A stretch of DNA of 55,620 bases from an uncultured Pelagibacteraceae bacterium (GTDB taxonomy: Bacteria > Pseudomonadota > Alphaproteobacteria > Pelagibacterales > Pelagibacteraceae): NCBI GenBank assembly GCA_902599495.1, contig CACKFY010000006.1, positions 1-55,620 of the forward strand. The letters are read 5' to 3'. Both the position numbers and the translations under genes were made by a program. The notes beneath the pieces were generated by a model. The model made no database searches and was not told the origin of the DNA. It saw nothing but the letters and a program-made list of their open reading frames with translations. Shown piece by piece: positions 1 to 55,620 of this stretch; within the stretch, counting starts at the first letter, position 1; each line of letters begins with the position of its first letter.

Positions 1-532
1 TTTCTTCAATTATTAAAGGTGCTACTAAAGAAGTATTGGATCCTACAAATACATTTTTTTTAATTTTAGTTTTATTTTTTTTAATCCCATCATAATTGCA
101 TGTAATAGTACCTGCTCCGATATTGCTATTTTCACCAATTTCTGTATCGCCTATGTAAGATAAATGATTTACTTTGCTTTTAGATTTGATTTTAGAATTT
201 TTTGTTTCTACGAAATTACCTACTTTTGACCCTGGTAAAAAATGTGATCCTGGTCTTATTCTAGCGTAAGGTCCTATCGTAACATTTTTTTCTAACTTAG
301 CTCCCTCTAAATGAGAAAAAGATTTAATAGTAACATTATTTCCAATTTTAACTTTTGATCCGATAACCACATAAGGTTCAATTTTTACATTTCTTCCAAA
401 TTTTGTATCTTTTGAAAGAAAAATAGTTTCTGGTGCAATTAAATCTACACCTTTGTTTAAGGCTTTAACTCTTAAATTGTCTTGTTCTGATCTTAGTTTA
501 ATTGCCTTTTTTATATTTAAATTTTTCTTCAT
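1..532 (-). CDS. glmU: Glucosamine-1-phosphate N-acetyltransferase (GlmU C-terminal half), partial at left edge
   Basis: About 177 codons are visible on the minus strand, starting at the ATG at 532 and running off the left edge. The product is a left-handed beta-helix acetyltransferase matching the C-terminal half of GlmU, which acetylates glucosamine-1-phosphate on the way to UDP-GlcNAc. Visible GlmU signatures are [21 protein letters not shown] (catalytic His), [11 protein letters not shown] and [12 protein letters not shown]. The N-terminal uridylyltransferase domain is absent: an in-frame TAA lies 12 bp before the ATG, and a divergent phosphatase gene begins 71 bp away. So this is either a stand-alone acetyltransferase or a split GlmU. 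The domain identity is secure; whether it is functional as a half is inference. Confidence 0.9.
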
Positions 533-603
533 AAAAAGTTCTCTTTACATTAGAAATAGATTATAAATAAGTCACAAAATATTTCTTTTTAAAACTTTTT
601 AAA

Positions 604-1266
604 ATGACTCAAAAATTAACTATTTTATTCGATCTAGATGGAACAATTGTAAATACTGCTCCAGATTTAATGGCTGCACATAATCATGTAATGAGAAAAT
701 TTGGCTTTGAAGAAAAAAAAATGGAAGATATTAAATCACTTGCTGGTAAAGGTGCATGGGTAATGATGCAAAGATCCTTTAAAGAAGAAATTAAAAATGA
801 GGAAACTAAAAAAGCAATGACTAAGGAATTTATCAATTTTTATGCTAAGAATATTGATAAGTATAGTAAGCCACTGAAGGGTTTAATCAAATTTTTAAAT
901 TGGGCAAAAAGTAAAAATATTTCGATGGCTGTGTGTACTAACAAACAAGAACGTTTAGCTGTTGACTTATTAAAGAAATTAGATCTTTACAAGTATTTTG
1001 AGTATATTGCGGGATCGGATACTTTTGCTTTTAATAAACCTGATCCTAGACATTTAACAGATGTTGTAGAAATTATTGGCGGGGATTTAGATAAAACAAT
1101 TATGATTGGTGATAGTGAAGTTGATGAGATATCAGCTTACAATGCTAAATTACCTTTCATTTTAGTAAAAGACGGTTACACAGAAAAGTCTGAAAATGAA
1201 ATCAAGCACGTCGCTTTAATTTCTGATTTTATCGGTTTTGAAAAAGTTATAGAAAAATATTTATGA
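604..1266 (+). CDS. gph: HAD-family phosphatase, phosphoglycolate phosphatase-like
   Basis: A 220-residue HAD-superfamily hydrolase. Motif I is FDLDGTIVNT near residue 9 (two Asp, nucleophile and acid/base), motif II is the CTNK stretch near 112, the KPDPR lysine follows near 145, and motif III is GDSEVDE near 170. A helical cap domain lies between motifs I and II, as in Gph. The usual role of this subfamily is hydrolysis of 2-phosphoglycolate or a similar small phosphate ester in the cytoplasm. It is divergent from the GlmU half-gene and overlaps the next gene by 4 bp (ATGA), so the two are probably co-transcribed. The exact substrate cannot be read from sequence. Confidence 0.85.
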   Translation: MTQKLTILFDLDGTIVNTAPDLMAAHNHVMRKFGFEEKKMEDIKSLAGKGAWVMMQRSFKEEIKNEETKKAMTKEFINFYAKNIDKYSKPLKGLIKFLNWAKSKNISMAVCTNKQERLAVDLLKKLDLYKYFEYIAGSDTFAFNKPDPRHLTDVVEIIGGDLDKTIMIGDSEVDEISAYNAKLPFILVKDGYTEKSENEIKHVALISDFIGFEKVIEKYL

Positions 1267-1862
1267 TAACTTTTGCCCTATTTTCAGCTTTGGCAACTTT
1301 TTACTTTACTATGTTTATAACACCTGGTCCGAATAATGCCATGTTGACAGCATCTGGACTAAAATTTGGTTTCCTTAGAACCTTACCTCACGTTATAGGA
1401 ATTCCGCTAGGTCATATTTTTCAAATAGGATTAACCTGTTTTGGATTAGCAAATTTATTCATTATTTATCCTCAAGTGCAATTTTATATGAAAATTTTAT
1501 GTTTTTTATATCTGCTTTATCTATCTAAAACAATGATTGGTTCTTTTAGTATGATACAAAAAGAAACAGGTAGACCTCTCAAATTTTACGAAGCTTCAAT
1601 TTTTCAATTTGTAAATCCTAAAGCGTGGTCAATAGCTGTAACCGTTGCTTCAGGTTTTTTTCCTACTGAAGAAAATATTTTTATAGGTGTTGCATTTGTC
1701 ACAATTACTGCAGCAGTAATATGCTTTCCATCAATATGCGTTTGGGCTTTATTTGGTAGTGGTTTAAGAAAATTTGTTACAAATTTGAGAATTAAAAAAA
1801 CAATCGAGTATTTACTTGCAATAATGTTAATTTTAACAGGCTTATTTATTTTGCTTAAATAA
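1263..1862 (+). CDS. LysE/RhtB-family amino-acid exporter
   Basis: A 199-residue inner-membrane protein with about six hydrophobic segments. It has the LysE/RhtB-type N-terminus, with TPGPNN near residue 21 followed by a glycine-rich turn, and the later FVNPKAW motif near residue 117. Family members export amino acids, homoserine lactone or related small metabolites. It overlaps the upstream phosphatase by 4 bp, suggesting translational coupling. The substrate is unknown. A minus-strand reading frame across its 3' half is a shadow. Confidence 0.85.
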   Translation: MITFALFSALATFYFTMFITPGPNNAMLTASGLKFGFLRTLPHVIGIPLGHIFQIGLTCFGLANLFIIYPQVQFYMKILCFLYLLYLSKTMIGSFSMIQKETGRPLKFYEASIFQFVNPKAWSIAVTVASGFFPTEENIFIGVAFVTITAAVICFPSICVWALFGSGLRKFVTNLRIKKTIEYLLAIMLILTGLFILLK

Positions 1863-1903
1863 TCTTTGATTTTTATACTCTGCTCTAATATACATTTTGG
1901 CAA

Positions 1904-2800
1904 ATGCACTTTACAAAAAAAACAGTAGCAGAAAAAAGATCTAACTTAATTAAAAAATTACAATCAAAAAAATTATTGAGGTTTCCAGGTGCATATAATC
2001 CCCTGTGTGCAAAATTAATTGCTGAAATAGGTTTCGATGGTGTCTATGTTTCTGGGGGAGTAATGTCAAATGACTTAGGACTGCCGGACATTGGTCTAAC
2101 ATCATTAGAGCAGGTGAGCTATAGAAGTTCCCAAATAGCAAGGGTTACAGATTTACCAACGATAGTTGATATTGATACGGGTTTTGGCAATTGTAAAAAA
2201 ACAATTGAAGTTTTTGAAGGTAAAGGTTTGGCTGGTTGTCATCTTGAAGATCAAGTTGCTGAAAAGAGGTGTGGTCATTTAGATAATAAAGAACTTATTT
2301 CTATAGATGAAATGGTTAAGAAAATTGAAGAAAGTGTCAAATCAAGAAAAGACAAAAATTTTTTAATTATTGCCAGAACAGATGCAAATACGGTTGAAGG
2401 TTTAGATAAAACAATTAATCGAATAAAAGCATATGAAGGTGCAGGTGCTGATATGATATTCCCAGAGGCTTTAAAAGATGAGAAAGAATTCGAAAAAGTA
2501 AGAAAAAATTCAAAAGGATATTTACTAGCCAATATGACTGAGTTTGGTAAATCTAAATTATTAGATAAAAAACAACTGGAAAATTTAGGATACAATTTAG
2601 TTATTTATCCAGTAACAACTCAAAGATTAGCCATGAAAAGTGCAGAAGAAGGTCTGAGGTCTATTTTCAAAGATGGTCACCAAAATAATATCATAGACAA
2701 AATGCAGACTAGAAAAAGGTTGTATGAGCTAGTAGAATATGAGAAATACAATACGCCGGATAAAAAAATTACAGATTTTTCTACTGAGGGGCATGAATAA
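1904..2800 (+). CDS. prpB: 2-methylisocitrate lyase
   Basis: A 298-residue member of the isocitrate lyase/PEP mutase family. It carries the methylisocitrate-lyase signature KRCGH near residue 122 (catalytic Cys), the DIDTGFGN metal-site loop near 89 and IIARTDA near 155. It cleaves 2-methylisocitrate to pyruvate and succinate, the last step of the methylcitrate route of propionyl-CoA oxidation. Its stop codon overlaps the start of the methylcitrate synthase gene (TAATG), which supports the assignment. PrpD, or the AcnD/PrpF pair, is not in the window. The start at 1904 gives the expected family length. Confidence 0.92.
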   Translation: MHFTKKTVAEKRSNLIKKLQSKKLLRFPGAYNPLCAKLIAEIGFDGVYVSGGVMSNDLGLPDIGLTSLEQVSYRSSQIARVTDLPTIVDIDTGFGNCKKTIEVFEGKGLAGCHLEDQVAEKRCGHLDNKELISIDEMVKKIEESVKSRKDKNFLIIARTDANTVEGLDKTINRIKAYEGAGADMIFPEALKDEKEFEKVRKNSKGYLLANMTEFGKSKLLDKKQLENLGYNLVIYPVTTQRLAMKSAEEGLRSIFKDGHQNNIIDKMQTRKRLYELVEYEKYNTPDKKITDFSTEGHE

Positions 2801-3924
2801 TGGGTGAAGAAATTAAAAAAGGTTTATTAGGAATAGTAGTTGATGAAACTACGATATCACACGTTGTTCCAGAATTGAGCACGCTTACTTACAGGGGTTA
2901 TACGGTTCAAGAATTATGTGACAAATGTGATTTTGAGGAAGTGGCCTACTTAGTTTTACACGGAGAATTACCAAACAAAAAACAATTAAAAAAATTTATT
3001 AAACATGAAAGATCAGAGAGAAAACTTTCAAAACAAATTTTAAATGATATTCAAAAAATGCCAAAGAATGCACATCCTATGGATGTTATTAGAACTTGCG
3101 TAAGTTTGATGGCCTTAGAGGATAAAGACACAAAAGATAACTCTCCTAAAGCTAACATGAGAAAAGCAATGAGAATTTTTGCGAAGACGCCTACAGCAGT
3201 TGCGGCCTATTTTAGATATCGAAAAGGTAAAAAAATTATTTCCCCAGATAAAAAATTATCATTTTCACAAAATTTTTTCAAAATGATGTTTAATGAAGTT
3301 CCTGATAAAGAAATTGTTAGAGCTTTTGATATATCTCTAATTCTATATGCTGAACATAGTTTTAATGTTTCGACTTTCACTGCTAGAACAATAACAAGTA
3401 GCTTGTCTGATTTGCACGGTGCTATTACAGGAGCGATAGCTTCACTTAAAGGTCCTTTGCACGGTGGAGCTAATGAAGCCGTAATGCACATGATGAAAGA
3501 AATAAAAAAACCTGAAAAAGCTAAAGCTTGGATTGAAAATGCATTAGATAAGAAAAAGGTTATTATGGGATTTGGTCATAGAGTTTATAGAACTGGAGAT
3601 TCGAGAGTACCTACTATGAAACATTATATGTTTAAAGTGGCAAAGCTTTTAAAAAAAGAGAAATATACTCAAATATACGAAATATTAGAAAAAGTTATGT
3701 TAGAGAAAAAGAACATACACCCAAATGTAGATTTTCCATGCGGACCAACTTATTACATGATGGGAATAGATATAGATTTTTATACTCCCATATTTGTAAT
3801 GTCTAGAATTACAGGTTGGTCAGCTCATATAATGGAACAACATGCTTCAAACAAATTAATTAGGCCTCTATCAAAATATAAAGGACAAGAGGTTAGAGAA
3901 GTAATGTTAATAAATCAAAGATAA
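2800..3924 (+). CDS. prpC: 2-methylcitrate synthase / citrate synthase family
   Basis: A 374-residue citrate-synthase-fold enzyme of the short type II form. Recognisable pieces are LSTLTYRGY near the N-terminus, the active-site His stretch LHGGANEA near residue 221, the second His region GFGHRVYRTGDSR near 257 and the late Asp in HPNVDF near 306. With prpB immediately upstream and overlapping by one base, condensation of propionyl-CoA with oxaloacetate is the likely reaction. Such enzymes often also make citrate. The stop codon directly abuts the stop of the convergent methyltransferase at 3925. Confidence 0.9.
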   Translation: MGEEIKKGLLGIVVDETTISHVVPELSTLTYRGYTVQELCDKCDFEEVAYLVLHGELPNKKQLKKFIKHERSERKLSKQILNDIQKMPKNAHPMDVIRTCVSLMALEDKDTKDNSPKANMRKAMRIFAKTPTAVAAYFRYRKGKKIISPDKKLSFSQNFFKMMFNEVPDKEIVRAFDISLILYAEHSFNVSTFTARTITSSLSDLHGAITGAIASLKGPLHGGANEAVMHMMKEIKKPEKAKAWIENALDKKKVIMGFGHRVYRTGDSRVPTMKHYMFKVAKLLKKEKYTQIYEILEKVMLEKKNIHPNVDFPCGPTYYMMGIDIDFYTPIFVMSRITGWSAHIMEQHASNKLIRPLSKYKGQEVREVMLINQR

Positions 3925-4569
3925 TTAAACTTCAATTACTGCAAACTTGCCCTCTATGACTCTTAAAGACAAATTTTCTTTTTTGACATAATAATCAATA
4001 GCTTTCTTAACATCGGTTATATAAGAAGCATCTTGGTAATCGTCACAAACAATAGTTCCTTTCTTGCCTTTCATATTTTGATGAACAATTTCAATATCAT
4101 TTAATGTTGTTTGATAACTATGGCCACCATCAATAAAAGCAAAATCAATTTTTTTAATATCTAAATTTTTTAGTACTTTATTTGAGTTACCTTTATAAAG
4201 GTAAACTTTGTTTTCAAAATTTTTTAAAAATTTCTTTACACTCTCAAGTGAATTTAAATTTTCCTTTAAAAAAAAGTTGTAATAAATATGTTTTAAAGGA
4301 TTAGAAAATTTTTGGTGCTTGATATAAGTTGGTTTTTTTTCGTCGTTATCTTCGTTATCATCTCCAAAAAGGTCTATTCCTGTATAAGTAAAATTACCGT
4401 GTTGTATTATATTTAAAAACTCACAGATGTTCCTTGAAGTTACACCACAAAAAACACCGATTTCTAAAAAGTGATGAGGTTTTTTTTGATCAATTAATTC
4501 AATTAATTTATTTCCCCATTTGGGGTTTAAACCAGTTTTGCGCCAATATTTTTTGAATTTAAAATTCAA
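3925..4569 (-). CDS. Class I SAM-dependent methyltransferase (Methyltransf_24-like)
   Basis: A 214-residue protein with a class I methyltransferase pattern. FLEIGVFCGVTSR near residue 34 fits motif I, YTGIDLFGDD near 62 gives the acidic residue after beta-2, and IDFAFIDGGHSYQTTLNDIE near 139 resembles the Methyltransf_24/cephalosporin-hydroxylase group, where DGGH helps bind metal. CDDYQDA near 175 continues that pattern. It lies 6 bp downstream of nrdB on the same strand, so it may share the nrd transcript. The substrate is unknown; similar proteins often act on sugars or surface glycans. Confidence 0.7.
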   Translation of the reverse strand: MNFKFKKYWRKTGLNPKWGNKLIELIDQKKPHHFLEIGVFCGVTSRNICEFLNIIQHGNFTYTGIDLFGDDNEDNDEKKPTYIKHQKFSNPLKHIYYNFFLKENLNSLESVKKFLKNFENKVYLYKGNSNKVLKNLDIKKIDFAFIDGGHSYQTTLNDIEIVHQNMKGKKGTIVCDDYQDASYITDVKKAIDYYVKKENLSLRVIEGKFAVIEV

Positions 4570-4575
4570 TAAATT

Positions 4576-5586
4576 TTATGAAAATGCTTCAACCCACGTT
4601 CCCTTAGTTGAGGCTTTAGAATATTCTGTAGCTCTACCCTCAAAAAAGTTCATGTGTTCTACTGCGTTAAGCATAGTATCTAACCACGTTAACGGATTTT
4701 TTTTAACATCATAAATAGGTTCTAATCCTAATTGAACTAATCTTCTGTTTCCAATGAACCTAATATAATCTTTTACCTCTTGAGCTGTTAAACCTTTCAT
4801 TGGGCCCATCTCAAAAGCTAAATCAATAAATGCATCCTCATGCTCAACGATTGTTCTGCAAGCCTCGTAAAGTTCTTTTTTTAATTTAGGTGTCCAGATT
4901 TCTGGATTTTCTTTAATGAACTCCTTAAATATTCTAATCATTGAATTACAGTGCAGAGTTTCATCTCTTACGGACCAAGTTACTATTTGGCCCATGCCTT
5001 TAAGTTTATTGTGTCTTGGAAAATTCAAGAGAATTGCAAAGCTAGCAAATAATTGTAGTCCTTCTGTAAAGGCACTAAAAACTGCTACAGTTTTTGCAAT
5101 GTCCTCTTTTGAATTAACATTAAAACCTTGCATGTAGTCATATTTATCTTTCATTTCTTTATACTTCATGAAAGCAGAATATTCTGACTCTGGCATACCA
5201 ATTGTGTCTAATAAATGAGAATAAGCAGCTACGTGAACGGTTTCCATAGATGCAAAGGCAGTCATCATCATTAATACTTCTGTGGGTTTAAAAACTGTTG
5301 TGTAATGTCTTAAATAGCAATTGTTTACTTCAACATCTGCTTGAGTAAAAAATCTAAAGATTTGTGTGACTAGATTTTTTTCGGGTTGAGATAAGTTTCT
5401 TTGCCAGTCTCTTACATCATCTCCAAGTGGCACTTCTTCAGGTAACCAATGAATTCTTTGTTGTGTTAACCAAGCGTCGTAACACCATGGATATCTAAAG
5501 GGTTTATAAACAGGATTTTCAACTAATAATCCCATTTTTTTTGGTTCTATGATTTTCTTACTGTTTTCTTTTTTTGCTACTGACAT
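4576..5586 (-). CDS. nrdB: Ribonucleoside-diphosphate reductase, beta (radical) subunit
   Basis: This is the di-iron/tyrosyl-radical subunit of class I ribonucleotide reductase. The ligands are visible: ADVEVN (first carboxylate), METVHVAAY (Glu, His and, seven residues after the Glu, the radical Tyr), FTEG (Glu) and RDETLH (Glu and His). I chose the ATG at 5586 because GAGGAG lies 8 bp upstream. An in-frame GTG at 5595 would add MFI but sits on that ribosome-binding site. The gene starts just inside the end of nrdA, so the subunits are translationally coupled. The protein is about 336 residues, normal for the family. Confidence 0.95.
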   Translation of the reverse strand: MSVAKKENSKKIIEPKKMGLLVENPVYKPFRYPWCYDAWLTQQRIHWLPEEVPLGDDVRDWQRNLSQPEKNLVTQIFRFFTQADVEVNNCYLRHYTTVFKPTEVLMMMTAFASMETVHVAAYSHLLDTIGMPESEYSAFMKYKEMKDKYDYMQGFNVNSKEDIAKTVAVFSAFTEGLQLFASFAILLNFPRHNKLKGMGQIVTWSVRDETLHCNSMIRIFKEFIKENPEIWTPKLKKELYEACRTIVEHEDAFIDLAFEMGPMKGLTAQEVKDYIRFIGNRRLVQLGLEPIYDVKKNPLTWLDTMLNAVEHMNFFEGRATEYSKASTKGTWVEAFS

Positions 5587-7526
5587 GATAAACACTCCTC
5601 ATATTTGTTTTCTTCATTATTTGATTCTTTGTTAGCTTTATAAACATTTTTTGTCACATCTGTTGAAGATCCAGTGTTAACGTTTTCTGCTCTTTGTATT
5701 GATTTTGATCTGCAATAATACAGACTCTTCAATCCTTTTTTCCATGCTTGAAAATGTATTTGATGTAAATCTTTCTTATGAATATCTGCCGGTACAAATA
5801 TATTTATTGATTGAGCTTGAGATATATTTGGTGTTCTGTCTGCACCTAATTCTACAATCCATCTTTGATCGATTTCAAAAGCTGTTTTAAAAGTATCTTT
5901 TTCAATATCTGTTAAGAAATCTAAATGTGAAACAGATCCCTGATTAGTTGTAATCGAGGACCAAGTTTCATCGTCGTTCTTTCCATGTTTTTCTAAAATT
6001 TTGGCTAAATATTTATTTCTTACGTTGAATGATCCAGATAAAGTTTTGTGAGTATAGCTGTTTGCGGCAATAGGTTCAATTCCAGGAGAAGCACCTCCAC
6101 ATATAACTGAAATGGAAGCTGTCGGGGCTATAGCAGTTTTATTTGAAAATCTTTCTTTGATACCGTATTCTTCAGCATCAGGACAAGAACCTCTTTCTTC
6201 AGCTAATTTGACTGAAGCATGATCAGCTTTTTCTTGTATGTGTTTAAAAATTTTTTGATTCCACACCTTGCTCATTACTGAACCGAAGGGAATATTTTTT
6301 TGTTGAAAAAAAGAATGTAAACCCATGACGCCTAGACCAACACTTCTTTCTCTCATAGCTGAATATTTTGCGTTAGTAAAACTGTCAGGGGCTCTATTTA
6401 TGAAGTCTGACATTACGTTATCTAAAAATCTCATTACATCTTCTATAAACATTGTATCGTCTTTCCATTCGTCATAAGTTTCTATGTTTAGAGAAGATAA
6501 ACAGCAAACGGCCGTTCTCTCTTTTCCAGTATTATCAATTCCAGTTGGTAATGTAATCTCACTGCACAAATTAGACGTCTTAACTTTTAGTCCAGCAAGT
6601 TTATGGTGCTGGGGAATTTGTCTATTAACCGTATCAATAAAAACTATATAAGGTTCGCCAGTTTCAACTCTAGCAGTTAGTAATCTAATCCATAAATTTC
6701 TTGCTGGTATAGTTGATTGCACAGTGCCATCTTTAGGACTTCTTAGCGCCCACTGGCCATCAGTTTCGACCGCTCTCATAAAATCGTCCGTAACTAAAAC
6801 TCCATGATGCAAATTTAATGATCTTCTATTTACATCGCCGCCAGTCGGTCTTCTCATCTCTATAAATTCCTCAATTTCTGGATGGTCAATTGGAAGATAA
6901 CATGCGGCAGATCCTCTTCTTAAAGATCCTTGACTGATGGCAAGTGTTAAAGAGTCCATAACTTTTATAAAAGGAATAATTCCGGATGTTTTGCCAACTT
7001 TACCGATCTTTTCGCCTATTGATCTTAAGTTTCCCCAATAACTTCCTATACCACCACCTCTTGCAGCTAGCCAAACATTTTCACTCCAAAGACCAAGAAT
7101 TCCCTCTAAACTATCACCTGCTTCGTTTAAAAAACATGAAATCGGTAAACCTCTTTCTGTGCCACCATTTGATAATACTGGTGTAGCCGGCATGAACCAT
7201 AAATTGCTTATATAGTTATATAATCTTTGAGCATGTAAATTGTCGTCAGCATATGTACTCGCTACTCTTGCAAAAAGATCTTGAAATGACTCGTTTTGAC
7301 CTAAATATCTATCTGTTAATGTGGCTCTACCGAAATCTGTAAGATTAGAATCTCTAGATCTATCAATTTTAATTGTAATACCCTTATCATTTTGGAATAG
7401 TTCTGTTTCACCTGATAAAGAGAATAAATCTGGTTTTTTAGGGCCGTTAATTGCCAGTTCATTTTGGTTTAACTGGCTTATATTGCCCATAGCTTTTTTT
7501 ATTGCCAAAGATACGTTTTTGCTCAT
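5577..7526 (-). CDS. nrdA: Ribonucleoside-diphosphate reductase, alpha (catalytic) subunit
   Basis: A 649-residue class I catalytic subunit that reduces ribonucleoside diphosphates for DNA synthesis. The redox cysteine pair is in PISCFLNE (about residue 131) and VCCLSSLN. The thiyl-radical Cys is in NLCSEI. The YY pair of the radical path is in SLYYCRS near the C-terminus, and the tail ends in CLSCQ, the mobile cysteine pair. The N-terminus shows no recognisable ATP-cone, so the enzyme is shorter than the E. coli form of about 760 residues. Activity regulation through an N-terminal cone therefore seems absent (inference). The upstream region has a probable NrdR double operator. Confidence 0.95.
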   Translation of the reverse strand: MSKNVSLAIKKAMGNISQLNQNELAINGPKKPDLFSLSGETELFQNDKGITIKIDRSRDSNLTDFGRATLTDRYLGQNESFQDLFARVASTYADDNLHAQRLYNYISNLWFMPATPVLSNGGTERGLPISCFLNEAGDSLEGILGLWSENVWLAARGGGIGSYWGNLRSIGEKIGKVGKTSGIIPFIKVMDSLTLAISQGSLRRGSAACYLPIDHPEIEEFIEMRRPTGGDVNRRSLNLHHGVLVTDDFMRAVETDGQWALRSPKDGTVQSTIPARNLWIRLLTARVETGEPYIVFIDTVNRQIPQHHKLAGLKVKTSNLCSEITLPTGIDNTGKERTAVCCLSSLNIETYDEWKDDTMFIEDVMRFLDNVMSDFINRAPDSFTNAKYSAMRERSVGLGVMGLHSFFQQKNIPFGSVMSKVWNQKIFKHIQEKADHASVKLAEERGSCPDAEEYGIKERFSNKTAIAPTASISVICGGASPGIEPIAANSYTHKTLSGSFNVRNKYLAKILEKHGKNDDETWSSITTNQGSVSHLDFLTDIEKDTFKTAFEIDQRWIVELGADRTPNISQAQSINIFVPADIHKKDLHQIHFQAWKKGLKSLYYCRSKSIQRAENVNTGSSTDVTKNVYKANKESNNEENKYEECLSCQ

Positions 7527-7561
7527 ATTTTTACTTGTTTTACTGGTTAATTGTTAATAAA

Positions 7562-7608
7562 CAACTATATGTTGTGTTACATTATTGTTAATATACTATA
7601 TACCATCA
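7562..7608 (-). promoter_or_regulatory. Probable NrdR-box pair upstream of nrdA
   Basis: The 188-bp gap between divergent nrdA and the phosphohexomutase gene has two ATAT-centred boxes with cores starting at 7565 (CTATATGTTG) and 7596 (CTATATACCA), exactly 31 bp apart. The known NrdR consensus is acaCwAtATaTwGtgt, usually in pairs about 31-32 bp apart. The nrdA-proximal box matches all core positions plus the trailing GTGT; the distal box matches only its left half. The proximal box starts 36 bp before the nrdA start codon. NrdR itself is not in the window. Confidence 0.65.
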
Positions 7609-7714
7609 AAATCAATAGAACATTATAAGAACATCTTAATATTTTTGCAAGTGGAAAATTTTGTTAATAAAACATTTAATAACAAATGCCTTTATTCTCT
7701 AGTATTTATAACTC

Positions 7715-9157
7715 ATGAAAATCAATCCAAACGGTTTTAGAGAGTATGACGCTAGGTGGATCTTTGAAAAAGAGATCGATTTAGAGGGAATCACCGATTT
7801 AGGTAAAGGCCTTGGTTCTCAAATTATAAATCATACAAAATTAAACAACCCAAGAATTGTAGTTGGTCATGATTATAGATCTTATAGCGAAAAAATTAAA
7901 AAATCTCTTATTGAGGGTTTAGTTTCAACAGGATGTAATGTAGAGGATTTAGGCTTATCACTTTCACCGATGGTTTATTTTGCTCAATTTAATTTAAATT
8001 CTGATGCAATAGCGATGGTAACAGCAAGTCATAATGAAAATGGTTGGACTGGTGTGAAAATGGGGATCAAAAAGGGTTTAACACACGCCCCCGAAGAAAT
8101 GACTGAATTAAAAGATATAACTCTTAACCAAAAATTTAAATCTGGAAAAGGTGATATCAAAATAATTAATAAGTTTAAAGACATATACATACAAAATTTA
8201 ATCAAAAAAAATAAAATTAATAAAAAAATTAAAGTTGTAGTCGCTTGTGGAAATGGAACAGCTGGAGTTTTTGCGCCAGAAATTTTGAGGGGGATAGGTT
8301 GTGATGTAATAGAATTAGATTGTAAGTTAGACTGGTCATTCCCAAAATACAATCCAAATCCAGAAGATCTGAAAATGCTTCATGCGATTTCCAAAGCTGT
8401 TAAGGATAATAAAGCCGACATAGGTTTCGGTTTCGATGGTGATGGGGATAGATGTGGAGTTATTGACGAAAAAGGTAATGAAATTTTTTCAGATAAGATA
8501 GGTTTGTTGATCGCTAGAAACTTAGCACCAAAACATAAAAACTCTAAATTTATTGTAGATGTTAAATCAACTGGTCTTTTCTTAAAAGATAAAGTTTTAA
8601 CAGACAATAAATGTAAAACTATTTATTGGAAAACAGGACACTCTCATATTAAAAGAAAAGTAAATACAGAAAAAGCATTGGCAGGTTTTGAAAAAAGTGG
8701 ACATTTCTTTTTTAACCAACCTTTGGGATATGGTTATGATGATGGTATTAATTCTGCAATACAAGTTTGTCATTTATTAAACGATCAGAATAATAAAATG
8801 AGCGAGTTAATAAATGAATTACCTTATACATTTCAAACTCCTACTATGGCACCGTTCTGTAAAGACGAAGAAAAATACAAAGTTGTAGATAAAATGGTGA
8901 AAGAAATTCAAAAACTCCAAAAACAAAGTGTTAAGATTGATAACCAGACAATTACTGAAGTTTTAACTGTTAACGGGGTCAGATTTTCCTTTAATGACGG
9001 TTCTTGGGGTTTAATTAGAGCTTCGTCTAATAAACCTTCTCTAGTAGTGGTAACCGAAAGCCCTACATCGGATCAACGTAAAAAGAAAATATTTGAATTT
9101 ATTGATGGTTTATTACAAAAAACTGGTAAAATTGGAGAATATGACCAAAAAATTTAA
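7715..9157 (+). CDS. Phosphomannomutase/phosphoglucomutase
   Basis: A 480-residue alpha-D-phosphohexomutase. The phosphoserine loop TASHNENGW is near residue 108, the metal loop DGDGDRCG near 242, the sugar-binding loop EKSGHFF near 325, and a phosphate-binding domain closes the C-terminus with RASSNKPSL. It interconverts hexose-1- and hexose-6-phosphates, probably both mannose and glucose forms as in AlgC-type enzymes. Mannose-1-phosphate would feed GDP-mannose, the substrate of the Gmd encoded at 31485, and glucose-1-phosphate would feed RmlA at 25776. It is divergent from nrdA and ends in a 4-bp tail overlap with the TauE-like gene. Confidence 0.88.
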   Translation: MKINPNGFREYDARWIFEKEIDLEGITDLGKGLGSQIINHTKLNNPRIVVGHDYRSYSEKIKKSLIEGLVSTGCNVEDLGLSLSPMVYFAQFNLNSDAIAMVTASHNENGWTGVKMGIKKGLTHAPEEMTELKDITLNQKFKSGKGDIKIINKFKDIYIQNLIKKNKINKKIKVVVACGNGTAGVFAPEILRGIGCDVIELDCKLDWSFPKYNPNPEDLKMLHAISKAVKDNKADIGFGFDGDGDRCGVIDEKGNEIFSDKIGLLIARNLAPKHKNSKFIVDVKSTGLFLKDKVLTDNKCKTIYWKTGHSHIKRKVNTEKALAGFEKSGHFFFNQPLGYGYDDGINSAIQVCHLLNDQNNKMSELINELPYTFQTPTMAPFCKDEEKYKVVDKMVKEIQKLQKQSVKIDNQTITEVLTVNGVRFSFNDGSWGLIRASSNKPSLVVVTESPTSDQRKKKIFEFIDGLLQKTGKIGEYDQKI

Positions 9158-9984
9158 AGTGAAAAATATTCGTAAAGAAATCTAGTTCCTATAACTATTA
9201 AGAATAAACCAAAATATTTAGTCATTTTCTTTTTATTTACTCTGTGACTAGTTTTAGCCCCTAACCTAGCCATAAAAGCTGTGATTGGAAAAAATATAAG
9301 AAATGCTGGAATATTCAAAAAACCAATACTAAGAGGTATCTGTGCGTTTAGATATGAGCCTGATATTAAAAATCCTAATACTCCAAATAAGGCGATAATA
9401 AAACCAATAGCTGCAGCACTTCCTATCGCTTTATTTATTGGGTAACCGAAGAACTTTAAAATCGGCACGTTCATTACTGCACCTCCTATACCCATTGGTG
9501 CAGATATGAAACCACTTACAATTCCTGCTATTATTCTGGACGGCAAACTTATTTTAACATCTAAATTTCTCTCTTTTTCTTTTAGGAAGAGTAAATAAAA
9601 AGCTAAAATATAAACAACAATCGTGAAAAACAAAATCAAAGGTTTTGTTTTTAAACTTGCTGCTAAAATTGTTCCAAGAACAACCCCTGTAGCAACAAAT
9701 ATTCCGTAACCTTTAACAATGTTGAAGTCTACAGCTTTATGTTGATGATGTGTCATTACAGAAACAATAGAAGTTGGAATTATAATTCCAAATGAGGTAC
9801 CAACCGCTAAATGCATCAAATAACTGGGCTCTACTCCTGAAGTGCTAAAAATATAAAACAAAATTGGAACTGTAATTAAACCGCCACCAATTCCAAATAA
9901 ACCTGCAGCAAATCCAGCAGGAATTGCAGTTATTATCATAATAAAAATTAGATAAATAATTTCTGATTGAGAGAGAATATCCAA
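9154..9984 (-). CDS. TauE/SafE-family membrane permease
   Basis: A 276-residue inner-membrane protein with roughly eight hydrophobic segments. It shows the two TauE/SafE repeats: AGLFGIGGGLITVPIL near residue 28 and APMGIGGAVMNVPIL near 162. Family members export sulfite, sulfoacetate or related anions, or import them. Export of sulfite would suit an organism degrading taurine or other sulfonates, a theme elsewhere in this window, but the gene sits away from those clusters. The start is a TTG 2 bp after the dusA stop; the first ATG is 16 codons further in and would cut into the first membrane segment, so TTG is preferred. Confidence 0.82.
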   Translation of the reverse strand: MDILSQSEIIYLIFIMIITAIPAGFAAGLFGIGGGLITVPILFYIFSTSGVEPSYLMHLAVGTSFGIIIPTSIVSVMTHHQHKAVDFNIVKGYGIFVATGVVLGTILAASLKTKPLILFFTIVVYILAFYLLFLKEKERNLDVKISLPSRIIAGIVSGFISAPMGIGGAVMNVPILKFFGYPINKAIGSAAAIGFIIALFGVLGFLISGSYLNAQIPLSIGFLNIPAFLIFFPITAFMARLGAKTSHRVNKKKMTKYFGLFLIVIGTRFLYEYFSL

Positions 9985-9986
9985 AA

Positions 9987-10970
9987 TTATCTTTCTAAAG
10001 ATACAGGATTCGTTTTTTGAACCTGATCCATTATATGATTGACCTTTTGAAGGTCTGCATCTCTAATACACATATTTTTAGAAAGATATTGCTTCCAAGT
10101 TTTTGATCCGTTTTGCCCATGGAATAATCCAACGGTATGTCTCATGATATGATTTAGTTGAACTCCTTTAGATGTTTGCTCTTGAATGTAAGGAATTAAT
10201 TTTTCCATAACATCACTTCTTGTAGGAACATTTTTGTTATTAAATATATCTTTTTCAATATCTGCTAAAAAATAAGGTGAATGATAGACAGCTCTACCAA
10301 TCATTGCACCATCAACTTTCATTAAGTGATTTTTAATTTCTTCAATGGATTTAATTCCGCCATTAATAATAATTTCATCATTTTTGAAATGTTCTTTGAG
10401 TTTATAGACAAATTCATATTTTAGAGGTGGTATATTTAAATTTTCTTTGGGGCTTAATTTTTTTAATAATGCTTTTCTTGCATGAATAATAAACTTTTTT
10501 GATCCAGCATCTTTAGTTGTTTGAATAAAAGATTTTAAAAATTCAAAGTCCTCGATTTCGTTGTAACCTATTCTTGTTTTAATTGTTATAGGAAGCTTTG
10601 TTGCTTTAGTCATGTTTTGAATGCATTCTGCTACGAGATCTGGTTCTTGCATTAAACATGCTCCAAATTTATTTTTTTGAACTTTTTTACTTGGACAGCC
10701 TAAATTTAAATTTATCTCTTTATAACCATAGCCTTCAGCAATTTTACAAGCCTCTGCCAAATCCCCTGGATTTGAACCACCAATTTGGAGTGTTACAGGA
10801 TTTGAGATTTTTTTAAACGAAAGAAGTTTATTTCTATCACCTCTTATAATTGCATTCGCAACAATCATTTCAGTATATAAATGAACGTTTTTGCTTATTA
10901 AACTTAAAAAATATATTTCATGCTTATCAGTACAATCCATCATCGGAGCAACTGAAATAGATTTAATCAT
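9987..10970 (-). CDS. dusA: tRNA-dihydrouridine synthase A
   Basis: A 327-residue FMN-dependent TIM-barrel enzyme that reduces uridines in the tRNA D-loop. The N-terminal SVAPMMDCTD, the VTLQIGGS strand, NLNLGCPS and the catalytic-cysteine stretch FGACLM near residue 108 are typical. IKTRIGY near 134 and the FMN-phosphate region INGGIKS near 200 and GAMIGRAVY near 221 complete the barrel. DHRHYTH-like features are replaced by MRHTVGLFHGQNGSKTW near 275, which fits the DusA subgroup. Its start overlaps the rpoZ stop (TAATG). The assignment is confident. Confidence 0.93.
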   Translation of the reverse strand: MIKSISVAPMMDCTDKHEIYFLSLISKNVHLYTEMIVANAIIRGDRNKLLSFKKISNPVTLQIGGSNPGDLAEACKIAEGYGYKEINLNLGCPSKKVQKNKFGACLMQEPDLVAECIQNMTKATKLPITIKTRIGYNEIEDFEFLKSFIQTTKDAGSKKFIIHARKALLKKLSPKENLNIPPLKYEFVYKLKEHFKNDEIIINGGIKSIEEIKNHLMKVDGAMIGRAVYHSPYFLADIEKDIFNNKNVPTRSDVMEKLIPYIQEQTSKGVQLNHIMRHTVGLFHGQNGSKTWKQYLSKNMCIRDADLQKVNHIMDQVQKTNPVSLER

Positions 10971-11461
10971 TACTTTTCTTCTGGTTTTTCGATTTCTTCT
11001 TTGAGTTCTAAAGGCTCTTCTTTATCTAAATTTTCTTCTTTTATTTCAGGCTGTTCTGATTTCAGTTCAGATAAAGCCTCTTTTGCTAAATTACTTGTGG
11101 ATTTTTGCTCGGGAGTACGCCTAGTTCTTTTTGATGGTAAAATTGCAACTCCGCTTTTTGAAACTTGTCCTTTATATATGTTCTCAAAATCATCATTAAC
11201 TTCCTCTTCGGTATCTTCGAGCTCTTCAACTTCATCAGGTTCTTTCCTCAATCTTGTGATTGCATTTTTTTCTAGTTCTTTAACTGAAAGTTTGCCATCA
11301 CCAATTTCTCTTAAAGCTATAATAGTTTTTTTATCATTATCCTCTTCTACTAACATAGGAGAACCAGAGTTTAATTGAGTAGTTCTCTCTTTGGCTAGCA
11401 AAACAAGATCGTATTGATTATCAATTTTTTCTAAACAGTCTTCTACGGTAATTCTTGCCAT
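10970..11461 (-). CDS. rpoZ: RNA polymerase omega subunit
   Basis: A 163-residue protein. The first 60 residues are the omega fold: [10 protein letters not shown] at the N-terminus, the [13 protein letters not shown] helix and the [14 protein letters not shown] segment. Omega assists folding of beta-prime and assembly of RNA polymerase. From about residue 75 the chain becomes low-complexity and very acidic, rich in E/D/K and ending in EEIEKPEEK. It is longer than many omega proteins. The long acidic C-terminus is probably disordered. It is co-directional and overlapping with dusA. Confidence 0.92.
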
Positions 11462-11501
11462 GATGAGAATTATTTATTCAATAAATTTTAATAAATCAAG
11501 C

Positions 11502-12713
11502 TTATTTTAGCATTACGGGTTCTAATTTTTTTCGAAAAAGTAGTAGTAAAATTAAAGAAGTGGCAATATAAGCTACGCTTACAAGAGCTATATTTTCAAT
11601 TGTAAATCCATGGTCAATCAATATTCCAAATAAAGCAGTCCCAAAAGCTGTTGAAAAAACCATTAAAGCTGTTGTTAATGCCTTAATACTGCCTATGTAT
11701 TTAACACCATAAATCTCTGCCCAAGTTGATGAGCCTAATACATTAGCTAAACCATTCGATATTCCAATTAATCCTAAAAAAATAAAAGCGCTTAATTCAT
11801 GTTGAAAAACAATTAATGTTATCATCGATAATAATAAAGGAATATTAATAATTGGTATCAGCTTTCTACTTGTAAACTTATCAACTAAAAAACCTGATAG
11901 GATTAATGACAATATTGAGGTAATTGAATAAATCATAAAAGCCTTAGGTATAGCAAAAGAGCTCCATGATTTTGCTTCTGTAATAAAAGATTGATAAATA
12001 AAAATACCTGTAATTATCCACGGACCAGCAAGCATGTTAAGTGAAACAATATAAAACTTAAAATCTTTAATTACTTCAAGACGTGTCCAATCTTTAATTA
12101 TATCTTTTTTTTTATTTATTGTATCTTCTTCTCTAGAGTCTAGCTTGATTGTACTAATGCATTTATAAATAATAACTGGTAATAAAATAGTGATAAGTAT
12201 TGCTATACCTTGCCAAACCGATCTCCAAGAATATAAAAATATTAAATAAGTTATAAAGATTGGTAAAATAAATTCTGCTGTTGATAAACCGAACCAGATT
12301 GCACTTAAAGCTTTACCTCTAGATTTTTCAAAGAATCTGGAGATAGTTGTTGCTGCTGTATGACTCATTAGTCCCTGTCCAGAAAATCGCATAAGAAAAA
12401 TTCCTAATGCCAAAAAGTAAATACTATTAATAAAAGAAAATAACAAAGAAGATAATGCAAGTAATAATACAACAAATAATGCATAATATAATAAATTATA
12501 ATCATCTATTTTTTTTCCTACCCAAATTAACAGCAAGCTTGAACATATTGTGGAAGAAGCATAAATTGTTCCAAATTGTCCATGAGAGATATCTAATTCA
12601 TTCCTTATTGGTGCGTTAAACAAACCCAGAAAAAAACTCTGTCCAAAACTTGAAAAAAATGTAAAAATAAAGCCAAAAAATATTACTTTTTTATTTAAAG
12701 TCAAATTAATCAT
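11502..12713 (-). CDS. Major facilitator superfamily transporter
   Basis: A 403-residue integral membrane protein with about twelve hydrophobic segments in two halves, separated by a charged central loop near residues 185-215 (KLDSREEDTINKKKD). The loop after TM2 has GKKIDDY, a weak form of the MFS motif A, and a similar LVDKFTSRK follows in the second half. MFS proteins move small solutes using proton gradients; no substrate can be inferred. Its start codon is only 2 bp from that of the divergent dehydrogenase gene at 12716, which is unusually tight. Confidence 0.82.
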   Translation of the reverse strand: MINLTLNKKVIFFGFIFTFFSSFGQSFFLGLFNAPIRNELDISHGQFGTIYASSTICSSLLLIWVGKKIDDYNLLYYALFVVLLLALSSLLFSFINSIYFLALGIFLMRFSGQGLMSHTAATTISRFFEKSRGKALSAIWFGLSTAEFILPIFITYLIFLYSWRSVWQGIAILITILLPVIIYKCISTIKLDSREEDTINKKKDIIKDWTRLEVIKDFKFYIVSLNMLAGPWIITGIFIYQSFITEAKSWSSFAIPKAFMIYSITSILSLILSGFLVDKFTSRKLIPIINIPLLLSMITLIVFQHELSAFIFLGLIGISNGLANVLGSSTWAEIYGVKYIGSIKALTTALMVFSTAFGTALFGILIDHGFTIENIALVSVAYIATSLILLLLFRKKLEPVMLK

Positions 12714-12715
12714 TT

Positions 12716-13585
12716 ATGAGTTGTAAAGTTTCTTTCATAGGTTTGGGTGTAATGGGTTACCCCATGGCTGGATATATATCAAAAGCCGGACATAATGTAA
12801 CTGTTTATAATAGGACAAAATCTAAAGCCGAAAAATGGATTACAGAATACAAAGGTAATCTTGCAGAAACGCCAATGGATGCTGCAAAAGATTGTGATTA
12901 TATTTTTACATGTGTTGGAAATGACAATGATTTAAGAGAAGTTACATTGGGCAATAAAGGTTTATTTAAAACAGCTAAGAAAGGTTCAGTTTACATAGAC
13001 AACACAACTGCTTCAGCAAATATTGCTAGGGAATTATATAAAGAGGCTAAATCAAAAGGATTTAATTTTTTAGATGCTCCTATATCAGGTGGCCAAGCTG
13101 GAGCTGAGGGTGGAACACTTACTGTAATGGTTGGCGGTGATGAAGGCCCGTTCAAAAAAGCTGAGCCAGTGATAGATTGTTATAGTAAGAAAATTAAACT
13201 TTTAGGTCCTTCGGGAAGTGGTCAATTAACTAAAATGGTAAATCAAATTTGTATAGCAGGTTTGGTGCAAGGTTTATCAGAGGCAATTAATTTTGGAATG
13301 AACGCTGGATTAAATATGAACAATGTTATTGAAGTTATTTCTAAGGGTGCGGCTCAATCTTGGCAAATGGAAAATAGACACAAAACTATGATTGAAGACA
13401 AGTTTGATTATGGTTTTGCTGTTGATTGGATGAGAAAAGATTTGAAAATTGCAATGGAAGAAGCTAAAAAAAATAATTCTCCTTTACCAATAACTAAAAT
13501 AATAGACGAATATTACGCTGAAGTCCAAAAAATGGGTGGTCAAAGGTGGGATACTTCAAGCTTGATAAAAAGATTTAGAAAATAG
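12716..13585 (+). CDS. NAD(P)-dependent beta-hydroxyacid dehydrogenase (tartronate-semialdehyde reductase-like)
   Basis: A 289-residue member of the 3-hydroxyisobutyrate/6-phosphogluconate dehydrogenase family. The Rossmann motif GLGVMGYPMAG begins at residue 9, so the start at 12716 is almost certainly right. The substrate motif DAPISGGQAGAEGGTL lies near 121 and the catalytic Lys in GQLTKMVNQI near 171. These enzymes oxidise or reduce small beta-hydroxy acids such as 3-hydroxyisobutyrate or tartronate semialdehyde/glycerate. The GarR/GlxR-type reaction is a guess from the motif spacing. It is followed directly by a flavoprotein gene overlapping by one base. Confidence 0.85.
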   Translation: MSCKVSFIGLGVMGYPMAGYISKAGHNVTVYNRTKSKAEKWITEYKGNLAETPMDAAKDCDYIFTCVGNDNDLREVTLGNKGLFKTAKKGSVYIDNTTASANIARELYKEAKSKGFNFLDAPISGGQAGAEGGTLTVMVGGDEGPFKKAEPVIDCYSKKIKLLGPSGSGQLTKMVNQICIAGLVQGLSEAINFGMNAGLNMNNVIEVISKGAAQSWQMENRHKTMIEDKFDYGFAVDWMRKDLKIAMEEAKKNNSPLPITKIIDEYYAEVQKMGGQRWDTSSLIKRFRK

Positions 13586-14196
13586 TGTCAGTGGAAAACA
13601 TCAGTTATTACGAGGACTTTAATGAGATAGAAAAAAAATTATGGGCACTGCTTATAAGAGCAGTAAATGATCGAAGTTCAGAGTTTAGAACACCTGTATT
13701 TATTTGTGGGGATAGGAATAACTTAGATGGAAGAGTTGTCGTTCTTAGAAAAGTAGATGAAAAGAATATAACTCTTCAATTTCATAGTGATATCAGATCT
13801 ACTAAAATTGATACTATTAAGAAAAATCCTAATAGCTCACTTTTATTTTACGGAAAAAAAGAAAAAATACAGCTAAGGATGAAAGTAAAAAGTAAATTAC
13901 ATTATAATGATGAAATTACAAAAGAATCTTGGGATAAAACAGGGCATATAAGTAGGAAGTGTTATTTAGTAACTAATGGCCCAGGTACAAAATCTGAAAA
14001 ACCAACTTCAGGATTAGATAACAAGTTTGATAACTTTGATTTTACCAAAGAAGAAAGTGAAGCAGGATATAAAAACTTTTGTGTTATTAAATGCAAAATC
14101 AAAAGTATTGAGTGGCTTTACCTTGCTGCTAAAGGTCATCGAAGAGCGTTAATTGAGTTTGACGGGTCTAAAAAATTTTCTTGGTTAATTCCCTAA
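13585..14196 (+). CDS. Pyridoxamine-5'-phosphate-oxidase-family FMN flavoprotein
   Basis: A 203-residue split-barrel flavoprotein. RVVVLRKVDEKN near residue 50, FHSDIRSTKID near 70 and LLFYGKKEKIQLRMKV near 87 match FMN-binding strands of PNPOx-like proteins. The C-terminal WLYLAAKGHRRALIEF is reminiscent of PdxH (W..L...G.HRR), but the protein is closer in layout to the Alr4036-like group, so true PdxH activity is uncertain. The start is a GTG overlapping the upstream stop by one base; a second in-frame GTG lies two codons on. It ends in a 12-bp tail overlap with the convergent gene. Confidence 0.72.
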   Translation: MSVENISYYEDFNEIEKKLWALLIRAVNDRSSEFRTPVFICGDRNNLDGRVVVLRKVDEKNITLQFHSDIRSTKIDTIKKNPNSSLLFYGKKEKIQLRMKVKSKLHYNDEITKESWDKTGHISRKCYLVTNGPGTKSEKPTSGLDNKFDNFDFTKEESEAGYKNFCVIKCKIKSIEWLYLAAKGHRRALIEFDGSKKFSWLIP

Positions 14197-14697
14197 ATTT
14201 TTATATTTTTTATAATTTTTTACGTAATGCTCTGCGTTTTCTTTAATATGTTTAATTTCTTCATCTGTGACTTGTCTAATTACTTTCCCTGGACTACCTA
14301 TAACTAAAGATCTTTCAGGAATTACTTTATTCTCTGTTATTAAAGCATTAGCTCCTATAATTGAATTTTTTCCTATTTTGGCTTTGTTGAGAATTGTGCT
14401 TCCAATTCCGATTAAACAATCATCTTCGATTATACATCCATGTAACATTACCAAATGTCCTACTGTAACATTTTTACCTATAGTTGCCGGACAACCTGGA
14501 TCAGTATGAATTACACTTCCATCTTGTATATTTGAACCCTCACCTATTGTGATTGGTTCTACATCTCCTCTTAACGTTGCGTTAAACCAAACGTTTGCAT
14601 CTTTTTTAAGAGTGACGTTACCTATTAGAACTGAATTTGGTGCAAACCAGCTATCCTTATCAATCTTTGGACTTATATTGTTGAAATTATAAATCAT
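14185..14697 (-). CDS. Gamma-carbonic-anhydrase-family hexapeptide protein
   Basis: About 170 residues of left-handed beta-helix repeats. The three metal-ligand histidines of gamma carbonic anhydrases are visible in SVIHTD, VGHLVM and LHGCII, and RGDVEPITIG and NIQDGS are family motifs. Members include CamH/YrdA-type proteins, some with carbonic anhydrase activity and others of unknown role. I placed the start at the ATG at 14697 (MIYNFNN), because the family begins there and the longer frame from 14730 would run into the divergent gene that starts at 14718. Confidence 0.85.
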   Translation of the reverse strand: MIYNFNNISPKIDKDSWFAPNSVLIGNVTLKKDANVWFNATLRGDVEPITIGEGSNIQDGSVIHTDPGCPATIGKNVTVGHLVMLHGCIIEDDCLIGIGSTILNKAKIGKNSIIGANALITENKVIPERSLVIGSPGKVIRQVTDEEIKHIKENAEHYVKNYKKYKNLGN

Positions 14698-14717
14698 TAA
14701 TATATTTATAATATAAC

Positions 14718-15272
14718 ATGGTCTTAACAAAAACCCCTATATGTAATTTTGATGAAAAAGCTCACGATTTCAATCTAAAAGGAGTAGATAATAAATTTTA
14801 CAAACTTGATAATTGTTTAGGAAAAAAGGGGACTCTGATTATGTTTATTTGCAATCATTGTCCTTACGTCAAAGCTATAATTAAAGAATTAGTGGAAGAT
14901 ATAAAAGAAATAAAAAAGAATGGAATTGAAACAGTCGCTATTATGTCCAATGATACAAAAAATTATCCTGAGGACTCTTTTGAAAATATGCTATCTTTTT
15001 CAAGGGAGTATAATTTTGAATTCCCTTACTTGATTGATGATAATCAGGAAATTGCTAGAAAATTTGGGGCTGTGTGTACCCCAGATTTTTTTGGTTATAA
15101 TAAACTATTGAAACTACAATATAGGGGCAGGTTCAGAGAGTTAAAAAATCTTACCCCTATTAAAAATGGTGAAAGTGATCTCAAAAAAGCCATGTTAAAG
15201 ATCTCGAAAACACAAAATGGTCCAAATGAACAGATACCTAGTATGGGCTGTAACATAAAGTGGATTAAATAA
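14718..15272 (+). CDS. Thioredoxin-fold (AhpC/TSA-like) protein
   Basis: A 184-residue thioredoxin-fold protein. The active-site stretch is FICNHCPYVKA near residue 47, a CxxC pair followed by a conserved Pro-Tyr-Val. The later FPYLIDD and AVCTPDFFGY (cis-Pro region near 120) fit the peroxiredoxin-like group often annotated simply as thioredoxin family protein. It has no signal peptide, so it probably acts as a cytoplasmic redox protein. Its stop overlaps the start of the glycosyltransferase gene (TAATG). The physiological partner is unknown. Confidence 0.78.
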   Translation: MVLTKTPICNFDEKAHDFNLKGVDNKFYKLDNCLGKKGTLIMFICNHCPYVKAIIKELVEDIKEIKKNGIETVAIMSNDTKNYPEDSFENMLSFSREYNFEFPYLIDDNQEIARKFGAVCTPDFFGYNKLLKLQYRGRFRELKNLTPIKNGESDLKKAMLKISKTQNGPNEQIPSMGCNIKWIK

Positions 15273-16363
15273 TGTTTGTAATATCGACAAGAAACTTTCC
15301 TCCAGAAATTGGTGGAATGCAAAATTTAATGGGTGGACTATCTTTATCTTTATTAAAGCACGGCCCAGTGAAAGTATTTGCGGAAAAAACTAATTTAGAA
15401 AATAACTATGACGAAAATGCAGTTGTTAATATTACTCGTGTTTCAGGTTTTAAAATTTTTAGAAAATATAGAAAAGCAAATTTAGTAAAAGAATTTTCTC
15501 TTAAAAATTCAATTAGAGCTTTTTTTTTCGACCATTGGAAAAGTATAGAAAAAATAGATGATAAAATCTTGAAAAATAAGACATCATTTTGCCTAATACA
15601 TTCCAAAGAAATTAATCACGAAGAGGGTACTTTTTTAAATAAAAGAATGTTAAAAGCTTTAAATAAAGCAAGTTATGTGATTTCGAATTCTGAATTTACT
15701 AAAAAACTTGCTATTAAAAATGGTTTGAATGAAAAAAAAATTAAAGTTATTCATCCTGGCTGTAACTATCCAATTAAAATTGACAACAAAAATTTAGATA
15801 AAGCGAAAGATTTGTTTAGAAATAACTTTCCAAAAATTATCACTGTAGCGAGACTTGATAAGAGAAAAAGTCATCAAAATATTTTAATGACAATTAAGAA
15901 TTTAAAACCAAGGTTTCCAAACATTAAATATATTTCCATTGGAGATGGTGATGAAATGCAAAATCTTAGAAATTTAAAAAATGAATTAGGCCTTGGTAAT
16001 GAAGTGCTGCTTTTAAATGAAACAACTGAGCAATTAAAAGCAGCGCTATTAGAACAATCTGATCTTTTTTTAATGCCTTCTGTAATTTATAAAAAATCCG
16101 TTGAAGGTTTTGGAATATCTTTCATAGAGGCAGCTGCTTTTGGAACTGGTTCAATTGGAGGTATTGTTGGTGGTGCCTCTGATGCTATTCAAGAAGGGGT
16201 TACTGGTTATTTATGTGATGGAAGTGACTTAAATTCAATATATGAAACTATAGTTAAGTTTTATGATAATGATAATTATAAACATCTAGGTAAAAATGCT
16301 CTCACTTTTTCAAAAAATTTTAATTGGGATAAAATTATAAAAAAATATATTAAACTAGTCTAA
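15272..16363 (+). CDS. Glycosyltransferase family 4
   Basis: A 363-residue GT-B-fold enzyme. The N-terminal ISTRNFPPEIGGMQ loop is typical of GT4 enzymes, as are VISNSEFTKKLA near residue 132 and VIHPGCN near 160. The donor-binding half has ITVARLDKRKSHQ near 190 and the E-x7-E type motif EGFGISFIEAAA near 283, followed by GGIVGGASDAI. It transfers a sugar from a nucleotide donor, probably in LPS or surface polysaccharide assembly. Donor and acceptor cannot be assigned. It ends in a 9-bp tail overlap with the convergent GT9 gene. Confidence 0.87.
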   Translation: MFVISTRNFPPEIGGMQNLMGGLSLSLLKHGPVKVFAEKTNLENNYDENAVVNITRVSGFKIFRKYRKANLVKEFSLKNSIRAFFFDHWKSIEKIDDKILKNKTSFCLIHSKEINHEEGTFLNKRMLKALNKASYVISNSEFTKKLAIKNGLNEKKIKVIHPGCNYPIKIDNKNLDKAKDLFRNNFPKIITVARLDKRKSHQNILMTIKNLKPRFPNIKYISIGDGDEMQNLRNLKNELGLGNEVLLLNETTEQLKAALLEQSDLFLMPSVIYKKSVEGFGISFIEAAAFGTGSIGGIVGGASDAIQEGVTGYLCDGSDLNSIYETIVKFYDNDNYKHLGKNALTFSKNFNWDKIIKKYIKLV

Positions 16364-17287
16364 ATTTTTTTTAATATGATCAAGAACATCTTCAACTTCT
16401 AACTCTGCTAAATTTTTAACTGTTAACGTTCTAAAATTTGTATTTCCTATGTTAACTTTTTTTGCTGTGGTATGACTTCCAAATAATGCAAGGCCTTTTT
16501 TATTAAGGTGAGAACAAATATGTGCGGGTCCTGTATCATTAGATACAATATATTTGGCAGAATTAATTAAAGAAATCAAAAAATTTATATTTACTGGTTG
16601 ATTTTTATCTAAAACAAGTTTTGCCTTTAGTTTCTTTGCCTCATCTATTTCATTTGGACCTGGGGCAACTAACACTGGATATTTATTTTTGTAAAATTCT
16701 TTTATTCTGATTATTAATTTAGAAAAATAAGGCCATTTTTTTTTAACATGTTTTTTTGAGCAAAAAGGAAAAAGTAAAACATAATCTCCGTTTGTATATT
16801 GTTTTAAATTTCTAGAAATATCTTTTATACTCCAATTCAAATTAATGGCTTGAGTATTTTTAGTTAAGATATTGCTTTTTTCCAATTGTTTTTCCATCCT
16901 TGTCAAAACAGAGTTTTCGTTAAAATCTGATAATTTTTCTCCATCATCAAGAGAGGTTTCTGATGATGACCAAATAGGTTCTTTTAACAAATATTTTTTG
17001 TAAAATTTTGTTCTATTTGAATTTTGTAGATCAAATACGTGTGAGAATTCATATTTTTCCAATAATTTTTTTAAATCTTTTAAATAAAATAAATTCCACC
17101 TGGGAAGTCTTTTATCTAAAATTACCCCGTCTACGTAAGGGCATGATGACATAAATTCTAAATATGGCCTCGAAGTTAAAAGTAAAACTTTAGATGTTTT
17201 AAAAGCATTTTTTATATCCTGGATAGCCCCATTTGCTTGTATAAGATCCCCAAGAGATCCGTGCTTTATTATTAAGATATTTGACAT
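16355..17287 (-). CDS. Glycosyltransferase family 9 (heptosyltransferase-like)
   Basis: A GT9 protein of about 310 residues. It starts MSNILIIKHGSLGDLIQANGAI, the GT9 N-terminal motif, which is why I chose the ATG at 17287 over the longer frame from 17326. LLFPFCSKKHVKKKWP near residue 172 and YIVSNDTGPAHICSHL near 250 are the donor-site signatures, and LFGSHTT follows. GT9 enzymes include the ADP-heptose transferases of LPS inner core. Whether this one uses heptose is not known. It is convergent with the GT4 gene. Confidence 0.85.
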   Translation of the reverse strand: MSNILIIKHGSLGDLIQANGAIQDIKNAFKTSKVLLLTSRPYLEFMSSCPYVDGVILDKRLPRWNLFYLKDLKKLLEKYEFSHVFDLQNSNRTKFYKKYLLKEPIWSSSETSLDDGEKLSDFNENSVLTRMEKQLEKSNILTKNTQAINLNWSIKDISRNLKQYTNGDYVLLFPFCSKKHVKKKWPYFSKLIIRIKEFYKNKYPVLVAPGPNEIDEAKKLKAKLVLDKNQPVNINFLISLINSAKYIVSNDTGPAHICSHLNKKGLALFGSHTTAKKVNIGNTNFRTLTVKNLAELEVEDVLDHIKKNLD

Positions 17288-17337
17288 AATTTTAACTTTA
17301 TATAATGGATTAATTAGTATAATCAAAAAAATACTTT

Positions 17338-17733
17338 ATGAATACAAAATTAAATCAAATACTAGCTGAAATTTCTGCTGGAGAGCTATTGGATAAAATT
17401 ACTATTCTTGAGATAAAGAGGGAAAAAATAACAGATAGTGAAAAATTAAAAAATATAAACAAAGAGTTATCTTCGCTTACAAAAACTTCTGATGAAAAAA
17501 TACCCGATAAAAAAAGAATTGAGGATCTAATTTTAAATTTGAAAAAAATAAATCTTAAACTTTGGACTATCGAAGAAAATAAACGGAAAGCCGAAAAAGA
17601 GAAAAAATTTGATGAAGCTTTCATACAGCTCTCACGTGATGTATATAAATCTAACGATGAAAGAGCTAAAATAAAATTAAAAATTAATGAGATATTGGGA
17701 TCAAATATTAAAGAAGTTAAATCCCATTATTAA
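17338..17733 (+). CDS. DUF6165-type coiled-coil protein
   Basis: A 131-residue, highly charged, alpha-helical protein. The N-terminal AEISAGELLDKITILEIKREKI matches my memory of the DUF6165 family, whose members often sit among LPS or sugar genes in Alphaproteobacteria. The rest is Lys/Glu-rich with heptad-like leucine/isoleucine spacing and probably forms a coiled coil. No catalytic motif is visible and its function is unknown. It lies 50 bp from the divergent GT9 gene and overlaps the convergent amidase gene by 4 bp at its end. A minus-strand frame across it is a shadow. Confidence 0.72.
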   Translation: MNTKLNQILAEISAGELLDKITILEIKREKITDSEKLKNINKELSSLTKTSDEKIPDKKRIEDLILNLKKINLKLWTIEENKRKAEKEKKFDEAFIQLSRDVYKSNDERAKIKLKINEILGSNIKEVKSHY

Positions 17734-18524
17734 TCATAACTAACACTCGGAATAGTTCTTCTTAATTTGATTGGTTTTTTTGGATCAATAGTTGAAGTGA
17801 TAACGCCCTCATTTTTACCTAATTCTTTTAAAATTTTTCCATCAGGGGATACAATTAAAGAATGTCCATAAGTTTTTCTTCCGTTACAATGTTTTCCAGC
17901 TTGTCCTGGAGCGAAAACGTATGAAAAATTTTCTATAGCTCTTGCTTTTAACAAAGTATGCCAATGTCTTTTTCCAGTAGTTTCAGTAAAAGCTGAGGGA
18001 ATACTTAAAAAAATAGCTCCTTTTTTTGACATTTTTCTATACATATTAGGAAATCTAAGATCATAACAAATAGATAGGCCTAATTTTCCCCATGGAAGCT
18101 TAACAACTTTGATATTTTTCCCTGCTTTAAAAGTTTTTGACTCAAAATATTTTTCTGAATTACTTAATTTAGCATCATACATATGAATTTTATCATAAAA
18201 TATTTTTATTTTTCCTTTGTTATTAATCAGAACCGATCTATTTAATAGTTTATTTTTATTTTTTATTATAAGAGAGCCGATTAAAATCCACTTTTTATAT
18301 TTTTTTGCTAATCTTTTTATACCCAAAAGATAGGAATCCTTATTCATGGTTGTAGCAACTTGTAAAAGTTTCTTTTTATTTAATGAAAACTTTGATGATA
18401 CTTCAGGAGTTATTATTAGATCGCCTTTTTGACTTACTGCTTTTTTAATTAGGTTTTCAGTTCTTTTAAGATTATCTTTAATACAATCAGACGAACACAT
18501 TTGAATGCAAGAAACTCTAAACAT
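17730..18524 (-). CDS. Carbon-nitrogen hydrolase (nitrilase superfamily, Nit-like amidase)
   Basis: A 264-residue nitrilase-superfamily enzyme. The Glu-Lys-Cys triad is visible: Glu in ITPEVSS near residue 42, Lys in YDKIHMYDA near 112 and Cys in LSICYDLRFPNMY near 153. The last block resembles Nit1/Nit2-type proteins, which hydrolyse deaminated glutathione or omega-amides such as alpha-ketoglutaramate. The downstream FAPGQAGKHCNGRKTYGHS and the start MFRVSCIQM are also typical. It lies 63 bp downstream of the SpeD-SpeE gene on the same strand, so it may be the last gene of that operon. The exact substrate is inferred only. Confidence 0.85.
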   Translation of the reverse strand: MFRVSCIQMCSSDCIKDNLKRTENLIKKAVSQKGDLIITPEVSSKFSLNKKKLLQVATTMNKDSYLLGIKRLAKKYKKWILIGSLIIKNKNKLLNRSVLINNKGKIKIFYDKIHMYDAKLSNSEKYFESKTFKAGKNIKVVKLPWGKLGLSICYDLRFPNMYRKMSKKGAIFLSIPSAFTETTGKRHWHTLLKARAIENFSYVFAPGQAGKHCNGRKTYGHSLIVSPDGKILKELGKNEGVITSTIDPKKPIKLRRTIPSVSYD

Positions 18525-18587
18525 TTGTAAATTCTAGGAAATTAAATGATAATATACTAGTATTTTATTATTGTGTATTATTGAGGT

Positions 18588-19628
18588 TTATCGCATCATT
18601 GATGACGCAAAATTCCATTTGCAGTCAAAACTTGGCACGTAAGCACCTGAGAGTTTTACGTTACCAAAATTTTTTTCTAAAACATTACACCATTTTTCTA
18701 TCTGTTTCGGTTTTTTGTCTTGGCTACCGACTTGAGCTGTAATTACGCCACCTTTTTTTAAAATTCTTTTTAAGTTTTTCATATTTTTTTTTGCTAAATC
18801 AATGCAATATTGATCATCATTTAAATCTACAAAAATTTTGTCATATTTTGAGTCTTCTATATCTTTTATACTTTTAAATGCGTCGCCCCAAAATGTTTTA
18901 ATTTTATTACTTTTTTTAACCTTAGAACAAACTTTAGGAAGATGTTTAAAACAAACATCCACAATTTCTGGATCGAGTTCAAACCAGTCAATATAATTAG
19001 AATTATTTTCTAAACAAGCTCTTGCTACTCCCCCGTCTCCACCTCCTATTATAGCAACATTATTATTTTTTTTACTTAGATCATAACTTGATTTAAAAAA
19101 ATTAGAGCTATAAATTTTTTCATCCTTTTCTGATACTTGAATTTCATGGTCAATGAATAAGGCGTTACCGAATTCCTCTAAATCCATTATCTCAACAAAT
19201 TGACCTGCTTTTGATGTAAATTTTTCTAAGACATTTTTGACTACATAATATTTTTTTTGACCTGGAGTACTATAAATATCATCATAAAGCCCAATACTAC
19301 TTCTATCAAAAGCATTTGTAACAACTCTTTCATGTTGAATTTCTTTTCTTAAAATCTTTAAAGCTACTTTTGGATGGACCTTTCCGCAGGTAAAAAAATC
19401 AAAACTTATTACACCCTTTTCTGGAAAAGTGTGAAAACTAAAATGACTTTCAGCTAATAATGCTACAAGTGTAAAACCCTGAGGTTGAAAACGATGTGAT
19501 GCAACATTTAAAATTTCAACTTTCGCTGCTTTAGCAATTGTATATATGATTTTTTCGTAAAATTCAGGTGTATAGTCTTTTTTTACACCTAAAAAATCAA
19601 TTGTAATGTGTTCACCAACTTTTACCAT
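18588..19628 (-). CDS. AdoMet decarboxylase-spermidine synthase fusion (SpeD-SpeE)
   Basis: A 346-residue fusion. Residues 1 to about 125 are a class 1b S-adenosylmethionine decarboxylase: LLAESHFSFHT holds the cleavage Ser (about 61) that becomes pyruvoyl, the following His, and FFTCG holds the proton-donor Cys (about 81). Residues from about 130 are an aminopropyltransferase: IDHEIQVSEKDE near 159, the SAM-binding IGGGDGGVARA near 194, ELDPEIVD near 217 and the C-terminal YVPSFDCKWNF. The protein should make decarboxylated AdoMet and use it for spermidine or a related polyamine, releasing methylthioadenosine. The DxxD region reads VDLNDD, unlike common spermidine synthases, so the acceptor is uncertain. 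It closes the mtnP-mtnA-aldolase operon. Confidence 0.9.
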   Translation of the reverse strand: MVKVGEHITIDFLGVKKDYTPEFYEKIIYTIAKAAKVEILNVASHRFQPQGFTLVALLAESHFSFHTFPEKGVISFDFFTCGKVHPKVALKILRKEIQHERVVTNAFDRSSIGLYDDIYSTPGQKKYYVVKNVLEKFTSKAGQFVEIMDLEEFGNALFIDHEIQVSEKDEKIYSSNFFKSSYDLSKKNNNVAIIGGGDGGVARACLENNSNYIDWFELDPEIVDVCFKHLPKVCSKVKKSNKIKTFWGDAFKSIKDIEDSKYDKIFVDLNDDQYCIDLAKKNMKNLKRILKKGGVITAQVGSQDKKPKQIEKWCNVLEKNFGNVKLSGAYVPSFDCKWNFASSMMR

Positions 19629-19634
19629 TAAAAA

Positions 19635-20279
19635 TTAACCTTTTTTATAATTTTTAAATTTACCTAAAACTATTTTCATTTCTTTTTTTGAAAGAATCTT
19701 AGGTATTCCGATTCTTATGGCATTAATGTATTGATGGCAAATATTTTCTATCTCTTGCGCAAGCTCAAAAGTCTTTTCAAGATTATCACCAAATGCAACC
19801 TGTCCATGATTAGCAATTAAACATGCTGACCTATTTTTTAAAGCTTTGATAATATTTTTAGAAAGATTTTTGGTACCAAAAGTTGCATATTTAGCACATT
19901 TAATGTCTTCCCCGCCTGCAACTGCAACCATATAGTGAAATGCCGGAATATTTTTTTGATGTGTTGAAATTGCTGACGCACAAGTAGAATGAGCATGAAC
20001 AATTGCTTTGGCTTCTTTTTTATTCACATAAATATCCAAATGAAATCTCCATTCTGATGAAGGTTTTGTCCTTTTTTTATCGTAGACTCCTTTTAAAGAA
20101 ACAAAGACTATATCTTTTGGTTTTAGTGTTGAATACTTCCTTCCTGAAGGAGTAATATAAAAACCTTCAACACCGTTTTCTTTAACTCTTACTGATATAT
20201 TTCCAGACCTTAAAGCTGATAGGTTAGTTAAATTTAATTTTTTTGAATATTTGATTACTTCTGTTTTAAGCTTATTCAC
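19635..20279 (-). CDS. Class II aldolase (FucA/Ald2-like), probable methylthioribulose-1-phosphate aldolase
   Basis: A 214-residue zinc-dependent class II aldolase/adducin-domain protein. Visible features are LRSGNISVR near residue 23, YITPSGRKY near 42, the catalytic Glu in PSSEWRFH near 74, the zinc ligands in VHAHS near 94 and ANHGQ near 155. It resembles fuculose-phosphate aldolase more than the MtnB dehydratase. Placed between mtnA and speDE, with a 4-bp overlap to mtnA, it probably cleaves 5-methylthioribulose-1-phosphate to dihydroxyacetone phosphate and methylthioacetaldehyde, as Ald2 does in the DHAP shunt. An MtnB role cannot be ruled out from sequence alone. Confidence 0.75.
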   Translation of the reverse strand: MNKLKTEVIKYSKKLNLTNLSALRSGNISVRVKENGVEGFYITPSGRKYSTLKPKDIVFVSLKGVYDKKRTKPSSEWRFHLDIYVNKKEAKAIVHAHSTCASAISTHQKNIPAFHYMVAVAGGEDIKCAKYATFGTKNLSKNIIKALKNRSACLIANHGQVAFGDNLEKTFELAQEIENICHQYINAIRIGIPKILSKKEMKIVLGKFKNYKKG

Positions 20280-21346
20280 TTAAATAATCCCTTTAGTCCC
20301 TGTTCTGAAGCTTCACAAACGCCTTTTTCTGTAATTAATCCTGTAACTAATTTAGCAGGTGTTACATCAAAGGCTAGGTTTAGTGACTTACTTTTCTGTG
20401 GGTATATTCTTATTCTTTTAATCTTATTATTTTCATCAACTCCTTCTATATGAGATAATTCTTCAGAATTTCTCTCTTCGATGGGTATTTTTTTGTGATC
20501 TTTAATATTCCAGTCAATAGTTGAACTTGGCAATGCAACATAAAAAGGAATGTTATTATCTTTAGCAGATAATGCTTTTAAATAAGTGCCTATCTTATTA
20601 CATACATCTCCATTTGATAAAGTTCTATCAGTTCCTACTATACACATATCGATCTTTCCTCTTTGCATTAAAATTCCACCAGTATTATCTGTAATAATAG
20701 TGTTAGGAATTTTTTCCTCGTTTAGTTCGTAAGAAGTTAAATTGGCTCCTTGATTTCTTGGTCTAGTCTCATCAACCCAAACATGAACCTTTATGCCTTT
20801 TTGGTGAGCATGATAAATTGGAGAGGTTGCTGTACCCCAGTCTATTGTAGCTAACCATCCTGCATTACAATGGGTTAAAATGTTAACTACGTCTTTTTTT
20901 TTTTTAGATATTTCCTCAATAATTTTTAGCCCATTAATTCCTATATTTTTACAAAATTCTACATCCTCTTCTGTAATTGTTTGTGCTTCATTTAATGCTA
21001 TTTTAAAAATATCATTGTTATTAACTCCAGATAATTTTTTCATCATACGATCTACTGCCCATTTCAAATTTATTGCTGTAGGTCTTGAGTTAATTAAGTC
21101 TTCACTTGATTTTTTTAAGAAAGATAAATCATTTTTTTCAATTATAGACAAAACCAATCCATAAGCTGCGGTAGCTCCAATAAGAGGTGCGCCTCGTACC
21201 TCCATGGTTTTTATAGCATTAATTGCATCTTTTATGTTTTTTAAGCTTTTAATTATAAATTTATGCGGAAGTTTAGTTTGGTCAATTATTTTTACCTCAT
21301 TTTTTTCAAACCAAATTGTTCGGTAATTCTTACCCTCAATTCTCAT
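20276..21346 (-). CDS. mtnA: S-methyl-5-thioribose-1-phosphate isomerase
   Basis: A 356-residue eIF2B-like isomerase that converts methylthioribose-1-phosphate to methylthioribulose-1-phosphate. Key motifs are EVRGAPLIGATAAYG near residue 48, the catalytic Cys in THCNAGWLAT near 159, DETRPRNQG near 192, and the catalytic Asp in VGTDRTLSNGDVCNKIGTY near 238. Length is normal for the family. It overlaps mtnP upstream and the aldolase gene downstream by 4 bp each, so the order mtnP-mtnA-aldolase-speDE is one transcript. A run of T on the plus strand at about 20893-20905 encodes a lysine string. Confidence 0.94.
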   Translation of the reverse strand: MRIEGKNYRTIWFEKNEVKIIDQTKLPHKFIIKSLKNIKDAINAIKTMEVRGAPLIGATAAYGLVLSIIEKNDLSFLKKSSEDLINSRPTAINLKWAVDRMMKKLSGVNNNDIFKIALNEAQTITEEDVEFCKNIGINGLKIIEEISKKKKDVVNILTHCNAGWLATIDWGTATSPIYHAHQKGIKVHVWVDETRPRNQGANLTSYELNEEKIPNTIITDNTGGILMQRGKIDMCIVGTDRTLSNGDVCNKIGTYLKALSAKDNNIPFYVALPSSTIDWNIKDHKKIPIEERNSEELSHIEGVDENNKIKRIRIYPQKSKSLNLAFDVTPAKLVTGLITEKGVCEASEQGLKGLFK

Positions 21347-22215
21347 TTTTTTAAAACTCTACCTGCAATAAACTTTAGTTTTTTAACTGTACTTTTAGTT
21401 TGATATTTTGGTGGTGTGATTATTGCTGTATCTAAACAATCGTTAGCAGGATCGCCTTTGATACTGAATGACTCAAAAGTTTTTATTATTTCAATAATCA
21501 TGTTTTGCGCATTGGAAGCATTTTGTTTAAGGGTTTTTATAACTGTAGGTACATCTACTACATCGTGATCCGGATGCCAGCAATCAAAATCTGTTACCAT
21601 TGCTACAGTGCAATATCTCATTTCTGCTTCTCTTGCTAACTTAGCTTCTGGCATATTTGTCATTCCAATTACATCTGCTTTCCATGACCTATATAATTTT
21701 GATTCCGCTAAACTTGAAAATTGTGGTCCCTCCATTACTAAATAAGTTCCTCCTACTTGGTGAGGTATTTGACATTTAACTAAAGCCGACTCGCAACATT
21801 TCATTAAAGAAGGGCTAGTAGGTTTGGCCATTGAAACATGTGCAACTATTTCTTTATCAAAAAAAGTTTTTATTCTAGCAAATGTTCGATCAATAAATTG
21901 ATCAACTACCACAAAAGATCCTGGGGTTAAATGCTCTTGAAGAGAACCCACAGCTGAGACTGAAACAATATCTGTGACGCCCATTTTTTTTAATGCTTCT
22001 ATATTAGCTCTAAAATTTATATTAGAGGGACTTATTCGGTGACCTCTCTTGTGCCTGGGTATAAAGTAAACTTCTTTTTTATTTAATGTGGCAGATAAAA
22101 TTCTATCTGAGGGCTCTCCCCAAAAAGTGTTTACTTTTTTCCACTTTATATTTTCTAAGCCCTCTATTTGATAAAGGCCACTTCCACCAATTATCCCAAG
22201 AATTCTTTTTTTCAT
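21343..22215 (-). CDS. mtnP: S-methyl-5'-thioadenosine phosphorylase
   Basis: A 290-residue purine nucleoside phosphorylase of the MTA/PNP type. It begins with the phosphate-binding GIIGGSGLYQIEG, followed by PRHKRGHRISPSNIN near residue 58, MEGPQFSS near 162 and the purine/ribose site IGMTNMPEAKLAREAEM near 189 with VTDFDCWH near 210. It splits methylthioadenosine into adenine and methylthioribose-1-phosphate. It is the first gene of the minus-strand operon with mtnA, the aldolase and the SpeD-SpeE fusion, and lies 43 bp from the divergent apt, which can take the released adenine. Confidence 0.94.
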   Translation of the reverse strand: MKKRILGIIGGSGLYQIEGLENIKWKKVNTFWGEPSDRILSATLNKKEVYFIPRHKRGHRISPSNINFRANIEALKKMGVTDIVSVSAVGSLQEHLTPGSFVVVDQFIDRTFARIKTFFDKEIVAHVSMAKPTSPSLMKCCESALVKCQIPHQVGGTYLVMEGPQFSSLAESKLYRSWKADVIGMTNMPEAKLAREAEMRYCTVAMVTDFDCWHPDHDVVDVPTVIKTLKQNASNAQNMIIEIIKTFESFSIKGDPANDCLDTAIITPPKYQTKSTVKKLKFIAGRVLKK

Positions 22216-22258
22216 TATTTAAAATTTAGCCTTTTTTTGTTAGATATTGAAGTTAAAT

Positions 22259-22786
22259 ATGGAATTAAAAAAATATATACGATCTATACCAGATTACCCC
22301 AAGAAAGGAATATTATTTAGAGATATTACAACTCTGATAAAAGAGCCTAAAGCTTTCAACTACTCTATAGATAAAATAATTGATATTTCAAAAAAAATTG
22401 AATTCGACAAAATATCTGCAATTGAGTCAAGAGGTTTTGTTTTTGCATCAGCTGTTTCTTATATTTTAAAAAAACCTTTAATTCTTCTTAGAAAAAAAAA
22501 TAAACTTCCTGCTGAGAGACACTCGGTGGATTTTAAGTTAGAATACGGTGAAGCAACAATTGAAGTGCATAAAGACTCTATAAATAAAAATGAAAAAATT
22601 CTTGTTATAGATGATTTAATTGCAACTGGAGGAACTGCTGAAGCTGCTGCAAAGCTTATTGAGCTTTCAGGAGGATGTATTGCTGGTTTTATTTTTATTA
22701 TAAATTTGTTTGATTTGCCTGGGAACGAGCTTCTTAAAAAAAAATCTTATTTCACTGAGAGTTTAATTGAATTTCCTGGACATTAA
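22259..22786 (+). CDS. apt: Adenine phosphoribosyltransferase
   Basis: About 175 residues, converting adenine plus PRPP to AMP. It has the Apt N-terminal IPDYPKKGILFRDIT, the IESRGFVFASAV segment near residue 60, LPAERHSV near 84 and the PRPP-binding VIDDLIATGGTA near 118. I chose the ATG at 22259 (MELKKYIRS); a longer frame from a TTG at 22247 adds only four residues. The gene diverges from mtnP, so adenine released by MtnP would be salvaged by its neighbour. It ends in a 4-bp tail overlap with the epimerase gene. Confidence 0.93.
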   Translation: MELKKYIRSIPDYPKKGILFRDITTLIKEPKAFNYSIDKIIDISKKIEFDKISAIESRGFVFASAVSYILKKPLILLRKKNKLPAERHSVDFKLEYGEATIEVHKDSINKNEKILVIDDLIATGGTAEAAAKLIELSGGCIAGFIFIINLFDLPGNELLKKKSYFTESLIEFPGH

Positions 22787-23799
22787 ATTTCTTTTTTTGT
22801 CCAAGTCTCAGGTGTTAAATTGTTATCGATCTCAATATTAATGTGATACTCGAAAGGCTTCACACCCCTTTTTTTTATATAAGCATATGTTTTTTTTATA
22901 CCTTCTTTTAAAGAAACTTTAGTTTCATAATTTAATAATTTTCTTGCTTTGTCAGCTGAACAAATTGCGTGTTTAACCTCCTGAGGGCGATCTTTTTTAT
23001 AAATTGGAGGCAAATTTATACCTGTGATATTAGAACATAGCTCAGCAACTTTATTTATTGTTACGAATTCCTCATCTGGTCCAATGTTTATAATTTGTTT
23101 ATTGAGATTTATTTGGTCTAACATAGGAATCAAGCAACTTAAACAATCATCAATATAAGAAAAACATCTTGTTTGTTTTCCATCTCCATAGATTATTGGT
23201 GCTTTACCTTGCAACATTCTATTTATCATAATTGATACTACATTTCTGAAAGGATCATCGTATTTTTGTTTCGGACCAATTATATTGTGTGGAACAGCAA
23301 TCACCCACTCTATTTTGTTTAATTCGCACAAATTTATTAATACTTGCTCAGCAGCAACTTTTGAAATTGCATATGGATCAACAGGCTTTGGCTTCATAGT
23401 TTCTGTGAAAGGGTATTCTTGTGATCCATACCTTGCCATTGAGGAGCAGAAAATTATTCTTTTAACTTTTTCATTTACAGCTGCTGAAAAAATTGAAACT
23501 GAGGCTAAATAATTATTTTTAGTAATTTCATAAGGAGAAAAAACTGATAAGCCTTCATGGGCAGTAGCAGCACAATGGTATACAATTTGAACACCTTTCA
23601 TAATTCTTTTAATTTTTTCAAAATCACAACAGTCTATATTATGAAATTCTATTTTCTTTGGTATATTATCTTCATAGCCGCCGATCATATTATCTATTCC
23701 TATTACATCATGACCTAAATTTGATAATTTTTCAGCAAGATGTGAACCAAGAAAACCGGCAACTCCGGTAACAAGTATTTTATATTGATTATTTTTCAC
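22783..23799 (-). CDS. NAD-dependent sugar epimerase/dehydratase (GalE/WbpP-like)
   Basis: A 338-residue extended short-chain dehydrogenase. The NAD motif is TGVAGFLGSH near residue 11, the acidic residue ending beta-2 is in GIDNMIGG near 36, a Ser motif FCSSMARYG lies near 119 and the catalytic YAISK near 144. The substrate half has PHNIIGPKQKYDDPFRN near 171 and YIDDCLSCLIP. This layout is common for UDP-hexose 4-epimerases and related enzymes that prepare nucleotide sugars. The exact sugar is unknown. It starts the minus-strand edge of the surface polysaccharide region. Confidence 0.83.
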   Translation of the reverse strand: MKNNQYKILVTGVAGFLGSHLAEKLSNLGHDVIGIDNMIGGYEDNIPKKIEFHNIDCCDFEKIKRIMKGVQIVYHCAATAHEGLSVFSPYEITKNNYLASVSIFSAAVNEKVKRIIFCSSMARYGSQEYPFTETMKPKPVDPYAISKVAAEQVLINLCELNKIEWVIAVPHNIIGPKQKYDDPFRNVVSIMINRMLQGKAPIIYGDGKQTRCFSYIDDCLSCLIPMLDQINLNKQIINIGPDEEFVTINKVAELCSNITGINLPPIYKKDRPQEVKHAICSADKARKLLNYETKVSLKEGIKKTYAYIKKRGVKPFEYHINIEIDNNLTPETWTKKEI

Positions 23800-23837
23800 T
23801 TAAAAATGTTTATATTTTAAATAAGTATAAATCAACT

Positions 23838-24680
23838 TTAATATATTTTAGGTCTGTACCAAGATTTTTTCAACAAAATAGAATTTAAAATTCCTTTAAA
23901 TCTGCAGTAATAAATATCTTTTTTTTCTTTATTGCGAGAAAATTTGTAAAATATTGTTTTCAAAATAGAAGATATAAATTTAGGAAAAATTTTTATTATT
24001 GCAAATAAATATCCATAATGCTTCTTGTGAAAATAAAATGAAGACCACATCCAATGCCAATTTCTAGATTTTTCCATTTCATAGTTAATTGACTCTTCAT
24101 GAGATTTCCCACCATCGTGATTAATTTTGATGCTTGTGTCTAAAAAAATTTTTTTATTTTTTTTTATGAGTCTTCTACACAAATCAATTTCCTCAAAATA
24201 TATGAAAAAATTTTCATCAAAAAACCCTACTTCTTTAAATTGTTCTAAATTTAAAAACATTGCAAAACCTTTAACATTTTTAACTTGAGATATTCCTTTT
24301 GCAATTTTCTCGTGTGAGTTTTTTACATTTTCCTGAATATATGGAGAAATTATTGCAAAATCTTTTATTTTTTTTGCTGTTGAAAAAAAATTATCGATCG
24401 CCCCATGTTGAACTACTGCATCAGGATTTATTATTAAAGCATATCTTGTTTTCACTATTGATAAACCTAAATTGTTGCCTTTTGCATAGCCCAGGTTTTC
24501 ATTTGATAAAATACACTTCAAATTTGAATACTCTTTCTCTAATTGAAACTTTAGATCTTTATCATTTGAATTTTCGATAACAATTACATTAATATCTCTA
24601 CCTAAAGATTTAACGCAATTTATTATCTTTTTTTCACTCCTGAATGATGTAATAACTGCTGTAATATCTTTATTATTCAT
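23838..24680 (-). CDS. Glycosyltransferase family 2 (rhamnosyltransferase-like)
   Basis: A 280-residue GT-A glycosyltransferase. VITSFRSEKKI and VIVIENSND mark the nucleotide-binding N-terminus, NLGYAKGNNLG near residue 63 and ALIINPDAVV near 83 include the metal-binding acidic region, and FFIYFEEIDLCRRL near 158 is the acceptor/catalytic motif common in rhamnosyltransferase-type GT2 enzymes. A hydrophobic stretch near 225-245 may touch the membrane. It is related to the GT2 protein at 27470-28339: both have DEN-F-x-YFE-x-IDLCR and end in a K-S-W/Y-x-RP motif, so they are likely paralogues. Close to rmlA/rmlB. Confidence 0.83.
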   Translation of the reverse strand: MNNKDITAVITSFRSEKKIINCVKSLGRDINVIVIENSNDKDLKFQLEKEYSNLKCILSNENLGYAKGNNLGLSIVKTRYALIINPDAVVQHGAIDNFFSTAKKIKDFAIISPYIQENVKNSHEKIAKGISQVKNVKGFAMFLNLEQFKEVGFFDENFFIYFEEIDLCRRLIKKNKKIFLDTSIKINHDGGKSHEESINYEMEKSRNWHWMWSSFYFHKKHYGYLFAIIKIFPKFISSILKTIFYKFSRNKEKKDIYYCRFKGILNSILLKKSWYRPKIY

Positions 24681-24756
24681 TTAGTATGTAAATAATTGAT
24701 TTTATAAAATAATTCTTTATTTTAACACAATTACACTAAATATTCTTGTTTCAAAT

Positions 24757-25779
24757 ATGAAAAAAATAATAGTTACGGGTGGATCTGGGTTTATAGGTAG
24801 TAATTTAGTAAATTACTTATTGAAAAAAAATTATTTTATCATCAATGTAGATAAATTAACATATTCATCAAATAATTATAATAGATATTTACTTTCAAAA
24901 AAAAATTATAAATTTTACAAATTAGACATAAATAACAAAAAAAAAATTAAGAATATTATCAAAAAATATAAACCTGAATGTATATTCAATCTTGCAGCTG
25001 AAACACATGTCGATAGATCAATAGATAAACCTTACCAGTTTATCCATTCAAATATTTTGGGAATTTTTAATCTTCTTGAAGCCATTAGAGAAAATAATAA
25101 AAAAAATAAAAAGATAAAATTAATTCACGTTTCTACTGACGAAGTTTATGGAGATGTTAAAGTAAAAAAATCTAATGAAAAATTTCCTTATAATCCGAGC
25201 TCGCCATATTCAGCTTCAAAAGCAAGTGGTGATCATTTAATAAAATCATATGTAAGAACATACAAACTACCAGCCATAATTTCCAATTGTTGTAACAATT
25301 ATGGCCCTTATCAGTTTCCTGAAAAACTAATTCCAAAGATAATTTCAAATATCTTATCAAATAAAGCTCTGCCAATATACTCTAAGGGACTTAATTCTAG
25401 AGAGTGGATATATGTTAATGATCACTGTGATGCTTTATTTCAAATTTTTAAAAAAGGTAAAGCGGGAGAAAGTTATAACGTTGGTTCTAATATAAATATA
25501 ACAAATATTAAATTAGTAAGAAAGATAATAAAAATTTTTAGAAAAAAAGGTTTTAATATTGGAAATAAAGTTAAAATAAAGTTTGTAAAGGATAGACCTG
25601 GTCACGACTTTAGATATTCTCTTGACAGTAAGAAAATTTATAGAAAATTAAAATGGAAATCAAAAACTCAACTAAATAGTGGGTTAAATTTAACCATAGA
25701 TTGGTATTTAAAAAATAAAAAATTTATAACTGCTATTTCAAAAAAACTGTATGTTAATAGAATTGGTTTAAAAATATGA
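24757..25779 (+). CDS. rfbB: dTDP-glucose 4,6-dehydratase
   Basis: A 340-residue extended SDR. The NAD-binding VTGGSGFIGSN is at residue 5, AAETHVDRSI near 80 is a strong RmlB signature, the catalytic STDEVYGDV is near 130 and the YSASKAS tyrosine/lysine pair near 155. NNYGPYQFPEKLIP and GLNSREWIYVNDHCDA also match RmlB. It makes dTDP-4-keto-6-deoxyglucose, the entry to dTDP-rhamnose and other deoxysugars. It overlaps rfbA downstream by 4 bp, and rfbC is found about 12 kb away at 37529. Confidence 0.94.
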   Translation: MKKIIVTGGSGFIGSNLVNYLLKKNYFIINVDKLTYSSNNYNRYLLSKKNYKFYKLDINNKKKIKNIIKKYKPECIFNLAAETHVDRSIDKPYQFIHSNILGIFNLLEAIRENNKKNKKIKLIHVSTDEVYGDVKVKKSNEKFPYNPSSPYSASKASGDHLIKSYVRTYKLPAIISNCCNNYGPYQFPEKLIPKIISNILSNKALPIYSKGLNSREWIYVNDHCDALFQIFKKGKAGESYNVGSNINITNIKLVRKIIKIFRKKGFNIGNKVKIKFVKDRPGHDFRYSLDSKKIYRKLKWKSKTQLNSGLNLTIDWYLKNKKFITAISKKLYVNRIGLKI

Positions 25780-26642
25780 TAAAAAAAGGAATTATTTTAG
25801 CAGGTGGTCTTGGGACAAGAATGAGTCCAATTACTAAATCAGTCAATAAACAATTATTACCAATTTACGATAAGCCACTAATTTTTTATCCACTCTCAAT
25901 TCTTATGCTTGCAGGCATTAGAGAAATCTTAATAATTGTTAATAAAGGTCAAACTAATCAATTTAAAAAAGTTTTAAAAAATGGAGAGAGTTTTGGCGTC
26001 AAAATTATTTACAAGGAGCAAAAGAGTCCAAATGGTTTACCTGAAGCTTTTATCATCGGAGAAAAATTTATTGATAATAATGGAGTTGCTTTAATATTAG
26101 GTGATAATTTTTTTTATGCTCAAAGTTTAACTAAAACTTTACAAGAGGCTACAAAATTGAACAAAGGTGCAAAAGTTTTTTTACATCCAGTTAAAAATCC
26201 AAAACTTTATGGAATAGCGACAATTAAAAATAAAAAAATCATTAGTTTAAAAGAAAAGCCTTTGTCCGCAAAATCGAACCTAGCAGTAACTGGTTTATAT
26301 TTTTTCGACAAAAATGTTGTTAAGCTAAGTAAAAGCCTCAAACCTTCAAAAAGAAAAGAGCTTGAAATTATAGATCTGTTAAATAAATACAGGAAAAAAA
26401 ATAATTTAAGTGCAGAGTTTTTAGGAAGGGGTGGTGCGTGGTTAGATGCAGGATCGATTGATGATTATTACGACACTACTTCTTTTGTTTCAGCGATTGA
26501 AAAAAGACAAGGTTTTAAAATAGCATGTCTTGAAGAAATAGCTTTAAATAAAAAGTGGATTAACAAAAAAGATCTAGGTGAAAGTATCAAGTTTTATGGT
26601 AATTGCGATTACTCTAGATATTTAAAGGAAATACTATTTTAA
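25776..26642 (+). CDS. rfbA: Glucose-1-phosphate thymidylyltransferase
   Basis: A 288-residue nucleotidyltransferase. The signature GIILAGGLGTRMSPIT begins at residue 4, KQLLPIYDKPLIFYPLS follows near 25, LGDNFFY near 107 holds a metal-binding Asp and SLKEKP near 155 a conserved sugar-site region; GGAWLDAG near 220 is the second metal/substrate loop. It makes dTDP-glucose from glucose-1-phosphate and dTTP, upstream of RfbB, with whose gene it overlaps by 4 bp. Ends in a 9-bp tail overlap with the DUF4422 gene. Confidence 0.94.
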   Translation: MIKKGIILAGGLGTRMSPITKSVNKQLLPIYDKPLIFYPLSILMLAGIREILIIVNKGQTNQFKKVLKNGESFGVKIIYKEQKSPNGLPEAFIIGEKFIDNNGVALILGDNFFYAQSLTKTLQEATKLNKGAKVFLHPVKNPKLYGIATIKNKKIISLKEKPLSAKSNLAVTGLYFFDKNVVKLSKSLKPSKRKELEIIDLLNKYRKKNNLSAEFLGRGGAWLDAGSIDDYYDTTSFVSAIEKRQGFKIACLEEIALNKKWINKKDLGESIKFYGNCDYSRYLKEILF

Positions 26643-27455
26643 ATGATTGTTTATATCATGAAACAAAATAGGTAATTCTTTATAATTTGAATTTTTTTTA
26701 AACCAGTAAGACATAAATCGCTCTGCTAAAAAACCATAAATTCTTGTGAGCCCATAACCTTTTAAGTCTTCAAAACCAAATAATCTTTCACAGTTCTCCA
26801 ACCAAGGAAAAATATCGTCGTAGTAGGATTTTAGTAATTTTTTAGATTTACATATAAACATGTTATGTGGATTAAAAGATACTTCATCATTTACAAATTT
26901 TCTAAAGTCTTCTTTATTTTGATCGTTTAAAAGATCAATAGCTTTATCTAAATTATTTCTCCCGTGCATTAAATCAAAGTGAAATTTTATATTTCTTGCT
27001 TTTTTATTAAATAAAATTTGGGGATTGGAAATTATCAATGGAAAACCTTTTTTTAAAAACTTCATTATTTTACGTTTATTCACAAAAAAAGGGTCTCCTA
27101 AAATTACTTCAAATTCATTAAATTCCGCAGGAATTTCTCTTAATGCTTTATCCTTTAAATTTTTTAAGTCAAGTTTTTCATTTGGTGTAAAATTCAGCGA
27201 CCAAAATTTTCTGTATTGGCAAAAACCAATCCATTTTTGTTCCAAATTTTCTAAATGATTTTTCCATAACCAATAGTGGAATGTATACTCACCATAATTT
27301 TTATTCTTTTCGGAGATATTCCTGTCTTTTTTATCTGATAAACAATTATTTGGAAATTTTTTATCTCCTAAACCAACTGGAGTATAACCAAGACTTTCAA
27401 TGTAATTAATGTGAGAAGGCTCAAGTGTTAAACAATACATTTTTAAATTACTCAT
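26634..27455 (-). CDS. DUF4422-like glycosyltransferase-type protein
   Basis: A 273-residue protein with the look of DUF4422 proteins, which occur in capsule and exopolysaccharide loci. NYGEYTFHYWLWKN near residue 50 and KWIGFCQYRKFW near 76 are the most characteristic pieces, and FNPHNMFICKSK near 185 and FGFEDLKGYGLTRIYGFLAERFMSYW near the C-terminus continue the family pattern. The biochemical activity is not established from sequence; a sugar transferase role is inferred from the neighbours. It lies 14 bp downstream of the GT2 gene on the same strand, so they are probably co-transcribed. Confidence 0.72.
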   Translation of the reverse strand: MSNLKMYCLTLEPSHINYIESLGYTPVGLGDKKFPNNCLSDKKDRNISEKNKNYGEYTFHYWLWKNHLENLEQKWIGFCQYRKFWSLNFTPNEKLDLKNLKDKALREIPAEFNEFEVILGDPFFVNKRKIMKFLKKGFPLIISNPQILFNKKARNIKFHFDLMHGRNNLDKAIDLLNDQNKEDFRKFVNDEVSFNPHNMFICKSKKLLKSYYDDIFPWLENCERLFGFEDLKGYGLTRIYGFLAERFMSYWFKKNSNYKELPILFHDINNHLK

Positions 27456-27469
27456 AATAATTCTATAAA

Positions 27470-28339
27470 TTAATCAACATTAGGCCGAAAATATGACTTC
27501 ATCAACAAAACACTGCTTAAAATTCCCTTTAAGCTAGATAAGTGCAGTTTTATATGTGAAAGTCTGAAGAGTATTAACGATATCAGTAAACCTTTTATGC
27601 TTTGTAAAATGTTTGGGATAATCTTCTTTAATGCAAAGAAATAATTATAGTTTTTTTTAAAATAATAAAATTTAGACCAACTAAAATGCCAATTTCTATT
27701 AATTTGAATTATTAGGCTATATTTATTATTTGTGGAGCTTGTTCCTAAATGATCAAATTTTAAATTATTGATAATATACATTTTTTTATTTCGATTATAG
27801 AGATTTCTACATAAATCAATTGTTTCAAAATATAAAAAATAATTTTCATCTAAAATTGTTTTTGTTTTAAATTTTGATTTATTTATAATACAAAAACACC
27901 AATCTATATCTTTAGCTCGAGTAAGTTGAAAATTATTAAATTTTAAAACTTTATATTTTGAGTTGTCTATTGGAGAATAATTTTGATATATTTTTTTGTT
28001 TCGATACTCAGGAGCTAATAATACAAAATCTTTAAAATTTTTTACAATTTTTTCAATATTTAGAATAAGTTTATTATTTACAATTACATCAGGCGTCAAT
28101 GTGAAGACAAAATTATTTTTACTTTTTTTTAAAGCTAAATTAAAAGCGGATGCATAACCTAAATTTTTTTTAGGTATAATCACTTTAGAATTTTTAAATT
28201 TTTTTTCTATCTTTACTTTTGTTTTACTTTGAAGTGAGTTCTCTACAATTAAAATTTCATATTTTTTCGGAAATTTTTTTATTAATTTCTCAAGTAAATG
28301 ATCGCTTTTAAATGAAATAATTATTATTGTAAATTTCAT
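27470..28339 (-). CDS. Glycosyltransferase family 2
   Basis: A 289-residue GT2 enzyme, Lys- and Asn-rich. The N-terminal IIIISFKSDHL and ILIVENS, the NLGYASAFNLALKK near residue 59, FTLTPDVIV near 79 (DxD-like metal site reduced to TPD) and DENYFLYFETIDLCRNL near 160 follow the rhamnosyltransferase-like pattern. A hydrophobic segment near 235-260 may anchor it. It is a likely paralogue of the GT2 at 23838. It is the gene immediately downstream of the tRNA-Met on the same strand. Donor and acceptor unknown. Confidence 0.8.
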   Translation of the reverse strand: MKFTIIIISFKSDHLLEKLIKKFPKKYEILIVENSLQSKTKVKIEKKFKNSKVIIPKKNLGYASAFNLALKKSKNNFVFTLTPDVIVNNKLILNIEKIVKNFKDFVLLAPEYRNKKIYQNYSPIDNSKYKVLKFNNFQLTRAKDIDWCFCIINKSKFKTKTILDENYFLYFETIDLCRNLYNRNKKMYIINNLKFDHLGTSSTNNKYSLIIQINRNWHFSWSKFYYFKKNYNYFFALKKIIPNILQSIKGLLISLILFRLSHIKLHLSSLKGILSSVLLMKSYFRPNVD

Positions 28340-28354
28340 AACTTTTTAAATAGA

Positions 28355-28431
28355 TGGTAGCGAGGGGCGGAGTCGAACCGCCGACCCCAGGCTTATGAGT
28401 CCTGTGCTCTAACCAACTGAGCTACCTCGCC
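28355..28431 (-). tRNA. tRNA-Met (anticodon CAT, elongator type)
   Basis: The minus strand folds into a 77-nt cloverleaf including an encoded CCA. The acceptor stem is GGCGAGG/CCTCGCT with a G-U first pair, the D-arm GCTC/GAGC, the anticodon loop CTCATAA (anticodon CAT), a five-base variable region GGGTC and the T-arm GGCGG/CCGCC with a TTCGACT loop. The overall sequence resembles alphaproteobacterial elongator tRNA-Met; lysidine-type tRNA-Ile2 cannot be fully excluded. The pair 31-39 of the anticodon stem reads A-G, a mismatch. It sits inside the polysaccharide region without an integrase nearby. Confidence 0.95.
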
Positions 28432-28489
28432 AAATTCCTTTTGTTTATATTATATACAATAATTCATTCAATAGAAATTTGATATTTAT

Positions 28490-29284
28490 CTAATCTGGAA
28501 AAGAAAAAACTAAATCTTCCTTATATGGATTATTGGGATAATCTAAATCCTGTATCGGAAAATTTTTAACGTATTCTCCTACGTCTTTTTGAATATCCTT
28601 ATTTAATAATGTCATTTCTAAAGCAATTGGTAGACCACTCGGTAGTTTTTCACAATGGTTGTTTCCATGAATATGGATAATATTAAATTTGTTTTTTAAT
28701 TTACTTAATGATTCTAAAAATATTTTCTCATTTTTATTCATCCAGTGAAATTCAAAAATTATCATTTTTATTTTTGAATGATATTTTAAAATACCGTCTA
28801 TTACATCAAATTCACTGCCCTCAATATCACTTTTAAGCACAACCTTTGCATCTACTGGTAATCTTGAGAAAACTTTATCGATATCTGTATCTATTTTTTC
28901 TTTAATTGGAAATGTTATTTTTTCAGGATAAAAATTGACCTCTTTTAATTTTAAAAAATTTAGATAATTTTTTAAATAAGTTACTCTATCAAGAACGTCT
29001 TTTAATTTTGCTCTAAAAGTTAAGAATCTTCTTAGATATTTCCAAATTTCTTTTACATATGGAAAACTACTTACAGTATAATCATACATAAATATTTTTA
29101 TATTTGGATTGTGCTTAATATAATCTAATTCAAAAGACCAATCTGGTCCTAAGCCAAAAGTAATAAGAAAATTTGTGTTGTGAACTATTTCTTTATCTAC
29201 TACATATCCACCGTCTGCTTTTCTCCCCAGACGTATAAGATTTTTATTCCTAATAGGTTTTAAAATATTATATTTTTTATCCAT
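28490..29284 (-). CDS. FkbM-family-like SAM methyltransferase
   Basis: A 264-residue protein. RLGRKADGGYVVDKEI near residue 17 and ITFGLGPDWSFELDYI near 38 fit the SAM-binding start of FkbM-type enzymes. VVLKSDIEGSEFDVIDGIL near 148 is the strongest signature, since K-x-DIEG-x-E is typical of FkbM proteins, and IIFEFHW follows. Such enzymes O-methylate sugars or other hydroxyls, and here it lies between the tRNA and the acyltransferase among surface-glycan genes. No specific acceptor can be proposed. It is 5 bp downstream of the acyltransferase gene. Confidence 0.77.
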   Translation of the reverse strand: MDKKYNILKPIRNKNLIRLGRKADGGYVVDKEIVHNTNFLITFGLGPDWSFELDYIKHNPNIKIFMYDYTVSSFPYVKEIWKYLRRFLTFRAKLKDVLDRVTYLKNYLNFLKLKEVNFYPEKITFPIKEKIDTDIDKVFSRLPVDAKVVLKSDIEGSEFDVIDGILKYHSKIKMIIFEFHWMNKNEKIFLESLSKLKNKFNIIHIHGNNHCEKLPSGLPIALEMTLLNKDIQKDVGEYVKNFPIQDLDYPNNPYKEDLVFSFPD

Positions 29285-29289
29285 AATAT

Positions 29290-30330
29290 TTATTTAAATT
29301 TTTTTCTAATAAGTTCATTAAGGGGTTTTTCAAAAAATTTAAAGCAATAATTTGCAACAAATATAAGTATTACAAAAAATGCAATTAAAAAGTAAAACTT
29401 TGTAAAAATAATATCCTCAATTCCAATTATTTTCCAGATTATGAGGATTAATATTTGAAATGGTAAATGTAAAAGATAAAGAGAATAAGTCAAATTCCCT
29501 AAATTTCTAAAAGCATATTGATAAGATTTATTTTTTATAAAAATATCTATTGAAACAAAAAATAAAACTAAACCTGGACAAAAAACAAAGGTTTTAAAAT
29601 TTCCAATGAAAGCTAAAATAATTAAAAAAAGCGAAAAAATTAAATATATATAATTATTTAATTTCATATTTAAAAGATAATATATTATTGTTCCTGAAAA
29701 AAATAATCTTGCACACTCTAAAAACAAAGTGTCAAATATTTTCGTTTTGTCTATTAATAATAAAATTAGACTTATTAAAATAATAAAAATTATTTTATAT
29801 TTTTTTATTAAAGATAATAAAAAAAAGAATAATATATATATTGCCACCTCAACAGAAACGCTCCATATTGGAGCATTAAAAGAGTGTCCATTTTCAAACC
29901 CCCAAGAAGAGATAAACATTATGTTTAGAAAAAAATGATAGAAATCATTAATTTGTATAACTTGAAATGTATCAAAAGCTCCTAAACTAAAGAGTTGTAA
30001 AAACGTTACTAATATTAAAGTTGCAAAGTGAAGTGGATATAGTCTAGCAAATCTATTTATAAAAAAGTTTTTTGAACTAATTCTCTCAGTCGTACTTAAA
30101 TAAATGTGGGCAAACACAAAACCGGATATTGTGTAGAAAACATGTACGCCAAATATTCCATGATCATAAATTACGCCAAGAAATTTATAAAGTGGAAGTG
30201 AAGATGAAATTTCAAAATAGTTTAAGTTTGATGAAGAATTATAAGGCCCAAAAAAATGACGATAATGATAAATCAAAACAGATATTGATGTTAAAAATCT
30301 TAAAATTTCGATTCCAAAGTATTTTTTCAT
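29290..30330 (-). CDS. Acyltransferase family 3 (OafA/YrhL-like) membrane protein
   Basis: A 346-residue integral membrane protein with about ten hydrophobic segments. The N-terminus FGIEILRFLTSISVLIYHYRHFF has the R and H residues of the acyltransferase-3 family, ISGFVFAHIYL near 65 is the usual second-helix motif, KNFFINRFARLYPLHF near 84 carries the conserved RFxRLYP, and APIWSVSVEVAIYILFF near 150 the W-S-x-x-x-E motif. These enzymes O-acylate surface sugars. It overlaps the GT61 gene upstream by 4 bp and precedes the FkbM gene. The C-terminal FEKPLNELIRKKF is also typical. Confidence 0.88.
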   Translation of the reverse strand: MKKYFGIEILRFLTSISVLIYHYRHFFGPYNSSSNLNYFEISSSLPLYKFLGVIYDHGIFGVHVFYTISGFVFAHIYLSTTERISSKNFFINRFARLYPLHFATLILVTFLQLFSLGAFDTFQVIQINDFYHFFLNIMFISSWGFENGHSFNAPIWSVSVEVAIYILFFFLLSLIKKYKIIFIILISLILLLIDKTKIFDTLFLECARLFFSGTIIYYLLNMKLNNYIYLIFSLFLIILAFIGNFKTFVFCPGLVLFFVSIDIFIKNKSYQYAFRNLGNLTYSLYLLHLPFQILILIIWKIIGIEDIIFTKFYFLIAFFVILIFVANYCFKFFEKPLNELIRKKFK

Positions 30331-31436
30331 ATCTTTTTTAATATTTCCTCAATTTCCACTTTAATCAAACCTTGTTGATTATTTTGTTCTATATTCTCAG
30401 GTTTTTTTGAAATTACCTCATAATTTAATTCACATCTCTCTGCTAAATTAGATATTACTAACCCTGCTCCTGAAGGTTTTAACTCAATAACTTTAGTATT
30501 TGGTTTGCAGAAAATTAGATTTGCGAAACCTCCTCCATGTAGACCAACAATAACTTCTGCATTTTGGAAAATTTGTATTTGTTTTTCTAAGGAAAAATGA
30601 CCCAATTTAACTATTTGAAATCCGATTTTTTCAAGTTGAAATTTAATTTCTTGATCGTTTATTATTTTTCTCATTAGACCCTGATTAGAAGTTGAGTCAC
30701 CTCTGTCTATATAAATTTTTTTTGAAAAATTGTTTTTTACTTTTTTTATAATATTTTTTGTTAGATTTTCATTTAACCATTTTATAATCCATATTGGCAT
30801 TTCTTGAATTTCACTTGATGCTTTATTTCTAATTACGTATGGATGATCGGTAGTTATAATATTTTTACTTTCAATATGTCTACATTTTATACTTGAGATT
30901 CTTTTTTTTTCCGGAATATTTAGTAAAGTAAGAGACTCTCTTTGAAAATTTTTGTTAAGATTTGGAAATAAAAAATTGTCTATCTCATTGATATTAATTA
31001 CTTTTGAAAGAATTTTAATCCTTGGCAATACATCAAACATCCAATGCCAATAATTGTAATTCCCTCCGCCACCGGTAAGTAAAGAAAATAAATTTCCAAC
31101 TATTTTTTTCTTTATTCTTGGAGTTCCTTTAGAAAATACAATATTTTTGTTAATTTCCTCAAATTTTACATTCCTTATTTGAAAAGAGGGACCGCTTATA
31201 ATCTTATTATTTTTGATAATAGCTGTATCGTTTATTGTGTCAGTATAAAGTCTTGCATTGAGAACTGAATAAACCTTATAAGAGTACTTATTGTCAATTT
31301 TGGATATTATTATTTTTGAGTCTGGACTACTTCCGATTGGCTCATATTCCTTAATTTCGCCATAAAATAATTTAAAAAGCCCATACGAGAACCTTTTAAA
31401 TAGTAATTGTAATTTTTTTTTAATAGTATAAATCAA
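30327..31436 (-). CDS. Glycosyltransferase family 61 (DUF563)
   Basis: A 369-residue protein of the DUF563/GT61 type. NYNYWHWMFDVLPRI near residue 125 is the family hallmark, followed by KKIYIDRGD near 243 and QGLMRKIIND, and by IVGLHGGGFANLIFCKP near 298 with VIELKPSG. Family members transfer sugars such as xylose or GlcNAc in eukaryotes; bacterial ones occur in polysaccharide loci with unknown donors. It opens the minus-strand unit GT61-acyltransferase-FkbM (4-bp overlap, then 5-bp gap), and is divergent from gmd. Confidence 0.85.
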   Translation of the reverse strand: MIYTIKKKLQLLFKRFSYGLFKLFYGEIKEYEPIGSSPDSKIIISKIDNKYSYKVYSVLNARLYTDTINDTAIIKNNKIISGPSFQIRNVKFEEINKNIVFSKGTPRIKKKIVGNLFSLLTGGGGNYNYWHWMFDVLPRIKILSKVININEIDNFLFPNLNKNFQRESLTLLNIPEKKRISSIKCRHIESKNIITTDHPYVIRNKASSEIQEMPIWIIKWLNENLTKNIIKKVKNNFSKKIYIDRGDSTSNQGLMRKIINDQEIKFQLEKIGFQIVKLGHFSLEKQIQIFQNAEVIVGLHGGGFANLIFCKPNTKVIELKPSGAGLVISNLAERCELNYEVISKKPENIEQNNQQGLIKVEIEEILKKI

Positions 31437-31484
31437 TTTAAATATTTTAATTACTAATTAATAACACTTAATAACTAAAATATA

Positions 31485-32468
31485 ATGATTAAGAAAGCAC
31501 TAATAACTGGAATAACTGGTCAAGATGGATCTTATTTAACTGAATTTTTGTTAAAAAAGAAGTACAAGGTTCATGGATTAGTAAGAAGGGTTGCTCTTGA
31601 GGACGGAAATCACAGACTTTGGAGATTAAGACATTTGTTAGATAAAATAATTTTGCATCCAGCATCGTTAGAAAGTTACGCAAGTTTAGTTAAAATTATT
31701 CAAAAAATAAAGCCAGATGAGGTTTATCATCTTGGTGCTCAAAGTTATGTTGATTACTCTTTTAAAGACGAATTTTCAACTTTAAATACGAATATAAACG
31801 GTACACACTATATTTTATCTGCTTTAAAAGAATTCTCTCCAAAATCAAAATTTTATTTTGCTGGTTCGTCTGAAATGTTTGGAAAGGTAAGACAGGTTCC
31901 TCAATCAGAAAAAACTCCATTTTATCCTAGATCTGTTTATGGAATATCTAAAGTCGCAGGTTATGACCTTACCAGAAATTATAGAGAAGCCTACAACATG
32001 TTTTGTTGTAGTGGTATCTTATTTAACCATGAGTCTCCTAGAAGAGGTTTTGAGTTCGTTACTAGAAAAATTACACACGCGGTAGCTAGAATTAAATTTG
32101 GTTTACAAAAAAATTTAAAGCTTGGTAATATGGACGCTAAAAGGGACTGGGGTCATGCAGAAGATTACGTGGAAGCTATGTGGCTTATGTTGAATCAAAA
32201 AAAACCTAATGATTACGTAATAAGTACAGGAACACAATACTCAGTAAGAGAATTTGCTAAATTAGCTTTTGAATTGGTTGATTTGGATTATAAAAAATTT
32301 ATCAAAATAGAGAAAAATCTTTATAGACCTTCTGAGGTAAGAAGTTTGCTAGGAGATTGTAAAAAAGCTAAGAGAGAATTAAAATGGAAGCCTAAATATA
32401 ATTTCAGAAAACTCGTCAAAGATATGGTAAGAGCGGATTTAGAGTTTGTTGAGAAAGAGGGCTACTAA
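31485..32468 (+). CDS. gmd: GDP-mannose 4,6-dehydratase
   Basis: A 327-residue extended SDR with clear Gmd features. GITGQDGSYLTEFLLKK at residue 8 is the NADP site, HLGAQSYV near 81 and AGSSEMFGKV near 125 the Ser/Thr-Glu active-site region, and PRSVYGISKVAGYD near 145 the catalytic Tyr/Lys. LFNHESPRRGFEFVTRKI near 180 and MDAKRDWGHAEDYVEAMW near 213 are diagnostic. It makes GDP-4-keto-6-deoxymannose from GDP-mannose. No GDP-fucose synthase or reductase is adjacent, so the end sugar (rhamnose, fucose, perosamine or other) is open. The next gene begins 12 bp later. Confidence 0.94.
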   Translation: MIKKALITGITGQDGSYLTEFLLKKKYKVHGLVRRVALEDGNHRLWRLRHLLDKIILHPASLESYASLVKIIQKIKPDEVYHLGAQSYVDYSFKDEFSTLNTNINGTHYILSALKEFSPKSKFYFAGSSEMFGKVRQVPQSEKTPFYPRSVYGISKVAGYDLTRNYREAYNMFCCSGILFNHESPRRGFEFVTRKITHAVARIKFGLQKNLKLGNMDAKRDWGHAEDYVEAMWLMLNQKKPNDYVISTGTQYSVREFAKLAFELVDLDYKKFIKIEKNLYRPSEVRSLLGDCKKAKRELKWKPKYNFRKLVKDMVRADLEFVEKEGY

Positions 32469-32479
32469 AAACTCCAATT

Positions 32480-33352
32480 GTGAACACTTTTTTTTCAAAA
32501 TTATTTAAAAAAAAAGACAGGGATAAAAAATATAATGAGTATATTCTTCCCAAAATTAAAGAATTTGAAAATATTATATCAGAAAAAAATAATTTGTCTT
32601 TTTTACATTATGGTCATCTAGGTGATATAATTAATAGTCTACCTGTAATAAAAGAATTAGCAAAAACAAAAAAATGTGATCTTTTTATTCAGAAAGATAA
32701 AGAGATTCCCAAACATGTTATCTCCAAAGATCACCCTTTTGGTTCAGTTTATCTTTCAGAAAATTCAATAAAAAAAATAATTCCATTATTAAAAAGTCAA
32801 AATTATTTAAGAAATGTTGAAATTTTTAATGATCAAAAAATTGATATAGATTTAAACTTTTTTAGAGATTTACCAATAAATTTTAATATTGACTCTGTAA
32901 GATGGTATTTCCATCTCACTGGTATATTTCCTGATTTATCAAAAAGCTACGTAGATATCGAGGGTCATAAAAAATTTAAAAATTATATTGTAATTATGCG
33001 TAGTTTAAGAAGACAAAACAGAAAAATAAATTATTCATTTATTAATAATTATGAAAATTTGGTTTTTATTGGATTAAAAGAGGAATTTGATGACTTAAAG
33101 AAATCAATTAAAAAATTAGAATATTATGATAGTAAAGATTTTTTAGAGTTAGCATCAATAATTAAAAACGCTAAATTATTTATCGGAAATTTATCATTCG
33201 GATACGCTTTGGCAGAAGCAATCAAAGTTCCAAGATTATTAGAGTCTGGCCCAAATTTTCCTTTAGTTTATCCTAATGGTTCACAGGGTTATGATTTTTA
33301 TTTCCAGAGTCATTTTGAGAAATTAGTTAAAGATATAATAAATATTAGATAA
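32480..33352 (+). CDS. Putative glycosyltransferase, GT9/GT-B-like
   Basis: A 290-residue Lys/Asn/Ile-rich protein that I recognise only in outline. LSFLHYGHLGDIINSLPVIKEL near residue 38 resembles the GxLGDxI start of GT9/GT-B enzymes, and LASIIKNAKLFIGNLSFGYALAEAIKVPRLL near 225 resembles the donor-site helix where heptosyltransferases have SNDTGxxH. Here the Asp and His are not in their usual places, so catalytic competence is uncertain. The start is a GTG at 32480. It follows gmd by 12 bp, and ends in an 8-bp tail overlap with the methyltransferase gene. Confidence 0.6.
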   Translation: MNTFFSKLFKKKDRDKKYNEYILPKIKEFENIISEKNNLSFLHYGHLGDIINSLPVIKELAKTKKCDLFIQKDKEIPKHVISKDHPFGSVYLSENSIKKIIPLLKSQNYLRNVEIFNDQKIDIDLNFFRDLPINFNIDSVRWYFHLTGIFPDLSKSYVDIEGHKKFKNYIVIMRSLRRQNRKINYSFINNYENLVFIGLKEEFDDLKKSIKKLEYYDSKDFLELASIIKNAKLFIGNLSFGYALAEAIKVPRLLESGPNFPLVYPNGSQGYDFYFQSHFEKLVKDIINIR

Positions 33353-34562
33353 CTTTTAGATTTGGTAGTGGAAAAATAAATTTTGTACCCTTCTTTCTTA
33401 TAAATTTTTCTCTACTCAAGATTTCATTTTTAAAATGCCAAGGTAAAACTAAATAATAATCTGGTTTTAAAAACCTAGATAGATGCTCTGAAATAATTTT
33501 AATTTTCGTATTAGGAGTAAATAAGTTATATTTGTTTTTGTTTCTCTCGGCTGCGTATTTAATTAATTTATTATCAATGTTGTAGTATTGTAATAAAACA
33601 TTTCCTTTTGTTGATGCCCCATAACAATGTATTATTTTTTTCTTTTTTTTAATCTTTTTTAAAAGATGAATTAACTTTTTCCTTGAATAATTAATTTCTT
33701 TTATAAAACTCTTGTAAGTAATGATTTTATTAAGATTTAACTTATTTTCTATTTTAAGCTCATTAATTATTGCTTTTTCGTTAGTTTTAAAATTAGATTT
33801 TTTGTGACACAAAAAATATTGCTTACTTGCTCCATTAATACTATTTTTTTTAATATCAAAAACTCTTAGTTGGTTTTTTTGAGCTAAATTTAAAATTACT
33901 TTACTGCTATAATACTCTAAGTGTTCATGGCAAATAGTGTCGAACATTTTATATTTTATAATTGATGCTAGGTCGGCAAATTCTAAAAGGAAAATACCAT
34001 CTTTTGATAAAAGATTTTTGACATCTTTTAAAAATTTATTTGGCTCTAGGGCGTCGTAAAATACAGATAAAGCCGTGATAATTTTAAATTTTTTTTTTGT
34101 CTTTTCTCTTATTTTTTTTGCTGAAAAAAAATCGGCAATTTTAAAATTTATATTTTTATATTCTGGTTCGTATTTTTTTAAAATCGGGTCTACACCAAAA
34201 GTAATAATGTCTTTATCATAAAAATTTAATAATGAAGCATCATTGCTAGCAATATCTAGGACTAAGTTATTTTTTTTTAATTTTGTTTTTTTGGACAAAG
34301 TTTTGGTAACTTGTTTGACATGATTTAACATAGTTTTGTTTATACCTGTTCTGTAACCGTAGTCAGGACCATATAAGTATTTTAAATTAAAATTATGACC
34401 TAATTGAACCAACTCGCAATTAGAACACATTACTAACAGGATTGGTTTTTTTTCTATTTGTTGATCTTTGGTAGGAAATTTTCCTGTGAAACTCATTTTT
34501 CCCAAAGAAAATAATTTTGTAAGTTTTGAAGATTTGCAAATACGGCAGTTTTTAATTTTCAT
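33345..34562 (-). CDS. Sugar C-methyltransferase-like protein (NovU/TylCIII type)
   Basis: A 405-residue, three-part methyltransferase. The N-terminus has an intact zinc-type pair, CRICKSSKL and CSNCELVQL near residue 47, as in the Methyltransf_13 domain. The central SAM domain has LVLDIASNDASLLNFY near 103, and HEHLEYYS near 219 carries the usual catalytic HEH motif of C-methyltransferases. The C-terminal third has CYGASTKGNVLLQY near 320 as in Methyltransf_14. These enzymes C-methylate dTDP-keto-deoxysugars, which RfbA/RfbB could supply. It is a likely distant paralogue of 38055-39254. Confidence 0.85.
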   Translation of the reverse strand: MKIKNCRICKSSKLTKLFSLGKMSFTGKFPTKDQQIEKKPILLVMCSNCELVQLGHNFNLKYLYGPDYGYRTGINKTMLNHVKQVTKTLSKKTKLKKNNLVLDIASNDASLLNFYDKDIITFGVDPILKKYEPEYKNINFKIADFFSAKKIREKTKKKFKIITALSVFYDALEPNKFLKDVKNLLSKDGIFLLEFADLASIIKYKMFDTICHEHLEYYSSKVILNLAQKNQLRVFDIKKNSINGASKQYFLCHKKSNFKTNEKAIINELKIENKLNLNKIITYKSFIKEINYSRKKLIHLLKKIKKKKKIIHCYGASTKGNVLLQYYNIDNKLIKYAAERNKNKYNLFTPNTKIKIISEHLSRFLKPDYYLVLPWHFKNEILSREKFIRKKGTKFIFPLPNLKVI

Positions 34563-34648
34563 TAAAACCTTATATCAATGGTTTTAATAGTATTAAATTA
34601 AAAATATTTCCTATAAAATTAACAATAATTGGTTATTTTTTGTATATT

Positions 34649-34849
34649 TTATAATGTAAGAATGATGCCAAAAACAGTTACTGCAGATATAGCTGCTGCC
34701 CCCAATATCATACTGTTTTTTTTTTCTTTAGCCTTATTCTCGTTCATCTTTGAAACTAAGTCATTTACATTAACTCTTCTGTTTAATGTTTCAGAGTTTC
34801 TAGACGCTGTATAATAATTACTCTCTTTATTTTCTGGTTGTACACTCAT
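34649..34849 (-). CDS. Small single-pass membrane protein, unknown
   Basis: A 66-residue frame. The first 45 residues are polar and Asn/Glu/Lys-rich, including NRRVNVNDLVSKMNENKAKEKK, and the last 19 form a single hydrophobic segment ending LGAAAISAVTVFGIILTL. This tail-anchor-like plan and the absence of a better gene in the 400-bp gap suggest a real gene, but I recognise no family and see no strong Shine-Dalgarno site. A plus-strand frame over the same bases is less convincing. It lies downstream of alanine dehydrogenase on the same strand. Confidence 0.55.
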   Translation of the reverse strand: MSVQPENKESNYYTASRNSETLNRRVNVNDLVSKMNENKAKEKKNSMILGAAAISAVTVFGIILTL

Positions 34850-34973
34850 ACTTTAAGAGTATTAAATCACATACTGTAGCAAAATATAATCTTAAATAAG
34901 TTCATACTGGGTAATTTTTCCAAAAATAGTTTGATAATCGCTATATTGTTTTGATTTAAAGTCCGGTTTGGGT

Positions 34974-36092
34974 TTAAAAATTTAAAGCCTGTTCTGGCGG
35001 CAAATAATCAAAATTTAGTGCTTCTGCAACACCTTTACAAGTGATATTACCCTTGCAAATATTTAGTCCATTCAAATAATTTTTATTCTCGGAAAGTGTC
35101 TTAAAATATCCTTGGTCCGCTATTTTTTTCAGTAAGGGAAGAGTGGCTTTATTTAATGCTAGTGTTGAAGTTCTTGGAACTCCTCCAGGCATATTAGCAA
35201 CACAATAATGCACAATTCCGTCTACAGTGTATGTTGGATTTGCATGTGTAGTCGGTTTGCTTGTTTCGACACAACCGCCTTGATCAATAGCTACATCAAC
35301 TATTACTGAGCCTTTTTTCATTAGCTTTATCATGTCTTTAGTAACTAATTTTGGTGCTTCTGCTCCTGGTATTAGGACTCCTCCAATTAACAAATCACAA
35401 TTAATTATCATTTTTTTTAAATCTGTTTTATTGCTATTTACAGTATGAATTGTTTCCCCAAATTTTTCTTTTAGCTGATTTAATCTTTTCTCTGATTTAT
35501 CTACTATAAATACATTTCCTTTCATTCCAGTTGCAATTACAGCTGCATTTTCTCCCACAACTCCTCCACCTAAAATGATAATATTTGCTGGTTCAACACC
35601 CGGAGCACCTCCTAAAAGTAATCCCCGTCCTTTTTGATTTTTTTCTAAAGAATGTGCACCTGCTTGTATTGACATTCTTCCCGCAACGGCACTCATTGGT
35701 GCAAGTAAAGGAAGTTTGCCTTCTTCATCTGTTACTGTTTCATAAGCAATACAAATTGATTTTGTTTTTATAAGTCCTTTTGTAATCTCTTTTGCAGCAG
35801 CTAAGTGCAAATATGTAAATATAATTTGATTTTCTTTAATCATTTTTACCTCGCTTAATTGAGGTTCTTTTACCTTAACAATGATTTCAGCTTTTGAAAA
35901 AATTTCTTTAGGCTTACTAATAATCTGAGCTCCAACTTTTTTATAATCTTCGTTAGAAAATCCTGCTTCAGATCCTCCGTTATTTTCTACCAGCACTTTA
36001 TGTCCACCATTTACTAAAATATTTACACTTTCTGGTGTGAGACCTATTCTATGCTCTTGGGTTTTAATTTCTTTAGGAACTCCGATGATCAT
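34974..36092 (-). CDS. ald: Alanine dehydrogenase
   Basis: A 372-residue NAD-dependent alanine dehydrogenase. The N-terminal IGVPKEIKTQEHRIGLTPESV, the lysine in VKVKEPQ near residue 73, the catalytic YLHLAAA near 94, the Rossmann loop IILGGGVVGENAA near 170 and the C-terminal NMPGGVPRTSTLALN near 298 are all typical. It interconverts alanine with pyruvate and ammonia. The gene begins directly after the stop of the omega-aminotransferase with no spacer, so the pair probably works together: the transaminase forms alanine from pyruvate and Ald regenerates pyruvate while releasing ammonia. Confidence 0.95.
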   Translation of the reverse strand: MIIGVPKEIKTQEHRIGLTPESVNILVNGGHKVLVENNGGSEAGFSNEDYKKVGAQIISKPKEIFSKAEIIVKVKEPQLSEVKMIKENQIIFTYLHLAAAKEITKGLIKTKSICIAYETVTDEEGKLPLLAPMSAVAGRMSIQAGAHSLEKNQKGRGLLLGGAPGVEPANIIILGGGVVGENAAVIATGMKGNVFIVDKSEKRLNQLKEKFGETIHTVNSNKTDLKKMIINCDLLIGGVLIPGAEAPKLVTKDMIKLMKKGSVIVDVAIDQGGCVETSKPTTHANPTYTVDGIVHYCVANMPGGVPRTSTLALNKATLPLLKKIADQGYFKTLSENKNYLNGLNICKGNITCKGVAEALNFDYLPPEQALNF

Positions 36093-37433
36093 TTAAGATT
36101 TTGAATAATTAGAAATTCCGGTTCTTAATTTATCGATAATTTCATCAATATGTTTTTTTTCACAAATAAATTGAGGTGCAATAATTAAGCTGTCTGCAGT
36201 GTTTTTAAAATTTACACCGGCATCGTAACAATGCTTAAATGTTTGAAATCCCGCTTTTCCTGGTTTGTCTACCATTTTCATTTCAATTCCTCCCATCATT
36301 CCATAACCTCTAATACTTACAACTTCTTTTAAATCTTTTAAAGAATGTAAACCATCTTGAAAATAAGGTGACATTTCTTTAGCTCTATTAAAAATATCTT
36401 CTTTATCAAAAATATCTTGAACAGCCAAAGCTGCTGCAACAGCAACTGGAATGCCAGAGTATGTATAACCGTGAAATAATTCGGGAGTTCCTTCTGGATT
36501 TTTTGATGCATCTAACACTGTATCATACATCTCCTCTTTTACTGCCACAACTCCCATTGGTACAACTCCATTAGTTGTTGCTTTTGCCATTGTCATAATA
36601 TCGGGCGTAACTCCCCATTCTTGAGCTGCAAATGCTGAGCCTGTCCTTCCCCAACCTGTGATCACTTCATCAAATATTAAAAGTATTCCATGTTTATCAC
36701 ATATTTCTCTAAGTCTTTTTAAATAACCTTTTGGAGGAACTAAGGTTCCTGTCGATCCAGCTATAGGTTCTACAATACACGCAGCGATATTTTCACCTCC
36801 AAAATTCATTGCAATTCTCTCTAGATCCTCTGCTAATTCAACACCTGTTTCAGGTTGACCTTTTACAAATTTATGTTCAGGTAAGTGGGTGTGCCTCATG
36901 TGTTGTACGCCTGGCATAAGAACACTGGCAAAAGTTTTTACGTTATTAATCATTCCGCCAACTGTTGTAGCTCCGATGTTCATGCCGTGATATCCTCTTT
37001 CTCTTCCGACAAATCTAAATCTTTTTGAGTCTCCTTTTGCTCTGTGATAAGCGATTGCAATTTTTATAGCTGTCTCTACTGCAGTAGATCCACAGATAGT
37101 ATAAAAAATTCTGTTAATTCCCTCTGGGGTTTTTTTTGCAATTCTTGTTGCTAATTCAAAAGATCCTCCAAATCCTTGATTAAAAGGTTGACAGTAATCT
37201 AACTTATCTAACTGCTTAGAAACTGCTTCGGTTATTTCTTTTCTTCCATGTCCAAGAGGGTTACAAAATAAACCTGAGCTAGCGTCAATCATTTTTTTTC
37301 CTAAATGATTTGTTAAATAGACCCCTTTTGCATCAGTTATAAGTCGAGGATTTTTTTTAAATGATTTGTTGTCTGAAAATGGCATCCAATGCTCATTTAA
37401 AGAGTTAGGTATGTTTGTTCTTTGTGAACTCAT
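36093..37433 (-). CDS. Omega-amino acid:pyruvate aminotransferase (class III)
   Basis: A 446-residue class III PLP aminotransferase. EHWMPFSDNKSFKKNPRL near residue 14, DASSGLFCNPLGHGRKEI near 50, the cofactor segment GSTAVETAIK near 114, RGYHGMNIG near 145, LIFDEVITGWGRTG near 253 and the PLP lysine in MTMAKATTNG near 287 are visible. The layout follows beta-alanine/omega-amino acid:pyruvate transaminases; taurine:pyruvate aminotransferase (Tpa) belongs to the same group. With Ald next door and a taurine-type transporter 3 kb on, taurine or beta-alanine are reasonable substrates, but this is inference. Confidence 0.85.
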   Translation of the reverse strand: MSSQRTNIPNSLNEHWMPFSDNKSFKKNPRLITDAKGVYLTNHLGKKMIDASSGLFCNPLGHGRKEITEAVSKQLDKLDYCQPFNQGFGGSFELATRIAKKTPEGINRIFYTICGSTAVETAIKIAIAYHRAKGDSKRFRFVGRERGYHGMNIGATTVGGMINNVKTFASVLMPGVQHMRHTHLPEHKFVKGQPETGVELAEDLERIAMNFGGENIAACIVEPIAGSTGTLVPPKGYLKRLREICDKHGILLIFDEVITGWGRTGSAFAAQEWGVTPDIMTMAKATTNGVVPMGVVAVKEEMYDTVLDASKNPEGTPELFHGYTYSGIPVAVAAALAVQDIFDKEDIFNRAKEMSPYFQDGLHSLKDLKEVVSIRGYGMMGGIEMKMVDKPGKAGFQTFKHCYDAGVNFKNTADSLIIAPQFICEKKHIDEIIDKLRTGISNYSKS

Positions 37434-37528
37434 AATAAAATTTTTAGACTATTGCTTACCTAAAACAACTAAATTATATACAACTAATAGTGGTATTTAA
37501 TTTTAAAATATATATCGTATAAAAAATA

Positions 37529-38053
37529 ATGCAAATTAAAAAAACTAAGCTAAAAGGTCTCAAGATACTTACTAATAAAATCTATAAGGACTCAAGAGGT
37601 CATTTTAAGGAAGATTTTAAATCAACCTTTTTTAAAGGTTCAAATTTTATTTTTTCTTGTACATCTAAATCAAAAAAGAATGTTTTAAGAGGCCTACACA
37701 TGCAAACTAAAAAGAAACAAGGAAAATTTGTTTCGGTGTTAAAGGGTTCTATTTTAGATGTGGTTGTTGATTTAAGAAAAAACTCTCGAACATTTGGTAA
37801 ACATTTTAAAATTGAACTCACTGATAAAAATGGAAAATCAATTTTCATACCTCCGGGTTTTGCACATGGATTTTTAGCAAAAAAAAGTGAAAATATAGTA
37901 CATTACTATAATACTAATTATAGATCATCTAAGCACGAAATAGGTATTATGTGGAATGATCCTTCTTTAAAAATTAGATGGCCAATTAAAAAACCAATTC
38001 TCTCAAAAAAAGATAAAAAGAACTTAACTCTCAAACAATTTTTAAAAAAATAA
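37529..38053 (+). CDS. rfbC: dTDP-4-dehydrorhamnose 3,5-epimerase
   Basis: A 174-residue cupin-fold epimerase. YKDSRGHFKEDF near residue 18, the catalytic-His motif LRGLHMQTKKKQGKFV near 52, GSILDVVVDLRKNS near 72 and IPPGFAHGFLAKK near 104 are standard RmlC features. It epimerises dTDP-4-keto-6-deoxyglucose at C3 and C5. It is separated from rfbA/rfbB by about 11 kb, and is followed after one base by a C-methyltransferase and then a reductase, suggesting a branched or modified dTDP-deoxysugar rather than plain rhamnose (inference). It diverges from the aminotransferase. Confidence 0.92.
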   Translation: MQIKKTKLKGLKILTNKIYKDSRGHFKEDFKSTFFKGSNFIFSCTSKSKKNVLRGLHMQTKKKQGKFVSVLKGSILDVVVDLRKNSRTFGKHFKIELTDKNGKSIFIPPGFAHGFLAKKSENIVHYYNTNYRSSKHEIGIMWNDPSLKIRWPIKKPILSKKDKKNLTLKQFLKK

Positions 38054-38054
38054 A

Positions 38055-39254
38055 ATGAAATGTAAAATTACTGGTGAAAAACTAAGTCCTTTTATGTCTT
38101 TTGGCAAAATGCCATCTGCTAACGGTTTTTTAGATAAAAACAATTTTGATAATGAGTTTTTTTACGAAATGGAAGTTGGATTTTCAAGTAAAGTATCTTT
38201 ACTGCAATTAAATGAGTTTTCAAATCCTGTAAAAGTACATAATGATAGATATCCTTTTTATACTAGCAGCTCACTTAATATGAAAAATCATTTTAACAAA
38301 TTTGCGCATTGGTTAAAAGAAAAGTATCTTCACAATGGATCAAAGCTTATTGAAGTGGGTTCTAACGACGGAACTTTGCTTGAAAATTTTAAAAATTCTA
38401 ATATTGAAGCAGTAGGATTTGAACCCTCTATAACTATTGCCGAACTTGCAAATAAAAAAAATATCAAAACGTTGAGTAAATTTTTTAATACCCAAAACTT
38501 AGATGAGATAAAGAATTTTCATTCCTCAGTTGATGTTATATGTTCTGCAAATGTTATAGCTCATATTCCAGATCTCAAAGATGTTATCAAATGTGTTGAT
38601 AAATTATTATCATCTAAAGGTTTGCTTATCTTTGAAGAGCCTTATCTTGGATCTATGTTTTCAAAAATTTCTTACGATCAAATATACGATGAACACATAT
38701 TCATGTTTTCTGTCAATTCAATAAAAAAAATTTTTGATTTGTTTGATTTTGAACTTGTAGATGTTCTTCCTCAGGTAACTCACGGAGGGTCAATGAGGTA
38801 TGTAATTGCAAGAAAGAATAAACACAAAAAAAGTGAAATAGTTTCTAGGGTTCTTGATGAAGAACAAAGTAAAAAATTAGACACAATTGAGTCATGTTTA
38901 GACTTTAAAAAAGCTTGTGAATTTTCAAAAAAAATGACTATAGAAAAATTAAATAAATTTAAATCCGACAATAAAAAAATCTGCGGTTATGCAGCTACAG
39001 CTAAAAGTACTACAGTTTTAAATTATTGTAATATTGGAACTGATTTAATTGATTATATTTGCGATACAACAAATGAAAAAATTGGAAAGTTTTCGCCAGG
39101 AAAACATATACCGGTTGTTCCTATGAGTCATTTTAAAAATAATATTCCGGATATAGCTTTCTTATTTGCCTGGAACCACAAAGAGGAAATTTTTTTAAAA
39201 GAAAAAGAATTTACAAAAAATGGAGGTACTTGGTTTTCCCATGTTACTTTATAA
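38055..39254 (+). CDS. Sugar C-methyltransferase-like protein with altered zinc site
   Basis: A 399-residue protein of the same three-part plan as 33345-34562. The SAM motif LIEVGSNDGTLLENF is near residue 97, the acidic GFEPS near 119, YDEHIFMFS near 213 replaces the HEH block, and CGYAATAKSTTVLNYC near 314 is the Methyltransf_14 region. The N-terminal zinc site looks degenerate: CKITGEKL keeps only one Cys, and the later C-x-x-C is replaced by SSKVSLLQL. It may methylate a dTDP-keto sugar made by RfbB/RfbC. The next gene starts inside its 3' end. Confidence 0.8.
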   Translation: MKCKITGEKLSPFMSFGKMPSANGFLDKNNFDNEFFYEMEVGFSSKVSLLQLNEFSNPVKVHNDRYPFYTSSSLNMKNHFNKFAHWLKEKYLHNGSKLIEVGSNDGTLLENFKNSNIEAVGFEPSITIAELANKKNIKTLSKFFNTQNLDEIKNFHSSVDVICSANVIAHIPDLKDVIKCVDKLLSSKGLLIFEEPYLGSMFSKISYDQIYDEHIFMFSVNSIKKIFDLFDFELVDVLPQVTHGGSMRYVIARKNKHKKSEIVSRVLDEEQSKKLDTIESCLDFKKACEFSKKMTIEKLNKFKSDNKKICGYAATAKSTTVLNYCNIGTDLIDYICDTTNEKIGKFSPGKHIPVVPMSHFKNNIPDIAFLFAWNHKEEIFLKEKEFTKNGGTWFSHVTL

Positions 39255-39954
39255 TAATCGAATAGTAGTTACAGGTGGTACTGGAAGATTTGCTTCATCT
39301 CTTAAGAAGGTTAAATCGAAATACTCGGTATTCTTCCCCTCAAAAACAAATCTGAATATACTTAAAGAGAACTCAATTCTTAAATATTTAAAAAAGAAAA
39401 AACCAAAATATCTTATTCATTTAGCAGGTTTATCTAGACCAATGTCAGTACATAACAATGACATTAAAAAGAGCATTGACTTAAATATAATTGGTACTGC
39501 AAACATTGTAAAAATTTGTGAAAAGCTGAATATAAAACTTATCTATTTTTCATCAAGTTACGTATATCCAGGAAAAAAAGGTGGGTATAAAGAAATTGAT
39601 CCTGTTTTACCAATTAACAATTACGCTTGGTCGAAATTAGGAGGTGAATGCTCAGTAAAGCTTTATAAAAATTCTTTAATAGTTAGAGCCTCTATGACAG
39701 AAAAACCATTTGTACATAAAGCAGCTTTTAGCGATTTTTATACAAATTTTATCTTTCATGAAGATATTGCTCCTAAAGTTTTTAAAATTTTAAAACTAAA
39801 AGGAGTAATAAATTTTGGTGGCAAATCTCAAAGTGTATTTAAATTTGTAAAAAAATATAATCCTAAAATAAAAAAGATCTCTTATAAGAAAGTGTTTGGC
39901 AAAACTTATCCATCTAACACCTCTATGAATTTAAAAAAATTCAAAAGAATTTAA
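39241..39954 (+). CDS. NAD(P)-dependent sugar reductase/epimerase (RmlD-like SDR)
   Basis: About 237 residues. The start at the ATG at 39241 (MLLYNNRIVVTGGTGRF) places the NAD motif at the N-terminus; a longer frame from 39220 is possible. IHLAGLSRP near residue 60, YFSSSYVYPGKKG near 100 and the catalytic YAWSK near 126 show an SDR resembling RmlD but shorter than usual (RmlD about 290), with a reduced substrate domain. It probably reduces the 4-keto group of the sugar built by its neighbours. It overlaps the methyltransferase gene by 14 bp. It closes the polysaccharide region. Confidence 0.75.
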   Translation: MLLYNNRIVVTGGTGRFASSLKKVKSKYSVFFPSKTNLNILKENSILKYLKKKKPKYLIHLAGLSRPMSVHNNDIKKSIDLNIIGTANIVKICEKLNIKLIYFSSSYVYPGKKGGYKEIDPVLPINNYAWSKLGGECSVKLYKNSLIVRASMTEKPFVHKAAFSDFYTNFIFHEDIAPKVFKILKLKGVINFGGKSQSVFKFVKKYNPKIKKISYKKVFGKTYPSNTSMNLKKFKRI

Positions 39955-40096
39955 AAAAATTAGTATTAATTTTAATTGCAACCTATAATTGATTATTTAT
40001 CTAAACATCGCCTATTATTGAACACTCTAGGTATTTACTTACGATTAAAATTCATTTTAAATCTTCATTAATTAACAAACTATATATAGGAGAACT

Positions 40097-41035
40097 ATGA
40101 AAAAAATAATAAGCACAGTTCTTGGAATGGTTTTGGCTTTTTCGCTTTACTCTTCAGTGGCTAACTCAGCTGCTAAAGAAGTTAGAGTTGCGTACTTTTT
40201 AGAGTGGCCATCTCCTAATCTAGAGGACATGAATAAAAAAGCATATTCAAAAGCACTTGGTGTGCCAGTGAAGTGGACTAATTTTACGAATGGTGTGGCG
40301 ATGACAGATGCAATGTTAGCAGGAGATATTGATATCTCTTACTCACAAGGTTTAATGCCTTACATTAACGCTGTTAAAGCTAAAGCACCTATCAGTTTAG
40401 TTGACGTTGCTATGGAATACGGTATGGGAGGAACAACATGTGTTACTTCTAATAAATCTGGTATTACAAAAGCAAATGCTTCAGAACTTGAAGGTAAAAA
40501 AGTTGCTGTTCCACTAGGAACAATGGCTGAGTACGTTTTTACTGAAAGTATGAAAATAGTTGGAGCTGATAGAAAAAAAATGAACATTATTGCTATGGAT
40601 CCTGAAGAAGGTGCAGCTGCACTAGTAAGTGGTGATGTAGTAATGGCATGTTTATTTGGTGGTAATTCTATAAAGTCTGCAACATCAGTTGGAAAAAGAC
40701 TTCTAACAGTAGATGAGGCACGAGCTGGTGGAATTATGGGTATTGATATCGTTTCTGTTACTAACAAATTCATGAAAGAAAACCCAGGAATGTTAAAGTC
40801 ATTTGTTGAGTTAACTCATGAAGCTAATGAAAGATACAGAAAAGGTGGAAGTGATATGAAAGCTATGTCAAAAGAGTCAGAAATGAAAGTTGCTGACATG
40901 AAAGACACTTTAAGTGGCTTTAAATTCTTAACACCAAAAGAAACAAAAAAATCTATGAAGAGTGGAAACCTTGCTAAGTTTTTAAAAGGATTTGACACTC
41001 CAAGAGGTACGGTAACTACTAAGTTTTTACCGTAG
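40097..41035 (+). CDS. tauA: ABC transporter substrate-binding protein, taurine type
   Basis: A 312-residue periplasmic binding protein. A signal peptide covers about residues 1-24 (MKKIISTVLGMVLAFSLYSS, cleavage likely after ANSA). The mature protein has VRVAYFLEWPSPN, MTDAMLAGDIDISYSQ near 74, VDVAMEYGMGGT and the second-lobe GKKVAVPLGTMAEYVF near 132, all in line with TauA/SsuA-type proteins that bind sulfonates. The start is preceded by AGGAG 7 bp upstream. A strong terminator follows the gene before tauB, which would let tauA be expressed above the rest of the operon. The ligand (taurine or another small amine/sulfonate) is inferred. Confidence 0.85.
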   Translation: MKKIISTVLGMVLAFSLYSSVANSAAKEVRVAYFLEWPSPNLEDMNKKAYSKALGVPVKWTNFTNGVAMTDAMLAGDIDISYSQGLMPYINAVKAKAPISLVDVAMEYGMGGTTCVTSNKSGITKANASELEGKKVAVPLGTMAEYVFTESMKIVGADRKKMNIIAMDPEEGAAALVSGDVVMACLFGGNSIKSATSVGKRLLTVDEARAGGIMGIDIVSVTNKFMKENPGMLKSFVELTHEANERYRKGGSDMKAMSKESEMKVADMKDTLSGFKFLTPKETKKSMKSGNLAKFLKGFDTPRGTVTTKFLP

Positions 41036-41051
41036 TTTAAGAAATAAAATT

Positions 41052-41089
41052 AATAGGCGCCAATTTATTTAATTGGTGCCTATTTTTTT
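41052..41089 (+). terminator. Rho-independent terminator/attenuator between tauA and tauB
   Basis: A 14-bp stem, AATAGGCGCCAATT at 41052-41065 pairing with AATTGGTGCCTATT at 41071-41084 through one G-U pair, with a TATTT loop, is followed by a T run to 41089. It lies 17 bp after the tauA stop and 27 bp before the tauB start, so it probably partially ends transcription, keeping binding protein in excess of the membrane parts. Confidence 0.9.
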
Positions 41090-41115
41090 AACTGAATATC
41101 TAATATAATTATTTT

Positions 41116-41913
41116 ATGAGCGACTTGATTTCACAAAACTTAAATATGATTTTTAAAACTCCAAAAGGAGAGACTGTCCATGCGCTCAAAGATTTAAATT
41201 TCACAATTAAAAAAGGGGAATTATTAACCGTCCTTGGTCCCTCAGGATGTGGAAAAACAACTTTATTAAATATTACAGCAGGATTTATTAGACCAACTTC
41301 AGGAAAAATTACTCTTAATAATAAAGAAATCAATGGACCAGGTGTTGATAGAGGAATGGTTTTTCAGCAAGGTGCATTATTTGAATGGTTAACTGTTGCT
41401 GAGAATGTAAATTTTGGTTTGAGAATGAAGGAAGAAGACGCTGTTCAAACACAAAAGAAAGTTGACGAATGGTTAGATATAGTTGGTTTAAAAGGTTTTG
41501 GTAATACTCCTACTTACCAATTATCAGGGGGTATGCAGCAAAGAGTAGCTTTAGCCAGATGTTTGATAAATGATCCTGATTTAATTTTAATGGATGAACC
41601 TCTAGGAGCTTTAGATGCATTGACGAGGGAAAAAATGCAGTCGCTAGTTCTTAAAATTTGGAAAGAAACAGGAAAAACAATTATTTTAATAACTCACTCT
41701 GTTGAAGAGGCACTATTGCTTGGAGAAAAAGTTTACGTTATGGCTCCAAGACCTGGAAGAATTCATAAAGAATATAAGTTACCCTTTGCATCAATGGGCC
41801 TTAACGGTGATTTAAGGGAAATCAAAAACAATAAAGAATTTGTTTCAAAGAGAGAAGAAATTCTCTCTATGATTTGGGACATGGAAGAAGAAATAATGGG
41901 TAAAGATAATTAA
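41116..41913 (+). CDS. tauB: ABC transporter ATP-binding protein, taurine type
   Basis: A 265-residue ATPase of the TauB/SsuB/NitD group. Walker A is GPSGCGKTT near residue 38, the Q-loop VFQQGALFEW near 78, the signature LSGGMQQRVALAR near 136, Walker B LILMDEPLGALD near 156 and the switch His in LITHSVEEA near 194. It powers the permease encoded next, whose start overlaps its stop by one base (TAATG). The extended C-terminus ends in a Glu-rich MIWDMEEEIMG. Substrate class is inferred from TauA. Confidence 0.93.
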   Translation: MSDLISQNLNMIFKTPKGETVHALKDLNFTIKKGELLTVLGPSGCGKTTLLNITAGFIRPTSGKITLNNKEINGPGVDRGMVFQQGALFEWLTVAENVNFGLRMKEEDAVQTQKKVDEWLDIVGLKGFGNTPTYQLSGGMQQRVALARCLINDPDLILMDEPLGALDALTREKMQSLVLKIWKETGKTIILITHSVEEALLLGEKVYVMAPRPGRIHKEYKLPFASMGLNGDLREIKNNKEFVSKREEILSMIWDMEEEIMGKDN

Positions 41914-43823
41914 TGATTACAGCTTTTTTAACATTTGTATTTTTCTTTGCTATCGTCGGATGTGTTTTATACGGTAGGAAATTAATTAAAACAGAAAAAG
42001 TAGATGCTGTTTTTGGAAATCCAGAGAGGGCTCAAGGTGGAATTCATTGGGTAATTGTTGGAAGTAGTTTCTTATTATTAGTTTGGCTTTATTATTCATG
42101 GGATATTGCAAAATCCTTTTTTCCTAGATCGGCTAATGAACTTTGTCAAGTTGGAAAGGTAAATGAGTCCCTTCTTTCTCTTAAGTATCTTTTTCCAATT
42201 GAAGAGCGTCAATTAAAAAGTACTTCTGTAATTGAAACCGAGACAGAAAATTTAAATAAAATAATTATTGAAATTGAAAAATCAGAAGAAGTAAAAAGTC
42301 AAGATAAAAACAAATTATTTAATTTTGTTTCACAAACTAAAAAAACAATTCCTTTATTGACTAATGAAAAACTTTTAAATAATGAAACAAAAGAGCAAAT
42401 TAAAATAATTAATAACAAAATTATAAATTTAACTGAAAATTTTAGAAAAAAAGATTATCCGAATGAGAGTGCTGAACAAGAAATAGAAAGAATTGAAGCT
42501 GCTAAAGAGGAAGGTAGTTGGAAAGCTTCAAGTACATCAATTGAAAACACTATTGAAATACCTTCAATACCAAAAACAAAACGAGGTTTAAAATTTCAAG
42601 CAGCTGCTGAGGAACTTAACTTGATTAGTGACGAGTTCTTTGATCTCCGAAACCACAATAGTCAATATACTTCAGCATTGGAAAAACTAAAAAAAGAGAT
42701 TAAAGATTTCAGAACTAATCTTGGATCTTCAGAGGAGATTGCTTCCTCTTTTGCAAAAGATATCTTAAAAATTGCACGACGAATTGAATACGCAAGTATA
42801 TTTCCACCAAATACTTTGAAAGACATGCAGTTTTCAATAATTAATTTTGATAAAGCACAAAAAAAAGAGCAAGGCACTTTAAGATGGGTTGATATATTTT
42901 TGTTTCCGTCTGGCACCATTATTTCTAGTGGGCCAAGTTGTTCAGAGCAAGGATCAGGTAGATGGCTACCTAAACCTTCAGATACACTTAATAAATTTAC
43001 ATTAATGCTAAACCCTAATGTTGGTTACAAACAAATTCCATTAATTTGGTATGAAATGATGGATGTAAGCAAGATTATAGGTTTCTTAATTCCTGATTGG
43101 TTTGCGGACGTTTTGCCTGGTGAATACCCAGTTCATAACGAACAAGGTGAAGTAAAACCAAACTTCAAAAGCAAAGTATTAAGTTTTGTAACAGGAGACT
43201 TCAATTTATTTAAAATTCCAATACCAACTGGTCATATATGGGATTCATTTTTAAGAGTGTTCCTTGGTCTTGTAGCAGGAATTATTGTGGGAGTCCCGTT
43301 AGGGCTTTTCATGGGATTAAATAGATTTGCAAAAGGATTTTTTGATCCTTTAATTGAACTTTACAGACCTGTGCCGCCATTAGCTTGGGCGCCATTAGTA
43401 ATTTCAGTTCTTGGTATTGATAACCTTGGTAAAGTGTTCTTATTATTTATGGTTTCGCTATCAATAATGATAATTTCAGCTAGAGCTGGTGCTTCGGGAA
43501 CTCAATTATCTAAAATTCACGCTGCCCATTCTCTTGGTGCATCTAAGTGGCAAATATTAAGACATGTTATTTTTCCAAATTCTTTACCAGAAATTCTTAC
43601 TGGCATAAGAGTGGCAACAGGAATGTGTTGGGGAACTTTAGTAGCTGCAGAATTTTTAGCTGGAACTACTGGAGTTGGATTTGTAGAAAATGTCGCTAAA
43701 AAATATTTCCAATATGAAGTAATATGGATAACTATATTTATTATGGGAATGTTAGGTTTGTTATTTGATATTACAATAAGAAAAATTATTGATAAAACGA
43801 TTCCTTGGCGAGGAAAAGGTTAG
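41913..43823 (+). CDS. tauC: ABC transporter permease, taurine type, with large N-terminal extension
   Basis: A 636-residue permease, more than twice the usual 250-280 residues of TauC. Two hydrophobic segments lie near residues 4-25 and 46-66. A long soluble region from about 70 to 440 follows; it is Glu/Lys-rich with coiled-coil-like stretches and two cysteines (NELCQV near 76, PSCSEQ near 340). The normal binding-protein-dependent permease core begins near 442 (WDSFLRVFLGLVAGIIVG), with the EAA loop AAHSLGASKWQILRHVIFPNSLP near 537, which docks with TauB. By the positive-inside pattern the extra region probably faces the periplasm. It may bind ligand or a partner, but this is inference. 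Confidence 0.88.
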   Translation: MITAFLTFVFFFAIVGCVLYGRKLIKTEKVDAVFGNPERAQGGIHWVIVGSSFLLLVWLYYSWDIAKSFFPRSANELCQVGKVNESLLSLKYLFPIEERQLKSTSVIETETENLNKIIIEIEKSEEVKSQDKNKLFNFVSQTKKTIPLLTNEKLLNNETKEQIKIINNKIINLTENFRKKDYPNESAEQEIERIEAAKEEGSWKASSTSIENTIEIPSIPKTKRGLKFQAAAEELNLISDEFFDLRNHNSQYTSALEKLKKEIKDFRTNLGSSEEIASSFAKDILKIARRIEYASIFPPNTLKDMQFSIINFDKAQKKEQGTLRWVDIFLFPSGTIISSGPSCSEQGSGRWLPKPSDTLNKFTLMLNPNVGYKQIPLIWYEMMDVSKIIGFLIPDWFADVLPGEYPVHNEQGEVKPNFKSKVLSFVTGDFNLFKIPIPTGHIWDSFLRVFLGLVAGIIVGVPLGLFMGLNRFAKGFFDPLIELYRPVPPLAWAPLVISVLGIDNLGKVFLLFMVSLSIMIISARAGASGTQLSKIHAAHSLGASKWQILRHVIFPNSLPEILTGIRVATGMCWGTLVAAEFLAGTTGVGFVENVAKKYFQYEVIWITIFIMGMLGLLFDITIRKIIDKTIPWRGKG

Positions 43824-43829
43824 TTATTA

Positions 43830-44267
43830 ATGAAAAGGCTTTTGATCATAATATTTATTTTTCTTCTTCCAGCATCTCTCTTCGCTGACGAAAAAGAAAA
43901 AGAAAAAAAAGTAGCTAAATATATCATGGAAAACATTCAAAAAGATTATTTAGATTGTTACAGTTTCTATAAGGTTGCAGCAGAGAGTTTTAAAAAAGCT
44001 GGGAAAGATCAGGGAATTATAAAAAATTTAGAAAATAGTGCAGATGTTTCATTGAAGTACAACTATGATTTAGGGGAAATTATGGGGTTAAATCCTGAAG
44101 TTATGGCTGAGATGACTAAGACTAAAATAGATACGTTTGTGAAAATGGCAAACAAAGATTTTTCATCTTTAGCTAAAAAATATGGTCTCATGTGTAAGAG
44201 TTTGGTCGAGAATCCAGAGCAAAGAACAAATTACTGGGAACAAAAAGGTTCTAAAATAATTAAGTGA
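43830..44267 (+). CDS. Secreted small protein, unknown family
   Basis: A 145-residue protein with a clear signal peptide (MKRLLIIIFIFLLPASLFADE). The mature part is helical and highly charged, with two cysteines, YLDCYSF near residue 47 and GLMCKSL near 122, that could form a disulfide. I recognise no family. It sits 6 bp after tauC and overlaps the dehydrogenase gene by 4 bp, so it belongs to the transporter operon. Being periplasmic, it may assist the transporter, and its size, helix content and paired cysteines resemble the two secreted proteins at 48840 and 49214. Confidence 0.75.
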   Translation: MKRLLIIIFIFLLPASLFADEKEKEKKVAKYIMENIQKDYLDCYSFYKVAAESFKKAGKDQGIIKNLENSADVSLKYNYDLGEIMGLNPEVMAEMTKTKIDTFVKMANKDFSSLAKKYGLMCKSLVENPEQRTNYWEQKGSKIIK

Positions 44268-45274
44268 AAAAAAAAGTAATACTTTCAAAACTTCAGAGAA
44301 TTTTTAAAAAATATAATCTTCCAGACAATCACTCCAGGATTTGTGCTGATTATTTACTTAAAGCTGAATTAATAAATGCACAGTCCCATGGTTTAGCAAG
44401 ATTAAAGATGTATTGTGATAGACTGAAAAAAGGTCTTATAAATTCAAAACCAAAAATAAAAATAAAAAAAATCAGTCCATCTATCTCGCACATTAATGCA
44501 GATAACGGTATTGGTTTTGTTGCTGCTGATATAGGTATTAAGGTAGCTATTAAAAATGCAAAAAAAAATGGAATTGGTCTTGTGGCTATTAAAAAAAGTG
44601 GCCATTATGGATTATCTAGTTTTTATGCCGAGCAAGCTGTAAAGAAAAATTTAATAGTATTTTGTTTTACCAATGCTCCTCCTGCGTTAGCGCCACATGG
44701 AGCGAAAAAATCTTTGTTCGGAACTAATCCTATTTGCTTTGGAGCACCAACAGGTAATACACCTTTTATATTTGACTCTTCAGCTTCAATGATTAATCGA
44801 GGTAAAATACGAAGAGCAGAAAAGTTGGGTTTAAAAATTCCTTTCGGCGTTGCTCTTAATAAAAAAGGAAAAATAACGACAGACGCTAAACAAGCCTTGC
44901 AAGGTACGCAACTACCTATAGCAGGATTTAAAGGTTCAGGTTTAGCTTGGATGGTTGATATACTAAGTGGTGTTTTGACTGGAAGCAGCCATGGTGGAAA
45001 AACAAAAGATCCTTTTGATGACTTTTCAGGACCACAAAACGTAGGACATCTATTTATTACGATTAATCCAAATGTTTTTTCGGGTAATAGTTTTTTAAAA
45101 GAGATGAAAAAAAATATCAAATTAGTTAAAAAACTTCCTAAAGCAAAAGGATTTAGCTCAATAATGTATCCTGGAGAAAGAAAAAATAAGATATATAAAA
45201 AAAATATAAATAAAGATATATCTATACCTTCAAAAATACTGAAAGAAATGGAAGACCTTGATGCTAACGAATAA
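44264..45274 (+). CDS. Ldh2/MDH2-family NAD(P)-dependent dehydrogenase (ComC-like)
   Basis: A 336-residue member of the malate/L-lactate/sulfolactate dehydrogenase family (Ldh2). SQSHGLARL-type AQSHGLARLKMY near residue 40, KKSGHYGLSSFYAEQA near 108 with the catalytic His, APHGAKKSLFGTNPICFGAPT near 143 and GFKGSGLAWMVDILSGVL near 225 are family motifs. The start is a GTG overlapping the upstream stop (GTGA). Known members oxidise malate, lactate, ureidoglycolate or (S/R)-sulfolactate. In an operon with a taurine-type transporter and Pta, sulfolactate or a similar hydroxyacid is an attractive but unproven substrate. Confidence 0.85.
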   Translation: MKKKVILSKLQRIFKKYNLPDNHSRICADYLLKAELINAQSHGLARLKMYCDRLKKGLINSKPKIKIKKISPSISHINADNGIGFVAADIGIKVAIKNAKKNGIGLVAIKKSGHYGLSSFYAEQAVKKNLIVFCFTNAPPALAPHGAKKSLFGTNPICFGAPTGNTPFIFDSSASMINRGKIRRAEKLGLKIPFGVALNKKGKITTDAKQALQGTQLPIAGFKGSGLAWMVDILSGVLTGSSHGGKTKDPFDDFSGPQNVGHLFITINPNVFSGNSFLKEMKKNIKLVKKLPKAKGFSSIMYPGERKNKIYKKNINKDISIPSKILKEMEDLDANE

Positions 45275-46169
45275 AAACATAGTTTGTCCTGAAAATCTTT
45301 TAAACATTGCAAAAGGTAAAGGTCCAGTGAAAGCTGTAATAGTAAATGCTGTAAAAAAAGTTGCAATAGAGTCGGCTAAGCAAGCAGTTGAGGCAAATTT
45401 AATAACACCATTGTTTATTGGAGATAAGTCAATAATCGAAAAAATTTCAAAAGAAATTAATTGGGATATTTCAAAATATGAAATTGTTCATGAGCCTGAT
45501 GAAAATAGTACTGCTCCGATTGCTGCAAAATTAGCTAGTGATGGAAAAGTAAAAATAATAGTTAAAGGTCATATTCACACAGATGTTTTAATGAAAGCAG
45601 TACTAAAAAGAGATTTAAATCTAATAGGTAAAAAAAGATTGAGCCATGTATGGCATATGACATTAGAAAAAAATGACAAGCCATTCATTATTACTGATGG
45701 CGCGTTAAACGTGTTACCTAAATTAGAAACTAAAATGCATATTCTAAAAAACTCTGTAGATTTTGCAAATAGGATAGGTATTGAAAAACCTAAAGTTTCA
45801 ATTTTATCTGCTACAGAAGAAGTTTTAGAAAGTGTTCCAAGTTCTGTTGAAGCTAAAGAATTAACAAAGAGAGCTAAAGAGGAAGGTATTAAAGCTGATG
45901 TTTTTGGTCCGATGGCATTTGATAATTCGGTTTCTGAAAAAGCTGCCCAAATAAAAGGAATAAAAAATGCTGTTGCAGGAAAAACAGATATTCTATTGGT
46001 ACCTAATGTAGAAGCGGGCAATGGATTAGTTAAAATGATGATTTTTTTTATGGGCGCTTGTGCTGCAGGAGTAGTTGTAGGCGGTAAAGTACCAGTAGTT
46101 ATTACAAGTAGAGCTGACGATACTCAAGCAAGACTTGCCTCTATGGCTGCTGCTGTCGTTGCACTCTAA
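45258..46169 (+). CDS. pta: Phosphate acetyl/butyryltransferase (Pta type associated with sulfonate degradation)
   Basis: A 303-residue phosphate acyltransferase. GDKSIIEKIS near residue 55, IIVKGHIHTDVLMKAVLK near 96, KKRLSHVWHM, FIITDGALNVLP near 145 and ATEEVLESVPSSVEAKEL near 195 match the phosphotransacetylase/phosphate butyryltransferase family, as does VPNVEAGNGLVKMM near 250. It converts acetyl phosphate to acetyl-CoA. In taurine degraders a short Pta of this type handles the acetyl phosphate released by sulfoacetaldehyde acetyltransferase. That enzyme is not in the window. It overlaps the upstream dehydrogenase by 17 bp and the next gene by one base. Confidence 0.88.
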   Translation: MMLTNKNIVCPENLLNIAKGKGPVKAVIVNAVKKVAIESAKQAVEANLITPLFIGDKSIIEKISKEINWDISKYEIVHEPDENSTAPIAAKLASDGKVKIIVKGHIHTDVLMKAVLKRDLNLIGKKRLSHVWHMTLEKNDKPFIITDGALNVLPKLETKMHILKNSVDFANRIGIEKPKVSILSATEEVLESVPSSVEAKELTKRAKEEGIKADVFGPMAFDNSVSEKAAQIKGIKNAVAGKTDILLVPNVEAGNGLVKMMIFFMGACAAGVVVGGKVPVVITSRADDTQARLASMAAAVVAL

Positions 46170-46876
46170 TGAAACCTTTAAAAAACTGGGATAATAAAAC
46201 TTGGCTGTCATCAAAGAAATACATCGATCAATTTCATAAATTTTTAAAAAAAAAAGTTAAATTAAACAAAGATACAAGAATTTTAGATATAGGTTGTGGT
46301 AGGGCAAATATAATTAGCTTTCTGCAAAAAAAATATAAATTTAAAACAAAAGCTGTTGGAATAGATGTTTTAAAAAATAAAAACACTCGAAAAAATATAT
46401 TATTTAAGAAATCAGACGCTATAAAATATCTCAAAAAAGGTGACAAATTTGATGTGATAATTATCAAACAAACAATTCATTTTTTTTCAAAAACTAATAT
46501 TATTTCTTTGCTAAATTTGGTTAAAAAGAATTTGAATACCAAAGGAACGCTGTTAATTTTTTCTCTTAAAACTAAAAACAATAAAATACCTTGTTTTAAA
46601 AAAATGAAAAAACAACTAAACAATAGTCTTAAAAAAGACGAAATATTATTTAAAATTATTAGAAAAAATTTAAAAAGAATAAAAGAGTCAAATTTCAATT
46701 TTAATGTAAGAATTTCTAAGAAAAAGTATCTGTCGATGATTAAAAATAGATATATGTCTTGTCTTTTAAACTTATCAAAAAAAGAGATTAATAAAGGTAT
46801 CGATGAAATTAATTTTAATTTTAAAAATCAATTAAATTTCACCGACACCTTGAAATGCTTAAGTTTTAGAAAATAA
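46169..46876 (+). CDS. Class I SAM-dependent methyltransferase
   Basis: A 235-residue, very Lys/Asn-rich methyltransferase. The SAM motif LDIGCGRANIISFL lies near residue 41, the acidic AVGIDVL near 66, DVIIIKQTIHFF near 95 and the post-motif LLNLVKKNLNTKGTLLIFSLKTK near 113 complete the fold. It starts on the stop of pta (TAATG) so is the last gene of the transporter operon. Its stop abuts the convergent GYD gene with no spacer. The substrate is unknown. Its base use is more AT-rich than the genes upstream, judging by its lysine and asparagine content. Confidence 0.75.
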   Translation: MKPLKNWDNKTWLSSKKYIDQFHKFLKKKVKLNKDTRILDIGCGRANIISFLQKKYKFKTKAVGIDVLKNKNTRKNILFKKSDAIKYLKKGDKFDVIIIKQTIHFFSKTNIISLLNLVKKNLNTKGTLLIFSLKTKNNKIPCFKKMKKQLNNSLKKDEILFKIIRKNLKRIKESNFNFNVRISKKKYLSMIKNRYMSCLLNLSKKEINKGIDEINFNFKNQLNFTDTLKCLSFRK

Positions 46877-47200
46877 TTATTTTCCAGGCTCTTTGTAAGT
46901 AGTGGCCATTTTTTTTGCAGTTTCTGCTATTCCATTAAGATCAACATCTTCTAGAATAGTAAAATCTGAAACCGCACCACTTGACACTGCTACCATTGCA
47001 GCTGCAGCGGCTTGTTCGAAAGTACCTTCGATCTCTGCCATAAAGTCATATTTTCCTCTTAACCCGGCATAACGAGTTACCTTTGCTCCACCGGCAGCAG
47101 CAAGCGCAGATGTTGCAGCTTTTCTGTCTGTAGATGGATTACTGACAAAGCCACCAAGTCCCTTAGCGGTATAAACTCCTAGAGTTATAAATTTTGCCAT
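46877..47200 (-). CDS. GYD-domain small protein
   Basis: A 107-residue protein with the GYD-domain pattern: FITLGVYTAKGLGGF at the N-terminus, VTRYAGLRGKYDFMAEIEG near residue 41 with the GxYD-type motif (here GKYDF), and an Ala-rich helix after it. GYD proteins have a ferredoxin-like fold and unknown function. A strong Shine-Dalgarno site GGGAGG lies 6 bp before the ATG. It is the last gene of the small-protein cluster. The tail NGIAETAKKMATTYKEPGK is charged and probably flexible. Confidence 0.8.
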   Translation of the reverse strand: MAKFITLGVYTAKGLGGFVSNPSTDRKAATSALAAAGGAKVTRYAGLRGKYDFMAEIEGTFEQAAAAAMVAVSSGAVSDFTILEDVDLNGIAETAKKMATTYKEPGK

Positions 47201-47215
47201 GTGTTCCTCCCTTTG

Positions 47216-47509
47216 TTATTTTTCTACTACCACTGTTCCTGAATGTGGATCTGTAACTCCTAATTCAGATGACAGTTCTTCTAAAGTGTGCCTCAGTGTG
47301 TCCAAAAATTCAATCATTTTTGGTCTTGCTTTAGCAATATCATCTTCAGAATTCCATTCGCCAATCATAAAAAATTCGTTTGGTTTTGTTTCAACGTATT
47401 TTGCTGAAACTTGACCCTCGAACTTAGGCATATCGTTGATTTTTTTTAAATATTCCTCTCTGTTAGATGATTTCACTTTGCATCTAACAATATTCATAAA
47501 CTTTGTCAT
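47216..47509 (-). CDS. Small ferredoxin-like protein (antibiotic-biosynthesis-monooxygenase-like)
   Basis: A 97-residue protein. The order strand (MNIVRCKVKSS), helix (NREEYLKKIND), strand (VSAKYVETKPNEFFMIGEWNS), helix (FLDTLRHTLEEL) matches the ABM dimeric alpha-beta barrel. The ABM-type W is present in GEWNSEDDI near residue 51, but the usual histidines are not obvious. AAGGAG is 6 bp upstream of the ATG. It is 15 bp from the GYD gene. It could be a small oxygenase or just a binding protein; no substrate is proposed. Confidence 0.68.
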   Translation of the reverse strand: MTKFMNIVRCKVKSSNREEYLKKINDMPKFEGQVSAKYVETKPNEFFMIGEWNSEDDIAKARPKMIEFLDTLRHTLEELSSELGVTDPHSGTVVVEK

Positions 47510-47517
47510 ATATCTCC

Positions 47518-47934
47518 TTAAACGTAAATTTTATCTGCCAAACCATAACAAAGAATAGCGCTGATAATAACAAGAACAAGTGGAGCATATATTCCATCGT
47601 TTCTAGTTTTTTTAGTCAGACCTGTTTTATCAATTTTCAATGTATAAAAATTTGTAAATAAAATTGAAACATTCATTATAAAAACTAAGTTGAAGAACGC
47701 CCAAGTGGCCTCTACACCTCCTGATCTAATAAAAGCAATATAAATTGCCATCAAAACAGTAGCGATCATAAATGAACCTGCAAATCTCGTAATTAAAGTA
47801 GCAGTTTTATCAACCCCTCTACCCTTTAGAAATTTTTTAGTATCAAATACTAACTGGTAAGCGTAGCTACCAACTATAATAAAATGCGCTAAGTAAATTA
47901 TTAAATAAAATGCGTTACCAAATTTATCGATCAT
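47518..47934 (-). CDS. Four-TM membrane protein, unknown
   Basis: A 138-residue protein with four hydrophobic segments, near residues 5-28, 47-67, 76-95 and 117-134. I placed the start at the ATG at 47934 (MIDKFGNAFYLII), which has AGGA upstream and avoids overlap with the preceding gene; a longer frame from 47982 adds 16 residues inside that gene. DKTATLITRFAGSFM and FLKGRGVDK carry the positive charges. No family is recognised. It is the only polytopic membrane protein in the small-protein cluster, so it could be the membrane partner for the others. Confidence 0.75.
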   Translation of the reverse strand: MIDKFGNAFYLIIYLAHFIIVGSYAYQLVFDTKKFLKGRGVDKTATLITRFAGSFMIATVLMAIYIAFIRSGGVEATWAFFNLVFIMNVSILFTNFYTLKIDKTGLTKKTRNDGIYAPLVLVIISAILCYGLADKIYV

Positions 47935-47941
47935 AAATATC

Positions 47942-48229
47942 CTATGCGTTATAGTCCATGACCTGATCTGTGCACTCAACAAATTTATGGGGAGTGAAAA
48001 AATCGTTCATTTGACCTAGTTGATTAATAATTGCTTGTTCATCTTTTCCCTTCCACCAGCAAAACATTTCCATTGTATCGCCAGGTGTATTCCAAGTCAT
48101 CTGACAAGCTGCATTGTCACTTTTCATACTTTTAACAATATCTTCCATTTTCATTGAAGCTACTGTTTCTGTAAATTTAGCTTTCATTTCAGCAGATTTG
48201 AAAGTGTGTGTTACCATGTAGTTTTTCAT
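47942..48229 (-). CDS. Small ferredoxin-like protein, DUF4242-like (tentative)
   Basis: A 95-residue protein. MVTHTFKSAEMKAKF begins it, and MEMFCWWKGKDEQAIINQL near residue 54, then FFTPHKFVECTD near 77, resembles the DUF4242/nickel-binding type of small alpha-beta protein, where a beta strand with a central Cys precedes an EAI helix. There are three cysteines (near 41, 57 and 86). AGAAGGAG lies 6 bp before the ATG. The family call is tentative. It is 7 bp upstream of the four-TM gene in the cluster. Confidence 0.6.
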   Translation of the reverse strand: MKNYMVTHTFKSAEMKAKFTETVASMKMEDIVKSMKSDNAACQMTWNTPGDTMEMFCWWKGKDEQAIINQLGQMNDFFTPHKFVECTDQVMDYNA

Positions 48230-48242
48230 TTTTTCTCCTTCT

Positions 48243-48533
48243 TTATAGATTTATTTTAGATAGTTCATATAACTGAGCACTTTCTACACACTCAGCATAA
48301 ATTGCTTTAGCTGTGGGGTTATTTCCAGTTACAAACTCTTTCATTCCTGCTTCGTTGTGAACATTAACTTTAAATAACATTCCACTTTTATCTGGTATCA
48401 TTGCCCCAACAGTTTTTTCAGGGTAGGCAACGCTTTTTCTTACACTCATACCTTCATCTGATTGCATCCAACCCATGAAGGTTTCTAATTTGCCTTCTTT
48501 CAATTTAAGATGTACTAACATTTCCTTTTCCAT
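48243..48533 (-). CDS. Small ferredoxin-like protein, unknown
   Basis: A 96-residue protein. MLVHLKLKEGKLETFMGWMQS suggests a strand and helix, SGMLFKVNVHNEAGMKEFVTG near residue 50 a second strand and helix, as in dimeric ferredoxin-like folds. It has one Cys (near 82) and many Met. AAGGAG lies 7 bp upstream of the ATG. No named family is recognised. It sits between the DUF1330 and DUF4242-like genes; length and layout suggest descent from the same fold group as these, but sequence identity appears low. Confidence 0.6.
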   Translation of the reverse strand: MEKEMLVHLKLKEGKLETFMGWMQSDEGMSVRKSVAYPEKTVGAMIPDKSGMLFKVNVHNEAGMKEFVTGNNPTAKAIYAECVESAQLYELSKINL

Positions 48534-48548
48534 TTTTTCTCCTTTTAT

Positions 48549-48836
48549 TTAAACTCCTTTTATTATAATTCCATTAGCTATTGAGTTTGCTAATCGAATA
48601 GGTTTTACTGGTTTGTATTCCTCAGAGTCATACCACTCTAAAGCTTTTTCATAGGTTGGAAATTTAATTACAACTGTTCTAGGATATTTCCACTCACCAT
48701 CAATAACTTTGTATTCACCAGCACGTACAAGATATTCTCCTCCAAATTTATGAACTGTAGGTACGACTTTCCCGACATATTCTTTATAAGCTTCAGGATT
48801 TTTTACATCTATGTTAGCTATAACGTATCCGCTCAT
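48549..48836 (-). CDS. DUF1330-domain protein
   Basis: A 95-residue protein that follows the DUF1330 pattern well: GYVIANIDVKNPEAYKEYVGKV at the start, KFGGEYLVRAGEYKVIDGEW near residue 30, RTVVIKFPTYEKALEWYDSEEYKPVKPIRLANS near 53. DUF1330 proteins are small alpha-beta dimers of unknown function. No Shine-Dalgarno site is visible; the ATG lies 3 bp after the stop of the secreted-protein gene, so translation is probably coupled. Part of the small-protein cluster. Confidence 0.88.
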   Translation of the reverse strand: MSGYVIANIDVKNPEAYKEYVGKVVPTVHKFGGEYLVRAGEYKVIDGEWKYPRTVVIKFPTYEKALEWYDSEEYKPVKPIRLANSIANGIIIKGV

Positions 48837-48839
48837 TAC

Positions 48840-49211
48840 TTAATATAATGTTTGTACTACTTTTTTTACTCTTTCAGCTCCATTAGGAACTAAAGCTTCC
48901 ACAAAAGAATGGCACTTCTCAGTTTTAACTTGATTATATTTTGAACCGTAATGCTTATCTACTGCCTTGTTTACTCCTGCATCCCATTCTTTTTCCGCTA
49001 TTCCTATTTCAAGCGCAAATGTTTTTAAAACCTTTACAGTTGATATAGATTTTTCTTTCATGCCATATTCAAATTTTTCTCCTGAAGGCAGAAAGTAATT
49101 AGCCATGTAAATCCCAACACAATCCCATGCTTTTGATTTATCTTTATCGCTCATACCTGCATTAGCAGAAGTGAATATCAAAAAAGATAATATTAAAATA
49201 ATTTTTTTCAT
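48840..49211 (-). CDS. Secreted two-cysteine protein, paralogue of 49214
   Basis: A 123-residue protein with a signal peptide (MKKIILILSFLIFTSANA). The mature part is helical, with two cysteines in AWDCVG near residue 30 and TEKCHSF near 99. Shared with the preceding gene's product are a C-x-G, PSGEKFEYGM versus PADTIEVKNM, STVKVLK versus SVKVIRE, KAVDKHYG versus AYVDKVYG, and the final C-x-x-F. The two are a tandem duplication. Gap to the upstream gene is 2 bp. Function unknown; periplasmic location is inferred from the signal. Confidence 0.78.
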   Translation of the reverse strand: MKKIILILSFLIFTSANAGMSDKDKSKAWDCVGIYMANYFLPSGEKFEYGMKEKSISTVKVLKTFALEIGIAEKEWDAGVNKAVDKHYGSKYNQVKTEKCHSFVEALVPNGAERVKKVVQTLY

Positions 49212-49213
49212 GT

Positions 49214-49594
49214 TTAACCTGCGTAAATCGTTCTAGATAATTTTTCAATTTTTTCTTCTGACCCTTTAATTTGCTTATATATAAATTTATTACACTCACC
49301 ATTTTTAGCTTTATCAAAAGGCTTTCCATAAACTTTATCTACATAGGCATTCATACCTTTATTCATCTCATTTTCTTTAACACCTTCAGAGGCAAGGTAT
49401 TCTCTTATAACTTTTACTGAAGCCAAAGCTAATTCCATATTTTTGACTTCAATAGTATCAGCAGGTAAAACAGCTGTTGCACTGTAATGACCTAAACACT
49501 CTATTGTTTTTTCTTTTTGAGCTTTAGTTATATGTCCTGCCGCAAAAAGTGTGCTAAAGCAAAAAAAACTTATTAATATTAAATAATTTCTCAT
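49214..49594 (-). CDS. Secreted two-cysteine protein, first gene of the small-protein operon
   Basis: A 126-residue protein with signal peptide MRNYLILISFFCFSTLFAAG. The mature part has two cysteines, TIECLG near residue 30 and NGECNKF near 98, in the same spacing as its downstream paralogue. I chose the ATG at 49594, because GGGAGG ends 4 bp before it; the longer frame from 49606 would begin on the far side of that site. The mRNA leader holds a perfect 19-bp palindrome. No family is recognised. Fold and cysteine count also resemble the secreted protein at 43830. Confidence 0.78.
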   Translation of the reverse strand: MRNYLILISFFCFSTLFAAGHITKAQKEKTIECLGHYSATAVLPADTIEVKNMELALASVKVIREYLASEGVKENEMNKGMNAYVDKVYGKPFDKAKNGECNKFIYKQIKGSEEKIEKLSRTIYAG

Positions 49595-49606
49595 TAAACC
49601 TCCCAT

Positions 49607-49625
49607 TTAAGTATTACATACTTAA
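49607..49625 (-). promoter_or_regulatory. Perfect 19-bp palindrome before the small-protein operon
   Basis: TTAAGTAT-TAC-ATACTTAA is a perfect 8-bp inverted repeat with a 3-bp centre, ending 12 bp before the first start codon of the operon and next to its GGGAGG ribosome-binding site. It could be an operator for a dimeric repressor or a weak leader hairpin. The 102-bp gap 49607-49708 holds nothing else clear; promoter elements cannot be assigned with confidence. Confidence 0.6.
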
Positions 49626-49708
49626 AGTTATCTTAAAGAATTCAAAGTATTTTAATTATGTTAAAAATTTATTACAGGTATGCAATTTGTCTACAACCTC
49701 AAGACGAA

Positions 49709-50713
49709 CTAAGGAATAAGAATGATTTTAGGAGCAATACAGTTACCATTATGTATTTCTTGAAAGGCATCTGAGCCTTTTTTAAGATCTCGATATTCTA
49801 TCCATCCTAAATCACCTAATTTTTTGTCTTTTAAAATCGCTAAACTATTTTTGAAATCATTATTTGTGTAACAATAAGTTCCAACCAATGTTACTTCTTG
49901 GATTGTAAGTTTTTTAAAATTAAAAGTTCCAGAAGGTTGGGTTAAACCTATATGAACTATAGTTCCTCCAGGTGCTATTGAATTTATCGCTTGATGTCTA
50001 GTAATCTCTAGTCCCACAGACTCTAATATTAAGTCAAAATGATTTTCTTTTATAGATTTATCATCTGGTGCAACGAAGCTTGCTTTTAAGTATTTTTCGC
50101 ATTCATCTAATCTTTTTTTATTAGGATCAGACATAATTATATTTTTAGAATTTTTTTCTTTATTTAAGAACAGACCACAAAGCAAACCTATGGCCCCTGC
50201 TCCCTGAATTAAAATTTTACATTCAGATAAAGGTTTTTTAAGATTTTTTTCTGCTAATAAGAATGCGTGTAAAGCTACTGCTGCTGGTTCAGCTAAAGCT
50301 GCTTCTTTAATACTTAGATTTTTAGGAATTTCATAAATATTTTTTTCTGGTACCGATACTAATTCTGCCAATCCACCATTCCTTTTTATAGGTGTGCTCA
50401 TACCTACCATTGTTCTTTCCGGACACAAGTGCTCACTTTCATTTTGACAGTAATCACAATTTTCACAACTAATTAATGGATTAACTACAACGCTTTTATT
50501 TTTAAATTTTCCATCAAGACTAATCCCGCTTATCTCATGTCCTAATATCAAAGGTGGAATTCTTCTCTCATCATTTCCGTGATATGCGTGCATATCAGAT
50601 CCACAAATACCTGAAGCCTGAACTTTTATAATACTTTCACCAGGTTTTGGTGTTGGGTCTTTTTCTTTTCTGTAATCTATTTTTTGTGTTCCAGTGTAAA
50701 CTAATGCATGCAT
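49709..50713 (-). CDS. Zinc-dependent medium-chain alcohol dehydrogenase
   Basis: A 334-residue MDR-family dehydrogenase. The catalytic-zinc motif ICGSDMHAYHG is near residue 36, LGHEISG near 56, and the structural-zinc cysteines lie in CENCDYCQNESEHLC near 83. The NAD loop GAGAIGLLCG near 170 is followed by MSDPNKKR. It resembles threonine/sorbitol-type dehydrogenases. Its start overlaps the stop of the HpsN-like gene by one base, so they probably act in one pathway after the TRAP transporter. A polyol or DHPS-type alcohol is a reasonable substrate guess. Confidence 0.87.
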   Translation of the reverse strand: MHALVYTGTQKIDYRKEKDPTPKPGESIIKVQASGICGSDMHAYHGNDERRIPPLILGHEISGISLDGKFKNKSVVVNPLISCENCDYCQNESEHLCPERTMVGMSTPIKRNGGLAELVSVPEKNIYEIPKNLSIKEAALAEPAAVALHAFLLAEKNLKKPLSECKILIQGAGAIGLLCGLFLNKEKNSKNIIMSDPNKKRLDECEKYLKASFVAPDDKSIKENHFDLILESVGLEITRHQAINSIAPGGTIVHIGLTQPSGTFNFKKLTIQEVTLVGTYCYTNNDFKNSLAILKDKKLGDLGWIEYRDLKKGSDAFQEIHNGNCIAPKIILIP

Positions 50714-51999
50714 TAATTAGAGAAACCGTACTTCCTTAATCTAATATCTGCTGTTCGTGCATGAGCCTCCATACCTTCAGCTCTACCAAGTCTTGCTGCA
50801 GTTGCCCCAACAACTTTTGTTGCATCTTTTGTCATTCTTTGGAAAGTTAATGTTTTAATAAATTTTCCAACGAATAGTCCGCCAGTATATCTTCCACCAC
50901 CTTTTGTTGGTAATATATGGTTCGTTCCTGAACATTTGTCTCCGTAAGCTACTGTAGTCTCTTCGCCTAAAAATAATGAACCGTAATTTCTTAATCTCTT
51001 TAACCACCAGTTTAAGTTTTCAGCGTGAACTTCTAAGTGCTCAGAAGCATATTTGTCACTCACTTCTGCCATTTCTTCATTGGTATCACATAATATTACC
51101 TCACCATAATCTTTCCAAGCAGCAGTAGCATTTACTTTTGCAAGTTCAGGTAATTCATTAATCAGCTCTGGTACTCTTTTCATCGTAAAGTCTGCTAACT
51201 CTTTATCTGTAGTGAATAACCATGCTGGAGAATTATATCCGTGTTCCATCTGACCAACTAAATCAACTGCAACGATTTCTTTGTCAGCGGTCTTGTCTGC
51301 AATTATTGCAATTTCAGTAGGTCCAGCAAATTGATCTATACCTACTTTTCCATAAACTATTCTTTTTGCTTCAGCTACATATTGGTTTCCAGCTCCAACA
51401 AGAAAATCAACAGGCGGGTTATCAAAACAACCATGTGTTAAAGATCCTATTGCAGCTACGCCACCTAAATTCATAATAACGTCGGCGCCACAATGATTGG
51501 CAGCAAAAATTATTCCTGGGTTTGCACCCTCTTTATCTTTTGGTGGACTAGCACAAATAATAGTTTTGACACCAGCTACTTTTGCTGGAGTAATCGCCAT
51601 TACCGCTGAAGATATATGCGCGTATCGACCTCCTGGTATATAACATCCAGCTGTATCAACTGGAATTAATCTTTGTCCAGCGAATAATCCTTTGGACAGC
51701 TCAACTTCAAAATCGTTATTCATGCTTTTCAATTGATGCTCCGCGAATTTTCTAATTCGTTCGTGAGCAAATTTAACATCGTCTTTTGTCTTTTGATCAA
51801 CTTTTTTGATTGCTTCTTCAATCTTTTCTTTAGAGACAATTACTTCTCCATCGTATTTATCAAATTTTTTATTAAGCTCTTTAATTGCCACTTCTTTACG
51901 TTTTGCAATATCATTTAGAATATCTTGCACAGCTGCCTGTGTTTTGTGATCATCCGTTTCCGGAGTTTTAGAAGCTTTTTTAATATATTTAGTTGCCAT
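50713..51999 (-). CDS. Histidinol-dehydrogenase-family enzyme, probable sulfopropanediol 3-dehydrogenase (HpsN-like)
   Basis: About 428 residues from the ATG at 51999 (MATKYIKKA); a longer frame from 52026 runs deeper into dctM. The HisD fold is clear: VDTAGCYIPGGRYAHISSAVM, DQFAGPTEIAIIAD, GQMEHGYNSPAWL and the catalytic Glu-His in ASEHLEVHAENL. It differs from true HisD by the RYAHISS and NYGSLFLGEETTVAYGDKCSGTNHILPTKGGGRYTGG stretches, which fit the HpsN group that oxidises dihydroxypropanesulfonate to sulfolactate. Its neighbours, a TRAP transporter and an alcohol dehydrogenase rather than his genes, agree. The substrate remains an inference. Confidence 0.82.
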   Translation of the reverse strand: MATKYIKKASKTPETDDHKTQAAVQDILNDIAKRKEVAIKELNKKFDKYDGEVIVSKEKIEEAIKKVDQKTKDDVKFAHERIRKFAEHQLKSMNNDFEVELSKGLFAGQRLIPVDTAGCYIPGGRYAHISSAVMAITPAKVAGVKTIICASPPKDKEGANPGIIFAANHCGADVIMNLGGVAAIGSLTHGCFDNPPVDFLVGAGNQYVAEAKRIVYGKVGIDQFAGPTEIAIIADKTADKEIVAVDLVGQMEHGYNSPAWLFTTDKELADFTMKRVPELINELPELAKVNATAAWKDYGEVILCDTNEEMAEVSDKYASEHLEVHAENLNWWLKRLRNYGSLFLGEETTVAYGDKCSGTNHILPTKGGGRYTGGLFVGKFIKTLTFQRMTKDATKVVGATAARLGRAEGMEAHARTADIRLRKYGFSN

Positions 52000-53323
52000 A
52001 AAGTAAAGTTGGTAACCACAAAGCAATTTGTGGAAACAGTACTATTAATACTAATCCAATTAATTGCAAGACCATAAATTGCATCATTCCGTAATAAATA
52101 TCCTTTAAATCCCATTCAGGCACAACGCCTTTTAAAAAATAAGCAGAAAGTGCTACTGGCGGTGAGAGCCAACAGGTCTGGAGATTTACTGCGACTAGTA
52201 TGGCGAACCAAGTTAAGTTAAAGCCAAGTGCTTCAACTAAAGGTAAAATAATTGGAATTATAATCATAACTATTGGAACCCATTCTAAAGGCCAACCAAG
52301 TAAGAAAATCATCGCCATAATCATTGCTAAAATTAAATACTTATTCATTTCAAGACCAAGTAGAAACTCAGTTAGTAAAGTAGGTGTACCCAATCTAGCA
52401 AATACAGCTCCGAAGAAGTTTGAGGCAGCTACAAGAACCATTATTAGAGCTGTTATTTCTAAAGTTTTCACAAGAGCCTCTTGTAATTTAGGGAGAGTTA
52501 ATTTTTTATAAGCAAGTGATAATAAAAGTGCACCCATTGCACCGCAGCCTGCAGCTTCAGTTGGTGTTGCAAAACCTAATAATATACTTCCAAGCGCTGC
52601 AAAAACTAATGCTGCTGGAGGAACTAATCCTAAAAGAAATTCAATCCAAACAGTTTTCATACTGGTAGGTCTCATGTCTTCAGGTAATGGTGGACCTAGT
52701 TCAGGATTTAACATACATCTAATTGTTGTGTATGCAGCAAACAACGAAGCTAAAAGTATTCCTGGTAATATTGCAGCTGCAAATAAATCTATAACTGGAA
52801 TTTCCATAATTGGTCCCATCACAACAAGCATGATGCTTGGTGGTATTAAAATTCCTAAAGTACCACCTGCCGTAATTGTTCCCGCAGCAAGCTGAACATT
52901 ATAACTAGATCTATTCATAGATTTAGCAGCCATAATTCCTAAAATCGTTACTGAAGCTCCAACTATTCCTGTCGCTGCAGCAAAAATCACAGAAACAAAT
53001 AAAACAGCATAATAAAGTGATCCTCTAACTCTAGCTAACATAAGTTGGAATGATGAGAACAACCTTTCCATTAAACCAGCTTGCTCCATCATAATTCCCA
53101 TGAAGACAAAGAGCGGTACGGCGGCCAGAGTTTGTTCGGTCATGACCATCGAAAATTGTAAGGTCATCAAATAGAAAACTAGTTTACCAAATCCTAGATA
53201 TCCAAATACAAAACCTAAAAAAATTAATGTAAAAGATATTGGAAATCCAACGAAGATAGCAAAAAGCATTACTCCAACTAAAATAATGCCTAATACTGCT
53301 GGATCAATTAATTCTGCTATCAT
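51989..53323 (-). CDS. dctM: TRAP transporter large permease (DctM)
   Basis: About 444 residues, with twelve or so hydrophobic segments. AVPLFVFMGIMMEQAGLMERLF near residue 67, AAATGIVGASVTILGIMAAKSM near 114, AAGTITAGGTLGILIPPSIMLV near 147 and the late LQTCWLSPPVALSAYFLKG near 385 are DctM signatures. I chose the ATG at 53323 (MIAELIDPAVLG) since it overlaps the dctQ stop (ATGA); a frame from 53344 would add seven residues. It forms the ion-driven channel with DctQ for the ligand delivered by DctP. Its end overlaps the HpsN-like gene by 11 bp. Confidence 0.92.
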   Translation of the reverse strand: MIAELIDPAVLGIILVGVMLFAIFVGFPISFTLIFLGFVFGYLGFGKLVFYLMTLQFSMVMTEQTLAAVPLFVFMGIMMEQAGLMERLFSSFQLMLARVRGSLYYAVLFVSVIFAAATGIVGASVTILGIMAAKSMNRSSYNVQLAAGTITAGGTLGILIPPSIMLVVMGPIMEIPVIDLFAAAILPGILLASLFAAYTTIRCMLNPELGPPLPEDMRPTSMKTVWIEFLLGLVPPAALVFAALGSILLGFATPTEAAGCGAMGALLLSLAYKKLTLPKLQEALVKTLEITALIMVLVAASNFFGAVFARLGTPTLLTEFLLGLEMNKYLILAMIMAMIFLLGWPLEWVPIVMIIIPIILPLVEALGFNLTWFAILVAVNLQTCWLSPPVALSAYFLKGVVPEWDLKDIYYGMMQFMVLQLIGLVLIVLFPQIALWLPTLLYGN

Positions 53324-53937
53324 TTTTTTTCTTCTCCAGGCCACTCACCTTTTTTAGCAGCCCAATAGCTTTTAAGTAATTCTGATACACCTTGAATTAA
53401 AAGAAATATTATACCTATCAATAAACATGATTTTATAGGCCACATAAATGGCATCCAAGTTGTATCCATTCCCCTTTCGCCTCTACGAATTGATTCTTCG
53501 ACATATCCTATAGTCATGTAAAGAAAGACTGTTAGTCCCGGAAAATAAAATAAAATATATAACCAAAAATCTACGAGACCTTGATTTTTAGTTTTGAAAT
53601 TTCTGTATAAAAAATCTGCTCTTATGTGAACTCCTTTAGAGAGAGCATACCCTGCTCCTAACATAAATAGAGCCCCATATAAAAATCTACTCATATCGTA
53701 AGCCCAAATTGTTGGAGCTAAAAATAATTTTCTCATTATAACTTCATAAGTCATTGCTAAAATTAAAGGCACAAGGATCCAACAAACTATATTACCTACA
53801 CGTTTGCTGAATTTATCTATTGAAGTTATAGTGTTCGCCATCCATGCTGGCATATCGGCTGGCATTTTACCTGAACCGCCGCGCCTTTCAGCAATCATTT
53901 CATCTGAGATGTCTATTTTTGGTGGCTTGTCATTCAT
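53320..53937 (-). CDS. dctQ: TRAP transporter small permease (DctQ)
   Basis: A 205-residue membrane protein with four hydrophobic segments (about residues 52-70, 85-100, 130-148 and 165-185). YEVIMRKLFLAPTIWAYDMSRFLYGALFMLGAGYALSKGVHIRADFLYRN is spread over residues 64-113 and contains the EV-x-x-R and G-V-H-R-D motifs of DctQ proteins. It pairs with DctM. The N-terminus has a 40-residue polar stretch rich in Met, Asp and Pro before TM1. It follows dctP with a 64-bp gap that contains a stable hairpin. Confidence 0.9.
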   Translation of the reverse strand: MNDKPPKIDISDEMIAERRGGSGKMPADMPAWMANTITSIDKFSKRVGNIVCWILVPLILAMTYEVIMRKLFLAPTIWAYDMSRFLYGALFMLGAGYALSKGVHIRADFLYRNFKTKNQGLVDFWLYILFYFPGLTVFLYMTIGYVEESIRRGERGMDTTWMPFMWPIKSCLLIGIIFLLIQGVSELLKSYWAAKKGEWPGEEKK

Positions 53938-53953
53938 AGTTCATCCTAAACAA

Positions 53954-53982
53954 TTAGAGCGGACTTTAAAAGCCCGCTCTAA
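53954..53982 (-). terminator. Hairpin between dctP and dctQ
   Basis: TTAGAGCGGACTTT and AAAGCCCGCTCTAA form a 14-bp stem with a single mismatched pair and a one-base centre, so in practice a slightly smaller stem with a short loop. There is little of a T run after it on the minus strand (only TTGTTT), so it may be a weak attenuator or an mRNA 3'-end stabiliser rather than a full terminator. It would favour dctP over dctQM. Confidence 0.65.
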
Positions 53983-54001
53983 TACTTCTTTAATTATTTT
54001 A

Positions 54002-55096
54002 TTACTTTAATGTCGCTGCGTGAGCCATTCCTAGCTTAGCATTTGACATTTGTGCACCACTCCAGAATGGAACAGCAATATCAGCAAATTCTTTCATTGA
54101 TTTGTAAACTTTAGCGAAAAATTTATTTTCTGCTGCGTTTTTGTTCAATGTTTTCTTCGCTGCTGCCATATATTCTTTAAAGTAGTCTGTAGGAGTGTCT
54201 TCTAAAATTACTCCGTGCTTAGTAGTTAATTCTCTTAAAGCTTTTCCATTTTCATAGATTCTGTAGCTTAAAGATTTAGCTAATGAAGCGTTTGCAGCTA
54301 CTTCAAGAGATTTTTTCTCATGAGCAGTCATTTTTTTGTAAGTTTTTCCAGTAATATAAAAGTCAGCATTTACTACTACTTGGTGTAAGCCTTGTAGATA
54401 GTAGTGTTTTAATACCTTTTGGAAACCAAATGTTAAATCTGGTTTAGGGCAACACCACTCTGCTGCATCGATAGTACCTGCTTGTAATGCTGGTAAAATG
54501 TCTCCACCACCCATTGCTACAGATGCAATACCGATATCTTTATATGTTTGACCAGGAATTCCTGGAGGAGTTCTGAATTTATATTTTCTAAAGTCAGCCA
54601 TATCTTTAATTGGTTTTGGAAACCAACCTAAAGCTTCTGGTCCAACTGGTTGAAGCATAAATCCTTTTATGTCTCTTCCCATTTCTTTCCATAATTGGTC
54701 GTACAACTCTTTTCCACCACCGTACTGAAACCATGATAAAAATGCTAAATTGTCTATACCTACTCCACCACCTGCTACTGGCGAACCAAATAACATAGCT
54801 GCTGGATGATCACCTGACCAATAGTGTGTCCAGGCAAAACCACAATCGATTAATCCTTTATCAACTGCGTCTAATGTTTCTTTTACTCCTACAACAGCAC
54901 CTGCTGGTAAAATTTCAAATTTTAATGAACCATCAGTTAATTCTGTTACAGTGTCAGTAAAGTCCTTTAACATTTTCACTTCATCAGCTTTAGTGTTAAG
55001 AACGGTCTGACATTTTAATGTCTTAGCGTTTGCTGAAGTTATAGAAAAACCTATAAATACAGCTAAACCTAAAACAATTGATAATAGTTTTCTCAT
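54002..55096 (-). CDS. dctP: TRAP transporter substrate-binding protein (DctP)
   Basis: A 364-residue periplasmic binding protein. The signal peptide is MRKLLSIVLGLAVFIGFSITSANA. In the mature protein KTLKCQTVLNTKADEVKMLKDF, FEILPAGAVVGVKETLDAVDKGLIDCGFAW near residue 59, KYKFRTPPGIPGQ near 170 with the carboxylate-binding Arg, and ALQAGTIDAAEWCCPKPD near 205 are typical of the DctP family. The large group with the E-W-x-x-P motif binds carboxylates. A GGGGGA site precedes the ATG. It is divergent from the GMC oxidoreductase gene. Given the HpsN-like gene downstream, a sulfonate or hydroxyacid ligand is possible. Confidence 0.92.
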   Translation of the reverse strand: MRKLLSIVLGLAVFIGFSITSANAKTLKCQTVLNTKADEVKMLKDFTDTVTELTDGSLKFEILPAGAVVGVKETLDAVDKGLIDCGFAWTHYWSGDHPAAMLFGSPVAGGGVGIDNLAFLSWFQYGGGKELYDQLWKEMGRDIKGFMLQPVGPEALGWFPKPIKDMADFRKYKFRTPPGIPGQTYKDIGIASVAMGGGDILPALQAGTIDAAEWCCPKPDLTFGFQKVLKHYYLQGLHQVVVNADFYITGKTYKKMTAHEKKSLEVAANASLAKSLSYRIYENGKALRELTTKHGVILEDTPTDYFKEYMAAAKKTLNKNAAENKFFAKVYKSMKEFADIAVPFWSGAQMSNAKLGMAHAATLK

Positions 55097-55233
55097 TTAT
55101 CCCCCGTTAGGTTTGTTTATTTTTTTGGTAGTATGTTGGATTGAATTGATAGAGTCAAACACTAGTCTTTAAACCATAGGTTGTAGTAGACTTATTGGTA
55201 ATATTAAATTTTCTAATTTATAAGATAAATATC

Positions 55234-55620
55234 ATGAACGAATTCGATTATATCATTGTAGGTGCAGGGTCAGCAGGATGTGTTTTAGCAAACAGACTTA
55301 CTAGTAAAGAAGAAAATAAAGTTTTGCTACTCGAGGCTGGTGGCAAAGACAATTATCCGTGGATACACATTCCAGTTGGATATTATAAAACAATGCATAA
55401 CCCTAAAGTTGACTGGTGTTTCCATACAGAGAAAGATGAAACCATGAATAATAGATCAATTAGATATCCAAGAGGTAAAACTTTAGGCGGAAGTTCTTCT
55501 ATTAATGGTCTTTTATGGATAAGAGGTCAAAGCAATGACTATGATAATTGGAGACAAATGGGAAATAGCGGATGGGGATGGAATGATGTTCTGCCTTATT
55601 TTTTAAAATCTGAAAATAAC
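55234..55620 (+). CDS. GMC-family oxidoreductase (choline dehydrogenase-like), partial at right edge
   Basis: The first 129 codons are visible. The FAD-binding loop YIIVGAGSAGCVLANRL starts at residue 6, LLLEAGG ends beta-2 near 33, and RGKTLGGSSSINGLLWIRG near 84 is the GMC signature. Family members oxidise alcohols such as choline, glucose or other polyols with FAD. Choline dehydrogenase (BetA) is common in marine Alphaproteobacteria but not certain here. It diverges from dctP, from which it is separated by 137 bp holding no other feature I could support. Confidence 0.85.
   Translation, partial: MNEFDYIIVGAGSAGCVLANRLTSKEENKVLLLEAGGKDNYPWIHIPVGYYKTMHNPKVDWCFHTEKDETMNNRSIRYPRGKTLGGSSSINGLLWIRGQSNDYDNWRQMGNSGWGWNDVLPYFLKSENN

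Follow-up and report, generated by a model that had tools for sequence, protein, structure and literature searches.

A probable DHAP shunt for methylthioadenosine in one operon with a SpeD-SpeE fusion in SAR11 bacteria

In the available parts of the literature, accounts of the DHAP shunt concern bacteria of soil and freshwater as well as extraintestinal E. coli, and not SAR11. R. rubrum and R. palustris use MtnP, MtnA and the aldolase Ald2, and in R. rubrum the shunt genes form an operon (PMC5893883, available text). The E. coli shunt, mtnK-mtnA-ald2, uses Pfs and MtnK, unlike the phosphorylase variant of SAR11 considered here (available sections of PMC10986504 and PMC12632272). In B. thuringiensis, the aldolase DrdA (PDB 6btd) belongs to a 5-deoxyribose salvage pathway with the same reaction order, which differs by its kinase route and its 5-deoxyribose substrate (PMC6079011, as far as its available text goes). 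Homologous SpeD-SpeE fusions of Pelagibacter HTCC1062 and HTCC7211 have been assayed and polyamine synthesis was reported, and genes for methylthioadenosine (MTA) beside this same fusion are not mentioned in the available text of that study (PMC11107197). In the literature searched, which covered few subscription papers, no description of a DHAP shunt or of MTA salvage in SAR11 was found. Green et al. 2011 (PMC3196669) is a further reference on the Pelagibacter SpeD-SpeE fusion.

The window analysed here, a whole stretch of 55,620 nucleotides, comes from a genome of the Pelagibacteraceae (SAR11) whose assembly is 78% complete. It encodes mtnP, mtnA, a FucA-like aldolase and a SpeD-SpeE fusion, all co-directional, with apt on the opposite strand (Table 1). 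The earlier note had described one operon joined by 4-bp overlaps. The common direction of the genes and two of the three junctions (mtnP/mtnA and mtnA/aldolase, each with a 4-bp overlap) agree with that description, but the aldolase and the fusion are separated by a 6-bp gap. The divergent position of apt beside mtnP was confirmed by the coordinates. In profile scores, mtnA and Apt exceed their equivalog cut-offs, and MtnP lies just below the more specific model NF006492 (434 vs cut-off 437 bits). The SpeD and SpeE domains are both found within a single protein, which corresponds to the Pelagibacter-type fusion. No riboswitch or other RNA at or above the gathering threshold was found at the operon; a single tRNA was the sole RNA match in the window.

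Table 1. Features of the locus and the profile scores that support their identity.
Feature	Position	Strand	Remarks
nit, carbon-nitrogen hydrolase, downstream	17730-18524	-	CN_hydrolase 172 bits
SpeD-SpeE fusion (AdoMet decarboxylase + aminopropyltransferase), putative MTA source	18588-19628	-	AdoMet_dc 94 bits and Spermine_synth 88 bits, both above Pfam cut-offs
FucA-like class II aldolase, proposed methylthioribulose-1-phosphate aldolase (Ald2-type)	19635-20279	-	GTG start; Aldolase_II 167 bits
mtnA, methylthioribose-1-phosphate isomerase	20276-21346	-	TIGR00512 429 vs cut-off 279 bits
mtnP, 5'-methylthioadenosine phosphorylase, first gene of the operon	21343-22215	-	TIGR01694 294 vs cut-off 275 bits
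Short intergenic stretch between the starts of mtnP and apt, which diverge	22216-22258	.	A nucleosidase-like gene takes the place of mtnP opposite apt in complete genome G449
apt, adenine phosphoribosyltransferase, divergent	22247-22786	+	TIGR01090 194 vs cut-off 186 bits; start TTG 22247 or ATG 22259

This locus is probably the DHAP shunt in a SAR11 form, sharing an operon with the enzyme that supplies its substrate. The fusion would decarboxylate AdoMet and transfer the aminopropyl group to an amine acceptor, with MTA as the by-product. MtnP would cleave MTA by phosphorolysis into adenine and methylthioribose-1-phosphate; adenine would be converted to AMP by Apt, the product of the divergent gene, and methylthioribose-1-phosphate to methylthioribulose-1-phosphate by MtnA. 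The aldolase would then split methylthioribulose-1-phosphate into DHAP and 2-(methylthio)acetaldehyde. In this way the block may clear an inhibitory by-product and recover the purine, three carbons and the phosphate. What each of these proteins catalyses is inferred from sequence, and this holds most of all for the substrate of the aldolase. The earlier proposal of a DHAP-shunt-type block for MTA disposal in an operon with the MTA-producing enzyme is supported by the sequence. Its description as a self-contained unit does not hold, since the amine acceptor must be supplied from elsewhere and a complete relative (G449) keeps apt and the fusion without the three-gene block.

Compared with the shunt of R. 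rubrum and R. palustris, the SAR11 locus has the same three gene families (PMC5893883, in its available part), and its aldolase falls among alphaproteobacterial aldolases that mostly lie beside mtnA. The SAR11 genes differ in being joined to the SpeD-SpeE fusion and divergent from apt, and no enzyme that would act on the methylthio-C2 product was identified. The MtnA is 55% identical to MtnA of E. coli S88, and the aldolase, of the same superfamily, is 39% identical to its counterpart in the S88 shunt. The annotated shunt cluster of S88, unlike the SAR11 operon, has no polyamine gene. DrdA was matched as a class II aldolase with 138 bits. The pathway and the fusion are already known; the operon and the in-place swap described below look new.

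Among the confirmed loci of relatives, the best 80 of 590 were compared by name. The fusion comes directly after the aldolase in all 80 of these, mtnA stands ahead of the aldolase in 79, mtnP is present in 71 and a divergent apt in 65; where mtnP or apt is absent, this is partly due to contig ends or to inserts beyond which the gene lies. The constancy of the aldolase-fusion and mtnA positions indicates that the arrangement is not a product of chance. Some relatives carry variable genes inserted within the operon. A count by genus had suggested that the unit is universal in SAR11, and this was overturned by the genomes at least 90% complete, of which 93 out of 140 carry it. Outside the family, mtnA was found in the short flank of 22 of 28 homologous aldolase loci, mostly the best-scoring ones, and mtnP in 2 more; G089 was left out of the completeness estimate. 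Pattern matches to the aldolase, the fusion or the nucleosidase described next were seen in viral contigs, none of which was confirmed as a relative.

In G449, a nucleosidase-like gene stands between apt and the fusion, where mtnP-mtnA-aldolase would be, and the fusion of this genome is 63% identical over 344 aa to that of the window. Another complete genome, G435, has a nucleosidase beside apt, with neither the shunt nor the fusion. The nucleosidases of both genomes belong to the PNP_UDP_1 superfamily, and their best solved matches are MTA/SAH nucleosidases. The G449 gene exceeds the PF01048 cut-off (52.7 vs 25.1 bits) and its product falls below TIGR01704 (58 vs cut-off 73.8 bits) and a further NCBIfam equivalog (87 vs cut-off 129 bits). 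The protein shares the superfamily of the MTA/SAH nucleosidase (Pfs/MtnN), but it is short, with 174 aa, lies below the equivalog cut-offs and is encoded divergent to apt. The shunt and the nucleosidase are expected to share one activity, the release of adenine from MTA. Since G435 has the nucleosidase without the fusion or the shunt, at least this gene has work beyond fusion-derived MTA. With a nucleosidase-like gene at its site in one complete relative, the three-gene block appears to behave like an exchangeable cassette.

The earlier note had reported no mtnBCD-type genes, and a wider search bears this out. At curated cut-offs, MtnB and MtnD were each found in 0 of 150 relatives (positive in 2 of 14 control genomes each), and MtnC in 0 of 101 (1 of 14 controls). 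A tblastn search of G449 and G435 with MtnB, MtnD and MtnC of L168 gave no match. As the assembly of the window is a draft, this absence rests on the relatives. RuBisCO-like proteins were over the cut-off in 0 of 101 relatives (5 of 14 controls), and an MTA-isoprenoid shunt was rejected on this basis.

The aldolase itself reaches the cut-off of none of the NCBIfam equivalogs among the matches listed. Its residues E76, H95, H97, Y116, H158 and Y211 are invariant in 13 homologs and aligned with FucA positions, which we take to be the catalytic ones in FucA. That it is a sugar-pathway L-fuculose-phosphate aldolase merely located in the operon would fit its best solved-structure match, E. coli FucA (162 bits), and its top NCBIfam models, which are those of FucA. 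However, it reaches 186 bits against the 400-bit cut-off of the FucA equivalog TIGR01086, no fucose genes were seen among the translated neighbours listed, and mtnA accompanies it almost throughout the named loci, so that we regard this explanation as very improbable. E. coli Ald2 also misses TIGR01086 (318 bits), and no model or tree sets Ald2 apart from FucA. The aldolase tree took in 15 rows of SAR11, 28 from other Alphaproteobacteria, E. coli FucA, three MtnB rows and, as the one tested Ald2 identified by name, that of E. coli; its bootstrap had not settled (0.977). The SAR11 rows were not strictly one clade, L048 from another family joining L047 and L046 falling inside. Because E. coli Ald2 and E. 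coli FucA came out as sisters (100/100), the tree cannot decide between FucA and Ald2, and clustering with fuculose-phosphate aldolases, which the earlier note had taken as evidence against its proposal, is unusable for that purpose. The expected distinction from MtnB was recovered: the three MtnB rows stood apart from the aldolase at 100/100, and the long branches flagged in the tree include two of these rows. Identity as MtnB was rejected on this separate clade, on the score against TIGR03328 (69 vs cut-off 137 bits) and on the lack of MtnC and MtnD over the cut-off in the relatives searched. Action as an MtnB dehydratase in universal methionine salvage, with later genes too divergent to detect, could appeal to the shared superfamily and that weak score, but the separation in the tree, the lack of MtnD and MtnC at cut-off in every relative searched and the empty tblastn searches make it exceedingly improbable.

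The shunt might instead mainly dispose of 5'-deoxyadenosine from radical SAM enzymes, as with DrdA, and of MTA in part or not at all. B. thuringiensis DrdA acts on 5-deoxyribulose-1-phosphate (PMC6079011, available text), in E. coli the shunt handles both substrates (PMC10986504, available text), and G435 retains its nucleosidase without a fusion. The position of the aldolase directly before the fusion, constant among the best 80 of 590 loci, points to MTA, and we consider this main role unlikely. Dual use of MTA and 5'-deoxyadenosine is likely and compatible with an MTA shunt. As to sulfur alone, the earlier note had it leave as a methylthio-C2 compound, which is not established. By way of MtnP, MtnA and Ald2, R. 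palustris forms methanethiol aerobically and can grow with MTA as its source of sulfur (PMC5893883, available text), and O-acetylhomoserine sulfhydrylase, which could recapture methanethiol, was over the cut-off in 79 of 101 relatives. The methylthio group might, with somewhat less than even probability, pass through methanethiol to methionine, as in this aerobic DHAP-methanethiol shunt. Against this recapture, no genes are known for the steps that lead from methylthioacetaldehyde to methanethiol, the draft assembly of the window, 78% complete, gave no sulfhydrylase over the cut-off, and methanethiol is reported to be a waste product that SAR11 releases (PMC6302742, available text).

SAR11 bacteria are among the most abundant in the ocean and depend on reduced organic sulfur. 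If the operon works as a DHAP shunt, one methylthio-C2 unit or one methanethiol would arise per aminopropyl transfer, possibly a marine route to volatile sulfur besides DMSP. We tentatively suggest that MTA disposal in SAR11 is a swappable cassette between apt and speD-speE, with the DHAP shunt in many lineages, recovering carbon and phosphate, and a single nucleosidase in others, giving up methylthioribose. HTCC1062 would be of the second kind if G449 is that strain; work on that isolate alone would then miss the shunt, and the shunt and the released methylthio-C2 compound or methanethiol of many abundant marine lineages could have been overlooked. The exchange provides two natural genotypes in which MTA handling is directly comparable.

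The downstream gene nit lies 63 bp from the fusion and follows it in 25 of the 80 named loci (best 80 of 590). Its top NCBIfam model is deaminated glutathione amidase, below the cut-off (209 vs 500 bits). It is possibly co-transcribed with the operon and is outside the proposed pathway.

The window carries mtnP, mtnA, a class II aldolase gene and the SpeD-SpeE fusion, which would release 5'-methylthioadenosine (MTA), in one operon, with apt divergent. The five genes lie where the earlier note had placed them, and their names were backed by family models. mtnP missed a more specific family model (434 of 437 bits), and the SpeE half of the fusion was divergent (TIGR00417, 100 of 250 bits). The 4-bp overlaps described in that note are present at the mtnP/mtnA and mtnA/aldolase junctions, but 6 bp separate the end of the aldolase gene from the beginning of the fusion. 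The spacing between apt and mtnP is 31 bp with the TTG start and 43 bp with the ATG start.

Genes of the operon and of its surroundings in the window
Feature	Position	Strand	Family evidence
mtnP	21343-22215	-	TIGR01694, 294 bits (cut-off 275)
mtnA	20276-21346	-	family model, 429 bits (cut-off 279)
class II aldolase	19635-20279	-	Aldolase_II, 167 bits
SpeD-SpeE fusion	18588-19628	-	both domains over Pfam cut-offs
apt	starts 22247 (TTG) or 22259 (ATG)	+	194 bits (cut-off 186)
carbon-nitrogen hydrolase	17730-18524		
DUF6165 gene	17338-17733		42 bits (cut-off 27)
possible surface-polysaccharide region	22783-26642		by eye

Downstream of the operon, the carbon-nitrogen hydrolase gene lies 63 bp from the fusion. 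Among the 80 named loci, which are the top-scoring ones of 590 confirmed for the aldolase, 25 have this gene next after the fusion, and in several loci of the same genus (e.g. L006) the tblastn matches of the two are just 2-3 bp apart. The region adjoining apt appears by eye to encode nucleotide-sugar epimerases, a glycosyltransferase and a sugar-nucleotide transferase.

The DHAP shunt is the simplest reading of the mtnP-mtnA-aldolase block; we infer the activities of all these particular proteins. In Rhodopseudomonas palustris, MtnP, MtnA and the shunt aldolase Ald2 are reported to convert MTA to DHAP and 2-(methylthio)acetaldehyde, detected as methylthioethanol (PMC5893883). The E. coli shunt is described as using MTA and 5'-deoxyadenosine (PMC10986504, PMC12632272), and Pelagibacter SpeD-SpeE fusions are reported to be active in E. 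coli (PMC11107197). The DHAP-type pathway and the fusion are already known; what is distinctive here is that the MTA maker and the MTA disposers share one operon. The open-access literature searched yielded no description of this operon or of its in-place exchange described below. The earlier note had the sulfur leaving as a methylthio-C2 compound, which is possible. Alternatively, it may be recaptured through methanethiol: in air, the R. palustris shunt is reported to continue to methanethiol, and MTA serves as a sulfur source for growth (PMC5893883). O-acetylhomoserine sulfhydrylase scored over the cut-off in 79 of 101 relatives and was not found over it in the window's own draft genome (911 kb, 78% complete). 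PLP-type decarboxylases did so in 92 of 101, with one match in the draft and two in many genus members. Both the missing sulfhydrylase and the single decarboxylase match may be assembly gaps. The SAR11 homologs of ornithine decarboxylase tested to date are reported to be arginine decarboxylases (PMC9992855), and therefore the amine source lies outside the operon unit.

The statement that mtnBCD-type genes are lacking was borne out among the relatives: none of 150 had MtnB or MtnD over the cut-off, and none of 101 had MtnC or RuBisCO-like proteins. Sub-cut-off matches to the MtnB model occurred in 119 of 150 relatives, mostly representing the operon aldolase within the window's genus, and falling also on a class II protein of 236 aa in four genomes. 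Weak MtnC matches (at most 27 bits, cut-off 128) occurred in 57 of 101.

Among the NCBIfam equivalogs listed, the aldolase reached no cut-off (FucA, 186 of 400 bits; ribulose-1-phosphate aldolase, 166 of 300; MtnB, 69 of 137). E76, H95, H97, Y116, H158 and Y211 are invariant across 13 aldolase homologs and align with E. coli FucA residues that we take to be the catalytic glutamate, zinc ligands and tyrosines. A 50-row tree, with bootstrap not settled and several long branches, split the aldolases at 100/100 from three MtnB representatives; these pass the MtnB family cut-off, and the genes beside them resemble MtnD and MtnC by eye. The tree placed the window aldolase in a supported set together with SAR11 aldolases and a small number from other Alphaproteobacteria. 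In the proposed phylogenetic test the contrast of Ald2 with FucA is unusable, because Ald2 of E. coli S88, from an mtnK-mtnA cluster, paired as sister with FucA of E. coli at 100/100. Four genus genomes (G014, G015, G058 and G067; L154 1381-2088 in G015) also encode another class II aldolase-like protein, roughly 236 aa long, with 65-72 bits to the MtnB model (cut-off 137).

An exchange at this position was found in G449, a one-contig relative of 1,308,759 bp without the aldolase. Its whole genome gave no notable mtnA or aldolase match, and its sole mtnP match, 21% over 116 aa at E 0.007, was weak and located elsewhere. The fusion (63% over 344 aa) and the divergent apt (72% over 175 aa) are retained 0.7 kb apart, with a single 174-aa gene between them. 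The product belongs to the phosphorylase superfamily (PF01048, 52.7 bits, cut-off 25.1), and its closest solved structures are MTA/SAH nucleosidases. Its scores, 87 of 129 and 58 of 73.8, miss the equivalog cut-offs for nucleosidases, so that we infer its nucleosidase activity. The window has no such gene. A DUF6165-like protein was seen by eye downstream of the G449 fusion as well (1155958-1156347).

Among the loci compared, the fusion nearest to that of G449 (93% identical) is in L106, which has mtnP-mtnA-aldolase-fusion on a contig that stops short of apt. A quick fusion tree, with SH-aLRT support only, nested G449 among shunt-bearing relatives. The DNA of G449 and L106 is alignable (79-83%) over 3.4 and 1.35 kb that include the fusion and sequence downstream of it; about 27 bp ahead of the fusion start codon the match stops. 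The simplest history is that the nucleosidase replaced the three-gene block in the G449 line, on the basis of one complete swapped genome and one related arrangement. The latter is in G435, a second one-contig genome from a different genus, where the same nucleosidase (64% over 166 aa) is divergent and adjoins apt, with no match for the fusion, mtnP, mtnA or the aldolase. This is evidence against linking the gene position beside apt solely to MTA from polyamine synthesis. Neither genome had a tblastn match to MtnB, MtnD or MtnC.

The operon is conserved in much, not all, of SAR11. All the 80 named loci (best 80 of 590) carry SAR11 titles: Pelagibacteraceae, Pelagibacterales or Candidatus Pelagibacter. 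The fusion follows the aldolase in all 80, mtnA precedes it in 79 and mtnP is upstream in 71, while 65 have a divergent apt. Of the 90 other genomes in the window's genus, 69 carry the aldolase. If it were universal, 67.1 carriers would be expected among the 89 with listed completeness, and therefore the absences are explainable by incomplete drafts, though G481, 93% complete, is one genus member without it. In the wider family the unit is not universal, the aldolase being found in 206 of 298 genomes, 93 of the 140 at least 90% complete, and six of ten genera. In a class sample, 82 of 289 genomes, including the window's and two others of its family, matched the aldolase at E 1e-25 or better. 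Among 28 loci inspected outside the family (27 of the best-scoring plus L034), mtnA lies in the short flank covered in 22 and mtnP in two more, and the fusion in none. The fusion itself matched eight of the 289 genomes at E 1e-20 or better: three belong to the window's family, and the other five are 25-30% identical.

In some operons, variable genes sit on one side or the other of mtnA as inserts, separating it from mtnP or from the aldolase (e.g. L035 6650-7093, L006 575-1501, L101 4679-5002). Judged by Pfam on one representative per type, the inserts in the best 80 of 590 loci are alpha/beta-hydrolase-like in 11, Tautomerase_3-like in 10 and, in seven, a small protein (about 107-111 aa) with no Pfam match; others are rarer.
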